A DNA stretch of 64,000 nt. Origin: Deltaproteobacteria bacterium ADurb.Bin207 (lineage in GTDB: Bacteria; Myxococcota_A; Polyangia; Polyangiales; Polyangiaceae). Of the stretch, positions 1-64,000 are shown piece by piece. Below the pieces are notes generated by a model. It had not been told where the DNA came from. It did not search any database and worked only from the letters and a program-made list of their open reading frames with translations. Both the position numbers and the translations under genes were made by a program. Position 1 is the stretch's first letter, and every line of letters starts with the position of its first letter. The DNA lies in NCBI GenBank assembly GCA_002070115.1, contig MWCO01000010.1:62001-126000 (forward strand), read 5' to 3'.

Positions 1-1862
1 CCTTGAAAAACGCCTTGTTCGGGTGGGAGCAACGGGTCGATGAAAGGAAAGCTCAAAGGGCATCGATGCACTCGCGCTTCGGCAACTCCAGCGACCGTAG
101 GGGCATCCCCACCATTGGCCCATGCGGTTTCGCATTCAAGTTCATCGAGGGGACGACCATCGATCATGACGTTCGCAGAGGCAGGAGCCGTCACGATGAG
201 AAAGTCGAAAGCATACTTGTCCGGTGTCAAAAAAACGTAATCTTTTCGGTACTGTTGCGTGGGCGGGATGAGGACCAAGCTTGGGTCCCCCCCGGGATAG
301 GGTCGACGCACTCCCGCGGCATCTTGGCTTGCTTGAATGGAGGCGAGTGTGATCGGGCGGTCCGCGGCGAGGGCAAAGTCGTGATAAGAGACAAGATCGA
401 CGTAAGCTCCCCGAGACGGAAGCACCCATTGATCGTCTGGTTCGGGCAGGTTGGTAACGATGGTCGTTGGCCCCTCGGCAGACAGGGCGAGAACGCGGTA
501 GTATTCTGGTTCGGGAACCACGGAGATCAACGCGCCGGCTGCTGCGACGGCTTTGCTTCGGTTGGGGCTATGCGGCGCAATGAACGTCGTACCCGCGGTT
601 CGCAGCGGATCGAGTTGTTCTTCGAGGTGGTCGGCACAGCAAGAACGATCCGCGAGGCGTTTGAAATGCGGAGCATCGGCAGCTTCTGCCCCGGAGAAAA
701 CGACGATCGGTTGATCCGATTCGATCAGCGAACCTGTGAAATCCGACAAGAAATCACCGGTTTCCAGATTGAGGACGTCGAAGGGTTGCAGCACGACCTC
801 CAGGGTATCGGCTGGTGCAAGGGGGCCTATATTTTCTCCAGCCACCACATGCGTTGCGGAGGTGAAACGAACGTGGGTATCGGGGCGCGTTCCGATCATG
901 GTGACGAACGCTTGGAGTTGAATTGGCGACACTGGATTGAAATTGGTATCCGGATCGTCGGTGATGGCAATGGTCTGAGGCCAACCGAGCACGACGTATC
1001 CCAATTCCATCAAGCCGCTGCCGGGCAGTGCTTCCACGGGCTTGAGCAAGGAGGCATCGTTGGAAAACACATTGACGTTATCGAGTGGATTGAATTGATA
1101 CGCGACCACCGGCACATGGCTTTGCACGCGATAGGCTTGTCGGGTCAGGGCCGTGCCGGGTCCGGTATCAAAAGAGCCGTGGGCACTGCCGTCCACTTCT
1201 CGTGGTCCGAGCAAAAACACGTGCAATCCGTAGGGCGGTATAGAGGCTTCCCCCACCGTTCGTGGTTGGGAAGGCGCTCCTACGGGCGCATCGTCGAGTT
1301 CCACAACGACACTGGCAAACAGGTCGGATTGAGGATTGGAAACAACGACAGCAAACTGTTGTGCCGCGGCGTTGGAGTCTGGACTGACGTTGGCATTGTC
1401 GAGATCGGCAGCCCAGTATTCACAGCCCACATTGCTTTTTACGACAGAAGCTTGGGAACAAAGATGCGTACACAGTCCATTTCGGCATGCGTATCCGTCC
1501 GTGGTGTCGCAAAAACCCGCGGGGTCGAAGCCTGACCCATCCTGACGACAAACCAGAACGGTCTGTTCATCGCAGTCTCTGGCTGAAGGCAAGCACGCCA
1601 CGCACGAAAGCAACGACGGGGCGCACACCAGTCCACGAGAGGCGCAATCGTCAATGATGTTCCAGCGCGTGCGTCCATCGATCCGGTCACATCGCTGCAG
1701 CCCTGCCTGGCATCGCATGGTGCCGGGTTCGCAGCTTGGTTGCGCGAGGGGAGGCGTGTCATCCCAGCGGTCAGCGCGATCGAAGTGACACTGAAGGTTC
1801 GCAACACACAGCAAGATACCCATTGCCAAGGGAAAAGATTTCGACCCTGTGGCTGGAGCCAT
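1..1862 (-). CDS. IgGFc-binding-domain-type surface protein (3' end outside window)
   Basis: The minus strand is open from 1862 to the window edge, about 620 codons, and the gene continues past base 1. After a short hydrophobic N-terminus comes a Cys-rich stretch (for example CEPGTMRC, CVACLPSARDC, CTHLCSQ). It is followed by GCEYWAADLDNA and a long beta-rich region with phrases such as QFAVVVSNPQ and VPVVAYQFNPLDN. This order matches myxobacterial secreted proteins carrying an IgGFc_binding domain. The real ligand is unknown. The start may be ATG 1862 or ATG 1823; the second sits directly before the hydrophobic segment MGILLCVA. The plus strand of the same DNA is open for 510 codons in the exactly antisense register; that frame has no recognisable protein content and I treat it as a shadow. 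Confidence 0.8.
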   Translation of the reverse strand, partial: MAPATGSKSFPLAMGILLCVANLQCHFDRADRWDDTPPLAQPSCEPGTMRCQAGLQRCDRIDGRTRWNIIDDCASRGLVCAPSLLSCVACLPSARDCDEQTVLVCRQDGSGFDPAGFCDTTDGYACRNGLCTHLCSQASVVKSNVGCEYWAADLDNANVSPDSNAAAQQFAVVVSNPQSDLFASVVVELDDAPVGAPSQPRTVGEASIPPYGLHVFLLGPREVDGSAHGSFDTGPGTALTRQAYRVQSHVPVVAYQFNPLDNVNVFSNDASLLKPVEALPGSGLMELGYVVLGWPQTIAITDDPDTNFNPVSPIQLQAFVTMIGTRPDTHVRFTSATHVVAGENIGPLAPADTLEVVLQPFDVLNLETGDFLSDFTGSLIESDQPIVVFSGAEAADAPHFKRLADRSCCADHLEEQLDPLRTAGTTFIAPHSPNRSKAVAAAGALISVVPEPEYYRVLALSAEGPTTIVTNLPEPDDQWVLPSRGAYVDLVSYHDFALAADRPITLASIQASQDAAGVRRPYPGGDPSLVLIPPTQQYRKDYVFLTPDKYAFDFLIVTAPASANVMIDGRPLDELECETAWANGGDAPTVAGVAEARVHRCPLSFPFIDPLLPPEQGVFQ

Positions 1863-1931
1863 CATTCTACACGCCCATGCCCCTCATCGCCCTTGCCTCC
1901 GAACAACGGGAAATGGCCGAGCGAACACGCG

Positions 1932-2222
1932 CTAATTGGTGCTACCGTCGCTCGTGACTCGATTGGCAAGAGACTTCAAGCCTTCGGAATCCACGATGAC
2001 GACATCGAATTTTTCACCGAAGGCCGTCAGCAATTTGTTTTGGAATACGAATCCTTGACCGTGCAAAACGGGCAGTTCGGTATTCGGCTCGAGGCGTTTG
2101 ATATCGAAGACATGAAAAAGCACGGCGGGAATGAATTCATTCCAAAGCGCGCGAGCGGTTTCGGGGTCTTCAAATTGGCAACGCAGACGGTGGTTTCCGA
2201 ATTGATGCAAATGCAGCTTCAT
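1932..2222 (-). CDS. hypothetical protein, 96 aa
   Basis: Not recognised. The protein reads like real coding sequence (charged/hydrophobic alternation, FGEKFDVVIVDSEGLKSLAN near the C-terminus) and has no signal peptide or membrane segment. The ATG at 2222 overlaps the stop of the preceding 52-codon ORF as ATGA, so translational coupling is possible. The same frame is open further upstream to a TTG at 2336 (134 aa), so the start is uncertain. It lies downstream of a frameshifted acylphosphatase gene on the same strand and could itself be a remnant. Confidence 0.5.
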   Translation of the reverse strand: MKLHLHQFGNHRLRCQFEDPETARALWNEFIPAVLFHVFDIKRLEPNTELPVLHGQGFVFQNKLLTAFGEKFDVVIVDSEGLKSLANRVTSDGSTN

Positions 2223-2377
2223 GCGTGGCTCGTGAATGGGTTGAAAAGATGCTTCGTCGATCGGAGCCAGCTTTCGTCCCGGCTCAGAATCTGCCGCATC
2301 ACGGGCAAGACAAGCAGACAAGCCGGTTGGGTGCAAGCGACGATCAGGCTCTGACCCCCAGGAGCATCACCGTTCAT
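2219..2377 (-). CDS. possible small ORF, 52 aa
   Basis: A short frame whose ATG overlaps the stop of the broken acylphosphatase (ATGA) and whose TGA overlaps the ATG of the next ORF (ATGA). The two overlaps are the only support; the peptide has a short hydrophobic middle (ACLLVLPVM) and no known domain. It may be an artefact of the frame structure around a degraded gene, because the acylphosphatase and the 96-aa frame both cross this area. Confidence 0.25.
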   Translation of the reverse strand: MNGDAPGGQSLIVACTQPACLLVLPVMRQILSRDESWLRSTKHLFNPFTSHA

Positions 2378-2669
2378 CGGGTCGTGAAGGTGCCGTCCGT
2401 GGGCAGATCCGCGGGTGAGCCTTCGACCGTATCGACGCGCGACAGCCGCGGTCCGCGATGAAGTTCGATTTCGAACGCTTCCAAGGCAGCGGGAACGCCC
2501 CCGGCATGAATGGCCACGGTGCCGTCGGGGAGGTGGCCGAGCCGATGATGCCCAAAGATACGGCCTTTTTACGCACGAATTCACGGAAACCCACGCGCTG
2601 CACTCGTCCTCGAACGATATATTTTTTTCCGATCACGATATGAGCCCCAAGGTGTGGTTGGTAGCGCAC
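2374..2669 (-). pseudogene. acylphosphatase, frameshifted
   Basis: Acylphosphatases hydrolyse acyl phosphates; the family signature is xRGRVQGVGFR with a catalytic Arg, then (R)NLPDGxVE. The first half is in one frame (IVRGRVQRVGFREFVRKKA, then SLGIIGSA). The second half (HLPDGTVAIHAGG, then LEAFEIELHRGPRLSRVDTV) lies in another minus frame ending at TGA 2374. The break falls at about 2535 and is consistent with loss of 1 or 4 bases. Restoring four bases would give the canonical spacing GSARHLPDG. The position of the usual catalytic Asn is His here. Start is probably a GTG (2669 or about 2638). It could be a true pseudogene or an assembly error. Confidence 0.75.
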
Positions 2670-2754
2670 AGCCCGGGCGACGTCCAGAAGGGAGGCATCG
2701 CAAACGGTGTAAGATCACGGTACGCTCGATCGTTAACGGCAAAAGGACAACGCC

Positions 2755-3054
2755 ATGCCTTCATCGACCCGACTACGCGCCCGTTCGCCCAAGCCAAGAG
2801 CCCACGCCACCACTCCCAACTATCCTCGCCAAAGCATTCTCGTTGGGGTTGCGATGTCTCTCACGGCTTGTATGGGAGCCGCACCAGGTCCATACGCTCC
2901 AGCTACGCCGTCCCAGACCGTAACGGTGAAGTCGGAGGATTCGAGATTTGCGCAGCCGCCCCCCGACGATGTCGTAGAAGACACTGCCCAGCCCGTTCCG
3001 CCTCCGGATCACGATATTCCTCCCCCCGGAGAGGCCCCCGGTCCATTCGAATGA
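2755..3054 (+). CDS. small Pro-rich lipoprotein, 99 aa
   Basis: ATG at 2755. A basic N-terminus (residues 1-25) leads to a hydrophobic segment ILVGVAMSL and the lipobox LTAC, so the mature protein should start at the Cys and be membrane-attached. The rest is a short Pro/Asp/Glu-rich tail with no domain. It is transcribed divergently from the acylphosphatase remnant. Function unknown. Confidence 0.65.
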   Translation: MPSSTRLRARSPKPRAHATTPNYPRQSILVGVAMSLTACMGAAPGPYAPATPSQTVTVKSEDSRFAQPPPDDVVEDTAQPVPPPDHDIPPPGEAPGPFE

Positions 3055-3211
3055 CAGCCGTATCCGTCCTCACCCCTGGCCCCACGGAACGGAGCATATT
3101 AATTCGAGGCGCGCGATACTGTGCTCCGTAAACATCATCGGCAACGTCCCCTGCCCTTTTCCCTTTCCATCACGCCTGGTGTTCCATCGTGGGTTTCATT
3201 TCGCGGGTCCA

Positions 3212-3889
3212 TCACGAAGGCCCGAGATGCTGAAGCGACCAATGGTACATGGTGATCGCGGCGGCCGCTCCGGCGTTGACGGACCGTGTGGAACCATATT
3301 GGCTGATGGCCACGAGCTGTTCACAGCCAGCCACCATTCGTGGCGTCAGGCCAGGCCCCTCGGAACCGAAAATCAGACAGCAATCTCGGGGCAAGCGAAA
3401 CGTCTCCAAAGGAACCGCATTTTCGAAATTATCCACTCCGATGGGTACGATTTGCCTGTCACGCAACCATGAAAAAAACTGCGGTTCATCCGCATGATGA
3501 TGAACCGTCAAGTACCGGTCGGTGACCATGGCACCGCGTCGGTTCCACTTGCGACGCCCCACGATATGTACGCCGGCAACATTGAAGGCATTGGCGGTAC
3601 GGACGATGGAACCGATGTTGAAATCGTGTTCCCAGTTTTGGATGGCGACGTGCAAAGGGTTTCGTCGAGTGTCGAGCACGGCGACGATGGCCTCGTTTTT
3701 CCAATACCGGAAGTTGTCCAACACGTTACGCCGGTCGCCATTGCGTAAGTATTCCGGGTCGAGCCGATCGTCTTCCGGCCACGGCAACGGATGGGGTCCA
3801 ACCCCGACCGTGTGATGGCACGGGTATTCGAAGTCACTCACGCCCTCGTCTGGATGAACGGAGCTGTGAGAAGTTGGGTCATCGCTCAT
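3212..3889 (-). CDS. TrmH/SpoU-family RNA methyltransferase
   Basis: A 225-aa SPOUT methyltransferase that would transfer a methyl group from SAM to a ribose 2'-OH of tRNA or rRNA. The three SpoU motifs are visible: NIGSIVRTANAFNVAGVHIV (motif 1, about residue 93), LIFGSEGPGLTPRMV (motif 2) and ISQYGSTRSVNAGAAAAITM (motif 3, usually xxIPmxGxxxSLNVSVAA). Motif 3 is slightly divergent. An N-terminal region of about 80 residues precedes the catalytic fold. The exact target base cannot be told from sequence. A 393-bp intergenic region lies upstream. Confidence 0.9.
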   Translation of the reverse strand: MSDDPTSHSSVHPDEGVSDFEYPCHHTVGVGPHPLPWPEDDRLDPEYLRNGDRRNVLDNFRYWKNEAIVAVLDTRRNPLHVAIQNWEHDFNIGSIVRTANAFNVAGVHIVGRRKWNRRGAMVTDRYLTVHHHADEPQFFSWLRDRQIVPIGVDNFENAVPLETFRLPRDCCLIFGSEGPGLTPRMVAGCEQLVAISQYGSTRSVNAGAAAAITMYHWSLQHLGPS

Positions 3890-4282
3890 GGAACTACTAA
3901 TTTAACTATGTTTTTCAATATGTTATCGCATTTGCGAAGGCTTTAGCTTCCGGAAGGAAGCGCCAGAGGGTTGGTAGTTCATTGGAGATTCGTTCGTCAA
4001 GGCGGCGAGGATTTTCTCACAGGGCGAGCGCATCGATTATCGATGCCCATGGAAAGAGGTTTCCGCAGCTAGGCAGCCACCTAACAGGGCAGCGCACGGG
4101 TCAAGGTCTCCGACCTGCGGGGAGTGGCTGTCTAACGACCTTTTTCAGAAGTCAGAACTCCAAGGCGCTTGCCCTGAATTTTTTCCGGCTCGACCGGAAA
4201 GCCAGTTCAATTCTCGGGGAAAACGTTGAGCATGAAAAAAAACGTGGTGGCATTGAAAAACATCACGGAGGGGCGAATGAGT
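3890..4282. other. 393-bp intergenic region, partly AT-rich and palindromic
   Basis: No gene is seen. Next to the trmH start it holds an AT-rich stretch (3900-3930) that could be its promoter. At 4030-4046 there is a perfect inverted repeat GCATCGAT-T-ATCGATGC. At 4074-4130 the arms CAGCCAC and GTGGCTG flank an inner hairpin AGGTC-tcc-GACCT. At 4176-4193 there is a hairpin TTTCCGG/CCGGAAA on the minus strand without a following T-run. Confidence 0.5.
4030..4046. repeat. perfect 8+8 bp palindrome
   Basis: GCATCGAT, one central T, ATCGATGC. It lies about 140 bp upstream of the trmH start and could be an operator or a hairpin. No second copy was seen nearby. Confidence 0.6.
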
Positions 4283-4693
4283 TCATCGTCGGATCCAACG
4301 GATCACGTCTTGCAGGAAGGCCACGGCAAACAGACCAAGTGCCGATAGCAAACCGATGAGAAGGGATCGTTCGAAAGAAACGTGGAAGGTGGGGAGCATA
4401 CGTCCGACGATGAAGCCCACGATGATTGGCAAGACATAACGCCAGGGGATTTGGATATTGTCGGGTGTTGCGGCAATGGAATATTTGTCGTTGCGACCGA
4501 AAGCTTTGCGTCGCGCGCTATCCACGTACCTCGCGAGAGCTTCGTTTTGCGCGTGAAGTCGTTCTGGGGCAAGGAGTTGTTCTTTGGGCTGTGGCTGTTG
4601 ACGAAACGGTTCCATGAGCGTTTTCGCACGGGGCAGATAGCTATGGTAGCCAATCATGTTCGGGGAAGCATGTCGATGAGCAAGCGAGGTCAT
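4283..4693 (-). CDS. hypothetical membrane protein, 136 aa
   Basis: Not recognised. The N-terminal 85 residues are polar and include a Gln/Pro-rich stretch. The C-terminal 50 residues hold two likely transmembrane helices (YVLPIIVGFIVGRML and LLIGLLSALGLFAVAFL), ending in a basic IRWIRR. Start could be ATG 4693 or ATG 4615. It lies 66 bp downstream of the next minus-strand gene, so the two may be cotranscribed. Confidence 0.6.
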   Translation of the reverse strand: MTSLAHRHASPNMIGYHSYLPRAKTLMEPFRQQPQPKEQLLAPERLHAQNEALARYVDSARRKAFGRNDKYSIAATPDNIQIPWRYVLPIIVGFIVGRMLPTFHVSFERSLLIGLLSALGLFAVAFLQDVIRWIRR

Positions 4694-4759
4694 GCCGACT
4701 CCGAAGGTGGCACGGCGACGGTCGTAAGGCAGATGGATCGAAGAGGCAGGAGCGGATAG

Positions 4760-5095
4760 CTATGCGAAGGAGACGGAATGCGACTCGAAAGAGGGCAAGC
4801 TTGGTGTAATTCCTTCTGGAAAGGTGAGTTCGAAGCGAGGCAATTCGCGGTCGGGGCTTCGTCGCAACACGAGTTCGGCGAAAGGACCGCCATCGACATC
4901 ATACACGGGCAACGGTCTGATTGGCGGTTTGGGGCTATTGACGATCAACACGGAAAGAGGGGAGACACGAAAGGGTTCGTCCACGAAACGAATGACGGTG
5001 TTTGGCCCGGGAGCCGCTCGCGCGACGATTTCGAAGGGCGATGGGGTGGGATTCACCCGGGGTCTTGCCAAGATACGTGCAAACAGCGATGCCAA
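4760..5095 (-). CDS. hypothetical protein, 111 aa
   Basis: Not recognised. A soluble-looking protein rich in Pro and Val (PSPFEIVARAAPGPNTVIRF and similar), without signal peptide or membrane helix. The proposed start is TTG 5095, because GAGG stands five bases upstream; no ATG lies near the frame start. It is downstream of rtcB on the same strand with a 65-bp gap. Confidence 0.5.
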   Translation of the reverse strand: MASLFARILARPRVNPTPSPFEIVARAAPGPNTVIRFVDEPFRVSPLSVLIVNSPKPPIRPLPVYDVDGGPFAELVLRRSPDRELPRFELTFPEGITPSLPSFESHSVSFA

Positions 5096-5160
5096 GGGAA
5101 CCTCAAACCAGAGTTACGCTCAATGAATCATAGGAAAACGAATAATTCAGCTATATGGGG

Positions 5161-6606
5161 TTAACCTTTGATGACGGCAAGGGGTTCGAGTTTCACGACA
5201 GGTCGGACAAGTCCGGCGCGTGTCATGACGTCAACGACATCCGCCACGTCCTTATACGCTTCTGGGATTTCTTCCGCAACGGTTCGCTTGGACAAAGCGC
5301 GCACCCAGACTCCTTTGGCCTGAAGAGTTTCGAAAATCTTTTTCTTTTTCGACATCTTGAGAGCTGCCTGGCGGGAAAGAACCCTTCCAGCCCCATGGCA
5401 GGCGGACCCCCAAGTATCGTGCAAGGCCTGCTGGGTTCCTACCACCACATAACTATATCGCCCCATATCACCGGGGACGAGCACGGGGTGACCGACGTGC
5501 TGGTACGCTTTGGGAACGTCTGGATGGCCCGCGGGGAAGGCCCGGGTGGCTCCTTTTCGATGCACACACAGCCGCCGTGGTTTGCCATCGACGTTGTGTC
5601 GTTCCCATTTTGCGACGTTGTGGCAGCCGTCATACACAAGGTCCAACCCCAGGGAAGGTTCTGGTTCGGCGAAGAAACGAACGAGCGACTGTCGAACGAA
5701 GTGCGTGAGCATCTGACGATTGGCGAAGGCGTAATTGACCGCGCAGGTCATAGCGTGGAGGTAGGCGATGGCTTCTGGGCTATGCAGGGGAGCGGAGCAC
5801 AGTTGGCGGTCGGGTAATTCGATTTGGTATTTTTCGGAAGCGGCGAGCATCGTACGCAGCGAGTCATCGCAGATTTGGTAACCGAGGCCGCGGCTTCCGG
5901 AATGCAGGAGCACGGTGATACATCCTTGGGAGAGGCCGAATGCGTTTGCGGCTTGCTCGTCGAATACGTCAGCGACCCAGCCAATTTCGCAGAAGTGGTT
6001 TCCGGAGCCCAAGGAGCCGAGTTGAGAAAGGCCGCGTTCTTTGGCGCGCTCGGACACGGTGCCGGGGTTTGCCCCACGCATGGTTCCTCGTTCCTCGGTG
6101 ACATCGAGGTCCGCGGTTCTTCCGAATCCGGACGTGACGGCCCAAGCGGCGCCTTGAACCAGCACGGTTTCGAGTTCTTGGTCGGAAAGAGTCCGGTGGC
6201 TTTTCGAGCCGACGCCGGAAGGCACGGCGCGCAAAAGTTCCGAGGAAAGCGCCGGAAGATGGGGTTGCACGTCCTGGAGCGGGATCCTGGTTCGAAGGAG
6301 GCGCACGCCGCAGTTGATATCGTAGCCAACTCCTCCTGGGGAAATGACTCCGTCGTGCTCATCGAAAGCGGCGACGCCACCGATGGGGAAACCATATCCC
6401 CAATGGATATCGGCCATGGCCAAGGAGTGGTGGACGATGCCTGGCAGATGGGCGACATGGGCGACCTGATCGAGGCTCGCGTCTTTGCGGATATCAGCCA
6501 TCATGGCTTCGGAGGCGAATACCAGGCCGGGCACTCGCATCTTTCCTTGGCATGGAATCCGAATACGGACGTCGTCGATACGTTGAACGCGGATAGCAGA
6601 GCACAT
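5161..6606 (-). CDS. rtcB: RNA-splicing ligase RtcB
   Basis: RtcB joins RNA ends bearing 2',3'-cyclic phosphate or 3'-phosphate to 5'-OH ends, using GTP and Mn2+. All metal/GTP motifs are visible: DINCGVR (metal Cys), GSGNHF, LLHSGSRG, DGCHNVAKWE and HGAGRVLSR, whose His forms the GMP adduct. The N-terminal core HWGYGFPIGGVAAFD is also intact. The frame is open to 6843, but the extra 79 residues are unlike the family. ATG 6606 gives 481 aa, the usual size. No archease or RtcA gene is adjacent, so whether it serves repair or tRNA splicing is unknown. Confidence 0.95.
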   Translation of the reverse strand: MCSAIRVQRIDDVRIRIPCQGKMRVPGLVFASEAMMADIRKDASLDQVAHVAHLPGIVHHSLAMADIHWGYGFPIGGVAAFDEHDGVISPGGVGYDINCGVRLLRTRIPLQDVQPHLPALSSELLRAVPSGVGSKSHRTLSDQELETVLVQGAAWAVTSGFGRTADLDVTEERGTMRGANPGTVSERAKERGLSQLGSLGSGNHFCEIGWVADVFDEQAANAFGLSQGCITVLLHSGSRGLGYQICDDSLRTMLAASEKYQIELPDRQLCSAPLHSPEAIAYLHAMTCAVNYAFANRQMLTHFVRQSLVRFFAEPEPSLGLDLVYDGCHNVAKWERHNVDGKPRRLCVHRKGATRAFPAGHPDVPKAYQHVGHPVLVPGDMGRYSYVVVGTQQALHDTWGSACHGAGRVLSRQAALKMSKKKKIFETLQAKGVWVRALSKRTVAEEIPEAYKDVADVVDVMTRAGLVRPVVKLEPLAVIKG

Positions 6607-6958
6607 GGGGGTGGTCAGGGCGGGAGCTTGGCACCATGGGAAAGCGTCACCAAGGTCAATCCTACAATTGCTGTTGTCGTACGGCAATGTGAGGGCAGCT
6701 ATAAGATGGCGCGAGGGACAAGGTTGACAGTGACGGACGGCTCTTGGGCAAGCGGCGGTCGGAATTCCATCGTGGCAGGAGACGCGGTGCTTGGCAGGAT
6801 AGGAAACCGTGGTAAGGGCGAAGCCATCATCGAACCATGGCATGCATTTGTATCCGGCTTGATTCTGAACCGAATCGTCACCCTTGGTATCCCGACGTGT
6901 GCGGGGGTGTGATTCGTTTGGCTGAAGCTACTTCTTTCATCGTGTGGGGAGACTGGTC

Positions 6959-9292
6959 GTGACGCCATCGATGCTCGCGCTGCTGGCCATCATCGTTGTG
7001 GCGTTTGTGTTGTTCATTGGGGGGTGGGTTCGCGCCGATCTCGTGGGGATGTTGGTATTGTCGACGCTTGCGCTTACGGGGCTGGTCACGCCGCAGCAAG
7101 CGGTTGCGGGTTTTGGGAATCCGGCGGTCATTACGGTATGGGCGATGTTCATATTGTCGGCGGCGATGACGCGGACGGGAGTTGCTCATCGTCTTGGGAA
7201 ACCGCTGCTTCGTTTTGCGAAAAGCCGTGAACCGACGATCATCGTCGTGCTGATGATTGTGTCGAGCCTGTTATCGGCCCTCATCAATACGGTGACGGTT
7301 GCAGCTATTTTGTTGCCGCCGACGATGGAGTTGATTCGTCGTAGCGGTCGTCCTGCTTCCCGGTTGTTGATGCCGCTAGCGTTGGGGTGTTTGCTTGGGG
7401 GTCCTTTCACGAGCATTTCGACGACGCCGAACATTTTGGCTACGGAGGCTCTCAAGGCGGCGGGGCTCGAGCCATTTGGGTTATTTGATTTTACGGGGGT
7501 CACGGCGGCGATTGTGGTCGTAGGGACGGCATTTGTTGCTTTTTGGGGGCGTCATCTTCTTCCCAAACGTTCCCCGTCTGCAGCCACCGATGAGCTTGGC
7601 AGGTCGTATGACTTGGCAGCGCATCTATTTTCGACGCAACTACCTGAAAATTCACCACTTTTAGGGAAGACGCTCGCGGAAAGCCACTTGGCCTCCGCGT
7701 TGCACTTGACGGTCGTTGCGATCCAACGTCGGGGGGCGTTGCTATTGGCACCTCGTGCTGATGAGGTTTTGTCGTTGGGGGATCGACTGATCATGCATGG
7801 GCGTCCGGATCATCTGCGACGTTTTCATGGCAGCGAGCATCTTCGGATTGAATCGCGAGAGGAATTGGCGGGGCTGGAACCGTTATGTGGAGCGATCGGG
7901 CAAGGGGTTGTGCATGAGGGTTCACCGCTTGTGGGGCTCACGATGGTGCAGAGTGATTTGCGGCGAGAGCATGGTGTTCATGTACTTGCGTTGGGGGGGT
8001 GTGATGGTTGTATCGAGGCGCTTCGTCAGCACGAGATAGTGGTGGGGGATCGGTTGATACTGCAGGGCAAGGAGCAATCCTTGCGGCGTCTGGAGCAATT
8101 GGGATTGATTTCTGAGCTTCATTGGCTGGATCGCAAAGAGGCGGCGGAATTGGCGGGTGGGTGTGCGGAGTTGTTGCCGTTGCGTGTGCCGGAAGGTTCT
8201 GTGCTAGCGGGGAGCAATTTGTTGGACAGTCGGATGGGCCACGGGTTTGGATTGACAGCGGTAGGTTTGATTCGTGGGGGGGAGGCGCGGTGTATGCCAT
8301 CGCCGACGGAGCGGATCGAGGCGGGGGATCTTCTGATATTGCAAGGGTCATCTCGGGATTTTGAGGTATTGGATGCTCTTCAAGCTCTCGAGATTCGGGA
8401 GCCGGGCAAGGCGGAGGTAGCTGAGCTGGAATCTCAGCAGGTTGGGGTAACGGAGGTGTTATTGTCTCCGCGCACGTCACTTGCGGGAAAAACGCTTGGG
8501 GCGCTGATGTTTCGTGAGCGATATGGTGTGAGCGTGCTTGCGATTTGGCGAGAGGGCAGGGCGTTTCGCACGGGGCTCCAGGAAAAAGCGTTACAATTCG
8601 GTGATGCGCTGCTCGTCTACGGTCGACGCAGTGACCTAGCCTTGATGGCGCGAGATCCAGATTTTGTGGTTTTGGACGAAGCGGCGGCGCAAGCACCGCG
8701 GTTGGACAAGGCGGGGCTGGCGACAGCGATCATGCTGGGGGTGTTGGCGAGTGCGATGCTTGGATATTTGCCGATTTCCATCGCGGCATTGATGGGGGCA
8801 GCGTTGATGGTCTTGGTGGGTTGTTTGCGTATGGAGGAGGCATATCAGGCGATCGAATGGAAGGTGGTATTTTTGATTGCGAGCATGCTTCCCTTGGGGG
8901 CGGCCATCGAGTCCACGGGGGTTTCGCAGATTGCGGCGGAAATGCTCATTGCGGGAGTTGGGAAGTACGGTCCCCGCTCGGTCATCGCGGCCTTATTTGC
9001 GGTGACGGTGATAGGCGTGCAAGTCATCCCATCGGCGGCCATTGTCGTGTTGATGGCCCCCATTGCGCTGAGCACGTCGAGTACGCTGGGCATATCATCG
9101 CATTTGCTGATGATGACGGTGTCGATGGCAGCGGCGGCGAGTTATGCGAGTCCGTTGTCTCACCCGGCGCATCTTTTGGTGATGGGTCCTGGTGGGTATC
9201 GTTTCATGGATTACGTCAAAGTGGGAGTTCCGGTAACGCTTCTGGCGTTTGGGGTATCGGTGGTGCTGCTTCCTTTGATGTGGCCGCCGTGA
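6959..9292 (+). CDS. DASS/SLC13-type transporter with four RCK_C domains
   Basis: A 777-aa inner-membrane permease of the divalent anion:Na+ symporter group. Residues 1-215 carry N-terminal helices including LLIPP-like AAILLPPTMELI and FTSISTTPNILATEAL. About residues 215-560 hold four successive TrkA_C/RCK_C-like modules, each with a GxxLxGxxL start and an xGDxLxxxG end (for example LSLGDRLIMHG, IVVGDRLILQG, IEAGDLLILQG, LQFGDALLVYG). The second helix bundle follows (AAIVVLMAPIALSTSS). GTG 6959 is chosen because GGGGAGA stands about six bases upstream; GTG 6944 and ATG 6971 are alternatives. The transported anion (sulfate, dicarboxylate or other) cannot be told. Confidence 0.85.
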   Translation: MTPSMLALLAIIVVAFVLFIGGWVRADLVGMLVLSTLALTGLVTPQQAVAGFGNPAVITVWAMFILSAAMTRTGVAHRLGKPLLRFAKSREPTIIVVLMIVSSLLSALINTVTVAAILLPPTMELIRRSGRPASRLLMPLALGCLLGGPFTSISTTPNILATEALKAAGLEPFGLFDFTGVTAAIVVVGTAFVAFWGRHLLPKRSPSAATDELGRSYDLAAHLFSTQLPENSPLLGKTLAESHLASALHLTVVAIQRRGALLLAPRADEVLSLGDRLIMHGRPDHLRRFHGSEHLRIESREELAGLEPLCGAIGQGVVHEGSPLVGLTMVQSDLRREHGVHVLALGGCDGCIEALRQHEIVVGDRLILQGKEQSLRRLEQLGLISELHWLDRKEAAELAGGCAELLPLRVPEGSVLAGSNLLDSRMGHGFGLTAVGLIRGGEARCMPSPTERIEAGDLLILQGSSRDFEVLDALQALEIREPGKAEVAELESQQVGVTEVLLSPRTSLAGKTLGALMFRERYGVSVLAIWREGRAFRTGLQEKALQFGDALLVYGRRSDLALMARDPDFVVLDEAAAQAPRLDKAGLATAIMLGVLASAMLGYLPISIAALMGAALMVLVGCLRMEEAYQAIEWKVVFLIASMLPLGAAIESTGVSQIAAEMLIAGVGKYGPRSVIAALFAVTVIGVQVIPSAAIVVLMAPIALSTSSTLGISSHLLMMTVSMAAAASYASPLSHPAHLLVMGPGGYRFMDYVKVGVPVTLLAFGVSVVLLPLMWPP

Positions 9293-9373
9293 CAGAATCG
9301 CAAAGGCTTGCCGACACAGCCTCATGGTGCAAGGTATACTCAACGGGCCACCGCACGCCTGCGAGAAAAAGCC

Positions 9374-10846
9374 ATGACCATTCCGCCCGAGGCCGCCAAT
9401 CTTTATCCTGAACCAGGTACGGTCATCGATAACAAGTATCGATGTGAACGGCTCATTGGCGCGGGCGGCATGGGGGCGGTGGCGTTGGCTACGCATTTGA
9501 TACGCAAGGCCCCGGTAGCGTTGAAATTCATGCATCCGGGCGTATCGATACAAGAAGGATTCGTCGAACGATTCATCAACGAAGCGGTGGCGGCATCGCG
9601 CATCGACAGTGAACACGTGGTGAAGGTGTTCGACGTGGGGCAATTGCAAGAGGGCACGCCGTACCTGGTGATGGAGTACCTCGAGGGCATCGATTTGGCG
9701 GATGTGTTGGAGCGGGATGGCGCACCGGGGCTGGGCAGTATTCCTCGGTGTTTGCACTTTGCGGTGCAAATACTGCGTGGATTGCAGACCGCCCACGACG
9801 CTGGGATCGTGCATCGGGACATGAAGCCATCGAATTGTTTCGTCATTGAAAAAGATGGCGATCCGGATTTCGTCAAGCTGCTGGACTTTGGCATTAGCAA
9901 GCTTCAGCAACCTGGCGACGTCAAATTGACGCAGACGAACTCGCTCTTGGGCACGCCGCTGTATATGTCGCCGGAGCAGTCCCGTAGCGCGAAGTTAGCG
10001 GATCATCGGACTGATTTGTACGCGGTGGGGGTCATCATATACGAGTTATTGACGGGGAAACCGCCGTTTGACTCGGATTCGACTTTCACGGAGTTGTTGC
10101 TCAAGATCGCGACGGAAGAGCCGATTCCGTTGCGGGAATTCCGACCGGATGTACCCGAAGAATTGGCCGCGGTCATTCGTCGTGCTTTCGCGCGAAACCC
10201 CAACGATCGATACGGCTCGGCGTACGAACTCAGCGAAGCGCTTGCGCCATGGTGCGACGCGAGGAGCTTGCCGATCCTGGAGGGAGCCCGTCGACGAGCG
10301 GCTCGAATCACGGGTTTGCCTCATACGATGCTTTCTTCGGGTACGACCCAATCGTCGGAAACCGCACCCGCGGCGACGGGGTATACGGGCGTTTCCGCAC
10401 CTGAGAAGACACAAGCCGTGGTGCCTGCTTCGCTGGTGACGTCACAGGCTGGGGTTGCGGCGCCGGCGATGCAAGGCAGGGCACGTTCGCCATCACGTAT
10501 GGCATTTGCGTTGGTCGGCGTGGGAGCCATGGTTCTGGCAGCGGCGGCGCTATGGTTTTTTTCCAGGCCGAGCGCGCAGGACACGCCCCCTGCATCGCTT
10601 GCGGTGTCCGTCGTAGAACACACAACACCGCCGCCACCGACCACGGTTACGGCATCGAGCGCTCCGATAGTGGTTGTGGCGCAAGAAACGCCGTCGTCGA
10701 TTCCTTCTGCTTCCGCGTCGGTGCAAGTCACTCTACCGATTCGAACGACTTCCACGGCAAAGGCAACGACGCCGCCACCACCACCACCATCACCCGAGGG
10801 AACGTCTACCAAACCGAAAATCGGAGACATCACGATTCAACATTGA
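9374..10846 (+). CDS. membrane-anchored Ser/Thr protein kinase
   Basis: A 490-aa Hanks-type kinase. The glycine loop GAGGMG lies at residues 29-34, the ATP lysine at 51 (VALKFM), the catalytic loop HRDMKPSN at 147 and DFG at 171; the activation segment includes LGTPLYMSPEQ. All catalytic residues are present, so it should be active. A transmembrane helix follows at about residues 376-397 (MAFALVGVGAMVLAAAALWFF), then a Pro/Thr/Ser-rich outer tail of about 90 residues without a sensor fold. Start ATG 9374; the frame is open to 9308. It lies 55 bp before a TPR/PEGA protein gene and is probably cotranscribed with it. Confidence 0.93.
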   Translation: MTIPPEAANLYPEPGTVIDNKYRCERLIGAGGMGAVALATHLIRKAPVALKFMHPGVSIQEGFVERFINEAVAASRIDSEHVVKVFDVGQLQEGTPYLVMEYLEGIDLADVLERDGAPGLGSIPRCLHFAVQILRGLQTAHDAGIVHRDMKPSNCFVIEKDGDPDFVKLLDFGISKLQQPGDVKLTQTNSLLGTPLYMSPEQSRSAKLADHRTDLYAVGVIIYELLTGKPPFDSDSTFTELLLKIATEEPIPLREFRPDVPEELAAVIRRAFARNPNDRYGSAYELSEALAPWCDARSLPILEGARRRAARITGLPHTMLSSGTTQSSETAPAATGYTGVSAPEKTQAVVPASLVTSQAGVAAPAMQGRARSPSRMAFALVGVGAMVLAAAALWFFSRPSAQDTPPASLAVSVVEHTTPPPPTTVTASSAPIVVVAQETPSSIPSASASVQVTLPIRTTSTAKATTPPPPPPSPEGTSTKPKIGDITIQH

Positions 10847-10901
10847 GGCGATGCAATCAGATGACAATTCGGGCAATGCAAGAAGAGAAAGGGGCACGAC
10901 G

Positions 10902-12086
10902 ATGAGGGGCGCGATCATGATGGTATCGGTTCTGGCGATGCTGGCATCGTCGGTTCCCTCCGTGGTGCATGCACAGGCGAAGCCAACCAAGTCGCAAGCA
11001 CGGCCATCGATTCGCGCCGAGCTTCCAGAAGAAGCGCGTCGTTCGTGGGATTTGGCTATCGAGCTATTTGAGGCACGGGATTACCAAGGGGCGCGGGTCG
11101 AGTTCATGCGAGCCTTCGACTTATCGCGCAACCCGAGGGTGTTGTTCAACGTAGGCGTATGCGACAAAAACCTACGTCGTTATGCTCGTGCGGCCGCGGT
11201 GTGGCGACAGCAGTTGGACACGGGTAGCGCGCAATTGTCCGAAGAAGATATCAGCACCACGCGAGCTGCCATTGCGGCGGTAGAACCATTCGTGGGGATG
11301 CTAACGGTGCGGGCCAATATCGAAGGGGCAACGCTGCTCATTGATGGGGAGGAGGCGGGTCAAACACCGTTTCTTGGGCCGATTTCCGTCGACGTGGGGC
11401 GTCATGAGGTTCGACTTCGCAAGCCGGACTACCGCGACCACATCGAGGAGGTAGAGATTGCGAGTGGGCAGCCGGGGCTCATTGATATCAAGCTCGATCC
11501 GGTGGTCAAGACGGCGTTGGTGGAAGTGACGGTGCCTTCTCCCGTGGGGGCTGTTATTTTCGTTGATGGGATAGACATGGGGCCTGCTCCATTCAAAGGG
11601 GAGCTAACGGTGGGGCGCCACACGATAGAGGCGAGGGCTGCGGGATTCGTCACGGCGCGTCAAACCAGCGATGTTCATTGGAATCAACCGGTCCGATTGA
11701 CCTTGTCCTTATCGCGCGAACGTCACGATGGGAAAGTGCGCATTCGTGTCAGTGAAGCCGATGCCACCATCATGATCGACGGCAAGGCCGTGGGGCGAGG
11801 ATCGTGGGAGGGAATCTTGCCAACGGGGGGTCATCAGCTCATGGTAAAGAAAGACGGGTTTGAGACGTATACGAGTGATATTGCTTTGAGTGACGATCAA
11901 GTTCGAACGATGACGGTTCCGTTGGTTCGGGAGGCGAGAGGGGCCGCATGGGTTTGGTGGACGGTAGGGTCGGTGGCGGTATTGGCGGGCGGCGCGTTGG
12001 CGACCTACGCGATAGCAAAACCAACGGAACAGGCGCCAATCATTGGCACGTGGGCTCCCGGCAACGTGCCTACGGGTTTTCGCTGA
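10902..12086 (+). CDS. secreted TPR and PEGA-repeat protein
   Basis: A 394-aa envelope protein. A signal peptide covers about residues 1-24 (ending VVHAQA). A TPR-like helical unit follows (residues 45-110). Then come three PEGA modules with their hallmarks: ATLLIDGEEAGQTPF, AVIFVDGIDMGPAPF and ATIMIDGKAVGRGSW. A C-terminal membrane helix (WWTVGSVAVLAGGALATYAI) ends it. PEGA domains are thought to bind surface or wall components. An SD-like AAGAGAAAGGGG precedes ATG 10902. Its position behind the kinase suggests a shared envelope signalling unit; that is inference. Confidence 0.85.
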   Translation: MRGAIMMVSVLAMLASSVPSVVHAQAKPTKSQARPSIRAELPEEARRSWDLAIELFEARDYQGARVEFMRAFDLSRNPRVLFNVGVCDKNLRRYARAAAVWRQQLDTGSAQLSEEDISTTRAAIAAVEPFVGMLTVRANIEGATLLIDGEEAGQTPFLGPISVDVGRHEVRLRKPDYRDHIEEVEIASGQPGLIDIKLDPVVKTALVEVTVPSPVGAVIFVDGIDMGPAPFKGELTVGRHTIEARAAGFVTARQTSDVHWNQPVRLTLSLSRERHDGKVRIRVSEADATIMIDGKAVGRGSWEGILPTGGHQLMVKKDGFETYTSDIALSDDQVRTMTVPLVREARGAAWVWWTVGSVAVLAGGALATYAIAKPTEQAPIIGTWAPGNVPTGFR

Positions 12087-12108
12087 TAAAATTACCACGG
12101 AGAATCAA

Positions 12109-14064
12109 ATGCTTATGGAAATTACCCATCGACCTTTCCTGTTCTATCCAAAGGTTAAAAAGGCAATACGAACCGTCGGTTGTGGGGCATTGATAGCGGT
12201 CAGCCTGGGCTGTTCGCCCGATGAGCCCACGCAGCTCGTCGCGGGAATGACCACCCAGATGCGCGTACCGGACGAAATCAAAAGCGTGGGCGTCGTGGTG
12301 CAATCCAGCGGGCGCCTTGTGTTTTGTGACTCCTATCCTGTCTCGGATGGCTCCGTGACGTTACCGAGCACCCTGGCGACGTCGGCTGAAAACAGTCCGA
12401 ACGATCCGGTCACGGTGACGGTGCTGGGTTTTGGCCGGGATCAAAGCAGTTTTTCGGCAGATTGTGTCGTGCGTCAGCCGGACGTGGGGGAAGACGGGGT
12501 CACGGTGATGCGTCGTCGCCGCTCTACCTATCTCGAAAACAGAGCATTGTATTTGCCGATGCCCATCAAGCATGCGTGCGTTGATGTGTCATGTCCTCAG
12601 GGGGAGACGTGTGTGGGCGGGTTATGTCAGAAGATGGACGTGGATCCATCGAAGCTGGTGGATTTCGATGATCGGCTGGTGTTTGGGAAAACGAATACAT
12701 GTTTTGATGTGGGGGGATGTCTTCCTCCCACCAAGTCGATTCCCGCGCAGCTCGTCGATGCGGATACGTGCGAATTTCGGATTGACATACCGCAGGGGGC
12801 GTCGGTTCCTGCCCATGGCTCCTTGAACGTGCGGATCGTGCATGAGAACTTTACGTCCGAGGTATTGGATCTCGATGAGGCGGAAGGCTTCGTACTGGTC
12901 GACGATCCCACGGGGACTCGTTTTCGTCTTGCGCCCAGTCTATGCACTTCGCGTTACAAGACGGGCAAGATACTTGGGGTATGGGCGACGAAGTTCTGTG
13001 CATCGAAGACGCCCTTGCAGCCGATTTGCGAAGACGATTTGCAGGAAATCGTATCGGGAGAAAGCAGTTTGTATGGGCCTGCGGCGTGTGTATCGGGAAG
13101 CCGGTTGGTTCCTACGGAGAGTGCGCTTTACGTATTGATGGATCGATCGGACAGCATGAGAGCGTACTTTGGGCCTGACGGTTTGCATCAATTGCTCTCG
13201 TTATCGCTCGAGGATCCGGTATTTGAGCGAACACGGGTGGCCTTTTCGTTGTTACCGGGGCAGGCCTCGGATTGTGGGGAGGCGACGAATCGTTTTGCGG
13301 CGCCTACCGGGCCGGAGGGGGTTCCGTTTATGTTTGCCAAGGACGCAAGGGAAGCGGTGGCGCCCATCATTGCGAACGAAGGGAATGTGTGGAATAGCGA
13401 CTCGCCCGTGATGTTCGATGCGGCGCTATCGGCTCACGGTGCCTACGCGGCGCTGAAGAACCTGACACCGACGGCACCCACCAAAGATTTCAATCGTCGA
13501 GCGGTGCTGGTCCTTGGGAATCGGGATTTCTTGTCGCATTGTGCCGGGGGGTCGGACTTATTGGACCTTGTATCGGCGGCGCGGGCGGAAGGGTTGTACA
13601 CGTATTTCGTGGTGCTGAAGGCGCCTCCGGCCACCGACCAACAGGGGCGAGATCCACTTGCGGACGCTGCGCAGCTTGCGTTGGCGGGAGGCACGGAAGT
13701 ATTTGACGCCACGCAAGATCCCAATGCTGGTGCGTTGGCGTTGCAGACGATCACGGCGGATTTGGGGAGTTGTTTGTATGATGCGCCGGAAGGGGTGGCT
13801 GTGGTGAACGACATCGCCCATCGCACGGTTACGTACTTGAATCCATTGACGAATGTGAGAGAGACGATTCCGTACAACGAGCATTGTACTGAGCAGGTTT
13901 CCGGCGATAGTGGATGGAATACGGACGCCTTGGGGCGGATTCGTATTTGCGGCTATGCTTGTGAAACCCTTCGGGACACGGCGAAAATGCTATCTGTATC
14001 CGCGGCGCAATCGGGACAGCCCGTTGCCGTTCTTCCCATTCACTTGACGGAGCCCTGCAAGTAA
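12109..14064 (+). CDS. VWA-domain lipoprotein
   Basis: A 651-aa lipoprotein. The lipobox is AVSLGC at about residues 31-36. A beta-rich N-terminal half contains a small Cys cluster (CVDVSCPQGETCVGGLCQ). The second half is a von Willebrand factor A fold beginning YVLMDRSDSM, with Asp at 345 starting the MIDAS motif DxSxS, followed by RRAVLVLGNRDF. Such proteins are typical myxobacterial surface proteins with metal-dependent adhesion. GGAG stands seven bases before ATG 12109. The gene starts 22 bp after the PEGA gene ends and should belong to the same operon. Confidence 0.85.
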   Translation: MLMEITHRPFLFYPKVKKAIRTVGCGALIAVSLGCSPDEPTQLVAGMTTQMRVPDEIKSVGVVVQSSGRLVFCDSYPVSDGSVTLPSTLATSAENSPNDPVTVTVLGFGRDQSSFSADCVVRQPDVGEDGVTVMRRRRSTYLENRALYLPMPIKHACVDVSCPQGETCVGGLCQKMDVDPSKLVDFDDRLVFGKTNTCFDVGGCLPPTKSIPAQLVDADTCEFRIDIPQGASVPAHGSLNVRIVHENFTSEVLDLDEAEGFVLVDDPTGTRFRLAPSLCTSRYKTGKILGVWATKFCASKTPLQPICEDDLQEIVSGESSLYGPAACVSGSRLVPTESALYVLMDRSDSMRAYFGPDGLHQLLSLSLEDPVFERTRVAFSLLPGQASDCGEATNRFAAPTGPEGVPFMFAKDAREAVAPIIANEGNVWNSDSPVMFDAALSAHGAYAALKNLTPTAPTKDFNRRAVLVLGNRDFLSHCAGGSDLLDLVSAARAEGLYTYFVVLKAPPATDQQGRDPLADAAQLALAGGTEVFDATQDPNAGALALQTITADLGSCLYDAPEGVAVVNDIAHRTVTYLNPLTNVRETIPYNEHCTEQVSGDSGWNTDALGRIRICGYACETLRDTAKMLSVSAAQSGQPVAVLPIHLTEPCK

Positions 14065-14065
14065 G

Positions 14066-15487
14066 TCAGGGGCCGAACTGCATCCCCAAGTAAGGTCCCA
14101 CGAAGAGCTGCGCGCCATTGGCGAGGTCGTACGCAGGTGTTGCAATGGGTCTTGGGGGCGTATTTTCTTGTGGTGAGACGATCACGCGTTTGGACTCACT
14201 TTGGGTCCTTGCTTTGTCTGATGCGGTTTCGGCCCAGAACCACACTCCGGCCGAGACGGTGGTGGTTTCTCCAATCATGAACTGCCCGCCCAAGTCCATG
14301 GTGACACCTGGCGACCAATAACTCACGGCATCGGGAAGATAGCGATTCGTGCCATTGCTGCCGTCGGTGGTCGTCACCGAACGGGTCATTCCCATCATTT
14401 TCCAGGACAATCCCGCGCCGAGGGCGCCGGTGAGACGAACGGGAGCGATATCGACGCTGCCACGAACACGAATGGCGCCCAGCACGCCAGCCCGGAAGAT
14501 TTCGAATTCTTCCTCCCGGGCGGGCTGCGCCACCAGAGGGTTGACCGACGACCCATGTTTTCCATCGAAGTGTGCCTTGGGGTTTGCGTAGTCACCGAGG
14601 GTTCCCAGCAACAATTCGAAGCCGAGGGGTTCGAGGGAATAACCGAGGTATCCTTGCAAACCGAGGCCCCAAGGTTTGGAGGATTCACATTCGGTGGCGC
14701 CGATGGAAGCGCAGCCGGTATCCAGGGTGGAATCCGCTCCGGCGGGCATGAGAGCCAAGCCCACGTGAAAACCGCCATACAGGCCATCTTTGACGCGATG
14801 GCTGGCGCCGTGGGCGTGGAGGACATCGGCTTTGCGGTCCAGGGTCACGGCTTCCACAATGACTTGTTGGTGCGCCAATTGGATGGTTTTCTCCCACGGC
14901 TCGAACCCATCCCGTTCGACGCGCACAATGTGTTCACCTACGGGCAGTTCTCCTTCGTAGGCACCTTCTGCCAGGGTTCTACCGTCGATCTGGATTGTCC
15001 CATGACCATCGCTCGTATGAATTTTCACGCGGGCCATGGCGGGGACGGCTTCGAGTTCGATGTCGAGCCGTTGATTTTCTTGTAGGGAAATCTGTTGGGC
15101 GGCAGCGACGACGGTCGAAGCGATTCCGCTGACCTCGTAGTTTCTAGGGGGTAAGTCGAGGGTCAACGGCGTGATGCCTCGATCGACGCCATCGATGAGG
15201 ACTCGGATGGGGAATCCATTTTTTTCGCGAACGATCAAGCGACCTGTTTTTTCGGCCGGCATGACGGTGTTGGTGGGGGGAGGTTCGGTGGGCGTGGTGG
15301 GCTGCGCGACGGCCATGGGAGCCGCGGCCAGGATCGAGCCGATGACGCTAATTCTAACGTACGAACACCGTCCAGATCGGTGAAGAGCAATGATCGTGGT
15401 ACGCAAGCTGGTCCTCTTTTTCGGCGGAAAGGTCCGAACGGACCCCCTCGTGCGACCCTGAGACTTTGGGGTTCCCGCGTCAAGCAC
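14066..15487 (-). CDS. PEGA-domain outer-membrane beta-barrel-like protein
   Basis: A protein of up to 473 aa. A signal-like segment (ISVIGSILAAAPMAVAQ) begins about residue 47, so the true start may lie downstream of GTG 15487. Two PEGA-type modules follow (IRVLIDGVDRGITPL and GTIQIDGRTLAEGAY). The last 240 residues are rich in Gly and aromatic residues in alternating strands and end in FGP, as in outer-membrane barrels. The gene is convergent with the VWA lipoprotein; only one base separates the two stops. Its modules resemble those of the upstream PEGA protein, so they may act in one envelope process. Confidence 0.75.
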   Translation of the reverse strand: MLDAGTPKSQGRTRGSVRTFPPKKRTSLRTTIIALHRSGRCSYVRISVIGSILAAAPMAVAQPTTPTEPPPTNTVMPAEKTGRLIVREKNGFPIRVLIDGVDRGITPLTLDLPPRNYEVSGIASTVVAAAQQISLQENQRLDIELEAVPAMARVKIHTSDGHGTIQIDGRTLAEGAYEGELPVGEHIVRVERDGFEPWEKTIQLAHQQVIVEAVTLDRKADVLHAHGASHRVKDGLYGGFHVGLALMPAGADSTLDTGCASIGATECESSKPWGLGLQGYLGYSLEPLGFELLLGTLGDYANPKAHFDGKHGSSVNPLVAQPAREEEFEIFRAGVLGAIRVRGSVDIAPVRLTGALGAGLSWKMMGMTRSVTTTDGSNGTNRYLPDAVSYWSPGVTMDLGGQFMIGETTTVSAGVWFWAETASDKARTQSESKRVIVSPQENTPPRPIATPAYDLANGAQLFVGPYLGMQFGP

Positions 15488-15920
15488 GTAACATCTAGCA
15501 AAACGGATCCCGCGCGCAACTTGTGAAAAACTGGCCCTCGTTGGGGTGTGTCTTTTCGTTTTTCCGAGGACGATTCTACTACGATGGGGGCATCCGATGC
15601 CGATCCCGGAGCGTCGTTATTGGGATATTTGTCCCGCCCAGGACTGCCAACGGGCCGATCCGGAATCACATAACCTATTGTTATTATTGAATAATTTAGC
15701 AGTTCGATAGCAAGAGGGGGGAGTATTGCGTGTGGCCTGATTTCGGGGGTTATCGACGGTCGTTGGGATTCCAAGCACCAAAGCCAAAGGCGCGTGGGAG
15801 TGGGTCCGCGGGGGCGGCGTTGCGCCTTTGCGTGGGTTCAATCAAATGATTTTGCGATACAAATCGTATAGATACGCCATATCGTGGATATCGAGGGTAG
15901 TGTGAGATAGCATCGGCACC
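15488..15920. other. 433-bp divergent intergenic region
   Basis: No gene is seen. An AT-rich patch at 15670-15705 (TTATTATTGAATAATTTAGC) stands out against GC-rich flanks and may hold promoters for the divergent PEGA/barrel gene (left) or the lipoprotein gene (right). Reading frames here on both strands have no recognisable protein content. Confidence 0.5.
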
Positions 15921-16526
15921 ATGAGAAACCTTGTATTTCTTATCGGTGCCATGGGCATGCTCGTGGTGGGATGTGGGGCGGGGACATCGCCAGAGCCTCA
16001 GACGGCAACGCCACCTGTTGTCGTGGAATCTGCCCAGGAGCCTGAAGCCACCGAGGGGGCGCAAGAGCCGACGGGCAACCAACAAACACCTGAACTGGGC
16101 GAGGATGTTGCGGTCAGGCCGGTACCTGGGCCATCGGTGGAGTCCGAGCCGTCTGCTCCTCCACCACCGCCGCCGCCGGAACCCGCGCGCCCCAGCGATG
16201 TTCCTGGTGCCAACATGCATATACAAACCGTGACGATCAATGGGGTCACGGTACAAGACGTGGAATGCCGCACGCAGGGAGGAGGGCTCGGGGGGTTATT
16301 GGGGACCATGACGGTTGGCAAACCCTTTGCGGATAAGAAGGCGGCGCTGGACCGTTGCGTGCAAGGGCGTCAACTCGTTCGGGTTCGCTGGGAGGGTGTT
16401 GGGGGAAAGATGACGAAAGTCACCGTCCTTTCGACGCCTGACAACGCGTGTGTCGTGCGAACGTTGAACGGAGCGGCATCCACGATCGAAGGCGTTTGCG
16501 CCGCATCCATCGAGCTTGGTAAATAG
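15921..16526 (+). CDS. lipoprotein with Pro/Glu-rich linker, 201 aa
   Basis: The signal peptide ends in a lipobox VVGC at about residues 15-18. A 70-residue acidic, Pro-rich linker follows (including a run of seven prolines), then a compact C-terminal domain of about 100 residues with two conserved-looking Cys (VQDVECRTQ and DNACVVRT). The C-terminal part resembles small myxobacterial lipoprotein domains, but I cannot name it. Confidence 0.75.
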   Translation: MRNLVFLIGAMGMLVVGCGAGTSPEPQTATPPVVVESAQEPEATEGAQEPTGNQQTPELGEDVAVRPVPGPSVESEPSAPPPPPPPEPARPSDVPGANMHIQTVTINGVTVQDVECRTQGGGLGGLLGTMTVGKPFADKKAALDRCVQGRQLVRVRWEGVGGKMTKVTVLSTPDNACVVRTLNGAASTIEGVCAASIELGK

Positions 16527-16753
16527 CCTTTACCAGTCCAATCATCGGGAGGCATTCGATCGCGCGGGGCTATCCATTTCGGTATAGTATGGGGAAGCCA
16601 CCGCAGGGTCGGTGATCGCAAAGGGTTCCTGGTCTGGCAGCAGAGGAAGCGAAACGGCTCTGGGGTCGTTCGGCTGGAACCATGCGTTTTCTCGCAGTAT
16701 TCGCTTTCGGAGCGAGGCCCCGTTTTTGTTTGTTCGATGCGCGACGAATCTTG

Positions 16754-16836
16754 TGCCGAAGGAGGGAGTCGAACCCTCACGCCCTTGCGGACAGTGGATT
16801 TTGAGTCCACCGCGTCTGCCATTCCGCCACTTCGGC
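16754..16836 (-). tRNA. tRNA-Leu (anticodon CAA)
   Basis: Read on the minus strand the RNA begins GCCGAAGTGGCGGAATGG and ends CTTCGGC plus discriminator A, giving a 7-bp acceptor stem. The anticodon stem-loop is GTGGA-CTCAAAA-TCCAC, so the anticodon is CAA. The long variable arm (TGTCCGCAAGGGCG) is the class II form expected of tRNA-Leu. The T-arm is GAGGG-TTCGACT-CCCTC. CCA is not encoded. Confidence 0.96.
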
Positions 16837-16985
16837 GTGGTGAGAACGGGCTCTTGTTTACAACAAGCGGGACCAATTGCAAGAGGGCGATGCGCGCGGG
16901 ATGCAGAATGGAAGCAAACCGCGATTTTCTGGGATCGCGCGCGCTGTCCAGCGGTGCTATCTCTGAGGGGTGGAGGTATGGCAAC

Positions 16986-18314
16986 GTGACTCATTCTATT
17001 TCATCTTTTTGGCCGTTGCTCCTTGTGGTGCCTTTGAGCGGCTGTGGCGGTCGCACGTTGGAAGCGGAGTCCAACCCGGACGCCGGCGTTGCGGACAGCG
17101 CTACCCCAGGGAAAGGAGGTAGCGGCGGGGGCGCCAACGGGGGGAGCGGAGGTGCGGAGAACGTCGGGGGAAGCGGGGAAAGCGGGGGAAGCATCGCGGG
17201 CGGAACCGGGGGAGGCCCCGGCGGCTCCGGAGGCATCGAGGATGGCGGTCCGGCGGGTTCGGGTGGTTCAACCCCGGCGCCATGTACTCTATCCACCGGA
17301 GATCCTTCCTGCGATTCATGTATGGCGAAGGCATGCATGACCCAATGCTACGCGTGCCATGAAAGCACGGAATGCAAGGCTTTCGTGGCCTGCGCCTTGG
17401 ATTGCATGACAGGCGATGCCGCATGCATGAAGGCTTGCGTGGATGCTCATCCAGACGGTGTCAAAGACGGTTTGCCGTTGGTCGGTCCGGAAGGTTGCTT
17501 GCGGGAACAGTGTCTGAGCGCATGCGTGGTAGGTTCGCAAGCATGTGAATTATCTACTGGAAATCCAGATTGCGACACTTGTGTCGCGGGACATTGCATG
17601 TCGGAATGCACCACGTGCGCTGACAATCCATCTTGTGCATCGTTGGTGGAGTGCGTGCTGGCCTGCCCTGCGAATGATCAAACGTGTCTGCTGCAATGCG
17701 CGTCGAAACATCCCGGGGGGGTAACCATGGCGAACGCGCTGATGGGGCAAGGCGGATGTGTGCCCAAGCATTGCAGTGTGGAGTGTTTGAACGCGCCTTC
17801 CCAATGCGATCTGAGCTTGGGCAACCCCAGTTGCGATGCCTGCGTATCCTCTCATTGCCTTGCTTCCTGTCAGAGTTGCGCGGACAACCCATCCTGTGTG
17901 GCGTTGGTGGAATGCGTAAGCGCCTGTCCCCCGAACGATCAAAGCTGTCGGTCGTCGTGCGGCATGAAAAACCCTGGCGGCATTGGCGCGGCCACGGCGT
18001 TTGCTGGAGACAACGGCTGCGTTCCGCAGAAGTGTCCGGTCGAATGCGCCATGGGTTCGAACACCTGCGAGGTGCAGTCCGGCAATCCGGCTTGTGATGC
18101 TTGCATTCGCAGTGAGTGCGTGGGTTCCTGCGCATCGTGTTCGGAAAACCCGGACTGCCTGGCTCTCGTATCGTGTTATTTTTCCTGCCCTTCCGGCGAT
18201 CATCAATGCCAGATAGGATGTGCGACGAGCCATTCGGGCGGAGTCATGGCGGCCGGCGCATTGATTGGTCCCACGGGTTGTGTGAGCGCGGACTGTAGTT
18301 ATTGGTGTCCGTAA
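16986..18314 (+). CDS. lipoprotein with four tandem Cys-rich repeats
   Basis: A 442-aa protein. GTG 16986 is preceded by GGAGG about ten bases upstream. The lipobox is PLSGC, then a Gly/Ser-rich linker of about 70 residues. Four homologous repeats of roughly 85 residues follow, starting CTLSTGDPSCDSC, CELSTGNPDCDTC, CDLSLGNPSCDAC and CEVQSGNPACDAC. Each repeat has about 12 Cys and a Gly-rich end (HPGGV or similar). Even Cys numbers and the lipid anchor suggest a disulfide-bonded surface rod. Function unknown. Confidence 0.85.
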   Translation: MTHSISSFWPLLLVVPLSGCGGRTLEAESNPDAGVADSATPGKGGSGGGANGGSGGAENVGGSGESGGSIAGGTGGGPGGSGGIEDGGPAGSGGSTPAPCTLSTGDPSCDSCMAKACMTQCYACHESTECKAFVACALDCMTGDAACMKACVDAHPDGVKDGLPLVGPEGCLREQCLSACVVGSQACELSTGNPDCDTCVAGHCMSECTTCADNPSCASLVECVLACPANDQTCLLQCASKHPGGVTMANALMGQGGCVPKHCSVECLNAPSQCDLSLGNPSCDACVSSHCLASCQSCADNPSCVALVECVSACPPNDQSCRSSCGMKNPGGIGAATAFAGDNGCVPQKCPVECAMGSNTCEVQSGNPACDACIRSECVGSCASCSENPDCLALVSCYFSCPSGDHQCQIGCATSHSGGVMAAGALIGPTGCVSADCSYWCP

Positions 18315-18326
18315 CAGGAGCTTCGG

Positions 18327-19094
18327 TTACAGGCTGAAGCAGCCTTCCATCGGCCAACAAATCGGTTGTGAGTACGGCAAGCATCCCTCGCCGGCCGGGC
18401 ATGGTTTGTTGCAGGCCATGGTGGCCGGTCCCTGGTTGGGCTCCGCACCACAATACTCCTGCCAATCGTCCCAACGACCATCGTTGCTCGGTCCGCAATT
18501 GCCGCAATTGCTGCAATCACACCGTGCCACACAAGCGCCCAACACCATGCAATGCGCTTCCGGAACGCAATACCCGTCGGGACCGCAATCGATCGTGTCG
18601 CAGGGATCGGGATCGGTGACGCAGCTTTTGCCGTCGTGGCTGAAGCCTTTCGGACACGTGCAGGTGGCTTTGCCGGCGATCACCTCGCAGTTGCCGCATC
18701 GGCCGCATTGTACGCCCGTACACGATTCATCCTGAACACACGCGAGTCCTTCCGCGTGATACCCTTGGATACATTGACAAATCGGTGCTCCCGCTTCGTC
18801 CAGCCCACAGGATCCAAACCCGGAACACGTCACGGATTCACACGGATTTTGCGCGGGATCGCCCACGACATCGGAAGCGTTGGCATCGACGCCCCCCGTG
18901 CCTCCCGCGGCATTTCCGTCTGTCGTCGAGTCCACTGCCACGTCTGCCCCTGCCCCCGATGCCCCCTGGCCATCGATGGTGGCTTCTAGGCTCGAATCTG
19001 CCGACGCATCGGGCTGGCTGAATCCCACATCGTCGTAGTTCAGCAAGGTCGAGCAGCCGAGCAAACCGACTGCGCAAGGAAGGAGTATCCGCAT
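18327..19094 (-). CDS. EGF-like Cys-rich lipoprotein, 255 aa
   Basis: ATG 19094 starts a short signal peptide with lipobox GLLGC. An Asp/Ala/Gly-rich linker (about residues 25-80) leads to EGF-like modules: CESVTCSGFGSCGLDEAGAPIC, seen here only as spaced Cys, and CTGVQCGRCGNCEV. The C-terminal region carries CDCSNCGNCG and ends near PICWPMEGCFSL. It is convergent with the four-repeat lipoprotein gene, 12 bp apart. Probably a cell-surface protein; ligand unknown. Confidence 0.82.
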   Translation of the reverse strand: MRILLPCAVGLLGCSTLLNYDDVGFSQPDASADSSLEATIDGQGASGAGADVAVDSTTDGNAAGGTGGVDANASDVVGDPAQNPCESVTCSGFGSCGLDEAGAPICQCIQGYHAEGLACVQDESCTGVQCGRCGNCEVIAGKATCTCPKGFSHDGKSCVTDPDPCDTIDCGPDGYCVPEAHCMVLGACVARCDCSNCGNCGPSNDGRWDDWQEYCGAEPNQGPATMACNKPCPAGEGCLPYSQPICWPMEGCFSL

Positions 19095-19201
19095 ACTCTC
19101 ATTATCCACCGATACGCGGACAAGGCAATGACTGCAACTTCACGTTGGGCTGGCGCCTCATGGGCGACCGGCCGTTTGGGGCGCGGTGAAAAAGCGGTAG
19201 G

Positions 19202-20413
19202 TTACCTCGTTCTGCCATTGCTTGGATGCGGGTTTGGCAGCGAGGCGCAACATCGAAATCCGATACTATAATCCCAATGCTTGGGCCCATGGGCGACGGT
19301 GGTGTAGGCGCAGCCTTGTCCATTCACCGACGCATCGACATAAAACCCGCCTACAAATGTTCCTTTGGGGTCATCGATCCATTCGTGGAGATTGCCGACG
19401 AGATCGAAGACGCCTTGCGGCGTGCTGCATTCCGGGAACTGTCCGGTTCGGGATAGGGAGACGGGGAGTTGATTGAGGCATGCGTGTCCCATCTGCTTCC
19501 AGATCCACGGTGCTTTGGTGTCGAAGTATTCGATCAACGGATGCTGTTCTCGATGGTCATGGCAGGCGCCTTCGACGTGCTTGTCACCATACGGATAGAG
19601 ACGACGGTTTCGGCCACGGCATGCGGCGGTCCATTGTCCACGGGAGCAGAGTTGTTTTCCCGCGGCAACGCAAGCCCGTGCCGCCTGAAATCGGTCGATA
19701 TACGCTTGTGGGACGGCACCTGGAGCGCTCATGGCCCTGATGCGGCGTGAGCCCGGATTGAAATAGGGCGACCAGGGATATCGGCGGCCATCGCTGTTAT
19801 CCACCAGGAGATGGGCTTCCCAGCGATCGATGCAGCTTGTGGTTTGGCCGATCCTCGCCATTCCCGGTGGACAGCCATCGATACCGGGAGGTTCTTCCAA
19901 CCCAAGATTCGGCTGGGTGACTTCGTCGCCCATACAGGGTTCCACGGGCCCCTGAGGCACGCAAACGGGCTCCGTCATCCCGGAAGACACCCCTGGCATC
20001 ATCCGGCACGTCATAAAGTCCGCGCATCCGGTTGCTGGAAAGCGCAGCCAATCGCAACCGGTCAGGCACACACCGAAGGGTTGGTCTTGCGGGTGTTCGA
20101 CGCAAAGATCCGTCGCCGCGGGGCAGCTTTCGGTGCAAGGCAACAGGCAGAGGTCGTTTCCACTTGGGAAATGAGTCGAGGCGAGACCGAGCGGACAGCG
20201 CCCTGGGGAATCGTAAAATTTATTATATAATTCAATATGTTGCAAAGACGAGGCCGCCGTCACGGCCTCTTGCATTCGAGGCCATCGGGGTGAGGGTTCG
20301 GAAAGGTCGTCGAACGACGGCTCGGCGGAACAGCCGAAAAACACAAGAAAAGCCGCGAAAAATAAGCCGATCGACGTACCTGATCTCCAACCACCCATGG
20401 GGGTGCGGAGCAT
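19202..20413 (-). CDS. FGE-sulfatase-domain (SUMF1-like) lipoprotein
   Basis: A 403-aa lipoprotein; lipobox FFGC at about residue 28. A Cys-rich spacer follows (CLLPCTESC, CLTGCDW). The C-terminal 190 residues are a formylglycine-generating-enzyme-like fold: MARIGQTTSCIDRWEAH, then AARACVAAGKQLCSRGQW, YPYGD, FDLVGNLHEWIDD and IGFRCCA. Many myxobacterial members of this fold are not true sulfatase activators, so activity is not claimed. The frame is open to 20512, but ATG 20413 avoids overlap with the divergent RCC1 gene and places the signal peptide properly. Confidence 0.85.
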   Translation of the reverse strand: MLRTPMGGWRSGTSIGLFFAAFLVFFGCSAEPSFDDLSEPSPRWPRMQEAVTAASSLQHIELYNKFYDSPGRCPLGLASTHFPSGNDLCLLPCTESCPAATDLCVEHPQDQPFGVCLTGCDWLRFPATGCADFMTCRMMPGVSSGMTEPVCVPQGPVEPCMGDEVTQPNLGLEEPPGIDGCPPGMARIGQTTSCIDRWEAHLLVDNSDGRRYPWSPYFNPGSRRIRAMSAPGAVPQAYIDRFQAARACVAAGKQLCSRGQWTAACRGRNRRLYPYGDKHVEGACHDHREQHPLIEYFDTKAPWIWKQMGHACLNQLPVSLSRTGQFPECSTPQGVFDLVGNLHEWIDDPKGTFVGGFYVDASVNGQGCAYTTVAHGPKHWDYSIGFRCCASLPNPHPSNGRTR

Positions 20414-20501
20414 ACGCTCATCATGGTCATGCGGCCCACAATGCTGCGGTCGATCATGAAAAGGCATGTCGTGATGGCCGAGGGCACGGGGACACACTAT
20501 C

Positions 20502-22487
20502 ATGCCCTTCATGCAGCATCATTTCCGCTTTTTGATGTGTGTGTTTCCGATCGTGGTCCTTGGCGTATCTTGTCAATCGCAGATGGAAGCACCCGCGGAA
20601 GCTTTGGGTGTCGTTCAATCTGCCCTCGGTCCATGCACTACGGACGTTCAAGGGATTGGGGAACCGTTCATGGGGTGGGTAGCCCTCAAGACCGACGGCT
20701 CCGTATGGATGAACCGGCCGGGCGGTGGGAATGGAACGACGACCAAAGCGATGAAGGTGGAGGCGCTTGGCAATGATGTCAAAGCCATCGCGAACGTCGA
20801 TGGGGAGAGTCAAACCTATTGTGTGATCAGGAAGGACGATTCGCTTTGGTGTTGGGGGGCGAATTCGAACGGTCAGGTGGGAGATGGCTCAGGAGTTCCG
20901 GAGATTGCCGAGCCGGTGAAAATCAATATTCCTGGGGACAAGGTTGCGGAAGTGGGAACGGGCGGCTGGCATTCCTGCGCGCGAACGATTGCCGGACGCT
21001 TGTATTGCTGGGGACAAAACACGTACGGCCAGATGGGAGATGGGTTGGTCAACGGCGATGCCGATGCGTTGACTCCGCGGGAAGTCACGGCCCTGGGTGA
21101 TCAGGTAGCGCAGCTATCGGTTGGGTTCGAACACACCTGCACGTTGATGAAAAACGGCTCGGTGTATTGTTGGGGGCACAACGCGTACGGCGAGATTGGC
21201 GATGGCACATCGCAAGAAATCAAGCTCGAGGACGGGATCAAGCCGACGCCGGTGGCCGTAACCGCCTTAGGAACGGATGTGGCATACGTATCGGCCGGTG
21301 GTTTTTACACATGCATCATCAAGAAAAGCGACAAGAGCTTGTGGTGCTGGGGAGACAATACCGAGGGACACTTGAGCACGGGCGACACCGTCAACCGCGC
21401 GGTTCCCACGATTTCCGCGGGCGCGGGCCCCTGGCTTCATGTGGATACGGGCGTGGCGCACGGCTGTGGTGTAAAAACCAATGGTTCCGTTTGGTGTTGG
21501 GGAAGAGATCGGCACGGTCAATTGGGGACCACGCATCCGACCACGGAGATTTGTCCGGGCATCGGCCAGATGTGCGCGCATACGCCGCAAGCAGTGGAAG
21601 GTCTGTCGAGCGGAGCCAAGTGGGTTTCGGTCAAAGATCATGGCGCATGCGCGCTGCTTTCGAACGGTGATCTGAAGTGTTGGGGCGCGGGCAATTTCCT
21701 CGACGGGGGTGGGCCTTCGAATGTGCCAGTGCTCGTGGATTATTGTGATCTTTGCGAGGCCTCCTCGTGTTCGGGAGCCAAGCCGGTTTGCGGATGGTCC
21801 GGAACCTGCGAGACATGCAAGGAGGATATCCAATGCCCTGAGGCGACGCCTGCTTGTCTCGAGGACGGAACTTGCGCCCAATGCTCCTCTGGCAATTCGA
21901 CCGCTTGTCTCAATACGAATACGCCTCTTTGCGACCCAAGTACGAATGTCTGTGTCGGCTGTATCACCGATGATGATTGCTACGGGAGCAACAAGATCAT
22001 CTGTGATTCCGCTACCAAACAATGCCGGGAGTGCAATTCGGACGCGGACTGCCCATCATCGGCTCCCGCCTGTCAACCCAGCGGATTGTGTGGCGAGTGT
22101 TCGACGAGCAATCTCACGAAATGCGTCGCTCCTTTGTCGATATGCGAACCCACATCAGGAACGTGCGTCAACTGTGTCCAAGACACGGATTGCACGGAAG
22201 ACAACCCCTATTGCGACACGCAAGCCAATTATTGCCGTCAATGTTTGAAAGACGAGCATTGCCCGCGAGAACGCCCCTTTTGCGATCTGTCTGGGTACTA
22301 TTGCACGGGAGAGTCGAGTGGGGGTGATGGTGGCACTGAGGACGGCCCGGCAGCGGAACCGCAGGAAGGCCGTTATGGAGCCTGTGCGGGATGCGTCACG
22401 GCCGGCGCTCGCCAAGGCCCTTGGCCGTCGGGCCTCGTTCTCGCCGTCGTTGCGCTATGGATCCGCCGACGTCGCCCGCTTGTGTGA
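20502..22487 (+). CDS. RCC1-repeat surface protein with MYXO-CTERM-like tail
   Basis: A 661-aa protein. The N-terminal lipobox-like VLGVSC suggests export. Residues 50-400 hold RCC1-type repeats, each with an xxYCWGxNxxGQxGDG core (for example LYCWGQNTYGQMGDG, VYCWGHNAYGEIGDG, VWCWGRDRHGQLG), which should fold as a beta-propeller. About 180 residues of Cys-rich repeats follow (CxxCxxDxxCP pattern). The C-terminus is ACAGC, a hydrophobic helix, then RRRRPLV, like MYXO-CTERM sorting signals. It is convergent with the FG-GAP gene, stops 10 bp apart. Confidence 0.87.
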   Translation: MPFMQHHFRFLMCVFPIVVLGVSCQSQMEAPAEALGVVQSALGPCTTDVQGIGEPFMGWVALKTDGSVWMNRPGGGNGTTTKAMKVEALGNDVKAIANVDGESQTYCVIRKDDSLWCWGANSNGQVGDGSGVPEIAEPVKINIPGDKVAEVGTGGWHSCARTIAGRLYCWGQNTYGQMGDGLVNGDADALTPREVTALGDQVAQLSVGFEHTCTLMKNGSVYCWGHNAYGEIGDGTSQEIKLEDGIKPTPVAVTALGTDVAYVSAGGFYTCIIKKSDKSLWCWGDNTEGHLSTGDTVNRAVPTISAGAGPWLHVDTGVAHGCGVKTNGSVWCWGRDRHGQLGTTHPTTEICPGIGQMCAHTPQAVEGLSSGAKWVSVKDHGACALLSNGDLKCWGAGNFLDGGGPSNVPVLVDYCDLCEASSCSGAKPVCGWSGTCETCKEDIQCPEATPACLEDGTCAQCSSGNSTACLNTNTPLCDPSTNVCVGCITDDDCYGSNKIICDSATKQCRECNSDADCPSSAPACQPSGLCGECSTSNLTKCVAPLSICEPTSGTCVNCVQDTDCTEDNPYCDTQANYCRQCLKDEHCPRERPFCDLSGYYCTGESSGGDGGTEDGPAAEPQEGRYGACAGCVTAGARQGPWPSGLVLAVVALWIRRRRPLV

Positions 22488-22497
22488 GCGCTCGCCA

Positions 22498-24402
22498 TCA
22501 GCGGTTTCGCCTTCTCCATGCCCACGGCACAGCCATGAGCAGCCAAGCCAACGACGCTGCTGAGCGTTGATGGTTCCCCACCGTTCTGCATCCACAACCA
22601 TCGTCATCGTCCGAGGAGGCTGCAGAAGGTTTGGAACCCCCGCTACCGCCCGCGCCTCCGCCACCGCTTGCTCCCCCGTGCCCGTCGGATGGCTTACACG
22701 TTCCTGTTTGACAGGTGCCATCGTGACACGATTCATTGCAACACACCCCCTGAACGCAAAATCCACTCGCGCATTCGGCTTCGCTCGCGCAAGCGTCGCC
22801 ATTGGCCGCCAACGCGATGCAAGCGTTGGCTTCATCGCATCGATATCCATCGATGCATTCGGAAGCGGTGCCGCAAGAGTCGAGGCACGCCCCTTCTTTG
22901 CACACAAATCCCCCGTTGCACGCTGATTCTTTGCCTTCGCCGCACTGGCCCTGACCATCGCACATCCCTGCAAGGCGAACGATTCCAGGCCCCGTACAGG
23001 TCGAAGGCGCACACTCGATGGTGGTGGAGGCATAACCGCATACCCCATCTTTCGTCGAACCGAGGTGTTCCCGGCACGCGCGACAACTCGTCGTGGCCCC
23101 TCCTTCACAAGCAGATTCACAGCAAACACCATCGACACAATGGCCGCTCACACACGATGAGGCTTCCGTACAGGGGTCACCGTTTTCGTAAAGCAGACGA
23201 TACGAGTACGCCATACCCGCATCGGTGGCCGCGTGATCGTCACCGGGAGAACCGATGATGAGAGTCTTTCCATCGGTAGCGACAGCGGTAGCGAAGCCAT
23301 CTTCGGCGCCGGAGGCCGACCGCACGATCTTGTCACGGACGGTCCAGGTTCCAGCGATTTTCTGGAGTATGTAGGCAGCTCCCGCGGATGTGGCCACCTG
23401 GTCATCGCCAGGAGCGCCAACCACCGCGATATCCCCGAATATCGAAAGAGCATCACCGAATTTATTTCCAGCCTTCAAACCCGTGGGCATGATTTTGTCT
23501 TGGACGTCCCATGTCGAACCGTTTTTTCGGATCACGTACACTGCGCCCGCGTCCGATCCTGCTTCGTCATCGAACGGCGAACCGATCAAGATCGTATCGC
23601 CACTGACGGCGACTGCATTGCCAAAGCTGTCATAGGCTGCTGCCGCTGGAGCCGAGAGTTTGTGGGCGAGCGTCCACGCGCTACCCGTTCGCGCAAACAC
23701 ATACGCCGCGCCATCCAATGACTCCTTCACGGTCGCATCGGGGGCGCCAATCACCGCCACATCCGCATCGATCGCTACCCGCAATCCAAACCGTTCATCG
23801 GCTCCAGCCCCGTCATTCGCCTTCAATACAGCTTGCAGCTTCCAGGTTCCGCCCTCTTGTACGATGACATACGCCTCGCCTGCCCGGCTTCCCACCACGA
23901 CCGTGGACTCCGAGGCGGCCAGCGTGATACCAAAGCGCCCGTCGTCGACCTTTTGATCGGGAAGCAATTTTTGCACTTGTTTCCATGCACTTCCGTCGTG
24001 GCGGAAGATGTATACGGAACCGGATGCCCAGACCTCGCTCTCGTCATGATGGGCCCCCACCAGGATATCGCCTGCCGCAAGGGCCACCGAATTGCCAAAG
24101 CGATGATCGTAGGCGGGATCTGCTTGGGTTAGCTCGAGGGGTGCCCCCCACCCCGTCGTAGTCCTCGAGAATACATAGGCCGCGCCGCTTCTTTCCTTCT
24201 CGCCCTGGTGCCCCCACGCCCCCACGACCGCGGTATCTTGCTGCACCGCCACCGAATACCCAAACCAATCCTCCCCCCCCGCATCGCCAGGGGCCAAAGA
24301 GCCATCGTCGAGTGCGACGACTCCCGCAACGCTCAGAGGCGCGACGAGCAAGGCCGACGAAACCAGGGAGCTGAACAGACCAAACCGGAAACGAGAGTTC
24401 AT
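22498..24402 (-). CDS. FG-GAP beta-propeller protein with MYXO-CTERM tail
   Basis: A 634-aa exported protein. Signal peptide at residues 1-30. About seven FG-GAP repeats follow (FGYSVAVQQDTAVVGAW, FGNSVALAAGDILVGA, FGDALSIFGDIAVVGAP and so on), predicted to form an integrin-alpha-like propeller. Then Cys-rich modules (CVSGHCVDGVCCE, CASGFCVQGVCCN), a Gly/Ser linker, GCGC, a hydrophobic stretch and WRRRNR, the MYXO-CTERM layout. GAGG precedes ATG 24402; the frame is open to 24435. Confidence 0.88.
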   Translation of the reverse strand: MNSRFRFGLFSSLVSSALLVAPLSVAGVVALDDGSLAPGDAGGEDWFGYSVAVQQDTAVVGAWGHQGEKERSGAAYVFSRTTTGWGAPLELTQADPAYDHRFGNSVALAAGDILVGAHHDESEVWASGSVYIFRHDGSAWKQVQKLLPDQKVDDGRFGITLAASESTVVVGSRAGEAYVIVQEGGTWKLQAVLKANDGAGADERFGLRVAIDADVAVIGAPDATVKESLDGAAYVFARTGSAWTLAHKLSAPAAAAYDSFGNAVAVSGDTILIGSPFDDEAGSDAGAVYVIRKNGSTWDVQDKIMPTGLKAGNKFGDALSIFGDIAVVGAPGDDQVATSAGAAYILQKIAGTWTVRDKIVRSASGAEDGFATAVATDGKTLIIGSPGDDHAATDAGMAYSYRLLYENGDPCTEASSCVSGHCVDGVCCESACEGGATTSCRACREHLGSTKDGVCGYASTTIECAPSTCTGPGIVRLAGMCDGQGQCGEGKESACNGGFVCKEGACLDSCGTASECIDGYRCDEANACIALAANGDACASEAECASGFCVQGVCCNESCHDGTCQTGTCKPSDGHGGASGGGGAGGSGGSKPSAASSDDDDGCGCRTVGNHQRSAASLAWLLMAVPWAWRRRNR

Positions 24403-24623
24403 GCTTTCACCTCGAGATGGATGCACAGGGGGCAATCCTTCATTGTGCCGTGAACGCGGAGCAAAGGAAAGCGACGAGAGGCTAGCCGGGGCGCGCGGGG
24501 CAAACCGGTTTGGCCGGGGGGCGGAACCTTCAGGGCAAACTAATTATTATCAATAACTTCAATATGTTACTAGTGTACCAAGGAGGGTTCTGGAGGCTTG
24601 GTTTTTGGGGAACACGCAGATGC

Positions 24624-26090
24624 TTACGGCGCGGGCGGTTGGGTTGCCCCATTTTTGATCGTTTCGTCATAAATCCTGGCGCGTGGCACTCCCCGTGTCG
24701 TCAGGACGCGAGCCGAAGCGCTCACTTCATCAATCAGGGTTCGAAAGACGTCGATGGGCTGCGAGCCGACCAGTTTTCGCCCGTTGATAAAAAACGTGGG
24801 CGTACCGAGAGCGCCGAGTTGTTTTGCGAGCTGCATATCGGCGTCGATGGCGGCCTGATGACGATTGCCCGTCAAGGCGGAACGGACGGCTTGCGCATTG
24901 AGGCGTAGGGCTTGGGCCACTTGATCGATCGTGTCTTCTTGAATCGCAGCTTCGTGGAACAATGCGTCGTATGCTTTCCAGAAGCCTGCTTCTCCCTGCT
25001 GCGCCCGAGCTTCCAACGTGAGTTTAGCCGCGTCCATGGCTTGCGGATGAAAGGGAAGAGGGTTGTGTTTGAGGACCACGCGCAACTCATTTCCATAAAT
25101 ACGGCGGAGTTCTTCGATCGTGGTCGTGGACCGTTTGCAGAACGGGCATTGAAAATCCTGGAACATCACGATCGTGACGAGAGCATTCGGCGAGCCGAGT
25201 GTGGGGGAGCGTCCGATGGGCACGTGATACACCGTGGTATCTGGCGCGGCGACGGGTTTGGGTGCGGCCAGGGGATCGTCGCGTTTGGAAAAGTTGATGG
25301 CGACACGGCGTGTATGCAGTTCGCCGGGCGGGACATCGGCGAGCATGGCTTCGGCGGCGATACGCTCTTCGTCGATGACTTTGGTGAACGCCTCGACGGG
25401 TTGAGCGCCAGAGACGTAGATACCGTTCAGGTAGGAAGTGGGAGTGCCGTGAACGCCCACGGCTTGTGAGGTTTCGATATCCAAATCGACTTTTTGGGCG
25501 GGGTAGCCAGCGCGCACTTCGGCTTCCACGGCGCCGGGATTGACGCTACAAGTCGAAGCGGCGGCCCGGTATGTTTCTGGACCCAAGTTCTGTTGGTGGG
25601 CGAAAACTTCTGCCACGAAACAGAAAAACGCCTGGGAGCCACCGATTCTATGGATCGCCACGGAAGCTTCTGCCGCGGGCCTTGCCTCGTTGTGAAAATC
25701 CAATGGCAAGTGTTTCCACACCACGCGCAGGTCCCGCTCGCCGTAACGGTTCAGCAGCGTTTTCAAGGTGCTCATCACGCGCTGGGTAAACGGGCATTGC
25801 AAATCCCCAAATACCACCAACGTAACCAACGCGTCGGGCCGTCCGACATATGGATCCTCCTCGGACAATCGAAATACGGATTGGTCAGCAGCCACGAAGG
25901 GTTGCTCGGGCTGATCCAATGTCACGGACGCCACGGGTGCCACGAAATCCGAGCCGCTGGCGACCACTGTCGCGACCTGGGCTGGTTTTTCGGCTTCGGG
26001 CGTAAGGGGCGGGGGTAGCGCCGCGCAGGCACTCACCGCAAGCCCAAGGACCGCCAGAACACTTCGCCATCGCGAACTCGAATGATGCAT
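24624..26090 (-). CDS. tandem DsbA-like thioredoxin-fold lipoprotein
   Basis: A 488-aa lipoprotein (lipobox AVSAC) with two DsbA/DSBA-oxidoreductase modules. The first (about residues 75-245) has CPFT at 99-102, so the second redox Cys is lost. The second (about 285-465) has an intact CPFC at 315-318. Both keep the cis-Pro region (GVHGTPTSYLNG and GALGTPTFFING). It should act outside the inner membrane on protein disulfides, perhaps for the many Cys-rich surface proteins encoded nearby. Start ATG 26090; ATG 26108 is also possible. Confidence 0.88.
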   Translation of the reverse strand: MHHSSSRWRSVLAVLGLAVSACAALPPPLTPEAEKPAQVATVVASGSDFVAPVASVTLDQPEQPFVAADQSVFRLSEEDPYVGRPDALVTLVVFGDLQCPFTQRVMSTLKTLLNRYGERDLRVVWKHLPLDFHNEARPAAEASVAIHRIGGSQAFFCFVAEVFAHQQNLGPETYRAAASTCSVNPGAVEAEVRAGYPAQKVDLDIETSQAVGVHGTPTSYLNGIYVSGAQPVEAFTKVIDEERIAAEAMLADVPPGELHTRRVAINFSKRDDPLAAPKPVAAPDTTVYHVPIGRSPTLGSPNALVTIVMFQDFQCPFCKRSTTTIEELRRIYGNELRVVLKHNPLPFHPQAMDAAKLTLEARAQQGEAGFWKAYDALFHEAAIQEDTIDQVAQALRLNAQAVRSALTGNRHQAAIDADMQLAKQLGALGTPTFFINGRKLVGSQPIDVFRTLIDEVSASARVLTTRGVPRARIYDETIKNGATQPPAP

Positions 26091-26343
26091 GATTGCAGCA
26101 TATACCACCGAAAGACGAGATGGGTTAGACGCTAATTGAGGAAAGAAAGCCGAACGGATAGCCCGCTCCGGCGCCTATGCTGCCGTCTTTGAACCAGAGT
26201 CGATGAAAGGCGTGGCACGGGCGGTTCGACTCGAGCATTCGGCCCTGTTGGATCAGGAGCCCGGATACCGTCATCCGGGTGACTATGGGATTGTGGATAG
26301 ACAGGATGACAAATAACCATGTAGTGATTGCCTTGACAGATCT

Positions 26344-26372
26344 GTAAGGGCGAATTTGAAGCCCGCCCTTAC
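26344..26372. repeat. REP-like palindrome, copy 1
   Basis: GTAAGGGCGAATTTGAAGCC then CGCCCTTAC: arms GTAAGGGCG and CGCCCTTAC, with an AT-rich centre. Similar to copy 2 and to the type of palindrome usually mobilised by REP-associated transposases, one of which lies at about 36 kb. Confidence 0.65.
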
Positions 26373-26503
26373 ATGCGAATCTATGCCGCATGGGGCACCG
26401 ACGAATCCAGGATCCCTCTCCGCGCCTAGATCCGCGAAAATCCCGCTCAAGGGGCGTTGGGGAGCGAGAATCCGTCTGCGTTCCAGGAAACACCAGGTAC
26501 CGG

Positions 26504-26530
26504 AAGGGCGGGTTTGAAACCCGCCCCTAC
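26504..26530. repeat. REP-like palindrome, copy 2
   Basis: AAGGGCGGGTTT-GA-AACCCGCCCC followed by TAC. Arms of 9-10 bp. It shares the GGGCG...CGCCC core with copy 1. Confidence 0.65.
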
Positions 26531-26616
26531 GTGCGTAATTGGCGAGAGGTAGAAATCCCCCGGGAACAACGACGGAATGGCTCAGCGCGTCTGGACGTCC
26601 GGATTTCCGCTCCCTC

Positions 26617-27405
26617 TTACCCTCTTGTTGATGCGCCTATGGTCCTTGCATCCTCTTGTAGCACCCCCAACAGTTGCCCTGGGCTACTAAACACTGGACT
26701 GGCGTTCTGCGGTGAACAATATGGGATGACTGTGACCGTTTTCGCGGGGCGTGACCGGTTGGTCCCAATCAAAGCCAACGACCTCGGTATCAGCCCGGTG
26801 AGGGTCGCGCCAGGGGAGAGGCAGCCTCTACGCAGCCAATACAGCAAGTGCCCCTGCACTTCGACACGCTCCAGATTTTCTGGATCAACCAGCACCGGCA
26901 GAGAAAAGCCGCTGACGAGGCGTGGCAATACGATCTCAGGGATCTTCGAGACGCTGGTCACCAGCCACGGCTGGCGTCCTGCCATCTCGACGCTCAGATC
27001 CAACCCCGTCTTCCCGTCCGACAAGGTCCGTAACGCGATCAAGGTGCCGCGCTCCGGCAGCGCACGGGCCCGAAAGCGCACCTCCTTCTTGTAGGCGAGC
27101 CAGGCCCCTAGCGCCACCAAGTCTAATATCAAGGCACCGATCAGAGCAGCCACCACGTCCCGCGATATCCCTCGATATTTAACCCCCTCCACCACCGCGA
27201 TGATGAGCGGCACGGTAGCAACCAGCCCGAACAGCCATGCCGTATCTGGGGTGGGCTTGCCCGGTGGCTCGATCCTCAAACTTACAGGGGGTGGGGAACC
27301 GGGTCCGCCTAAAACCGTTTGGCTCCCACAATATCCGCATTGGACTCGATCCGCCCCCGCCGGGATCGTAAGAGCGCCCCCGCAATTCTCGCATTTCACT
27401 AGCAT
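26617..27405 (-). CDS. zinc-ribbon membrane protein, repeat-derived C-terminus
   Basis: A 262-aa protein beginning MLVKCENCGGALTIPAG with a second pair CGYCGSQ at about residue 24: a four-Cys zinc ribbon. Two or more membrane helices follow (LFGLVATVPLIIAVVEGV and AALIGALILDLVALGAWLAY), then a cytoplasmic-looking domain of about 100 residues. The last roughly 38 codons overlap a 95-bp DNA repeat that recurs at 37.5 kb, so the present C-terminus may have been replaced by insertion of the repeat. Start ATG 27405; the open frame extends to 27555. Confidence 0.7.
   Translation of the reverse strand: MLVKCENCGGALTIPAGADRVQCGYCGSQTVLGGPGSPPPVSLRIEPPGKPTPDTAWLFGLVATVPLIIAVVEGVKYRGISRDVVAALIGALILDLVALGAWLAYKKEVRFRARALPERGTLIALRTLSDGKTGLDLSVEMAGRQPWLVTSVSKIPEIVLPRLVSGFSLPVLVDPENLERVEVQGHLLYWLRRGCLSPGATLTGLIPRSLALIGTNRSRPAKTVTVIPYCSPQNASPVFSSPGQLLGVLQEDARTIGASTRG
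26662..26757. repeat. dispersed ~95-bp repeat, copy A
   Basis: Begins CACCCCCAACAGTTGCCCTG and contains GGACTGGCGTTCTGCGGTGA followed by ACAATATGGGATGA. About 80 percent identical by eye to copy B at 37.5 kb, same orientation. It forms the 3' end of the zinc-ribbon membrane protein gene. Confidence 0.85.
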
Positions 27406-27667
27406 CGCTTCCCGTAAGAAGCATAGCACGGGTAGGATAAGCGTTGTGGGGGAATAAAGCGGGCGTCCGTGAATTGTCACGTTGCGCGCATATTCGCCGC
27501 CGGGCTTCGCGACTACCGCGGCGACGACATGCCTGATCGCGATCTGTTGCGCCAACGGTTCGGGCGAGGCTGGCGGCGATAACGGTTTCGGAACGACAGG
27601 AGGACGAACGCAACCGATAACGCTGCCAGCGGAGGAACCAGTAGCGTGGTATTCTCTGTTTGGTGTT

Positions 27668-29305
27668 CTAAGGTCGAACCAACACGGGAGTTCCCCCGCT
27701 TTTCACGTATCGGCCATGCCAGCCTTCCGGAACTTCGGGGCCAGTGAAAGCAAATACCCACGCGGCATCCGCGGGCGCGAGATTGATACAGCCATGGCTT
27801 TGCACTTGACCGAACCGGTCATGCCAAAAGGCCGCGTGTAATGCGTATCCATGGTGAAAGTACTGCACGTAAGGGACGTCATCGATCAAGTACTCCGCGC
27901 CAATCTCATCGCCCGACATTTTGGCCGTCACGTGTTTGGAAAAGATGGCAAATAGCCCGCGCGGCGTGGCATGGGTCGTCTCCGGCTCTCCCATTCCCCC
28001 CCTCCCCGTCGATACGAGTGTTGCATAGACCGGTTGCTTGCCTCGATACGCCACCAACGTCTGATCTCGTATCGATATATCCAACCACCGAAGGGTATCG
28101 TTTTTCACAAACGTGGGAATATCCCGTGGGGGCACGATTTTGAGCAAGCTTTCCTGCACCCAGATGCCTTCGTGACTCCCTAGGACCGTCTTGCCGCCAT
28201 GCATCTTTTTCTCCCCATTGAGGCGAAATCCCTGGCGATGGGAAAGCCGAACGGTTTCGGTGACTTTCCCTTCTTCGTCGAAGCGATATCCCGCCGCGCT
28301 GGTCACACGCAAAAACCCCACGGGCAACGATTGGCCTTGTTCGATTTCGACTCCTCGAAATGACGGCGGGTCGACGATGCGGACGCGGTCGAGAGCGATC
28401 AGGTCGAGCTGGGAGGTGATGGCCCATCGGCGTTTGTCGTGTTCGAACCAGCTCATCAAGGCAAACCGGGTCTTGGGCTCGGCTCTTCCGGTATGAAACT
28501 TATAGCGCAATCGCGGAGCGGCACCGGGAGGACGCGGTATTCTTCCGCCATCGAGCAGGTCTTGGGGTACTTCCCTTGCTTCGCCCAGGCGCGCCAATTG
28601 TGGGTCAGGGGCAAGATAGCTGCTGGCGATGGTGCTTTCCACATCGTCGCCTTCGATGCGCCTTCGATCTGCTTTTTCGGGAAGGCGTGCGTAATAATGG
28701 GGAACTTTGCCGCGTACGACTGCATATTCGAAAGGCATGGGCTCGCCGCGTTTCGGCCCAGGTACCGCATAGGTCAGGATTTTCGCATCATGGTCGAGCG
28801 TGGCATCCGGGCCATTGCAGACGTATCCTTCGGGTTCTACCGCGTACCAGCCACCTTTGCAGCCATGGAATCCCACGGGCGCATCGCTTCTTCGCACCGA
28901 GGCTCCTGCTCGTAAGTAGCCGAGAGCACGACCTTTTCTCTCGGGAAGGGCGCGAACGTACGTCTCGATCGCAATCGCATAGATACGCTGTTCCCCAAGC
29001 GTTACCGCCCCATCCACCCCGGCGTCCGGCACTGGCGCCGAGACAGAAAGCGATGGGATTGCCGAAACTGATGCGGAAGCGGCGAAGGGCGCACTGCCAG
29101 AACCGGCAACCACCGGCGGCACGGTGGGCGGCGTGGGGCTGGATGACAACGACGGCGCCACGGGTGCGGGGTCGTCATGGCGAGAGCAGCCTGCCCAGAG
29201 CATGGCCGAAACGGCACCACTTGCGACAATGCCCATGGCTCTCACAACCTTGGAGCGAAAGGCATGCGAGAAAGACGGTGTGGGACATGGTCGTCGGCGA
29301 GACAT
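27668..29305 (-). CDS. L,D-transpeptidase (YkuD) lipoprotein
   Basis: A 545-aa protein with lipobox LWAGC at about residues 20-24 and a Pro/Ser/Ala-rich spacer. The C-terminal 150 residues are a YkuD catalytic domain: LVAYRGKQPVYATLVSTG, HHGYALHAAFWHDRFG and SHGCINLAPADA, where Cys in SHGC is the nucleophile. These enzymes form 3-3 peptidoglycan cross-links or attach proteins to the wall. The middle 300 residues resemble the SH3-like and unknown regions of myxobacterial homologues. Start ATG 29305; other frames upstream look non-coding. Confidence 0.88.
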   Translation of the reverse strand: MSRRRPCPTPSFSHAFRSKVVRAMGIVASGAVSAMLWAGCSRHDDPAPVAPSLSSSPTPPTVPPVVAGSGSAPFAASASVSAIPSLSVSAPVPDAGVDGAVTLGEQRIYAIAIETYVRALPERKGRALGYLRAGASVRRSDAPVGFHGCKGGWYAVEPEGYVCNGPDATLDHDAKILTYAVPGPKRGEPMPFEYAVVRGKVPHYYARLPEKADRRRIEGDDVESTIASSYLAPDPQLARLGEAREVPQDLLDGGRIPRPPGAAPRLRYKFHTGRAEPKTRFALMSWFEHDKRRWAITSQLDLIALDRVRIVDPPSFRGVEIEQGQSLPVGFLRVTSAAGYRFDEEGKVTETVRLSHRQGFRLNGEKKMHGGKTVLGSHEGIWVQESLLKIVPPRDIPTFVKNDTLRWLDISIRDQTLVAYRGKQPVYATLVSTGRGGMGEPETTHATPRGLFAIFSKHVTAKMSGDEIGAEYLIDDVPYVQYFHHGYALHAAFWHDRFGQVQSHGCINLAPADAAWVFAFTGPEVPEGWHGRYVKSGGTPVLVRP

Positions 29306-29412
29306 GATGCGTGAGGCGTGTGTACCACGATGAGGCAGCTTCTCAAGGGGTGTTGGGCTCATCGCGCAAAGCACCGGCCCAACGAGCGATTTTGGAGTAT
29401 GCTTCTGGCTAT

Positions 29413-30186
29413 ATGAGCCACCGTGGAATCGTATTCGTAGCGGTCGTGATCAGCGCCATCGCAATGGCGTGCTCGGGGCGAAGTGTATCTTCTCACCGGG
29501 CGAACGGTAGTACCGGCGATGGGGCCGCGGGCACCGGAGGAACAAATCCTGAAACATGCCCACCGGACTTACTCGTGCTCACGGGGCCGAGCTGCGGTGA
29601 AAAAGTCGTGGGATGCACGGGGGATTGTGTGCGAGCGCACGGCGTGTGGACGTGCCCGTCGCCCTGCCCTTGCGGCGCCACCGAGGTTTGCGCCTGGTTG
29701 AATACGCGAAACGGCTGTATTTCCCGGGCGCTGGGGGCCTGTTTTCCCGCGCCGGATAGCGGGGTGGGCGGCGCTGGTGGCGCGGCGGGAAGTGGTGGGA
29801 TGTCTGGAACTGGCGGCATGGGGGCTTCTGCGGGTAGCGGAGGAGCGGGAGGCAGCGGAGGGGCGGGAGGAGCGGGAGGCAGCGGTGGCGGCGGCGGTTC
29901 TGGCGGTTGCGCTGGAAGTCCCGCCTGTTATGGCGCAGACGCCAGTTTTTGTAGCGAGGATGGGACGATACTATTCTCCTGTTCAAAAACAGATATATGC
30001 CCCACTTCCGAAACCTGCGCTTCCCACTGTCCCTCGTGCTCTTGCCATATGGCGCCGCCCGTCAATGGCATTCTTGTGGGCGCTTGTGACACGTGCAAAA
30101 CCGACAAGGATTGCGCCTCCCCTCTGCGGTGCCTGGACAATCCCATGGTTCCGGGCTCCGGAGCCACCACGTGTCTGATGCCCTGA
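29413..30186 (+). CDS. Gly-rich-linker lipoprotein, 257 aa
   Basis: Signal peptide with lipobox IAMAC (about residue 20). A Cys-rich domain (CPPDLLVLTGPSCG, CTGDCVRAHGVWTCPSPCPC) precedes an 80-residue almost pure Gly/Ser/Ala linker (GGAGGSGG repeats), then a second Cys-rich domain (CAGSPACYG, CPTSETCASHCPSCSC). The architecture is that of an extended surface protein. Start ATG 29413; the open frame begins at 29311. Function unknown. Confidence 0.75.
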   Translation: MSHRGIVFVAVVISAIAMACSGRSVSSHRANGSTGDGAAGTGGTNPETCPPDLLVLTGPSCGEKVVGCTGDCVRAHGVWTCPSPCPCGATEVCAWLNTRNGCISRALGACFPAPDSGVGGAGGAAGSGGMSGTGGMGASAGSGGAGGSGGAGGAGGSGGGGGSGGCAGSPACYGADASFCSEDGTILFSCSKTDICPTSETCASHCPSCSCHMAPPVNGILVGACDTCKTDKDCASPLRCLDNPMVPGSGATTCLMP

Positions 30187-30489
30187 CTCAAAGCACAACC
30201 TGTTGATTTTACATATATTTTGGACAGAACAACGACTCATGACGCATCCGTGGGAGCCTGGTTCCACCAGCGTCGAAGGACGTGATGGTGGGTGAGATAC
30301 AGGGTTTGAAAAAAGCTACAGCACAACGAGCGAGGCCGGAATCAAGGGCGGCCTATACCGAAGTGGATAGACGGTTGTGGAACGTTCCATTCCGGCCTTG
30401 CCGACGGTGGCCGTGGGTATCATCAAAGTGGATTGTATTTGACGGCGAAAGCGCGGCCACTCCGGCCAAAACCACGCGCGCTCGTCGGC
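30187..30489. other. 303-bp intergenic region
   Basis: Between two converging genes. An AT-rich segment (30203-30225) is present; no gene or clear terminator seen. Confidence 0.5.
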
Positions 30490-31032
30490 TCACTGTTCCC
30501 GAGTATTTTTCTCATGGGCCGGAAGATGCCTGGGCCCAGAGCGCGGAAAACGAAGGCGTTTGTACACTTCGTGCCCCACGTACATCAGCGGTGGCATCGC
30601 CAAGACGAGCAGCACGAAAGCGTTGAGAGGAAGCAGCGCCGCGCCCCAGAAGCTGGTCGCCACGAGCAGAACGGTCAGCTTCACAAGGCTTAGCGGCTGG
30701 GACAGTTTCACAATCTGTCCACAATTCGAGCATTGATAGATATCACGCCTTATCACGGAGGTACGCTCCAGTTCGTGCGGGAGCATCGTCGGTGCCTTGC
30801 ACGACGGGCAGATACGATAATAGCCCTTTTCGACCTGTGTTTTCTCTATCCGGACGGCCAGACCATACTTGTCGCATTGCGTACACAGGATTTGTCCTTC
30901 GTCGTCGAAACCAAGGTCGCCACGGTCCATGCGACGGCCACAACGACTGCACCGGGGACTCTGATCTTCGCGATATGCCGCGGGTTTTTGTTCTCCACGT
31001 TTGACGATATCCGTCGTATCGTTTGCTGACAT
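30490..31032 (-). CDS. zinc-ribbon membrane protein, 180 aa
   Basis: Four CxxC pairs are visible: CSRC and CTQC (about residues 31-55), CPSC and CSNC (about 75-108), making two zinc ribbons. They are followed by two transmembrane helices (LTVLLVATSFWGAALLPL and AFVLLVLAMPPLMYVG) and a basic tail. The ATG 31032 is preceded by GAGGA. Function unknown; such proteins are often poorly characterised inner-membrane proteins. The gene is divergent from the 255-aa protein at 31208. Confidence 0.75.
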   Translation of the reverse strand: MSANDTTDIVKRGEQKPAAYREDQSPRCSRCGRRMDRGDLGFDDEGQILCTQCDKYGLAVRIEKTQVEKGYYRICPSCKAPTMLPHELERTSVIRRDIYQCSNCGQIVKLSQPLSLVKLTVLLVATSFWGAALLPLNAFVLLVLAMPPLMYVGHEVYKRLRFPRSGPRHLPAHEKNTREQ

Positions 31033-31207
31033 GGGGGTAAATCCTCGGAGGAAGGCCTCCTCGCTTTGGCTATTCGGCCGCAGGTGTCGCCCGTTTCGAA
31101 AATTCCGTGTCTTGTGCCTGCCCTTCATGCCTCTGATTCCAACGTTCGTCATCTTTTTTAGCAACCCATTGTATTTCTGGCCGACCCAGGAGGCATAGGA
31201 GGAAAAA

Positions 31208-31975
31208 ATGCCCGACCCCATTGGCGTATGTCAGACTCGAGATCGAAGGCTGTGTTACGAGCCCCAGCCAAGCCCTGATGAGGTAAAAAAGCAGCAATCG
31301 GCCACGGCTGGAGCCCTTCGGCGCGGCAAGGAGGTGGCGACGTTTCTGGCTACGGAAGCGGCCATGGAAGCGGGGGCGATCCATGCAGAACGAATGCTGG
31401 CAGCATCGTCGAACGCACTATTGCGCAAAGGGGCGACGGCGTTGCCCGTCGTGGCCGCGGGAATCGCCGCGGTAAAGGGAACGGTGTTGCTCCAACGGAT
31501 CATCGATATTTCCAAAGAAGAGGGGAAGGAATTGAACCAAGCCTACGCGGCGCAAAGTCGCGACGTGGCGATCTTGATGATCGTGGCGCAGACGGATCCA
31601 ACGTCGATGCCAGCGGGATACTTACCCCATCGCGCGCAGGAAATTGGAGCCAATAAGTATCAGCATCCCGCGTTCAAACTCGCTACCGAGGTGATGTCGA
31701 GCAAGAGTGTGCAGTCGTCGGAGCTTCGTACAGCAGTGGTGAATAGTTTCCAACAAGGCAGTGCGGCCGTGTATTGCCGTCAGATTTCGAACTCCCAAGC
31801 CCTGGAGCAAGCGTTGAAAAACGACTCTGATTTCAAGAAAAGATACGATAGCGACCCTGCTTTCCACCAGGGCGTGCTCGCGGCCATAGACCAGGCCATC
31901 CGTGATCCGGCCGCTCATGCCGCCCACGTTCATATCGCCCAATCCCGTCAAGCCGCAAGCTTGCAGACGCGATGA
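31208..31975 (+). CDS. hypothetical helical protein, 255 aa
   Basis: A strong SD (AGGAGGAAAAA) precedes ATG 31208. The protein is mostly helical and Ala/Gln-rich, with one modestly hydrophobic segment (ALPVVAAGIAAVKGTVLL, about residues 78-95). There is no signal peptide, so it may be cytoplasmic or use a different export route. I do not recognise the family. The neighbours are the zinc-ribbon membrane protein (divergent) and a hexamer microsatellite downstream. Confidence 0.7.
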   Translation: MPDPIGVCQTRDRRLCYEPQPSPDEVKKQQSATAGALRRGKEVATFLATEAAMEAGAIHAERMLAASSNALLRKGATALPVVAAGIAAVKGTVLLQRIIDISKEEGKELNQAYAAQSRDVAILMIVAQTDPTSMPAGYLPHRAQEIGANKYQHPAFKLATEVMSSKSVQSSELRTAVVNSFQQGSAAVYCRQISNSQALEQALKNDSDFKKRYDSDPAFHQGVLAAIDQAIRDPAAHAAHVHIAQSRQAASLQTR

Positions 31976-32300
31976 CGGGTGTCCCAGACCGGCAACGACC
32001 AGGAACCATCGCGCTTTGGGCAGCTAATTTTGGTCAGCGCCATAGAAACACCTGTAGATACTTCGGAGCAAATCCCGGATAAGTATCTTCGCTATAGACA
32101 GGATATGCTACAAAACATGGGGAGGGAGAGGCACGGTGGTGATGGTGATGATGGGGGAATTGTGAGCGATTTGCGGTTGTCGTGGCCTTGGCCGTTATTC
32201 GTTTGCCGTGACCGTGACCGTGACCGTGGCCGTGGCCGTGGCCGTGGCCGTTTGATTTCGCCCTTTTTCCTTGCTTACCCCCCAAACCCGGCCCCCCCCT
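31976..32300. other. 325-bp intergenic region with hexamer microsatellite
   Basis: Between converging genes. Apart from the hexamer repeat at 32205-32252 I see no feature. Confidence 0.5.
32205..32252. repeat. hexanucleotide microsatellite, eight units
   Basis: Tandem units GCCGTG, ACCGTG (three times), then GCCGTG (three times) and a final GCCGTT. Eight 6-bp units in a row, lying in an intergenic region. Frames on both strands stay open through it. Confidence 0.9.
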
Positions 32301-33956
32301 TTACCGCAACTCCTCTTGTTTCGGTGGAGGCGGCGGCGGCGCATCGGGCGTGCGGGGAAGCCTGGGAAGCGAAGTGTCCAGCGCTTTTTTTCGTCGCGGC
32401 AGCAGCGCCACGAACACCATCGCGGCCAGCGCGACAACGCCAATCGCCACGGCGGCGGCGTATCTTCGCCACCTGGATTCTTCGAGCTGCACTTCCACCT
32501 TGAGCGATTCTCGCAACGCCCGGGCTCTGTCGTTGGAAGGGTCGAGTTCAATCGCCCGATCGAGAAGGGTGACATCCAACACACCGGATGCGGATAGCTC
32601 CTCGACTTCGATGAGTGCAAGTTCGCTTCGAACGGCATTGGCCTGGTCACCGCTCGGGTCGATGGCCAAGGCCCGACGCAAAGCGGCCGCGGCGGCTGCT
32701 TTGTCTTTGTCTCGAACGGCACGAGCGTGGGCGAGATAGGCGGGCACCATTTCCCCACGACGCTCGAACATCGGCGCGCGGGCCAACACGCGATCGAATA
32801 ATTCGATGGCCTGATCAGGTTTGCCTTCCTTGGCGAGTTCCAAACCACGGTCCATGGTCGTATAGACCTCTTGCAGCCTCGCCCGGTCGTAGACGGCGAA
32901 AAGTTCCTGCGCGGTGCGTTTCCAATCCCAGCTTCGGGCTGGTTTGTCTCCCATGAGCTGCTCGTACGCGTCGCGAAGCTGCCATTGCGCGGGTTCCCCG
33001 ATCTGACCAATGGCTTCCCTTGCCGCTTCGCGCACCTGCAGCCTGTCGCTATTGGCAAACGATACGATGACACGAACGGCCTCCACTTCCCTCGCGCGAC
33101 CATAGGCCCGCAACACATCGGCCAGGGCCTGGTTGTCGTTGATCCGCACCGCTTCGCTGGGAATGGCGCGCCCCATCATGTCGAGGCGACGCTTGGCCCA
33201 GGTGCGCACCATTTTCGAGTCGTGGTATTGGGCTTCGATAAGGGCGGGCAAAGCCATGTCGCCCATGCGGGCGAGCTGGCGTTCGACATCGATGCGGAAC
33301 ATCTCACCGAAGTACATGTAAACATTGATGATTTCCCTGGCCGAAGCGGTGGTTCCAATGGCCACGCAGGTGCGAGACAAGCCCAAGACGGCCACCAGAT
33401 CCCGATAGGGTTGCGTTTCCGCGGGAGCTTGCAGCACGTAGCGCAGCCAATCCGAGGCTTTGGGATCGATGAGGGCATGTTCTTCGGCGGCCAGGGATTT
33501 GCTCGTCGGATCGTCTTTCTTGGCAGCGGGTTCGCTTTCTTCGGATTCGCCTCGTTTCAGGTCTTTTCGTGCTTGTTTTCGTGCTTCTTCGAGAAGCACG
33601 CCCATGGCTTCCCGGTCGGCGTTTTTTCGCAAGTCGATGAGCCGAGCCGCGATGGCGGAAAGCAGAGACTCATCTTGTTGCGCGAGAGCTGTCGCGGCCT
33701 CATCCCTTTCCTTGGGCTGCACACTGGCGAGTTTGTCCAGGAGTTTGCCCAACTCCCCGATGGCGTCAGGTTCGGCGGGAGCCAGCGCCGTGGGCACGGG
33801 TGGGGGAATGGTGGGAAGCGGTATGGTAATCCCGGAAGAAACCGGCGCTTGCGCATCTTGCGCCTCCGTGGGGGTCTCTTGCCCAACCCCCGTGGATGCC
33901 ACGAGCCAGACGGCCAGTCCCAACCATCCAGGCATCTTCGTTCGCAGCGTTCGCAT
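32301..33956 (-). CDS. HEAT/TPR-type membrane-anchored protein
   Basis: A 551-aa protein with an N-terminal signal peptide (WLGLAVWLVASTGVGQ). Helical repeats follow: a coiled, charged stretch (residues 85-170), HEAT-like units in the middle (MGDMALPALIEAQYHDSK, VREAAREAIGQIGE) and TPR-like units (LAKEGKPDQAIELFDRVLA, AAAAALRRALAIDPSGDQA). A C-terminal membrane helix (YAAAVAIGVVALAAMVFVALL) precedes a basic, Pro-rich tail. GAGGAG stands before ATG 33956. A scaffold role is likely; partner unknown. Confidence 0.8.
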   Translation of the reverse strand: MRTLRTKMPGWLGLAVWLVASTGVGQETPTEAQDAQAPVSSGITIPLPTIPPPVPTALAPAEPDAIGELGKLLDKLASVQPKERDEAATALAQQDESLLSAIAARLIDLRKNADREAMGVLLEEARKQARKDLKRGESEESEPAAKKDDPTSKSLAAEEHALIDPKASDWLRYVLQAPAETQPYRDLVAVLGLSRTCVAIGTTASAREIINVYMYFGEMFRIDVERQLARMGDMALPALIEAQYHDSKMVRTWAKRRLDMMGRAIPSEAVRINDNQALADVLRAYGRAREVEAVRVIVSFANSDRLQVREAAREAIGQIGEPAQWQLRDAYEQLMGDKPARSWDWKRTAQELFAVYDRARLQEVYTTMDRGLELAKEGKPDQAIELFDRVLARAPMFERRGEMVPAYLAHARAVRDKDKAAAAAALRRALAIDPSGDQANAVRSELALIEVEELSASGVLDVTLLDRAIELDPSNDRARALRESLKVEVQLEESRWRRYAAAVAIGVVALAAMVFVALLPRRKKALDTSLPRLPRTPDAPPPPPPKQEELR

Positions 33957-33979
33957 GGTGAATTTTCTCCTCGAGATGA

Positions 33980-34279
33980 TCAACGCTCCTGGCAACGATC
34001 CTGCTCCAACACACGAACGTCGCTGAATTGTCCGCTGAACGATGCCCATCGAACATCGACTTCCTCCACGCGCGCCGCGCTGGGACCTTTCTGGGACCAC
34101 GCAATGAATTCTCGCAAGGGTTCTTCCTCCCCTTCGAGCGTCAATTCGAGACTCCCATCGTGACGAGTGACAATCATTCCGGTAAGCCCGAGGCGCCTGG
34201 CTTCCCGTTGCGCGGCCGCTTCGAGAAAAACACCTTGAACTCTACCGCGAACCGTCAGATGAACCCGTTTCAATGCCAT
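33980..34279 (-). CDS. acylphosphatase-like protein lacking catalytic motif
   Basis: A 99-aa protein of the acylphosphatase fold: LTVRGRVQGV at residues 7-16 is canonical. The following GFR, whose Arg binds the phosphate, is replaced by FLEAAAQREARRLGLTG, and the usual RNLxDGxVE is TRHDGSLEL without the catalytic Asn. The C-terminal half (LREFIAWSQKGPSAARVEEV) keeps the family pattern. It is therefore predicted to be catalytically dead, perhaps a binding domain. It sits 23 bp upstream of the HEAT/TPR gene on the same strand. Start ATG 34279. Confidence 0.8.
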   Translation of the reverse strand: MALKRVHLTVRGRVQGVFLEAAAQREARRLGLTGMIVTRHDGSLELTLEGEEEPLREFIAWSQKGPSAARVEEVDVRWASFSGQFSDVRVLEQDRCQER

Positions 34280-34371
34280 ACCGTCGCACGGTCCTAATCC
34301 CAGGTGCCTGGTTGTGCAACCATGCGCGCCACCATCGACGAGGCAAACCAACCCGACGAGACGAATCATCC

Positions 34372-35631
34372 ATGCAAACCCGACGATATCCAGCCGTTGT
34401 GGCTCCCTTTGTTGGCATGACCTTGCTCACGACAGCCCTCGTGGGCTGCTGCAAAAACCCGATGGAGCAAACCAAGGAAGAAGCCGCCGACGTTGGCGCG
34501 GCACCAGCCACCGTCTCCGCCCCCCCTGCCGTCGCTCAAGAGGATCCCGGCCCGATGGTAACGATTCCAGCGGGAACCCTCGTCGCGGGCACCCCTTGTC
34601 AACGCATTCCGCGTATCACCAACGAAGAATTGGAAGGCATCAACCTTCACCTGCATGAATTCACCATCGATGCTTATCCCTATCCCAATGATCCCGCACA
34701 ACCTCCACGCACGGGCGTAACCCGGGATCAAGCGCAAGCGCTATGCGCCGCAAGAGGGCGTCGCTTGTGTACGGAACTCGAATGGGAACGGGCATGCAAA
34801 GGGCCTTCGAACCATACCTATCCGTATGGGGATACATTTTCGGCCAGTAAGTGCACCGGTTCGACGACCTTGCTGCGCGCCTCGGAACAGTATGCCGCAT
34901 GCAGCAGTGCCTATGGGGTCAAGGCACTGTACGGCGCCGTGTGGGAGTGGACGGTCAGCGAATGGGGCCGGGGAGGCCCTGGCGGTCTGGCGGCGGTAAG
35001 AGGTGGCGGGCATACGAACCCTTCCGTGCGAACCCGGTGTGCGAACGGGCAAAGCCGTTCTCCCAGCGAAACCTCGGCAGATCTGGGATTCCGGTGCTGC
35101 GGCGGCCCGATCAACCCGGCCACGGTTCAGTTATCTCTCGACAAACGCGAGCCCCTTGTCGCCGATGTCGGCGTCGATCCATCGTTGGCCTCGCGACTGA
35201 TGGCCTCGCTTCCCCAAGACATGCGAAAAGTCGATGGTTTTACTCCGGATATCGACCGAACCTGGAGGTGGCATCCGCGCGACAACGAAGAAATGATCGT
35301 GGCTCGTTACCGGGCCCGACAAGACGGTGGGCGTGGCGTATTTTTTCATCCCGTCATTTTCCATCTGTGTGGAAACTCGACCGTACGTTCCGCCAAGCTG
35401 CGCGGACCCATCGCCAAAGTATTCGATCCTACCGTGGGAACAGACCCCCAGCGCATCACGCTTCGCGTGGAAACCGAAACGAACCAGGGGGAAGTATCCT
35501 TTACCTACAGCTATGGGAACGTGACGGTTCAGCAACCGGAATGGGTCAAACAAGGCAATCGCCTCGATGTGGGCGCGGACCCACGAATTCCCGGAGTACG
35601 GATTCGCTTGCCCGGCATCAAGCGCCAATGA
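34372..35631 (+). CDS. FGE-sulfatase-domain lipoprotein, 419 aa
   Basis: ATG 34372 begins a signal peptide with lipobox ALVGC (about residue 26). A SUMF1-like fold spans about residues 58-250: MVTIPAGTLVAGTPCQR, CAARGRRLCTELEWERAC, YPYGDTF, YGAVWEWTVSEWG and DLGFRCCGG. An extra 170-residue C-terminal domain (beta-rich, ending VRIRLPGIKRQ) has no family I recognise. It is the second FGE-domain lipoprotein in the window. It is divergent from the acylphosphatase-like gene, with 92 bp between the start codons. Confidence 0.83.
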   Translation: MQTRRYPAVVAPFVGMTLLTTALVGCCKNPMEQTKEEAADVGAAPATVSAPPAVAQEDPGPMVTIPAGTLVAGTPCQRIPRITNEELEGINLHLHEFTIDAYPYPNDPAQPPRTGVTRDQAQALCAARGRRLCTELEWERACKGPSNHTYPYGDTFSASKCTGSTTLLRASEQYAACSSAYGVKALYGAVWEWTVSEWGRGGPGGLAAVRGGGHTNPSVRTRCANGQSRSPSETSADLGFRCCGGPINPATVQLSLDKREPLVADVGVDPSLASRLMASLPQDMRKVDGFTPDIDRTWRWHPRDNEEMIVARYRARQDGGRGVFFHPVIFHLCGNSTVRSAKLRGPIAKVFDPTVGTDPQRITLRVETETNQGEVSFTYSYGNVTVQQPEWVKQGNRLDVGADPRIPGVRIRLPGIKRQ

Positions 35632-35669
35632 GCAGGAGTGGCCTCGAACGCATGTAGACTGGGCGTAAG

Positions 35670-35864
35670 CCCCGAGCCGCGCGTGAACCGAAAAAGCGCG
35701 GGCGACCGAGGAAGTCTACAAAGTAGAGCACCCAAGCGGACAAGAACGTCGCATCCGATGCCGTGGTGGGATTTGAAGAAACGCTCTGGCAGATGGTCAA
35801 GAAGCTGAACGGCGACATGGACGTGGCTGGGAAGAATTGGAGGGGATTGGGGTTTAGGGGGTGA
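35670..35864 (+). pseudogene. relic of HsdM-type methyltransferase N-terminus
   Basis: One plus-strand frame reads PRAAREPKKRGRPRKSTK, a TAG at 35724, then STQADKNVASDAVVGFEETL and LWQMVKKLNGDMD, ending at TGA 35862-35864. The phrase VVGFEETLWQxxxKLxGxMD matches the start of type I restriction-modification M subunits (usually followed by AAEYKHVVLGL). The basic KKRGRPRKS has the look of an AT-hook linker. The rest of the gene is absent and the TAG interrupts it, so it is a remnant. It directly abuts the REP-associated transposase. Confidence 0.6.
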
Positions 35865-36206
35865 CGGACAATTTGACCGTGAGCGTCATCGTCGGCGCTC
35901 GATACGCCTGAAGGGCTACGATTACGCGCGCGCTGGCGCGTACTTCGTGCCCCTCTGCCCCCACGGTCGCGCGTGTTGGTTCGGCGAGGTCGTCGAAGGC
36001 GTAATGCGTTTGAACGAGGCAGGCCATGGGGCGACCCAATGCTGGCTAGAAATCCCAAATCATTTTCCGCATGTTGTGGTCGATGAATTCGTTGTCATGC
36101 CCAATCATGTTCATGGAATTTTGGTGATCAGCCATCCTGCCGTCGTCAGGGCCCATGAAATGGGTGCCACCGGCGTCGGTAACCGGGAACATCACGATGA
36201 CGCAGT

Positions 36207-36231
36207 TAGGGCGAATGATGATTCGCCCCTA
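36207..36231. repeat. REP-like palindrome inside RAYT, copy a
   Basis: TAGGGCGAATGATGATTCGC then CCCTA. The core GGCGAAT-GATG-ATTCGCC is a perfect 7-bp stem with a 4-nt loop. Confidence 0.8.
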
Positions 36232-36246
36232 CCGGACCCGACGGAT

Positions 36247-36270
36247 GTGCGGATGAATGATGATTCGCAC
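36247..36270. repeat. REP-like palindrome inside RAYT, copy b
   Basis: GTGCGGATGAATGATGATTCGCAC: imperfect stem, same ATGATGATTCG core as copy a, 15 bp downstream of it. Confidence 0.65.
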
Positions 36271-36504
36271 CTGCCGACGATACGGGGGACATTGCAAACG
36301 ATCGGCGCGGTCGTACGTGGGTACAAAATTGGGGTGACGAAATGGATGCGTGCGTCCGGCATCGCGGGCCACGTTTGGCAACGGAATTATTACGAACATA
36401 TCATCCGTCACGAACCATCGCTGAACCGCATCCGCCAAACCATCATCGACAATCCTTCAACCTGGGCGTCCGACGAAAACAACCCGAACCGTCACGAGGC
36501 CGCC

Positions 36505-36530
36505 GCAGGGGCGAATGATGATTCGGCCGC
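36505..36530. repeat. REP-like palindrome inside RAYT, copy c
   Basis: Core GGGGCGAATGATGATTCGGC; the 3' arm has drifted. A weaker, related GGGGCAAATGAC follows at about 36559. Confidence 0.65.
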
Positions 36531-36746
36531 ACAGCGTGAATGGGGCAAAGGGGTGATAGGGGCAAATGACATGGTGAAAGCGGCTTGCAGGGCTTGCAAA
36601 ACAAATTCTCGAGTCCGCTCCACGGATCAGCGACGCACCAGCCAGCCGCATGACCAGCAGGTCGTTGCGAAACAGCATCTATGGAACGGGCGTTCGCTCG
36701 GTGCCGAACCATCCCGAGGCGGTGATCCTCGCACCGCAGCGTCACG

Positions 36747-36968
36747 CTACGTCGCCGCGCGGATCTTCTGAAGCGTTTCGTCGCTCACGAAACCCATGAC
36801 GTGCCCGCAGTCGAGGCACACGCGCTTGACGCTTTCGGTGGCGACGAGGTTTTTCGAACCTAACCAGCCCTTGTCGGCATCGGGCACGTTAAAGTGTTGT
36901 TGGAAGGCAACCCATTGGTAGGCAGGGCTCAGTCGTTCGCTTCCGCACACGCCACATCGCAGGGTCAT
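36747..36968 (-). CDS. small zinc-ribbon protein, 73 aa
   Basis: ATG 36968 begins MTLRCGVCGSERL with a second pair CLDCGHVMG near the C-terminus, giving a four-Cys zinc ribbon. No membrane segment. It overlaps the end of the RAYT frame by 25 bp in convergent orientation, which supports the view that the RAYT C-terminus is not native. Function unknown. Confidence 0.6.
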   Translation of the reverse strand: MTLRCGVCGSERLSPAYQWVAFQQHFNVPDADKGWLGSKNLVATESVKRVCLDCGHVMGFVSDETLQKIRAAT

Positions 36969-37281
36969 GACACCGAGCATACCTCGAATCGTCCTGAACA
37001 CCGATGGAAATTCAAATGCCAACGGCAGTCATGGCTTGCTCGAACGTCCTTGCCGATGGTTGGAGCCCTCTGCTTTGGGCACCACATGCTCACGCCTTCG
37101 CGACGCGCTCGGCAGCACACCCGTGTACCGAACCACCGGGCGTGCGACACCCAGGTGTGATCCAGGTTTGCCTTGATTTGGGTCCAGGACGGCGTGAGCG
37201 ACGTATCCGCTTCATAGACCGGGTCATGGACAATGCCACCCTCCGCGTCGTCCTGGCCGGGCCAAACCACAAACGCAACAC

Positions 37282-37419
37282 ACGCAGTTCCTGGGCGAAT
37301 TTGCGGTATCCGGTTCGTGCGGCTCGCGCGGCAACCCGCATGGCGATGGCGTAGAACCGCGTGTCATCGCCCTCGACGTGGCTTCGAAGGAGCGCCTTGC
37401 TTTATTCCGCGGTGGCCAA
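37282..37419 (-). pseudogene. N-terminal relic of an AAA ATPase
   Basis: From TTG 37419 the frame reads LATAE, a TAA, then SKALLRSHVEGDDTRFYAIA and MRVAARAARTGYRKFAQELR. This matches the start of AAA-family ATPases whose N-terminus runs MATAEQLKALLRSHxEGD. Similarity stops after about 45 codons. The in-frame stop and missing ATPase core mark it as a remnant. Identification rests on a short segment. Confidence 0.5.
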
Positions 37420-37544
37420 GTCGCCTTATGTTGTAGCCCGGGCAGGTGTCCTGACAGATCCCCTTATTTTTCCGAATTGGAAAGGGATACGAGTTGAGGA
37501 TTCCCGGATCTTGCTGTTGCCTCGGTTGTTGCTTTCCCTTGGGC

Positions 37545-37641
37545 CACCCCCAACAGTTGCCCTGAGCTATTGTAATGGGACTGGCGTTCTGCGGTGAACA
37601 ATATGGGATGAGCGTGAGCGTTTCTCGTGGGCCGTGACCGT
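37545..37641. repeat. dispersed ~95-bp repeat, copy B
   Basis: CACCCCCAACAGTTGCCCTG, then GGACTGGCGTTCTGCGGTGA and ACAATATGGGATGAGCGTGA. Same orientation as copy A at 26.66 kb. Here it lies in non-coding, degenerate DNA. Confidence 0.85.
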
Positions 37642-37836
37642 GAAGGAAATACCCTGGAAAAATGAGGGGATGGCTCGGATGTGCTCCCGAACGACTCTTG
37701 CGGCTGCGCCATCGCTGATTCCAAGAGCCTCCGATCCCGTAGTCCCGCAGCTTAGCGATCGACCGCCGCTGGCGGAGCGCGACCACGACGTCGGCAGAAT
37801 CATCCCGAGCTTCGACCCCGCAACGGGGCAGACTGC

Positions 37837-38231
37837 CATCGCCGCAAACCGAAAAGCCATCGCCGCAAAGCGAAAAGCCATCGCCGGAAGCCAACAGGCC
37901 ACCGTTGCGGAGCGTCATGCCTCCGCGATTCTGCAAAACCCCTCCCCGTTCGGGCGAAACCCCTCCGTGTTTGAGCAAAAAACCATCCTTGATTGCACGA
38001 TTCCCCTCCGTGTCGGAACGATTCCCCTCCGTGTTCGGACGAAATCCCTCCGCGTTTCAGCGAAACTCCTTCCGATTTTTTCTACGCGTACTCCGTGTCG
38101 GAGCGATTCCCCTCCGTGTCGGAGCGATTCCCCTAAATGTCGGAGCGATTCCCCAAAGTGTCGGAGCGATTCCCCTAAATGTCGGAGCGATTCTCCTCCG
38201 TGTCGGGGCGATTCTCCTCCGTGTCGGGGCG
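37837..38231. repeat. 21-nt minisatellite, about 19 units
   Basis: A 395-bp array with 21-nt period. Left units are like CATCGCCGCAAACCGAAAAGC; they grade into units like GATTCCCCTCCGTGTCGGAGC on the right, where eight to nine are highly similar. One double unit around 38062-38104 is 43 instead of 42 nt. Most frames on both strands stay open, giving heptad peptides: SDSPxCR on the plus strand; APTRRRI, and in another frame GESLRHx, on the minus strand. It is not a CRISPR array: no spacers separate the units. Confidence 0.9.
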
Positions 38232-38665
38232 AAGACCAGGGCATCGCGGTCGTTTTTGGCAGGGGTCTGGTCGGCGAGGGGGTCCGAGAGGTGCTTTTGC
38301 TGCATGGCCTTTTCGTGGATGCGTGCCCATTCGTACAAGGAAAAGCGGGAGACACCTGTTTTTCTATGTGTTTCGTCCACCCCAAGCTGCTGCACCAACT
38401 CCAAAGCCGCCACTTTTTCGGATGGCGTGTATTGGCGTGCGACTTTTTTGCCGGTAGGTCGTTTGGCGGGCTCCGATACCGCGGGTTTTTGTGGTTCTGG
38501 GGGCTCTGGGGGCTTGGCGAGTTTTGCTCTTTTATTTTCCAGACATCGCCATGCCGACACAATCCCTGGGGGCACCCCTTTGCGTTTTGCAGCCTCGAGT
38601 GGCCCCACCTCTTGTGCCAAACGCAGAATCTCGGCGCGTTGTTGCGCGGTACACTTTGCGGCCAT
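38057..38665 (-). mobile_element. two-HTH transposase N-terminal fragment fused to heptad array
   Basis: GGAGG precedes ATG 38665. Residues 1-40 form a helix-turn-helix (CTAQQRAEILRLAQEVGPLE then AAKRKGVPPGIVSAWR). A Pro/Lys-rich linker leads to a second HTH at about 90-130 (YTPSEKVAALELVQQLGVDE, TGVSRFSLYEW). This is how many IS3/IS481-type transposase OrfA or integrase proteins begin. The catalytic DDE part is missing. Instead the frame runs into the 21-nt array, adding seven or so APTRRRI-like heptads before a stop at 38057. The open frame extends upstream to 39217 without coding character. Confidence 0.7.
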
Positions 38666-39302
38666 CTTCCCATCCTCCAAGACGGCATCCTGAACACCCC
38701 ATGGGCCCGGTGATATTGCCGTCGAATTGGATGGTCGGTGTATGACAAGGGCAAGTAGCCACCAGAAAGAACTGGGCGTGCGTCGATCCCAACTTTCCGT
38801 TGACGAGTGAATATATTGCCGCAGACGGATTTCACCCGAGCGCGGCCGCGTATTCCCTTTGGGCGGAGAAAATGGCATCCGTGATCCGCCACAAATGGCA
38901 GCAGAATAGCAATAGCCATGGGTCCAAACGGGTAGATGGGTAGACGGGTTCATGGGCCTGTGCTGGCTGCCGGTGTGGCAGATGAGTTTCCTAGGCCGAT
39001 GATAAGGCTTTTGCAGCGTTGCATGAACTTTCGAGGTCATGACAACGACCGTATATCGTAGGACCCTGGTGTTTTCTCGGCATGACAAGAGCGAAACATG
39101 AACAGGGCAGTATACTAGCGGTTTGTGGTAAACCTGTTGGGAAAAAAGACTACCCATTAACGTGACTACAGGGGATAAAGCGAAGGGATGAGCAAACGAA
39201 TAAGTGATTGATACCATTCAGTTTTTCGGAGAGGGAGACTGATGGTGAGCGGCTGGCAGGTGATACCGCGAGCGCAGTCCCCCGTCGAACGCTCCACCAC
39301 CC
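38666..39302. other. 637-bp intergenic region
   Basis: Upstream of the transposase fragment and downstream of the tyrosine phosphatase (both minus strand). No gene, tRNA or clear IS end found. A 24-codon plus frame at 39241 has a purine-rich leader but no other support. Confidence 0.45.
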
Positions 39303-40115
39303 CTACGGTTCCGTAAGCAGCACTTGTCGAATTCGCTCGGTTGTCTCAGCGCCAATTCCGCAAACCTGCTCTAACCAGCCTTCGATCGAACCGTGTCTTT
39401 CGTCGATTGTCCGAAACACATGCTCCAAATCCTCCGCGCGCGCTTCGAGCAGAGGTCGTATCTGCTCTGGCGTCAGCCGTCCCATACTCATCCGACGAAG
39501 CGTTTTCTCGAAGTGTGGAAAAGCAGGACGCAATAACTCGTTGGTCGCAATATGGTCGTCAAGCACGTCATCCATCGACACGCCGAGCATTCGTAAGATC
39601 ACGGCAGCCACAAGGCCCGTGCGATCTTTTCCGGCCGTGCAATGAATCAACAGGGGCAAGTGGGCTCGCTCGGCGACGAGTCGAACCACGGCGCCTAGGG
39701 CTGCGCCGCAATCGAAGGCAAACGCTACGTATTGGCGTTGCAACAACGCGCCCATATCGATGTCCCGACCGCGTACGATAAGCTCGATCATCATTCGCCA
39801 ACGAGATTCCGGTACCGCTGGGTCCCGCATGGGATGATGAACCACACGAATGCGCCGATCGTCCCCAAGACGGTCTGGAGCTGATTTTCGCTCACTTTCC
39901 GTGCGAAGATCGACAACGGTCTTCAACCCAAGACCTGCAATAGCCTCCTGATCCGACGAGGCCAGTCGAGAAAGGGCGTCCGATCGATACAGCAAGCCCT
40001 TCTGAACTCGTCGTCCATCGTGGGTCCGCAACCCTCCAATGTCGCGGAAATTATAAGCGTTTTGAAGAGTCAGATGTCGGTCCGGATCCATCGATAGTGA
40101 GCTGTCTTGTATCAT
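39303..40115 (-). CDS. tyrosine phosphatase (PTP family 3, CxxGKDRTG)
   Basis: A protein of about 270 aa. The N-terminal NAYNFRDIGGLRTHDGRRVQ, then LLYRSDALSRL and VVDLRTESE, are typical of the Tyr_phosphatase_2/3 family. The P-loop is HCTAGKDRTG with catalytic Cys and Arg present. The C-terminal helices (LTPEQIRPLLEARAEDLEHV) match family members that act on phosphotyrosine or phosphoinositides. Start may be ATG 40115 or ATG 40091; the frame is open to 40187. Divergent from the Asp-rich lipoprotein. Confidence 0.9.
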   Translation of the reverse strand: MIQDSSLSMDPDRHLTLQNAYNFRDIGGLRTHDGRRVQKGLLYRSDALSRLASSDQEAIAGLGLKTVVDLRTESERKSAPDRLGDDRRIRVVHHPMRDPAVPESRWRMMIELIVRGRDIDMGALLQRQYVAFAFDCGAALGAVVRLVAERAHLPLLIHCTAGKDRTGLVAAVILRMLGVSMDDVLDDHIATNELLRPAFPHFEKTLRRMSMGRLTPEQIRPLLEARAEDLEHVFRTIDERHGSIEGWLEQVCGIGAETTERIRQVLLTEP

Positions 40116-40190
40116 GAAAGACGTCGGAAAGGTTTCCCATCCATCGGTCACGGGGTTGTCGAATATCCCTCGGTTGATACACTCCATCTC

Positions 40191-41630
40191 ATGCGTCGAT
40201 ACCTCGTCATTCGCTCTTTCTGCGCGTTGGCTGGATTTCTACTCGCCTGCGGCACTTCGGAGGACAGCAGTTCGTGGGATGAAAACCGTGATATCGATCG
40301 CGACGCCGCATCATCATCGGACAACCGAAACGAGGAGACGGAACCTTCCACGGACGGCGATGGGGATGGGGACGCTGCGCTAGACGTCGGAACAGATGAC
40401 GCCGTCGACACGGAAGCCGATGCGCTCGATGCGCCGTTAGATGCCCAAGACGATAGCGATGATGCGCTCGATGGTACCGTGGAAGATGCTGTGGATGCGA
40501 CGTCAGATAGCGCCGTGGACAGTGGCAATACGCCACCCGATCCGCCCGAAGTGACCGTGGGTACGGTCACCGAAACCAAGCTGTTCAACATCACGGGCAC
40601 ATCGACTTCGTATACGACGGTTCAAGGTGGCGGATCCGACGGCACGCATGCTTATGTGGTTCTTCTGCACAAAAAAGCTGGAGGAATCGATATTTCACAG
40701 CTCGTCAAGTACCGGATTTCTGATGGGCAACGAGTTGCGACCGCTTCGTTCGACGCTCCCGGAGATGTGACCAACTTGCTCGGGCACGGCAACGACGCCA
40801 CCTACAACCCTGACACGAAAAGGCTCATCATACCGGCCTGGACGAATGATAATTCGAAACAACCGGCGGATAACGGCAAGCATCTTCGCATCATCGACCC
40901 GGCCACCTTGAAGATCGTCGACACCAAAACCGTGGACATCAATGTCACCAACCTCTGTTATGTCAACGGCGGCTACTTGATGTTCTCCGGGGGCAAGTTC
41001 CGCACCTATGATGCGAATTTTTCGCTCACGAAAACGGTCGCTTTCGATATCAAGGCTGTCGAGGACGACTACGCTCCGACAGGAGATCGAATCGGCCAGG
41101 GAATCGATTGTGATGCCGATTATGTGTACATCACGCGGTGGTATCCAGGACCCAAATCCAATGCTATCTATGTCGCCAATCATCAGGGACAACTGGTCGG
41201 CGTGTATTATTCGGGCGGTTCCGAAGGGGAGCACCTGATGCATGTATCGGGCGAACGGATGCTGCACGGAATGAACAATATCGGCTCGGTGGGCGGCGAG
41301 CTGCGACGCATCGAGAAGCTGTTTTTCGTCGTCAGTTATGTGGCGGAGGGCGGGTCCGGTTCGATGTCGAAAACCCGTGTTCTTTATGGAAGAAAGACAC
41401 CTTTGCGCAAAAACGCGTTCACCGTTTCGGGCAAGCAGTTTTCGGGTTGGGCCGCGGAGCGCGAAAGCGATGGCAAATGGCGCTACCAAAGCGGTGATGG
41501 CAAAGAGTCGGGCTGGTACGCGAAGGGCAAACAACCGAGCGGGTGGTCCTACTATATCTACAAGGACAAGGCGATTGTTTATGGTTCCGCACCTTTTGGA
41601 TTGGTGAAAATGCATGCGCAATGGAAATAG
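40191..41630 (+). CDS. Asp-rich lipoprotein with beta-propeller-like domain
   Basis: A 479-aa protein; lipobox FLLAC at about residues 15-19. An acidic Asp/Ala/Ser linker spans residues 25-120, followed by about 270 residues of beta-rich repeats (KYRISDGQRVATASF, LRIIDPATLKIVDTK, IYVANHQGQLVGVYY), suggesting a propeller. The last 80 residues (RKNAFTVSGKQFSGWAAERE and similar) resemble InlB B-repeat-type modules of the FxxxGxxFxGW pattern. Likely a surface protein; ligand unknown. Start ATG 40191. Confidence 0.8.
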   Translation: MRRYLVIRSFCALAGFLLACGTSEDSSSWDENRDIDRDAASSSDNRNEETEPSTDGDGDGDAALDVGTDDAVDTEADALDAPLDAQDDSDDALDGTVEDAVDATSDSAVDSGNTPPDPPEVTVGTVTETKLFNITGTSTSYTTVQGGGSDGTHAYVVLLHKKAGGIDISQLVKYRISDGQRVATASFDAPGDVTNLLGHGNDATYNPDTKRLIIPAWTNDNSKQPADNGKHLRIIDPATLKIVDTKTVDINVTNLCYVNGGYLMFSGGKFRTYDANFSLTKTVAFDIKAVEDDYAPTGDRIGQGIDCDADYVYITRWYPGPKSNAIYVANHQGQLVGVYYSGGSEGEHLMHVSGERMLHGMNNIGSVGGELRRIEKLFFVVSYVAEGGSGSMSKTRVLYGRKTPLRKNAFTVSGKQFSGWAAERESDGKWRYQSGDGKESGWYAKGKQPSGWSYYIYKDKAIVYGSAPFGLVKMHAQWK

Positions 41631-41721
41631 AGGGAAGAACCAGGCGCGGCCTTTCGACATGGGAGACGACACACAACAATTCGGCTCACCCTGGACCACC
41701 CTGCGATAACGTGAGCGATGC

Positions 41722-43608
41722 ATGGACCCAAAAGCGGTAGAGCTTCAAGCTGCGGTCATCCGCGTCCTTCAGGACGATCGGCTCGATGATCGAGAACTTC
41801 TCAAAGAAATCGAGCAGCTTGCGGCCTCGGACCCCTTTCGATTCCCCGGCTTCAGTCATCTGTGGGCCCCCGAGCTGTACCGACGAAATCGCTTTATATT
41901 TCGAGAGTTTATACTCTATCGGAGCAATGCCTTCGGCGACCACGGCTACTACGATGACAGGGGCAACTTGTTCAATCCCTGGAGCGCGACCGAAACGAGA
42001 AAAACACTCGAAGAGCTGCTCGATCAATGCGGAAAAGACAACGAGGTCCGGCTGTTTCGCCGTCTTTATGAGGAAAGCATCGGTGGGTCGTGGCGGGGAG
42101 CCGAAACGTGGCGAACCGATCTCAAGAACGCTTTTTTGAGCGCAGCCGATGATCGACAACGTCGCGTGGCGCTCGAAAAATACGATCTCCCATCGGCATG
42201 GCTGGATGAACCGACCGCCCTGGCTCTTTATCAACGATCACCTTCGCTGTGTTCGGCGTTCATCCTGGCTCACGCTCCGACGAATCTATCGAGTCTGTGG
42301 GGCAAACCACGCGGCCCGTGGCATCAGTTGCGTCAACTTGCCACCGAAAAGGGCGATATCGACTTCGAACAAAAGCTATTTCGTCTTCAGGCTACCGAGC
42401 AGCAATGGGCCGAGCGTGTTCGATCCATCAGCCCCATCGCCTCACCGCAGCAGCGGGTCGATTCGCTGGACAGGATTCATCCGCCCACGACACCCCGCAA
42501 CGCTACTCAGGTTTATTATGAGCTTCTCACCACGCACGGAAGCGATGTGTTGCCTTATGTCATGAAGCACCTCGACTTGCGGGGACATGCTTATTGGTCA
42601 GGCAATTTGAAAGGATTGGACAAGTTGATCCAACTCGCCTGGGACAACGGGTGGCTGGCTCTATGGGCGGGTTTGCTTCGTAACTCGGACGAAGCCTCTT
42701 ACAATCGCGCGATCACCAATCTATTGGACGATCAAGGGAGCTTGGGAGAATACGAGACCAAGCGGCGCCTGCTGCTTCTTGCGGGCCTTGGGCAAGAGAT
42801 GAACCATCCGGGGTTTGGATTGGCGCTGGCGCTACCGCTCACCGAGAAAACGGCGATGGCGATGTATCGTCGTTTTCCCGACCTGCTTCGCACTTCATTT
42901 CGACACCATTGTCGGCCAGACTGGGCCCACACCTACGAATCCCTCGTTCGGGCTGCCATCGAGGCCCCAGACGAGACCCTCGTGGACTGGTTCGCTAGCC
43001 GTGTGATCACCATGGTCATCCATGGTGCATCCCACAAGCATGCGGCCATCGTGAGGCTTTTGGTCCAGCATTACGAGACGCTGCAGCCTCAGCCGGAGAC
43101 ATTGGCGCGACGATGTGGCGCGGTGTTATCGGCCATTCCGGCGGGCGTCATCGGCAACTACGATTATCTTCTTCGAAACAACGCTCTCGCGCAATGGATG
43201 TTCCAGCAAAAACTCGTTGCGTATCTGCACGACCCTCGAGTCGTGCGCGATTTTCTCGAGTCACCGCAAATTCATGTCAACCAGCTTGGATTTCACATTT
43301 TATCCCTCGATGATCCCGCTGTTGCGCAGTTGTCTGAGCACAACCTCGACCTGCTCTGCGCCGCGCTGCTGCGCAAGCTACATCGTCGAACGCGCCTGCT
43401 CGCGATCGATGCACTCCTCCAAGCGGTGCGAACGGAACGAGCGGCACGCGTGGTATTACCCAAAGCACGGGCCGCCCTGCGATTACCCGACAAGAGATAC
43501 CCCAAAGAGAATCTCATTGCCTTGATCGCCACCATCTTGCACCGGCATCCCTCCTTGCGCTCTGAGCGCGAGCAGCCCCCCATCTTCGACCACCGAATGC
43601 AACCATGA
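41722..43608 (+). CDS. retron-associated ARM/HEAT-like helical protein
   Basis: A 628-aa protein with no signal peptide or enzyme motif. It is almost entirely helical, built from degenerate 35-45-residue repeats (for example LRRTLLIAGLG-type helices, FLESPQIHVNQLGFHILSLD, RRTRLLAIDALLQAVRTERA), so an ARM/HEAT-like solenoid is likely. Its TGA overlaps the ATG of the SWIM protein gene (ATGA at 43605-43608), implying coupled translation. With the SWIM protein, the msr-msd and the RT it forms one plus-strand operon. An ARM-like plus winged-helix/SWIM pair is what I recall for retron type XIII; the family call is therefore from context and fold. It is probably part of the effector or a regulator of it. 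Confidence 0.75.
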   Translation: MDPKAVELQAAVIRVLQDDRLDDRELLKEIEQLAASDPFRFPGFSHLWAPELYRRNRFIFREFILYRSNAFGDHGYYDDRGNLFNPWSATETRKTLEELLDQCGKDNEVRLFRRLYEESIGGSWRGAETWRTDLKNAFLSAADDRQRRVALEKYDLPSAWLDEPTALALYQRSPSLCSAFILAHAPTNLSSLWGKPRGPWHQLRQLATEKGDIDFEQKLFRLQATEQQWAERVRSISPIASPQQRVDSLDRIHPPTTPRNATQVYYELLTTHGSDVLPYVMKHLDLRGHAYWSGNLKGLDKLIQLAWDNGWLALWAGLLRNSDEASYNRAITNLLDDQGSLGEYETKRRLLLLAGLGQEMNHPGFGLALALPLTEKTAMAMYRRFPDLLRTSFRHHCRPDWAHTYESLVRAAIEAPDETLVDWFASRVITMVIHGASHKHAAIVRLLVQHYETLQPQPETLARRCGAVLSAIPAGVIGNYDYLLRNNALAQWMFQQKLVAYLHDPRVVRDFLESPQIHVNQLGFHILSLDDPAVAQLSEHNLDLLCAALLRKLHRRTRLLAIDALLQAVRTERAARVVLPKARAALRLPDKRYPKENLIALIATILHRHPSLRSEREQPPIFDHRMQP

Positions 43609-45188
43609 TCCCGCTAGCAGTTTCGTATGCTTCTCCAAGCGTCCTCGAATCTGGCCGCGACAGCCAACTGCTAGGTCTCGCGGCCAATGATCATCGTCCT
43701 GTGCGCTTGGTTGCGCGCGTGCGCAATCCTCTCTTGTTCCGCTTTTGTCTTCAGACCCTTGGTTCGCTGGTCTGGTCCGATGATACGTGGATATCGGATG
43801 ACGAGTGGACGGCGTTCACTCTCGATCCAGTGGTGACGGTGCATCCGGACAGAATCATGTTCGAGGCATTTTCTCGCGACCAGAGCGCCTACGGCCTGCT
43901 CATCATCGACCGGGACCAATTCGAAACGTCGGGGCAAGTGTCTTGTGGAACGACGAATGTGGACTTTACGGCCTGGTTGTATGGCGCCTTGGCCGAGATG
44001 CGATCGAGCCGAACGACCACGTTTCGGGTGGAGGCTGGTGGAATCGAGGTGAGCACGCGGCAAGCGGGAGGACGCTTCGAACAGAAGGTGGAACTGCCGG
44101 AAAGCTGGGTCCGCGGGTTTTTGAATATATCCGCGGCCATGGCATTTCCGGGAACACGGTTGCGCGCCGAACCGGTCGACATGCTCGCGGTCATTCGTTA
44201 CTTGCAGCAACACAAGGCCAAGACCGCACCACGGGCACTTCGCTACGAAATGATTCCCGGTCGAGAGGCGGAGATCGTCGTGGAGCCCTTCGAAACACGA
44301 TTCCCTCTGGTGGGGGCCAATCACGGTTATCCAAAACCACGGATCATTCGCACGTGGGGGCGACGTCGTTTGCGCCTTATCGAACCCTTGCTTCCTTATG
44401 CCGAGCACGTGGAGATTTATCTCAAGGGACGCGCGATGCCGAGTTTTTATGCTGTGGGTTTGCCCGGCTATACGTTCGTGCTGGGGCTCAGTGGATGGAC
44501 AGCGAATTCTTTGACGACAGGAACTGGTTTTGCCGCTGGTTCGTCTGTGTCGGATTCTGCTGTCGACAGGGCGCTGATGCTGCTTCAGCAACAATACCAT
44601 ATCGACGTGGAAACACTTTGCGCGGCCGCTACCATGGACAAACCGACGGCGATGGCTGCGCTCGAAACGCTTATTCGACGAGGGCGAGCGGTATTCGACG
44701 TGCAGGCGCGTCGCGTTCGGTATCGCGAACTCTTGGCGGAACCTATCGACGAAGCGAAGATATATCCTCCGGATCCACGGCTCGTACAGGTTGAGCGATG
44801 GCATCGCGAAGGTGCGGTGCATATTCGCGATACGATACTTCGAAAAACGACGAAAACTCGTCAGTTCAAGCTCGATGGGCAATGGATACAACGACAGGTC
44901 GACCTGCGCGATCGGGTCCTTACAGGACGGGTTGGGGAGCAAGAAGAAGTGGAAGTCGTGCTCGATGATGAAGGCAGAATCATCTTTGGGCGATGTGGTT
45001 GTGATCACTTCGTTTCGTATGCGTTGTCGAAAGGTCCTTGCGCGCATCTCATGGCGCTCGAGCGCCAGAGCCGGCGACATTTGCACGATCCGTCCGCACT
45101 TAAGTCGACCGCTAACCCGATATCTTCGCTTCCGAACGAAGGGACAGAAGTTCTTCTTGACGACAATAACGAGTACGATGATGAATGA
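43605..45188 (+). CDS. retron-associated winged-helix/SWIM zinc-finger protein
   Basis: A 527-aa protein. A SWIM zinc finger CxCx(n)CxH lies at about residues 464-482 (GRCGCDHF, then GPCAHL). About residues 325-375 look like a winged-helix unit (ALMLLQQQYHIDVETLCAAA then ALETLIRRGRAVFDVQARRV). The N-terminal 300 residues are mixed alpha/beta and unrecognised. SWIM fingers bind nucleic acid or protein, so it may bind the msDNA or the RT. The gene overlaps the ARM-like gene by 4 bp; its stop lies only 4 bp before the a1 arm of the msr-msd. Confidence 0.82.
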   Translation: MIPLAVSYASPSVLESGRDSQLLGLAANDHRPVRLVARVRNPLLFRFCLQTLGSLVWSDDTWISDDEWTAFTLDPVVTVHPDRIMFEAFSRDQSAYGLLIIDRDQFETSGQVSCGTTNVDFTAWLYGALAEMRSSRTTTFRVEAGGIEVSTRQAGGRFEQKVELPESWVRGFLNISAAMAFPGTRLRAEPVDMLAVIRYLQQHKAKTAPRALRYEMIPGREAEIVVEPFETRFPLVGANHGYPKPRIIRTWGRRRLRLIEPLLPYAEHVEIYLKGRAMPSFYAVGLPGYTFVLGLSGWTANSLTTGTGFAAGSSVSDSAVDRALMLLQQQYHIDVETLCAAATMDKPTAMAALETLIRRGRAVFDVQARRVRYRELLAEPIDEAKIYPPDPRLVQVERWHREGAVHIRDTILRKTTKTRQFKLDGQWIQRQVDLRDRVLTGRVGEQEEVEVVLDDEGRIIFGRCGCDHFVSYALSKGPCAHLMALERQSRRHLHDPSALKSTANPISSLPNEGTEVLLDDNNEYDDE

Positions 45189-45192
45189 ACCC

Positions 45193-45345
45193 GCTCTCGG
45201 AAGCGCTTTGCAGAACCAGCCTCTCATGCTGCGGTGTTTCGCCGCAGTGGAATGTTGCCTCCTTTCCACCGCCACGGTCCCCACGTGCGTAACGTGGGGA
45301 GCCATGGTGCCAGAGCCTCGAAGTGGTTCAGGCGATTCCGGGAGC
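45193..45345 (+). ncRNA. candidate retron msr-msd non-coding RNA
   Basis: About 153 nt between the SWIM gene and the RT gene. The a1 arm GCTCTCGGAAGCGC (45193-45206) pairs with a2 GCGATTCCGGGAGC (45332-45345): 13 of 14 positions, one of them G-U, one mismatch. After a1, AGC at 45218-45220 offers a branching G. An msr-type hairpin CTGCGG-TGTTTCG-CCGCAG (45229-45247) has TTT in its loop, as retron msr loops do. A second small hairpin GTGGAA/TTCCAC (45247-45269) follows. The msd hairpin has a perfect 9-bp top, TCCCCACGT-GCGTA-ACGTGGGGA (45278-45300), and extends outward with few mismatches to about 45270-45309. Exact RNA ends and branch point are inferred. Confidence 0.82.
45340..45344 (+). promoter_or_regulatory. 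Shine-Dalgarno of the RT gene, embedded in a2
   Basis: GGGAG lies nine bases before ATG 45354 and belongs to the a2 arm. When a1 and a2 pair, this site should be hidden, so RT translation could depend on msr-msd folding or processing. Seen in sequence; the regulatory consequence is inference. Confidence 0.6.
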
Positions 45346-45353
45346 ATTTGTCC

Positions 45354-46658
45354 ATGACCTGGCTGATCGCGTTGATGGTCCTTGCCGGAGTGTTTGTGCT
45401 GCTTCGCGCTCTCGCACGTAAAAAACAAAACGCAATTCACACCATCGAACCCGGACTCACCCAGGATGAACCCACGTCGGATAGCGCCAGCGGCGGGTCC
45501 AAATCTCAGCTAGAACCCAAGACGACACAATCGCTTCGCAAGCAAACCATCGACGAGCGCTTGTTGCCCAAAGCCCCTTCTCGGGGCCCCCACCACCCAC
45601 GAAGCAGACTCTTTGACGCTGCATCGGCACGTCGACGGTTTTCTCATTCGATGCGTTGCAAAAACCGAGATCTCTCGGTGCTTGCCGAAGACCCGGAGCA
45701 ACTTGCGCGTCATGGATTGCCGCTTTGGAGGAACGAAGCGCAACTGGCCGAGGCCCTTGGGCTCAGCGTAGGTCAACTTCGTCACCTATCGATGCATCGC
45801 ATCGCGGAACGCACACCCCATTACATCACGTTTTCCATTCCCAAGCGTTCTGGTGGAAACCGTTTGATTCAAGCGCCCAAACGTAAGCTGAAAGCCGCTC
45901 AGAAAAAAGTGCTTTCCCTTCTCATCCACAAGCTTCCCGTCCATGAGGCTGCCCACGGTTTTCGACAGGGTCGGTCCATTCGAACGGGAGCGGAGCCGCA
46001 TGTTCATCGACGCGTGGTCATCCGGCTCGATATCAAAGATTTTTTTCCTTCTCTCACGTTTGCTCGAATACGTGGGTATTTGATCGCGATGGGATATGGC
46101 TACGAGGTGGCAACCACCCTCGCTTGTTTGTGTTCCGAACCACAGCGTCAACCGGTCGAAGTCGGAGGCGAGATTGTCCACGTGCCCGTCGGACCACGGG
46201 TCGCGCCGCAAGGAGCACCGACAAGCCCAGGACTTCTGAACGCGATATGTCATAAGCTCGATTGCCGTATGCAAGGGCTCGCACGCGCTCACGGGTTTGC
46301 GTACACACGCTATGCCGATGACCTCACGTTTTCGGGTGACTATCCGGATCGGGTTGGTAAGATTCTCTCTCGCGCCCGTGCGATCATCCGTTCCGAAGGA
46401 TTCGAGGTCAATCCAAGCAAAACGCTCGTCATGCGAAGGGGCAAAGCACAGCGAGTGACAGGCGTCACAGTCAACGAAACCTTGGGGTTATCCCGACAAC
46501 AGCGACGTCTGGTTCGAGCCGCGATTCACCAAGCTTCGTTCGTGTCTCCCATGGATGGCACAAGCAAAGCTCGCTTGCTCGGCAAGGTCGCTTACATCCA
46601 AATGCTCAACCAATCGCAAGCCGAACCCCTACGTCGTCAGACGGAAAAATTGACCTGA
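45354..46658 (+). CDS. retron reverse transcriptase, Mx162-like, with N-terminal membrane helix
   Basis: A 434-aa RT that would copy the msd into msDNA, primed from the branching G. Core motifs: IRLDIKDFFPS (motif A, about residue 225), QGAPTSPG (286), YADDLTFS (320) and the retron-specific VTGVTVN (368). The usual NAxxH appears as GAEPH before motif A. The stretch from NEAQLAEALGLSVGQLRHLS through KLPVHEAAHGFRQGRSI resembles the myxobacterial Mx162 RT closely. Residues 3-22 (WLIALMVLAGVFVLLRAL) form a clear transmembrane helix followed by ARKKQ, and a 75-residue polar linker joins it to the RT fold. ATG 45354 is chosen for the GGGAG nine bases upstream; the frame is open to 45234, but that part overlaps the msr-msd. 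Confidence 0.92.
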   Translation: MTWLIALMVLAGVFVLLRALARKKQNAIHTIEPGLTQDEPTSDSASGGSKSQLEPKTTQSLRKQTIDERLLPKAPSRGPHHPRSRLFDAASARRRFSHSMRCKNRDLSVLAEDPEQLARHGLPLWRNEAQLAEALGLSVGQLRHLSMHRIAERTPHYITFSIPKRSGGNRLIQAPKRKLKAAQKKVLSLLIHKLPVHEAAHGFRQGRSIRTGAEPHVHRRVVIRLDIKDFFPSLTFARIRGYLIAMGYGYEVATTLACLCSEPQRQPVEVGGEIVHVPVGPRVAPQGAPTSPGLLNAICHKLDCRMQGLARAHGFAYTRYADDLTFSGDYPDRVGKILSRARAIIRSEGFEVNPSKTLVMRRGKAQRVTGVTVNETLGLSRQQRRLVRAAIHQASFVSPMDGTSKARLLGKVAYIQMLNQSQAEPLRRQTEKLT

Positions 46659-46741
46659 CGCGCGTCAAACCCACGCAAGACGGTTGGTTCGTTGGGCATG
46701 CATGAGCCTCGAAGGGGGAATTCCAGCCGCGGTTGAATCGC

Positions 46742-48574
46742 TTATTGAATGCCTTTTTGTCGAGCGCGATCGCAGCCGGTAGCAACGCCTGTGTCACCGT
46801 CTTCGGTTTTGAGAATCTTGAATTCGACGCGACGGTTCTTTTCCCAGGCTTCCGCATTGGGAGCTGGATCGACAGGGCAGAACTCCCCATAGCCCATCGC
46901 CTTGAGCCGGGAATCGGCGATACCACGCTCGATCAAAGCTTTTCGCACGGATTCAGAGCGGGCTCGGGTCAAGCGCAGGTTGTGCTCATCGGTTCCTCGC
47001 TCGTCGGCATGGCCTCCCACCTCCACGAGCAGGAACTCGGGATGGTGCTTGAGGGTCGTCGCGATCGCGTCGAGCAAGTCGAACGATTCCGGACGAATTT
47101 CCGCGCTGTTGGTCTCGAACATGATCTTTTCCATGATGAGGATTTCATTGTCCTCGACCACCACCTTCCCGACGTCCGGGCAGCCGTCTTCATCCTCGAA
47201 TCCGTTGTAGGTTTCGGGCTCATCTGGACACTTGTCCAGGTGATCGGGGATGCCGTCTTTATCCCGATCCGGACAACCGTAATACGGCCCCGGCACGCGA
47301 ATGACATCGCCACCTTCATCCGGACACGAATCGAGATGATCGGGGATGCCGTCTTTATCCCGATCCGGACAACCATAATACGGGCCTTTTTCGCGGATGA
47401 CGTCGCCACCTTCATCCGGGCATTTATCCTCATGGTCCGGAATACCATCGCCATCGCGATCGGATACGGTGGGTAGCGGTTTTTCTTCGGGCTCCGGAAT
47501 CACATCCGGACAGCCGTCTTCATCCTGATACCCGTTGTAATTCTCGGGCTCGTCCGGACATTGATCCACATCGTCCTTGATACCATCCCCGTCTCGGTCC
47601 CCAATCGATGGTTCGAAAACGAAGCCGATGAACAAGCGAAGGTCCGCGGCCTCGAAGCCCGGGGTGTACCTACGACCGGCACCGAGCATCAAAAATGAAC
47701 GCGATTCGACGAAAACCTTGATACCGCCAACCGCTTCGGCCGACAGTTTCTGTTTTGAACTCGAATGCCCATCGAATAGCTGAGTAGCGTACGTATCGGC
47801 CACGAGGTCGAGCGCATCCATGGCCCGGTAAGAGATGCCGAGCCCTCCGGTAAGCAAGTTACCGTATTGGAAAGGGCCTTCTTCGAGTTGGTCAAAGCGA
47901 GGGTTTTTCCCATCGTGAATGCGGTATCCAGCGTTGGCGCCGATCCGAAGTTGGTCTTTCGAGCCAACGCGGGTTTCGACAATCGCCTGGGGCCAAAACC
48001 ATGCTTTCGGATCCGATCCGAGATTGCGAGCCGTTGCTTTGGAAAACGGAATTCCCCCTTGCAGAGCCAGCGCCAAGCCAAAACCACTTTCGGGCCGGAG
48101 CAATCGAAGTTTCGAATGCAATGCAATCCCCGAGAACGTCTGCGCATCCAACGCGCCCGAATCATACGGCGCCGCTGCCGGCCCCACTTGCTCCACCGGA
48201 TCTCCCGACATCAAGTGAACGGGCGCCGAAATACCAAGAGTAGCCACATTGAAAAGACCGTAGTTGAACCCGAAAACGCCTTGAAACGAATGCGCCACCA
48301 ACTGCTCGTCCCCATGACCATCCTCGAGACGCATCAAGTTACGGCCATAATCCATCACCAGCCCAAAGCTCACGTCGTTGGCACCAAGAATATCCGCGCC
48401 ATTAACCGTGAAAAATCCTTTGGAATCCAAAGCTGGACGAAATAGATGCGTGTCCATGCCCTCGCCGTTGGTACCCGCAACGCGAGGCTGTGCCTGGGCA
48501 GAAGAGGTCAAACCAAGTGCCCCCACAAACAACGCAAACAAACCGACTGTATCAACAACGACTTTGAACCGCAT
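46742..48574 (-). CDS. OmpA-family outer-membrane protein with TSP3-type repeats
   Basis: A 610-aa protein. Signal peptide at residues 1-28 (ending SSAQAQ). A beta-barrel-like domain spans about 30-325. Then come calcium-binding thrombospondin-type-3-like repeats (DRDGDGIKDDVDQCPDE, DRDGDGIPDHEDKCPDEGG and two more). The C-terminal OmpA domain (about 485-600) includes IMFETNSAEIRPESFDLLDA, VEVGGHADERGTDEHNLRLT and NRRVEFKIL, the peptidoglycan-binding loop. It links outer membrane and cell wall. Two of the middle repeats are nearly identical at DNA level (around 47247-47375). Confidence 0.92.
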   Translation of the reverse strand: MRFKVVVDTVGLFALFVGALGLTSSAQAQPRVAGTNGEGMDTHLFRPALDSKGFFTVNGADILGANDVSFGLVMDYGRNLMRLEDGHGDEQLVAHSFQGVFGFNYGLFNVATLGISAPVHLMSGDPVEQVGPAAAPYDSGALDAQTFSGIALHSKLRLLRPESGFGLALALQGGIPFSKATARNLGSDPKAWFWPQAIVETRVGSKDQLRIGANAGYRIHDGKNPRFDQLEEGPFQYGNLLTGGLGISYRAMDALDLVADTYATQLFDGHSSSKQKLSAEAVGGIKVFVESRSFLMLGAGRRYTPGFEAADLRLFIGFVFEPSIGDRDGDGIKDDVDQCPDEPENYNGYQDEDGCPDVIPEPEEKPLPTVSDRDGDGIPDHEDKCPDEGGDVIREKGPYYGCPDRDKDGIPDHLDSCPDEGGDVIRVPGPYYGCPDRDKDGIPDHLDKCPDEPETYNGFEDEDGCPDVGKVVVEDNEILIMEKIMFETNSAEIRPESFDLLDAIATTLKHHPEFLLVEVGGHADERGTDEHNLRLTRARSESVRKALIERGIADSRLKAMGYGEFCPVDPAPNAEAWEKNRRVEFKILKTEDGDTGVATGCDRARQKGIQ

Positions 48575-48787
48575 GATGGCCTTTGGTGGGAAGAAAGGGC
48601 GTTCGTTATAGCGGCAAGATCTCGTTAAGAAAGATCTTTTTTACTTCGGGAGGAGCGAAACTATCAGAGTCTCACCGGCGATGTCAATGCACGGCAGATA
48701 CGCCCCCCCCACCGTAGTCCGCCCATCGCAATCATCGGTCGATGCGCCACCACAGCCCAGCATTCGACAACAATGCCCACAGCGCCT

Positions 48788-51148
48788 TCAACCACCGTTG
48801 CGTAACCGACCCGCCAAGTACATGCCCATCGTCCGAATGGCCACATCCGCCGAACGAAACGTTGGAATACCCTTGGCTTCGAGCATCCTCACCATGGGAT
48901 CGAAAAGCTCTCCACTGTCAATGCAGCCCACCAGCGGTTTGTCCGTTTCCGTCAGCACCCGAGCCAGGCGGTTGGGCAGACTCCCCTCACTGTCAAGGGT
49001 CCACTCCGGACGCGAATCGTGCTCCAGCGTCGCCATCGCGGGCGTCAAGGGAACCGACGCACATAGCGCCATGTCCACCCCCGGATCGTCGAGAAACGCT
49101 CGCATCACCTCTTCATGCACCTGATCATTCGCCATGGGAGTCACGTCGAGAGGATTGCGAACATCGACGAGCGAATCGATTTTTCCGGTGATGAGCGCCT
49201 TTTCCAGCTTGCGTCGCGTATCTGGATTGGGTTGGGCAAGCCGAAGATCCCATTCTTCCCCTCGCACACTATCGGCAATGCCCACTGTCTCATAGCCCGC
49301 GTTGGACATGGCCGCGAGGCGCGGTCCGGCCCAGCGCTTATGACCCAGCAAAGACGATAGTTTCACCAAGTGAAGAAAGTCCTCGAAACTAGGAGCCACA
49401 TGCGCCCCCGCGCGACGCACGATCGCGGAGCAAACGTCGTACTCGCCCGCAAGCGAGGCCGTATGCCCACTGGTCGCCGACTTGCCCTCCGTCGTGCGGC
49501 CTGCTTTGTAGAAAATGACATCCTTGCCAGAAGCCACGGCTTTCTCGACCGCTCTCGCGAAATGCAACCCGTCTCCGTCTTGAAAGCCCTCCACATAGAC
49601 AGCCAACGTCTGCAAGGCCTCATCGCCCGCAAGAAACGCCAAATAATCCGTCACACTCAAATCCGTCTGGTTGCCCGTCGACATGGCATATCGAGGACTA
49701 AGCCACGCCATCTTGCTCATACGCGTGATCATGTAGGCACCGCTCTGACTGATGAACGCCACGTTGTTTCGTCCCGTGGTCTCGAGCGGCAGCTTGTTCG
49801 GAGGAATGAACAACGTGTGGTATTTGCCAGGACGAGACACCACACCCAACGAATTACCTCCGTTGATCACAAGCGGTTTTCCCTGGGAACGGGCGTCACG
49901 AAGGGCGCGTTTGACTCGCGCCTCGATCGTTTCACCCCCTTGTTTCTCCCCCATCCCTCCCGCGATCAAAATCACTCCCACCGCCTTGTCGTGCTTTGCC
50001 AGATCCTCGATCACATCCGGTACCTGGTCCGCATTGACCGCCAGCAAAAACATGTCCACTCGTTCCGGCAACGCCTCCACCGACGGCACGCAACGCACGC
50101 CATCGATTTGCTCCTGCCCAGGCCGCACCACATAGACACGATCTTTGTCAAATCCCGCATCCAGCACGTTTCGCAAGATAATGCGACCCATATTCATGCC
50201 TTTCGAAGACACTCCAATGAGCCCAATGCTCGACGGGTGCAACAACGCGTCAATCGACGGTGCGGGACGGGGCGAGGAAGGTTCGGAACGCGCTCGAAAC
50301 TTGAGCAATCCATCGATTGCCACAAGCGTTCCATCCACCACCACGAAGGGATTCACCTCGAGTTCCGTGATGGTCCATCCTTCGGTCTCATCCGTACCCA
50401 ATACCGTGGCAATTCGATGGAACGCCTCAATGACCCGCTGTATCTCCGAATCAGAAACCAGTCGTTGCCCTCCCCGGGTCAATCCCGCGAGTCGCTGATA
50501 CGCAAGCGAGGGTTTCATCAAGGCGAATAACGAGGAAATATCGAGCCGATCCGCGGAACCCGTCACAACCGCCTTGCCTTTGCGACACGCCTCGCCAAGC
50601 AACTCCGTATCCACTCCCCCAATCCCCAGCGTAAGCACGGGACCAAACTCACGGTTGTGACGAAGGCCCACAAGCCATTCAGAGCCCGGCCCCGCTTGTT
50701 GCATCGCTACTTTTTCCACCACGAGAAAACCACGAATGCTGTCATGCACCGCTTGACGCATCGCATCTGGCGAGGATCGAGACGTATCCGTGGGGACGAG
50801 CGAAGGATGAGCCTCTAACCATTGAACGAACCTCGTGGGGATGGTGTCGAGCATCTCTCGCATGGCCCGACGAATTGCCTCGGGAGTCGCCTCCACCTTT
50901 CGCACACCCCCTACATCTGTTTTGTGTGCGATTTGCGTGGATACGACTTTGATCATCACCTCGGAGGAGCCCAAACGTTGTAGCGCCTGTTCCGAAGGCA
51001 GTTCGGAAGGAGAAAGAAATATGAAAGCAGGAACGCGACAACCGGCAGCTTCGAGCACGGCGTACACTTCGTGTTCCAAAAGACTGAAGCGGTTGTCCGC
51101 GGCAATCGAATCGAGCAGGCGCCGGATGGGAGTGGGATCAAAGCTCAT
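48788..51148 (-). CDS. NDP-forming acyl-CoA synthetase, beta-alpha fusion
   Basis: A 786-aa enzyme that would convert acyl-CoA plus ADP and phosphate to the free acid, ATP and CoA (or the reverse). The N-terminal 260 residues are an ATP-grasp domain (AHKTDVGGVRKVEA, ITELEVNPFVVVDGTLVAID). The CoA-binding domain follows (SIGLIGVSSKGMNMGRIILR), then the ligase domains with the phospho-His loop ATSGHTASLAGEYDV. The order is beta then alpha, opposite to the common alpha-beta fusion. It lies 39 bp downstream of iorB, suggesting that aryl-acetyl-CoA made by IorAB is its substrate. Start ATG 51148; the frame is open to 51166. Confidence 0.87.
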   Translation of the reverse strand: MSFDPTPIRRLLDSIAADNRFSLLEHEVYAVLEAAGCRVPAFIFLSPSELPSEQALQRLGSSEVMIKVVSTQIAHKTDVGGVRKVEATPEAIRRAMREMLDTIPTRFVQWLEAHPSLVPTDTSRSSPDAMRQAVHDSIRGFLVVEKVAMQQAGPGSEWLVGLRHNREFGPVLTLGIGGVDTELLGEACRKGKAVVTGSADRLDISSLFALMKPSLAYQRLAGLTRGGQRLVSDSEIQRVIEAFHRIATVLGTDETEGWTITELEVNPFVVVDGTLVAIDGLLKFRARSEPSSPRPAPSIDALLHPSSIGLIGVSSKGMNMGRIILRNVLDAGFDKDRVYVVRPGQEQIDGVRCVPSVEALPERVDMFLLAVNADQVPDVIEDLAKHDKAVGVILIAGGMGEKQGGETIEARVKRALRDARSQGKPLVINGGNSLGVVSRPGKYHTLFIPPNKLPLETTGRNNVAFISQSGAYMITRMSKMAWLSPRYAMSTGNQTDLSVTDYLAFLAGDEALQTLAVYVEGFQDGDGLHFARAVEKAVASGKDVIFYKAGRTTEGKSATSGHTASLAGEYDVCSAIVRRAGAHVAPSFEDFLHLVKLSSLLGHKRWAGPRLAAMSNAGYETVGIADSVRGEEWDLRLAQPNPDTRRKLEKALITGKIDSLVDVRNPLDVTPMANDQVHEEVMRAFLDDPGVDMALCASVPLTPAMATLEHDSRPEWTLDSEGSLPNRLARVLTETDKPLVGCIDSGELFDPMVRMLEAKGIPTFRSADVAIRTMGMYLAGRLRNGG

Positions 51149-51187
51149 GGCGATCTCGTGTTTCAAAAATGGACGGTTTATCTGGAA

Positions 51188-52021
51188 TCAGGGATCCTGA
51201 AACAAAAGTTCGGGCAGACGCGATGAAGCATCCGAGGCATCGAGAACGCGCGTGGCTATCTCCCGCGTCCCACGAATCTGTCCAAGCGTTTTTCCTTCGA
51301 GCAACTCGGTGATCGCGGGGGCCATCTCGCTGGTCAATACGCGCGACCACGAGTCGATGGCGTCATCTTCGAGCACACCTAGCTTGAGCCTGCCAATGAA
51401 GCTTCGCGCCTGTTTGCTGCGCACCTTATTTTGAATCAACGCGCGATAGGCACTGCCCGCGGCCTTTCCCGCCCGGAACGCGGCAACGTTGATCCCCTGC
51501 ACTTTTTCGCCTTTTTTCGCGAATGCCTCACGTATTCCGTTTTCGAGCACATCGTCAGGAAAATCGAGGTACGGGCTGGCCGCTCCCAACATCACCATGT
51601 TTTGTGCCTTCGCAGTCCCGGCCTGGCGCGCCAACCTATCCGATGCAATGAGCGTATGCGATGGAATGTCGGCAATGGCATCAAGAATTTCTTCTACATC
51701 TCCGTAGTTGGGAATGTTGACGAACGGATCGGTGCTCACCACCAAGGCCCCGTCGGGCGAAAGATATTCTACATATCGAAGGCTTTCGAGAGGCTCGACG
51801 GAAAGAACGAGGGTTCCTTTGCCCCGAGGAACCAGGTCCGAATGGATGGGTTTGTCCGAAATCCGAAGATGCGAGCTGACGGCGCCACCGCGTTGGCTCA
51901 TGCCATGCACTTCAGCTTGTTTGAAGAATCGCTCGCTCTTCAAAGCAGCCATGTCGATGACATAAGAAATCGATACGATCCCCTGTCCGCCAACTCCCGC
52001 GAGGATAATGTTGGTCTCCAT
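51188..52021 (-). CDS. iorB: indolepyruvate ferredoxin oxidoreductase, beta subunit
   Basis: A 277-aa subunit. The N-terminal NIILAGVGGQGIVSISYVID is the 2-oxoacid oxidoreductase gamma-domain signature; QAEVHGMSQRGGAVSSHLRI is typical of IorB. With IorA it oxidises aryl-pyruvates (from Trp, Phe, Tyr transamination) to aryl-acetyl-CoA, passing electrons to ferredoxin. The C-terminal 90 residues extend the domain. Start ATG 52021, 59 bp after iorA; the open frame extends to 52111. Confidence 0.9.
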   Translation of the reverse strand: METNIILAGVGGQGIVSISYVIDMAALKSERFFKQAEVHGMSQRGGAVSSHLRISDKPIHSDLVPRGKGTLVLSVEPLESLRYVEYLSPDGALVVSTDPFVNIPNYGDVEEILDAIADIPSHTLIASDRLARQAGTAKAQNMVMLGAASPYLDFPDDVLENGIREAFAKKGEKVQGINVAAFRAGKAAGSAYRALIQNKVRSKQARSFIGRLKLGVLEDDAIDSWSRVLTSEMAPAITELLEGKTLGQIRGTREIATRVLDASDASSRLPELLFQDP

Positions 52022-52080
52022 GAGTTTCTTCTCCCATGCACGTGGTTCGAACCCCCACGCGCGGATATGAACGAACGAGA

Positions 52081-53691
52081 CTACTTTTTCTTCGCCGCGG
52101 TGATGACACACTCGCGCACGGTAATGATGACGGAAAGGCCTTCGTAATCGAGTTCCTTGCGAATGACGTTGGTGTTCTCCTCATGGAACTTACGACGCAT
52201 CTCGAGCACATGAATATGCTCCGGATCGACACCCAAACCTTTGACGACGCGAACGAGGTCGGGACCCGTTTGCATCGTATCCTGCCCACCCGTCATGGCC
52301 GTCGTGGAGTTGTCGAGGATAAAAACCGTCATCGGCGTATTCTGCGCGGCAGCTCCCACCAGCGGTGTCATTCCCGAATGAATGAACGTCGAATCTCCGA
52401 TCGTGCAAATGACCGGACGCATCCCCGCCTGCGCTGCCCCCATGGCCATACTGATGCTGGCTCCCATGTCGACGCAGGAATGGGCGGCATTATAGGGAGG
52501 CAGCGCGCCAAGGGTATAACAGCCAATATCGCCGAAGACCCGAAGCTCTTTGTGCTCGTCCATCATCTCGGAAATCATGTCGTAGGCATCGATATGCGGA
52601 CACCCATCGCATAAACGCGGCGGACGTCCTGCGATCGGCAACGATGGCTTTGGCTGATGGACAAGCGGTTCTTTTCCCACCGCTTTTCGCACCACATCGG
52701 GATCGAGTTCCCCTGTTCGCGGTATCGTACCATCGAATCGCCCACGAACCGTCTTGCCCGAAGGAGGCCCAAGCACTCCTACGATGGCATCTTCGATGAA
52801 CGGATAACCTTCTTCGATGACGACAACCTCGTCCACCGCCTCGAAAAGGCGGCGAATCAACGCTTTGGGTATCGGATAAGCCCCGATGACCAGATGAGAA
52901 GGAAGCTGTTCGTCATGCTCGAAGTTGGCGAGGAAGTAATTCTGCGCCACGCCCGACACGATATAACCGATCTTACCCCCTTGAGGATTCAACCGAAGCT
53001 TGTTCCAGGAACAAGTTTCAGACCAGGCGAGGATTTCCGGTTGCTTCGCCACAAGCGCGGCGTATTGCACACGCGCGTTTTGCGGCAACAACGTCCATCC
53101 CTTCGCATGAGTCGTCGGATTCAATTCGTTGGCCTTTCGACGCTCCCCCACCTGCACTCCCGAACGCGAATGCGCAAGGCGCGTCACCACCCGAATCATG
53201 ATCGGGACACCAAACTTTTCGCTGATGTCAAACGCTTGCCGCGCCATATCATAGGCATCTTGTTGGGTCGTCGGTTCCAGACAAGGAACGAGGGCGAAGT
53301 TCGCGAACACGCGGCTATCTTGCTCGTTCTGGCTCGAATGCATCCCCGGATCGTCAGCCACCGCCACGATGAGCCCACCATGAATCCCCGTCACAGCGGA
53401 GTTCATGAATGGGTCCGCCGCCACGTTCAACCCCACGTGTTTGAAAGACACAATGGCACGACGCCCCGCATAACTCATGCCGAGCGCTTCTTCATACGCA
53501 ACTTTTTCATTCGCTGACCAAACGCGATGAACCCCCCCATCCTTCGCAGGAGGATCCTTTCTCGTTTCGTGGTGGATAAATTCGAAAATCTCGGTCGCAG
53601 GCGTTCCCGGATACGAATACGCACCGCTCAATCCCGCATGAATGGCCCCGAGCGCGAGGGCTTCGTCGCCTAATAATGGCCGCCGTTCCAT
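52081..53691 (-). CDS. iorA: indolepyruvate ferredoxin oxidoreductase, alpha subunit (no ferredoxin domain)
   Basis: A 536-aa thiamine-diphosphate subunit. The N-terminal pyrimidine-binding region has LGDEALALGAIHAGLSGAYS then YPGTPATEI, and NEKVAYEEALGMSYAGRRAI. The C-terminal TPP domain has CDGCPHIDAYD, GDIGCYTLG and AICTIGDSTFIHSGMTPLV-type loops. Archaeal IorA ends with a [4Fe-4S] ferredoxin domain; this one stops at VRECVITAAKKK without the CxxCxxCxxxCP clusters. GGAGG stands before ATG 53691. First gene of iorA-iorB-synthetase. Confidence 0.9.
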   Translation of the reverse strand: MERRPLLGDEALALGAIHAGLSGAYSYPGTPATEIFEFIHHETRKDPPAKDGGVHRVWSANEKVAYEEALGMSYAGRRAIVSFKHVGLNVAADPFMNSAVTGIHGGLIVAVADDPGMHSSQNEQDSRVFANFALVPCLEPTTQQDAYDMARQAFDISEKFGVPIMIRVVTRLAHSRSGVQVGERRKANELNPTTHAKGWTLLPQNARVQYAALVAKQPEILAWSETCSWNKLRLNPQGGKIGYIVSGVAQNYFLANFEHDEQLPSHLVIGAYPIPKALIRRLFEAVDEVVVIEEGYPFIEDAIVGVLGPPSGKTVRGRFDGTIPRTGELDPDVVRKAVGKEPLVHQPKPSLPIAGRPPRLCDGCPHIDAYDMISEMMDEHKELRVFGDIGCYTLGALPPYNAAHSCVDMGASISMAMGAAQAGMRPVICTIGDSTFIHSGMTPLVGAAAQNTPMTVFILDNSTTAMTGGQDTMQTGPDLVRVVKGLGVDPEHIHVLEMRRKFHEENTNVIRKELDYEGLSVIITVRECVITAAKKK

Positions 53692-54083
53692 CGTGCCTCC
53701 ATCGGTCGCCAAGCATGCGACCGGTATGCAAACACCTCGTGCAGCGCCCGCGTTCGGCGGCAACTGCACGATATTCAACCCCGTTCATAATGGTTCGAAG
53801 CTCGAAAGTAAACCCATGGCGCAACGAACCGTAAGAGACCCGTGACCACTCCCATCACGTTAAAACTCGACCGGAATTCTATCGTGTCTTTCAACGGGCA
53901 ACCATGGTCGTCGCGCAAACCCTACCTCCAGCCCATTCAACCGTGAACGGTTTTCCCCCTCATCGTACAACCCTTTCCCCCCCTTGCGAACTTGCCGAAA
54001 TCCGTATTTTTCCCCGAACGACACAACACCTCACGCGCACCCAGGATCCCCCTGCCTTGCCTCAACCGTCTTTCGAATCCCAT
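53692..54083. other. 392-bp intergenic region upstream of iorA
   Basis: Leader or promoter region of iorA on the minus strand, between two minus-strand genes. The iorA frame stays open upstream to 53778 but without coding character. No riboswitch or terminator recognised. Confidence 0.5.
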
Positions 54084-54983
54084 TCACTCACGCCCCCGAC
54101 GCTCTTCAGCCATGGTAGACGCCAACCAGTTTCGCCATCGTCGCAACGATGCACGAACCGCCTTCGACGACTCACCCATCCTCGCGATTCGCTCATCAAG
54201 CGCCTTCAACACGTCCGCCACATCTTCACCCGCTCGAAACCTATGCCAGGCCATTTGCACGGCTGCCGCTTCCGTGGGCATATCGCGCATGGCTTCGCCT
54301 TTGACCGCATGATAACGCCGCACAAGAGGCGTATCCGGTCGGTACCTTCCCGATTTAAACTCAAGAATTTCAACAAGTTGAGGCTTAACGGGTTCGGCTC
54401 GGGTCGGCACCGCTGCCATCAACTCCGGACGCCCATCGCCATCGATATCCATCGCTTCCGTCATCGGTACCACCCCATCCATCGGATAAGGGGAAGCCCC
54501 TCGATAATGTAACCCCCATATTTCCAATCCTTTCGATGCACGAACCACCACCACGTCAGGCATCCCATCGTCATTAATATCGGTGCCCGAATCCCAGCGA
54601 TCGGCAAGTCGAACCACCCAAGATATCCCCTCGCCCCGCGCAGCCTCCTCGGCGGAAGGAGGACCAAGCGCCATCACCACACCATATCTTGTCGCCACAC
54701 GCAGCGCGTTTCGCTCGTGGCCAAGATCATCGTGCCCTTCATAACCCCGGATGCAAAATCCCTCGACGTCATCGAACCTGCCGCATACCTCATGAACAAG
54801 CGTCAATCCCTCGCTTTGCATCTCCGACGCCACGCGCTCGAGTTGTTCCTCCAACGAGCTGGGCGTCATCAGGGGTTGGAACGATTCAACACGAGGCCAG
54901 GGCGACACATGATGATTCGAACTGCATCCAAGCAGCACGAATCCCAACAAAACCAACAAACGTGCGGCTCGGCAATCCGTCAT
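54084..54983 (-). CDS. FG-GAP-like lipoprotein, 299 aa
   Basis: ATG 54983 with GAGG just before it; lipobox VLLGC at about residues 17-21. Contains calcium-type DxNxDG loops (DSGTDINDDGMPDVVVV and AMDIDGDGRPELMAAV), a hallmark of FG-GAP/VCBS proteins, and a helical C-terminal third. The start lies five bases after the TamB stop, so the two are cotranscribed. Function unknown; position suggests an envelope role. Confidence 0.8.
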   Translation of the reverse strand: MTDCRAARLLVLLGFVLLGCSSNHHVSPWPRVESFQPLMTPSSLEEQLERVASEMQSEGLTLVHEVCGRFDDVEGFCIRGYEGHDDLGHERNALRVATRYGVVMALGPPSAEEAARGEGISWVVRLADRWDSGTDINDDGMPDVVVVRASKGLEIWGLHYRGASPYPMDGVVPMTEAMDIDGDGRPELMAAVPTRAEPVKPQLVEILEFKSGRYRPDTPLVRRYHAVKGEAMRDMPTEAAAVQMAWHRFRAGEDVADVLKALDERIARMGESSKAVRASLRRWRNWLASTMAEERRGRE

Positions 54984-54988
54984 CCTCG

Positions 54989-57900
54989 TCAATACCTATG
55001 CTGCCACAGAACATCGACCACGGATGTCCCCACGTTGCCTCGTGTGATGCGAAGCGACCATTGACGGAGAAAACGCCAATCGAAAGAGACGAGATATCGG
55101 TCAGCCTTGTCGAGGGTGGCTTCTTCCGCGACATAGGTGGCTTCCGCGGTGACATCACGAGAAACCTGGACGATGAGCGTTGGGCTCGGGCTCTGCCCGC
55201 GGCTGGTATCGAAACGGGTGGAAACGACAGGACTGAGGTCCTGCAGCAGCATGTTGATCCCCGCTGCCGCCACACCACTACTCACACCGCTGCTCATATC
55301 CGAACTCTGATTGCCTTCGCCTTCTGTGGTGCCCGCCGCCATCGTCGCCCCACCTTGGCTCGAAGGCCCAAAGAGCAACAGGCCGAGAATCTCCGCTTGG
55401 GTCATCGCCGGCTCGCTTCGGAATTGGATCCTGGGGTCACGCAAAGGCCCGGTTACATCGGCAAAAACCCTCGTTCCATCCGGTGCGTCCCATCGCGCCG
55501 TCACGTTGAGTTGGGGGTGCGCGGGGTCACCGGTGAAAATCACCCATGCATTATTCTCTTCGAGATCGAAACGATTGCCTACCACATCGATACGACCGTC
55601 ATACAAGATGGCGTGACCTTGCAGTGACACCTCTCCCGTTTCCTTGTCGGGGTAGGAAAGCACCAATCGATCACGCCCGTCTTTCGCAAGCACCACGCTG
55701 AAGGTCATGTCGAAACGTTGCAAAATGATGGGGTTCTTCGTCTGCAACGATACGATCCAGGGTGTTACGGCGGAACGGTTCGTCATCGCTCGCCACGATG
55801 GGTCGAGAGTAGGAACGATTTTGATATCAGCGTTGTCCTCGAGCTGTTGCACACTGCGCAAATCGGTGCGGGGCAAGTCGACGGTGACTCGATCGAATTC
55901 GATGACAACCTTATTTTCTTTTGTGTTTCTCTTCTCGTTTTTTGGATCGATCGCAACGTTGATCGTGCCGTACATGTCTCCGACGGGCATACCCGCGAAC
56001 GTCAAGCGAATTTTCTCCCCTTGTTTGGTCCAAATCGAAGCGTCGATATGACGGAAATCGAATTCATCCAGGTCGACGGTAGCTCTTGCTTCAATTCCCC
56101 CCGTCAAGGATTGCGCTTGAACGTGCTCGATGAAGATCCGTTCTGAATCCGCGGCTTGCAACAATCCTTTCACTTGAAGAAACTCTTGCCCGATGATGGG
56201 AACTTGGAATGCTCCGTTATCCACGTAAAAAGACAAGGATTCGACACGGGATTTCCCTTCCGTGGGACTCCACGTTGCCTGAGCTTTTCCCGTAAGCTCA
56301 CCATCCACATAACTAAAAACAGGCTGCGCCAAAGGACTGAGCATGCCCAGTTTGAAACGGTTGGCGTCCACTGCAATACGAACCGGCTTCCCCCCATAAC
56401 GGGTCAACATCCATCCGTTCATCCACTGCACTTGATCGGTGTCCATCGAAACACGTAGCGACGATGTAGGCTCGCCGTTGTCGTCGACATCGATGAAAGC
56501 AAGCGCCCCGTGAAAACCGGAATCACCCGCCTGAAGCCATAAATGGCTTTGATCATAGCTCACCGTCGAACCCATGCGCAGCGCTTCCAACCCCACCTGC
56601 ACATCGAACGTCGGCTTGGCCCCGATTCCCCGAATCGCCGCCGTCATCCGAACCTGCCCAGAATACCCCTGGTCTGCCAATACCGGTATGTCCGCAAGGT
56701 CGAAACCAGCAATGGCCGCATCCATATTCGCTACCCACGGTATGCGCGGCAGCGACGACCAAGCGAGCACGTCCTTCCATGCTACCTGGACCGTTGCATC
56801 CACGCTGCCCAAGCCATGAACTGGTATCGTCGGCGACAACGCACAAACCGCATTCGCAGACTGGTTGTCCGCCGACCGACGCAGATCGACATGCGCCCAC
56901 GCCTTATCCCCGTCGTATTGCCCTCTGACACAAACGGAAACCGGCGCGCGCCAACCCGGATCACTGGACGCGACGCGCGTCACGTTCATCCGGTAGTCGA
57001 TGTGTGGCTCCAATGCCGTGCCGCGAAAACCGATGTTCGCACTCGCATACCCCGCCTCCAAAGGCCACCGACTCTCGCGCTTCCACGGTGAAAACAGATC
57101 CACCAGCGAGCGGTCATGCACCACCGCGTTTCCTTGCACTTGCGCTTCGAGCAACACTTGCTTCCATGACTCCGGATCATCGACGAGCCGTCGATAATCC
57201 AACGCGGCGAGCCACCCAACAGAAGCCAATAGATCGCGATCATTGGGGTTGCAGGATTCTCCGAGCGAGGACGCGGCGCCTTTGCGCAAACACACCGAAC
57301 CAAGCAGCATGCCCGCACTGCTCATCGACGCGGAAGCAACAATGTCCCCCGCCACTCTGTCCGTCGATTCCGGCATCGATACCTGAAGACCACGCGAAGA
57401 AGCAGTCAATGACCAACTCGGCAATTGGTCCGCACGCTCGAGCACCACATCTGCTTGCAACGATACCTTTCCCTTCACGATCGGTATCGAACCGCCCACT
57501 TCGTCATTCACCAAACTCAATACGCCCCCATACATTTCAGAAACACGGTCCAAATCGATGGCCAACTGCTCCAAGCGCCCCGTGCCTGTCGCCTCCTTCC
57601 ATGACGACACGTCCATCGGTGCCCCGGTGAGCGTCAGGGAACCCGTGGCTCGCGCGGTAACCAACCCATCTCGACCCCTTGGTTGTGTCGGAATACACAC
57701 CCCCGGATCATCCAACCCCGCCTCGTAAGAATCACCCGTCGCACCCAACGCCATGTCCGCGTATACGTCCACAAGACGACCTGTAAATTGAGCACGAATC
57801 GAACCATCCACCCGAGGGATGGGAACAAGCGTTTTGACTTCTGCATCCGCTACGTCAAGTCGAATACACCCATAGGACTCGCTTCCCACCCCTCGCAAAT

Positions 57901-59842
57901 CGATATCGACCCCAACGACTCCCGTTATCCGTGGGCCAAGGAGCGGAAAAAAGCTCAGCGCCCGATCCATATCAATGCTGTCCGATGACGCTTGCACGTC
58001 GAATCCCTTCGGTCCAAGCGCGGCAACCCCCTCGAGGGTCGAGCCAAGTCCCTCGATGGAAAACTCTCCTAAATCTATGATATTACTTCTAATTTCTATC
58101 GCCGGGGTCTTGACTTCGATGATCTCCCGCCCCTGCTCGAGCTTGATGTCGACGTTTTTCGCCGCAAGTTGCCCGCGCATATCGACACTGGCCGTGGCCG
58201 TCACGTTCGGCAGCATTCGATCCTGCAAGTGGACTCTCACGTGAGGCGAAGCCATGGGTCCTTGCACGACCGAATGGAAGGCGTCCCAATGAAGCGCTCC
58301 GAATTGAGCCCCACGCCCGCTCATCGACGCATTCATTCGCAGGTGATCGGGTGGTCCCACAAGATCGAGTTCGACACTCGCCGAGCCGATTCGTACGCCT
58401 TCGCGCGATAAATTACCGCCACTCACCGCCACTTTCGCATCCACGATGCCCTGATGGTACGTACCTTCAACTTTCGCTACTGCATACCCTTGTACCGCAC
58501 GTTTGAACCTTGGCACGGCTTGCAACGACGGAACGTTCGCTGCCGCGCTCAACCGCAGTCCATGGGTGGGAGAGAAAAAAAAGTCCGCTCGCACCGGCAT
58601 GCCCATCTCATGGATGTGAGCAGAACCGCTCGCCCCCTTGGCATCCACCAACACATCCACATCCATGCCGGGAATCAAGGTTCCTTCAAGAATCGTGGGC
58701 GACGTATCTCCCGACAATCGCGCCCGCGGTCGTCCCTCCTCATCGAGGGATACACGAACACGAATATCCGCATCCAGTTGGGAACGAGGGGCGCTTTTCA
58801 CCAAACGTTGCAAGTCGATCCGTCGCAAATCAACGTCCAAGTCCGTTTCGAACGTTGGAGCCAGCCGGATGCTTCCTGTCGCATCCAACAACATTCGCTC
58901 GGACATCAACCGCACATGCGTATCGAGAACAGGAATAGGACCGTGCGCTTCGATCCGGCCTTCGAAAGCATCCGCAAGTTCCACGCTTTCTGGAACAAAG
59001 GGTGCCAACGCTCGCGGATCTGTCTGCGGAATACTCAAATCAATGAGCATCTCAGTTCCTTTTAGCTGCACCCGCCCCGAAGACGATAAGTCCCTGTACG
59101 TGGCCATCACATCCGCCCACATCAGCGACGGAGAGCGAAAATGATAATCCACCGTCGCCACGATGGGCTCTTGCAAAACTTTCTCGAACGCGATGGGGAA
59201 AGCCCTGGTATCGATTTGCACGCCTTCGGGAGCAATTCGAACCGAACCGTGAACCGTTCGCGTCCTCCAATCCACCGGGATACCCACGTTGCCATTGGCA
59301 ACGATCGTTCCGATCTCGATGCTTTGTAGGTCGACGATGAGGGGACGAGCGGCGGCGGATGGCGTCGGGGCAGGAGTTGGCGGAACAGCACGCAAGGGAG
59401 CAAGAAAAGTCGTGCCCAAAGAGATGGTGCCATCAGTGTCCTTGCGCAGCGTTACATCGATTTGCTCGGCCCGAACCCACGAAATGGGCACCTGAGCGCG
59501 ATCACTCCAAGGCATGAACGATAGAGCAATGGTGGTGAGATTGGCACGCGCTCGCAACCGAGGTGCAAAAAGCACAACCTCCCCCTCCGGATCTCGAATG
59601 GTGACGTCGAGAGCCTCGAAACCTCCCAGATGTAATCGAGAGATTTGATCGATTTCGATGGAACCGCGGATGGACCGGCTCACCTGCTTCATGACGATAC
59701 GAGTGGCCAATCGCCGGGAAGGAGGCAGAGGCAGATGAAAGGCCAGTCCAATGACGAAACTCGAGATGAACGTGATGAGAAGCGCGCCAACGATGAGCAC
59801 ACGGTTGGTTTGCAGCAGCCATCGACGCACGAAAGCTCTCAT
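54989..59842 (-). CDS. TamB-like translocation/assembly module protein (AsmA-like)
   Basis: A 1617-aa protein. One N-terminal membrane helix (VLIVGALLITFISSFVIGLAF) anchors a very long beta-rich periplasmic part, as in AsmA-like bridge proteins that carry lipids or help outer-membrane protein assembly. The C-terminal DUF490 region shows NRFDLEENNAWVIFTGDPAHPQ, GPLRDPRIQFRSEPAMTQAE and the typical EILGLLLFG. GGGGAAG precedes ATG 59842; the frame is open to 60007. No TamA gene is seen nearby. Downstream is a lipoprotein gene, upstream atpG. Confidence 0.88.
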   Translation of the reverse strand: MRAFVRRWLLQTNRVLIVGALLITFISSFVIGLAFHLPLPPSRRLATRIVMKQVSRSIRGSIEIDQISRLHLGGFEALDVTIRDPEGEVVLFAPRLRARANLTTIALSFMPWSDRAQVPISWVRAEQIDVTLRKDTDGTISLGTTFLAPLRAVPPTPAPTPSAAARPLIVDLQSIEIGTIVANGNVGIPVDWRTRTVHGSVRIAPEGVQIDTRAFPIAFEKVLQEPIVATVDYHFRSPSLMWADVMATYRDLSSSGRVQLKGTEMLIDLSIPQTDPRALAPFVPESVELADAFEGRIEAHGPIPVLDTHVRLMSERMLLDATGSIRLAPTFETDLDVDLRRIDLQRLVKSAPRSQLDADIRVRVSLDEEGRPRARLSGDTSPTILEGTLIPGMDVDVLVDAKGASGSAHIHEMGMPVRADFFFSPTHGLRLSAAANVPSLQAVPRFKRAVQGYAVAKVEGTYHQGIVDAKVAVSGGNLSREGVRIGSASVELDLVGPPDHLRMNASMSGRGAQFGALHWDAFHSVVQGPMASPHVRVHLQDRMLPNVTATASVDMRGQLAAKNVDIKLEQGREIIEVKTPAIEIRSNIIDLGEFSIEGLGSTLEGVAALGPKGFDVQASSDSIDMDRALSFFPLLGPRITGVVGVDIDLRGVGSESYGCIRLDVADAEVKTLVPIPRVDGSIRAQFTGRLVDVYADMALGATGDSYEAGLDDPGVCIPTQPRGRDGLVTARATGSLTLTGAPMDVSSWKEATGTGRLEQLAIDLDRVSEMYGGVLSLVNDEVGGSIPIVKGKVSLQADVVLERADQLPSWSLTASSRGLQVSMPESTDRVAGDIVASASMSSAGMLLGSVCLRKGAASSLGESCNPNDRDLLASVGWLAALDYRRLVDDPESWKQVLLEAQVQGNAVVHDRSLVDLFSPWKRESRWPLEAGYASANIGFRGTALEPHIDYRMNVTRVASSDPGWRAPVSVCVRGQYDGDKAWAHVDLRRSADNQSANAVCALSPTIPVHGLGSVDATVQVAWKDVLAWSSLPRIPWVANMDAAIAGFDLADIPVLADQGYSGQVRMTAAIRGIGAKPTFDVQVGLEALRMGSTVSYDQSHLWLQAGDSGFHGALAFIDVDDNGEPTSSLRVSMDTDQVQWMNGWMLTRYGGKPVRIAVDANRFKLGMLSPLAQPVFSYVDGELTGKAQATWSPTEGKSRVESLSFYVDNGAFQVPIIGQEFLQVKGLLQAADSERIFIEHVQAQSLTGGIEARATVDLDEFDFRHIDASIWTKQGEKIRLTFAGMPVGDMYGTINVAIDPKNEKRNTKENKVVIEFDRVTVDLPRTDLRSVQQLEDNADIKIVPTLDPSWRAMTNRSAVTPWIVSLQTKNPIILQRFDMTFSVVLAKDGRDRLVLSYPDKETGEVSLQGHAILYDGRIDVVGNRFDLEENNAWVIFTGDPAHPQLNVTARWDAPDGTRVFADVTGPLRDPRIQFRSEPAMTQAEILGLLLFGPSSQGGATMAAGTTEGEGNQSSDMSSGVSSGVAAAGINMLLQDLSPVVSTRFDTSRGQSPSPTLIVQVSRDVTAEATYVAEEATLDKADRYLVSFDWRFLRQWSLRITRGNVGTSVVDVLWQHRY

Positions 59843-60136
59843 GCGGTCTTCCCCCATGCGACACCTCGGCTTTGCCACCGCGGATGTGTGGTAGAAGCCA
59901 GGCAGGGTAAAAGGAGGAAAGGCACGCTCCGAAAGCCTACAACACCCTCGAGCAGGCTTCACGCATGGAACCGAAAGCACGTGACGGAATGCTTTGTCTC
60001 GAGCCAAGATCGTGCGGTTGAAACGTATTTTCAGGAGCCTGTGTTTACTTGGGGCAGGCGTCTACGGCCATCCCTGCACAAGCCTACAATGAAACGGGAG
60101 CGCCATGAGCGGGGTTGTATCCGCGGACTCGTTTCA

Positions 60137-61105
60137 TCAACCTTTCAAGGCCTCGGCGCCGCCGATGATCTCCCCGAGTTCGGTGGTGATGGCGGCCTGA
60201 CGCGCTCGGTTGTATTGAAGGGTCAATGCCGCAATCATCTCTTTCGCGTTTTTCGTAGCCGCATCCATGGCGGTCATTCGAGCCCCATGCTCGCTTGCGT
60301 TCGACTCCAACAACGCGCGATAGATCGATACTTCCACATACATCGGGACGAGACGATCAAGAAGTCCGGTTCGATCAGGCTCGAAAATGAAGTCGTCCAG
60401 ATCGCGCGTCACGACTTCTTCGTCGTCCTCGAGCCGCTCTTGTGAAATGGGAAGCAACGGCTCAATCACGACCCGTTGGGTCATCGCGCTCTTGAATTCA
60501 TTATAGACGAGGTAAATCGAGTCGACCTTTCCTTCCAAAAAAGGCTCGATCAACGATTGACAGACGAGGCGAGCCTTATCGAGGGACAAATCATCCCAGA
60601 CATTTTGGAACACCTTGAAGATCGGGGCGTTACGACGCTTGAAGTAGTCGCGGCCTTTTCGACCCACGAGTCCGAGTTGGACATTTTGTCCCAAATTTTC
60701 TCGACGGTGCCATTCTCGTTCCATGGTGCGGTTGATGCTTGAGTTGAACGCTCCGCATAGTCCCCGATCGCTGGTGAGCACGAGAAACAAGCAATTTTTT
60801 TCAGGACGGGTAGCGAGCAAGGGGTGAGCGAGTTCGCTGTCCAGATCGGCAGAGGCGGTGAGATCGGGAGAATCCGGCGGGTTTTCGGTGTTTTCGCCTG
60901 TCGTGGCGTTGGCTTTTTGAGAAGCGCTCATCGCGGCACAATTGGCAAGCACCGTATGGGTTTTGATCGCGTAGGGGCGCAGGGCAAGGATGCGAGATTG
61001 CGCACGATTGAGCCGCGCTCCAGCGACCATTTTCATGGCCCGCGTGATTTTTTGTGTCGACTTGACACTCGCGATTCTCGTTCGGATGGCTTTGAGTGAC
61101 GCCAT
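60137..61105 (-). CDS. atpG: F-type ATP synthase gamma subunit
   Basis: A 322-aa central-stalk subunit. N-terminal MASLKAIRTRIASVKSTQKI TRAMKMVA and C-terminal RMTAMDAATKNAKEMIAALT then LQYNRARQAAITTELGEII are the two conserved stalk helices. SDRGLCGAFN is present. About residues 60-92 form an extra acidic, Asn/Thr-rich stretch (SASQKANATTGENTENPPDS) not usual in bacterial gamma. It follows atpA by 50 bp. No atpD or atpC follows in this window. Confidence 0.95.
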   Translation of the reverse strand: MASLKAIRTRIASVKSTQKITRAMKMVAGARLNRAQSRILALRPYAIKTHTVLANCAAMSASQKANATTGENTENPPDSPDLTASADLDSELAHPLLATRPEKNCLFLVLTSDRGLCGAFNSSINRTMEREWHRRENLGQNVQLGLVGRKGRDYFKRRNAPIFKVFQNVWDDLSLDKARLVCQSLIEPFLEGKVDSIYLVYNEFKSAMTQRVVIEPLLPISQERLEDDEEVVTRDLDDFIFEPDRTGLLDRLVPMYVEVSIYRALLESNASEHGARMTAMDAATKNAKEMIAALTLQYNRARQAAITTELGEIIGGAEALKG

Positions 61106-61155
61106 GGCAGTCCTCTCAACACAAAAAGGTCCCGCGACACGGAAGAGGGTTCAAC

Positions 61156-62919
61156 TCAGTTTTTCTTATCGGCCACGAATTTTTTGTTGAAGCCTTCCAA
61201 AAGCGCGTTGAGCCGCTTTTTCATATCGCCATCGAGTTCTTTTTTCGTCTCGATGTCTTCCCAAATCTTCGGGTCCTGCGACTCCATGTAGTCATACATC
61301 TCGGTTTCATAACGTCCCAAAGAACTGACTGGGAACTCGTCGAGATACCCGTTCGTCCCCGCGTAGATGATGGCAATCTGCTTGGAGACACGAAGCGGCG
61401 CATACTGGCCTTGTTTGAGGATCTCCGTAAGGCGCGCGCCACGCTCGAGCTGACGACGGGTGGCCGCATCCAGGTCGGAAGCGAATTGAGCGAAAGCCGC
61501 TTGCTCCCGGTACTGCGCAAGGTCCAAACGAAGCGAACCGGCAATTTGCTTCATCGCCTTGATTTGCGCGTTACCACCGACACGACTCACGGAAATGCCC
61601 ACGTTCAGCGCCGGACGCTGCCCCGAGTAAAACAAGTCCGTCTCCAAAAACATCTGTCCGTCCGTGATCGAAATCACGTTGGTAGGAATGTACGCGGAGA
61701 CGTCACCAGCTTGGGTTTCGATCACCGGAAGAGCCGTAAGAGATCCGCCCGAATGCGGATCCATTTTCACCTCATAGTTGCTCTCTTCGAGTTTCTTGCT
61801 GAGTTGCTCTTCGAGTTTCTTTTTGTCTGCCTTGTCTGCCTTGTCAAACGAGTCGAAAGCCTCGGTATCGACAAGCTTGTATGCCGCATGCATGGCGAAT
61901 TTTTTAGCCTCGGGACCTACGTGGACCTTGCCATCTTCTCCCCGGAAATCCCGATTGCCAGCGGGCAAATCCGCTCCCTTTTTCATCACGAACCACCGCT
62001 GGGATAGCTTGGCAGCCCGTTCGAGAAGCCGCGAGTGAAGATAGAAAACGTCTCCCGGATAAGCCTCACGCCCCGGAGGACGACGAAGCAACAAAGACAA
62101 CTGGCGGTAGGCGACAGCTTGTTTGGATAGGTCGTCGTAAATGCACAGGGCGTGACGACCCGTATCGCGGAAGTATTCGGCCATGGTGCAGCCCGTGTAG
62201 GGCGCAATGAATTGAAGAGGAGCCAATTCACTGGCGCCCGCCGACACCACAGTCGTGTATTCCATGGCGCCAAAGCTCGTGAGACGGTCCACCACTTGCG
62301 CGACCGTCGACTGTTTTTGCCCGATCGCGATGTAGAAACAGTATACGTTTTGGCCTTTTTGATTGATGATCGTGTCTACCGCGACCGCGGTCTTGCCGGT
62401 TTGACGGTCACCAATGATGAGTTCGCGCTGACCTCTTCCGATGGGGATCATGGAATCGATCGCCTTGAGACCAGTCTGCAACGGCTCATGCACGCTCTGA
62501 CGCTCGATGATCCCAGGGGCTTTGATTTCGATGCGACGACGCAGTTTCGTATCGAGCGGCCCTTTGCCGTCGATCGGCTCGCCCAGGGAGTTGACCACAC
62601 GCCCGACCAAAGCTTCCCCGACAGGGACGTCGGCGATTCGCCCGGTGCGTTTGACCGTATCGCCTTCCTTGACGTGCGTGGCTTCGCCGAAGATGGCCAC
62701 ACCCACGTTGTCCTGTTCCAGGTTGAGCACCATGCCGAACAGGCCACCCGGGAACTCGACCAACTCGCTCGCCATGGCTCCTTCCAAGCCATACACACGC
62801 GCGATACCGTCGCCGACCGTCAACACGGTACCCGTTTCGGTAACCAGGGCGGCCTTGTCGAAGCTCTGGATCTGCTTTCGGATGATTTGCGAGATTTCTT
62901 CGGCTCGGAGCTGCATCAT
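61156..62919 (-). CDS. atpA: F-type ATP synthase alpha subunit with ~80-residue insertion
   Basis: A 587-aa subunit (usual length about 505-515). P-loop [14 protein letters not shown] and the conserved [20 protein letters not shown] are intact. The standard LLERAAKLS...[16 protein letters not shown] is split by about 83 extra residues (roughly 305-388; nt 61756-62004). They include [20 protein letters not shown] and a Lys/Asp/Glu-rich helix [20 protein letters not shown]. The insertion is in frame and lies near the catalytic interface surface. Start ATG 62919 or 62916; the frame opens at 62931. Confidence 0.95.
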
Positions 62920-62979
62920 TCCCTCGTACACAACGTGCCTGCTTTGGCACTAGTCATTCCCATCGCTGTTGCTTATCCG

Positions 62980-63522
62980 TCACTCCGCAAGGAGCTGTTG
63001 GCGGAGCCCATCGAGACGCGTTCGAAGAGAACCGTCGATGACCGTATCGCCCATCCTCGTCACCACACCGGATATCAAGGAAGCCTCCACCTGCATAGTC
63101 AGCAAAACCTTTTTTCCCGTGAGCGATTGAAGCGCGGCCTGCAGGCGCTGCGCATACGAGTCGGCGAGCGGCTTGGCACTCACCACGGTCGCCCTCACCA
63201 CCCCCTCCTTGTCATCACTCATCGAGCGCAAAGCCCGCGCAATGCTCGGTAACACGGGCAGTCTTCGTCGACGCGCGAGAAGGCGTAGGGTATTTTTCGT
63301 GATTTCTCCGGAACCAAGACGTTTCGCTATGGCGTCTAGCAAGGCTTCTCGGTCCGTTTCGCTCATCAAAGGGTTATCAAGTACGGCGCGAAGTTCATCG
63401 CTGGCGGTCCATGTATCCGCAAACGCTGATATTTCGTCGGCGAGTTTTCCCAGGGTCCCTGTTTCGATGCCAATGTCGAACAGAGCTTGCGCGTAGCGAC
63501 CCGCAATGGCCTCGTAACTCAC
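62980..63522 (-). CDS. atpH: F-type ATP synthase delta subunit
   Basis: A 180-aa stator subunit linking b to the F1 head. MSYEAIAGRYAQALFDIGIE, FADTWTASDELRAVLDNPLM and the C-terminal VSAKPLADSYAQRLQAALQS then SLISGVVTRMGDTVIDGSLR are family hallmarks. The ATG overlaps the end of atpF by 4 bp, so translation is coupled. Located between atpF and atpA in the usual b-delta-alpha-gamma order. Confidence 0.95.
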   Translation of the reverse strand: MSYEAIAGRYAQALFDIGIETGTLGKLADEISAFADTWTASDELRAVLDNPLMSETDREALLDAIAKRLGSGEITKNTLRLLARRRRLPVLPSIARALRSMSDDKEGVVRATVVSAKPLADSYAQRLQAALQSLTGKKVLLTMQVEASLISGVVTRMGDTVIDGSLRTRLDGLRQQLLAE

Positions 63523-64000
63523 GCCGAGCCCCCTTTCGTAATCGTCAATCCGGATGAGGATAGTTGACGAATATACTCTTCCGCGAGTCGCTCGTGGTCC
63601 GCGGCCGTCATCTTGGATTGGAGCAATGCCTCCGCGGCTTTCATCGCGGCCTCCACGGTATCGCGCATCAATACGTTGCGCATCTGCTTGGATTCTTGCT
63701 CAATCATGAATTGCGCATCTTTGAGCATCCTGTCCCGGGCCTCTTTGGCCTCCGCCAAGATGCGCTCTTTCTCCCGTTGCCCCTGCGCGCGAAAATCATC
63801 GCGTATCCGCTCGATGTCCTCATCGACACGCTTGAGCTTATCCTCGTACTTTTCGAGTCGACTCGAAGCCTCCTCACGCATTTTCGTGGCCGCGTCGATC
63901 TCTTTCATGAGCGCCTGCTTGCGGCTGTGGAGCGCCTCCTGCAAAGGCTTTCGGCCGAAATGAACCACGATATACGCAAACACCGCGAAGTTGATCAGAT
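63519..64000 (-). CDS. atpF: F-type ATP synthase b subunit (5' end outside window)
   Basis: The visible part covers the end of the membrane anchor (LINFAVFAYIVVHFGRKPLQ) and the long coiled helix (KMREEASSRLEKYEDKLKRV, EQESKQMRNVLMRDTVEAAM). Its true start lies beyond base 64000; the GTG at 63983 is internal to the family similarity. The b subunit forms the peripheral stalk. Overlaps atpH by 4 bp. Confidence 0.93.
   Translation of the reverse strand, partial: LINFAVFAYIVVHFGRKPLQEALHSRKQALMKEIDAATKMREEASSRLEKYEDKLKRVDEDIERIRDDFRAQGQREKERILAEAKEARDRMLKDAQFMIEQESKQMRNVLMRDTVEAAMKAAEALLQSKMTAADHERLAEEYIRQLSSSGLTITKGGSA

What the first reader, a model, noticed from the sequence alone, without database searches (positions are those of the whole stretch)
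45193..45356. a2 arm of the msr-msd contains the RT Shine-Dalgarno
GGGAG at 45340-45344 is part of a2 and lies nine bases before the RT ATG. Pairing of a1 with a2, needed for msDNA priming, should hide it. This would give a direct link between ncRNA folding or consumption and RT translation, a feedback I do not know from described retrons.
Basis: partly seen in the sequence, partly recalled or inferred. Interest (0 to 1): 0.78.

Follow-up and report, generated by a model that had tools for sequence, protein, structure and literature searches.

The report
Retron RNA arm hides RT ribosome site
In this bacterial retron (an anti-phage element that makes a DNA-RNA hybrid), the RNA arm needed to start DNA synthesis also carries the ribosome-binding site of the reverse transcriptase gene, so folding of the RNA should shut that gene off until a ribosome finishing the gene upstream pulls the arm open; this is a prediction that awaits an experiment.

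Summary
The locus is a type XIII retron (628-aa protein, SWIM protein, msr-msd, RT). Outer a1 45193-45206 pairs with outer a2 45332-45345; GGAG 45341-45344, nine bases before the RT ATG (45354), lies in a2. a1/a2 pairing is supported by covariation across 15 homologues. SD-in-a2 with the same spacing is kept in the nearest relative (L114, 61% RT identity) and recurs in three more members, but ten other members have a2 17-126 nt from the start, mostly with a separate SD. It is lineage-specific, not needed for the retron. First, a1 begins 0-4 nt after the SWIM stop codon in 8 of 9 SWIM-adjacent members, so a ribosome terminating there should cover the bases that hide the SD: coupling of RT translation to its partner gene is likelier than pure feedback from ncRNA consumption. 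Second, the prototype Eco1 has the same layout: effector stop codon at the end of a1, TAAGG in a2, RT ATG 1-7 nt later. No paper found discusses this. No function was tested; the predicted cost of exposing the start region drops 3.5-9 kcal/mol when a1 is blocked.

The parts
41722..43608 (+). First gene of the retron operon, 628 aa, no Pfam/NCBIfam/PADLOC match; overlaps the SWIM gene by ATGA (43605-43608)
   Evidence: ORF list; no family; homologues upstream of SWIM in L114, L100, L115, L116, L118, L119, L120 and L097
43605..45188 (+). SWIM zinc-finger protein of type XIII retrons (527 aa); stop codon UGA 45186-45188
   Evidence: PADLOC SWIM_XIII 8.6e-135; CxC...CxH motif
45193..45206 (+). Outer a1 arm GCUCUCGGAAGCGC; its bases 45194-45197 pair with the RT SD; begins 4 nt after the SWIM stop codon
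   Evidence: fold; curated table; covariation
45213..45218 (+). Inner a1 arm GAACCA, next to the presumed priming guanosine
   Evidence: inner pairs 1-3 paired in 13/13 members, two of them with changes on both sides
45219..45219 (+). Presumed branching (priming) guanosine, in the invariant AGC (45218-45220)
   Evidence: A26 G27 C28 invariant in 15 ncRNAs; role inferred from described retrons
45230..45246 (+). Conserved msr stem-loop UGCGGUGUUUCGCCGCA
   Evidence: fold, alignment
45247..45331 (+). Second stem-loop, long hairpin (about 45270-45309), conserved CCAGAGC (45310-45316) and inner a2 arm UGGUUC (45324-45329); msr/msd boundary not determined
   Evidence: fold; alignment; inner helix
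45332..45345 (+). Outer a2 arm GCGAUUCCGGGAGC
45341..45344 (+). Shine-Dalgarno GGAG of the RT gene (GGGAG 45340-45344), spacing 9 nt to ATG
45354..46658 (+). Retron reverse transcriptase, 434 aa, with a hydrophobic N-terminal helix
   Evidence: PADLOC RT_XIII 2.9e-134; Pfam RVT_1 1.2e-21; hydropathy

Best explanation
A type XIII retron operon in which the outer a1/a2 helix also acts as a translational lock on the RT gene. Shown by sequence: the RT SD lies in a2 and pairs with a1; a1 starts 4 nt after the stop codon of the upstream SWIM gene. Inferred: in a transcript whose msr-msd has folded and is not being translated upstream, a1 holds the SD and RT is poorly translated. A ribosome terminating on the SWIM stop codon covers about 12 nt downstream of that codon's first base (to about 45198), that is the GCUCUC that pairs with GGGAGC, so each round of SWIM translation opens the RT start. 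RT synthesis is thereby tied to synthesis of its partner protein. When RT is in excess and binds the folded ncRNA, the lock should close again; that autogenous limb is a secondary, unshown consequence.
For: SD in a2 with identical spacing in WIN and L114 (RT 61% identical), with a1 varying compatibly (GCUCUC/GGGAGC to GCUCCC/GGGAGC). SD-in-a2 also in L115, L284, L118. All five have the upstream stop codon 1-4 nt before a1; among members without that juxtaposition 0 of 7 have SD in a2 (one-sided Fisher 0.019, ignoring relatedness). The preceding gene pair overlaps by ATGA, typical of coupled genes. Modelled cost of opening the start region falls 3.5-9.0 kcal/mol when a1 is blocked in the five, little or not in the others. 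Same layout in Eco1-type retrons: effector stop codon at the a1 end, TAAGG in a2, RT ATG 1-7 nt after a2, in all six distinct sequence types examined. Coupling by relief of structure around the downstream RBS is established, rpmI-rplT being an example (PMC12548453).
Against: Three members with the same stop-codon/a1 juxtaposition (L116, L119, L100) start RT 17-29 nt after a2, so the lock is dispensable there. With a1 blocked, the window's SD is still predicted mostly paired elsewhere (P unpaired 0.09 to 0.20). GGAG at spacing 9 is a modest SD. Phage-borne retrons L196, L272, L253 have SD-like sites in a2 without a gene ending near a1, so coupling cannot explain every case. No expression data.
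Confidence: 0.45

Rival explanations
1. By-product of compact packing: the ncRNA fills the whole gap between two genes, so when a2 ends 3-8 nt before the RT ATG any SD must fall in a2. Ribosomes or processing keep the arms open often enough and nothing is regulated.
For: a2-to-start distance varies freely from 3 to 126 nt within the family; most retrons surveyed have no SD in a2; the SD match is only four bases with 7% chance in shuffles.
Against: A 13-pair helix over an SD is expected to repress strongly; the layout is kept over large RT divergence between WIN and L114 and is constant in the Eco1 group.
Confidence: 0.35
2. One reading: feedback from the ncRNA itself. Folded, RT-bound ncRNA represses RT; consumption of the RNA by reverse transcription and RNase H frees a2 and raises RT translation.
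For: SD in a2 and pairing confirmed. SD-like sites in a2 without a nearby upstream gene (L196, L272, L253) would fit a mechanism that does not need upstream translation.
Against: Not conserved in the family; RNA once cut by RNase H may simply be degraded; no evidence that RT binding stabilises the outer pairs, which lie about 20 nt outside the priming site.
Confidence: 0.15
3. RT is mainly translated from a shorter or processed mRNA that starts inside or after the msr-msd, so a1 is absent and the SD is free; the locked transcript serves only as ncRNA.
For: Mature msDNA RNA in described retrons is processed out of a longer transcript (general knowledge).
Against: No promoter could be tested; the ncRNA directly abuts the SWIM stop codon, leaving no intergenic room for a promoter between the gene and a1.
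Confidence: 0.05

Closest known systems
Type XIII retrons (PADLOC RT_XIII + SWIM_XIII; classification of Mestre et al. known to me from memory)
   Same: RT and SWIM protein match the PADLOC models at 1e-134 and 1e-135; the ncRNA lies between them
   Different: SD of the RT inside a2 is seen only in part of the subfamily; the extra 628-aa gene has no family
Retron Eco1 (Ec86) and relatives
   Same: Effector stop codon at the end of a1, TAAGG in a2, RT ATG 1-7 nt after a2
   Different: Unrelated ncRNA sequence and effector; SD spacing 8-14 nt; the stop codon is inside the arm there, 4 nt before it here
Translational coupling by RNA unfolding (rpmI-rplT and others; PMC12548453)
   Same: Downstream RBS held in structure that translation of the upstream gene opens
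   Different: Here the structure is itself the arm helix of a retron ncRNA, so opening it should compete with msDNA synthesis

Membership tests
Retron, type XIII | RT of the type XIII clade | tested here: met
   PADLOC RT_XIII best model, 2.9e-134, next RT_other 4.7e-92
Retron, type XIII | Linked SWIM-domain protein | tested here: met
   SWIM_XIII 8.6e-135, adjacent in WIN, L114, L115, L116, L100, L118, L119, L120, L284
Retron, type XIII | Structured ncRNA with a1/a2 inverted repeats next to the RT | tested here: met
   Fold z -4.4, own-pair versus cross-pair test, conserved ncRNA alignment
Retron, type XIII | Priming guanosine and msDNA product | not testable with these tools
   Invariant AGC beside the inner helix fits; msDNA not shown
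Translational coupling by RNA unfolding | Downstream RBS sequestered by structure | tested here: met
   Prediction only: SD in a2 paired with a1
Translational coupling by RNA unfolding | Upstream gene ends where its ribosome can open that structure | tested here: met
   SWIM stop codon 4 nt before a1; ribosome footprint from general knowledge
Translational coupling by RNA unfolding | Downstream expression depends on upstream translation | not testable with these tools
   Needs reporter experiments

The most novel reading that the evidence does not exclude
In several independently derived retron lineages, including the prototype Eco1, a1 and a2 serve both as priming helix and as an anti-SD/SD switch: a ribosome finishing the effector gene opens a1/a2, blocking priming on that RNA while turning on RT, so that effector, RT and msDNA are balanced on one transcript.
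Probability: 0.25. Interest if true: 0.75.

Novelty: new variant of a known kind. Interest (0 to 1): 0.52.

Why it matters
How retrons keep effector, RT and msDNA in balance is not explained in the literature I could search, and in described retrons the RT-msDNA complex restrains the effector. If the arm helix also gates RT translation and is opened by ribosomes on the partner gene, the balance would be built into the transcript. Because Eco1 has the same layout, the idea can be tested at once in an ordinary laboratory strain, and it would bear on retron editing tools in which ncRNA and RT are moved apart.

Tried and rejected
Universality in the family: rejected, since a2 is separated from the RT start in ten of fifteen members. 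An upstream RT start inside the ncRNA (for example GTG 45234): rejected, since homologues align at ATG 45354 and the sequence upstream is conserved RNA. Rfam: no retron match in the window. Relatives in viral contigs with the window's RT or the ncRNA motif: none of this subfamily. Further members in related families and classes: only two more, L283 and L284; L283/L117 is cut before a1 and could not be used. Lax local pairing scores over long windows were uninformative and were replaced by fixed windows and cross-pairing. Literature searches on retron with Shine-Dalgarno, ribosome binding site or translational coupling gave nothing on a2 and the RT start; subscription papers are missing from the library.

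Full report
What it is. The finding lies in a retron operon: a 628-aa protein of unknown family (41722-43608), a SWIM zinc-finger protein (43605-45188, overlapping the first gene by ATGA), the msr-msd (45193-45345) and a reverse transcriptase (45354-46658). The RT and the SWIM protein match the PADLOC type XIII models at 2.9e-134 and 8.6e-135. The same gene order, with homologues of both proteins, is found next to the related RTs L114, L100, L115, L116, L118, L119 and L120.

The observation. GGGAG is at 45340-45344 and ends nine bases before the ATG at 45354. The fold of 45189-45359 has -77.6 kcal/mol (z -4.4) and closes with a1/a2. Fifteen homologous ncRNAs align well: invariant AGC, a TTCGCCG stem-loop and a CCAGRGC motif. 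In fixed windows placed by those motifs and not by complementarity, the a1 and a2 regions of the same genome pair with a mean score of 38.5 against 21.6 for arms taken from different genomes (0 of 100,000 permutations). An inner helix, at a position fixed by the invariant AGC and the AAG-U motif, is paired at its first three positions in 13 of 13 distinct members, two of these positions with changes on both sides. So a1/a2 is real and consists of an inner priming helix (45213-45218/45324-45329) and an outer helix (45193-45206/45332-45345). The SD sits in the outermost pairs of the outer helix.

How general it is. I located a1, a2, start codon, SD and upstream stop codon in fifteen members. SD inside a2: the window and L114 (a2 ends 8 nt before ATG, SD spacing 9 in both), L115 (3 nt), L284 (3 nt, TTG start), L118 (6 nt). 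SD elsewhere or absent: L116 (29 nt, own SD GAGGGG), L119 (17 nt, none), L100 (23 nt, GTG start, weak), L120 (25 nt, own SD AGGAG), L097, L098, L099, L104, L105, L106 (27-126 nt, own SDs). The tree does not resolve whether the five SD-in-a2 members had one origin.

The upstream stop codon. In WIN, L114, L115, L116, L284, L118, L119 and L100 a1 begins 0-4 nt after the stop codon of the SWIM gene; in L120 it is 34 nt away, and in the other clade the nearest upstream reading frame ends 10 to hundreds of nt before a1. From general knowledge of the ribosome footprint, a ribosome with the UGA 45186-45188 in its A site reaches to about 45198. That is the stretch (GCUCUC) that pairs with GGGAGC. Five of these eight have SD in a2, none of the other seven (one-sided Fisher 0.019, not corrected for relatedness). 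Folding models agree: blocking a1 lowers the cost of opening -15..+6 by 3.5 (window), 9.0, 4.6, 3.6 and 6.3 kcal/mol in the five, against -6.7 to 2.4 in the others. A caveat is that with a1 blocked the window's SD is still predicted to be mostly paired elsewhere.

Comparison with described retrons. In Eco1 (E. coli BLR(DE3), L285) a1 is TGCGCACCCTTA, a2 TAAGGGTGCGCA; the effector's stop codon TAG ends with the base directly after a1, and the RT ATG is 6 nt after a2. In six distinct sequence types of this group, RTs down to about 60% identity, the stop codon is always at the same place in a1, TAAGG always in a2, and the RT ATG 1-7 nt after a2. (The annotation of Eco1's RT in that record starts 57 nt further downstream.) A rough survey of other retron RTs found a few more cases with SD-like sites in a2 (L196/L198 GAGGTG 8 nt before ATG, L272, L253), here without a gene ending at a1, while most retrons show none. 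The layout is thus not unique to this locus and is present in the best-studied retron, although I found no paper that discusses it.

Mechanism. The best-supported reading is translational coupling by RNA unfolding, an established mode (PMC12548453), with the special twist that the structure opened is the retron's own arm helix. Shown: anatomy, pairing, covariation, juxtaposition. Inferred: repression by a1, relief by the terminating ribosome, competition with priming, and any autogenous effect of RT. The plain alternative, compact packing without regulation, stays nearly as likely, because a2-to-start distance varies freely and the SD is a short match (7% in shuffles).

Noticed in passing
window 45354-45425 and L114, L120: The RT begins with a strongly hydrophobic, probably membrane-spanning helix (mean hydropathy 2.4-2.6 over 19 residues) in the window, L114 and L120; most other members start with a short amphipathic-looking helix (xxWLKxLxG). 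A membrane-attached retron RT would be unusual.
   Followed up: partly
L285 2501-2513 (Eco1) and L289-L306: The effector stop codon UAG of Eco1-type retrons overlaps a1 and its G is the base directly after a1, which I recall as the branching guanosine; a1 (CACCCTTA) resembles the 16S anti-SD tail.
   Followed up: partly
window 41722-43608: Conserved first gene of the operon (628 aa), found with the SWIM gene in related retrons from Myxococcota, Eremiobacterota, Verrucomicrobiota and Planctomycetota, has no Pfam, NCBIfam or PADLOC family.
   Followed up: partly
L097, L099, L103: In a second clade the SWIM gene is present but the ncRNA lies 300 nt or more downstream of it, and the RT has its own SD, so the ncRNA probably has its own promoter there.
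   Followed up: partly
L137 upstream of the RT: A retron with a 29-position a1/a2 arm (few mismatches), the strongest long-range helix of the survey.
   Followed up: no
G000:C164:2882-3517 (L001) and G000:C1:224777-224938 (L003): Two further reverse-transcriptase matches in the same genome, not examined.
   Followed up: no
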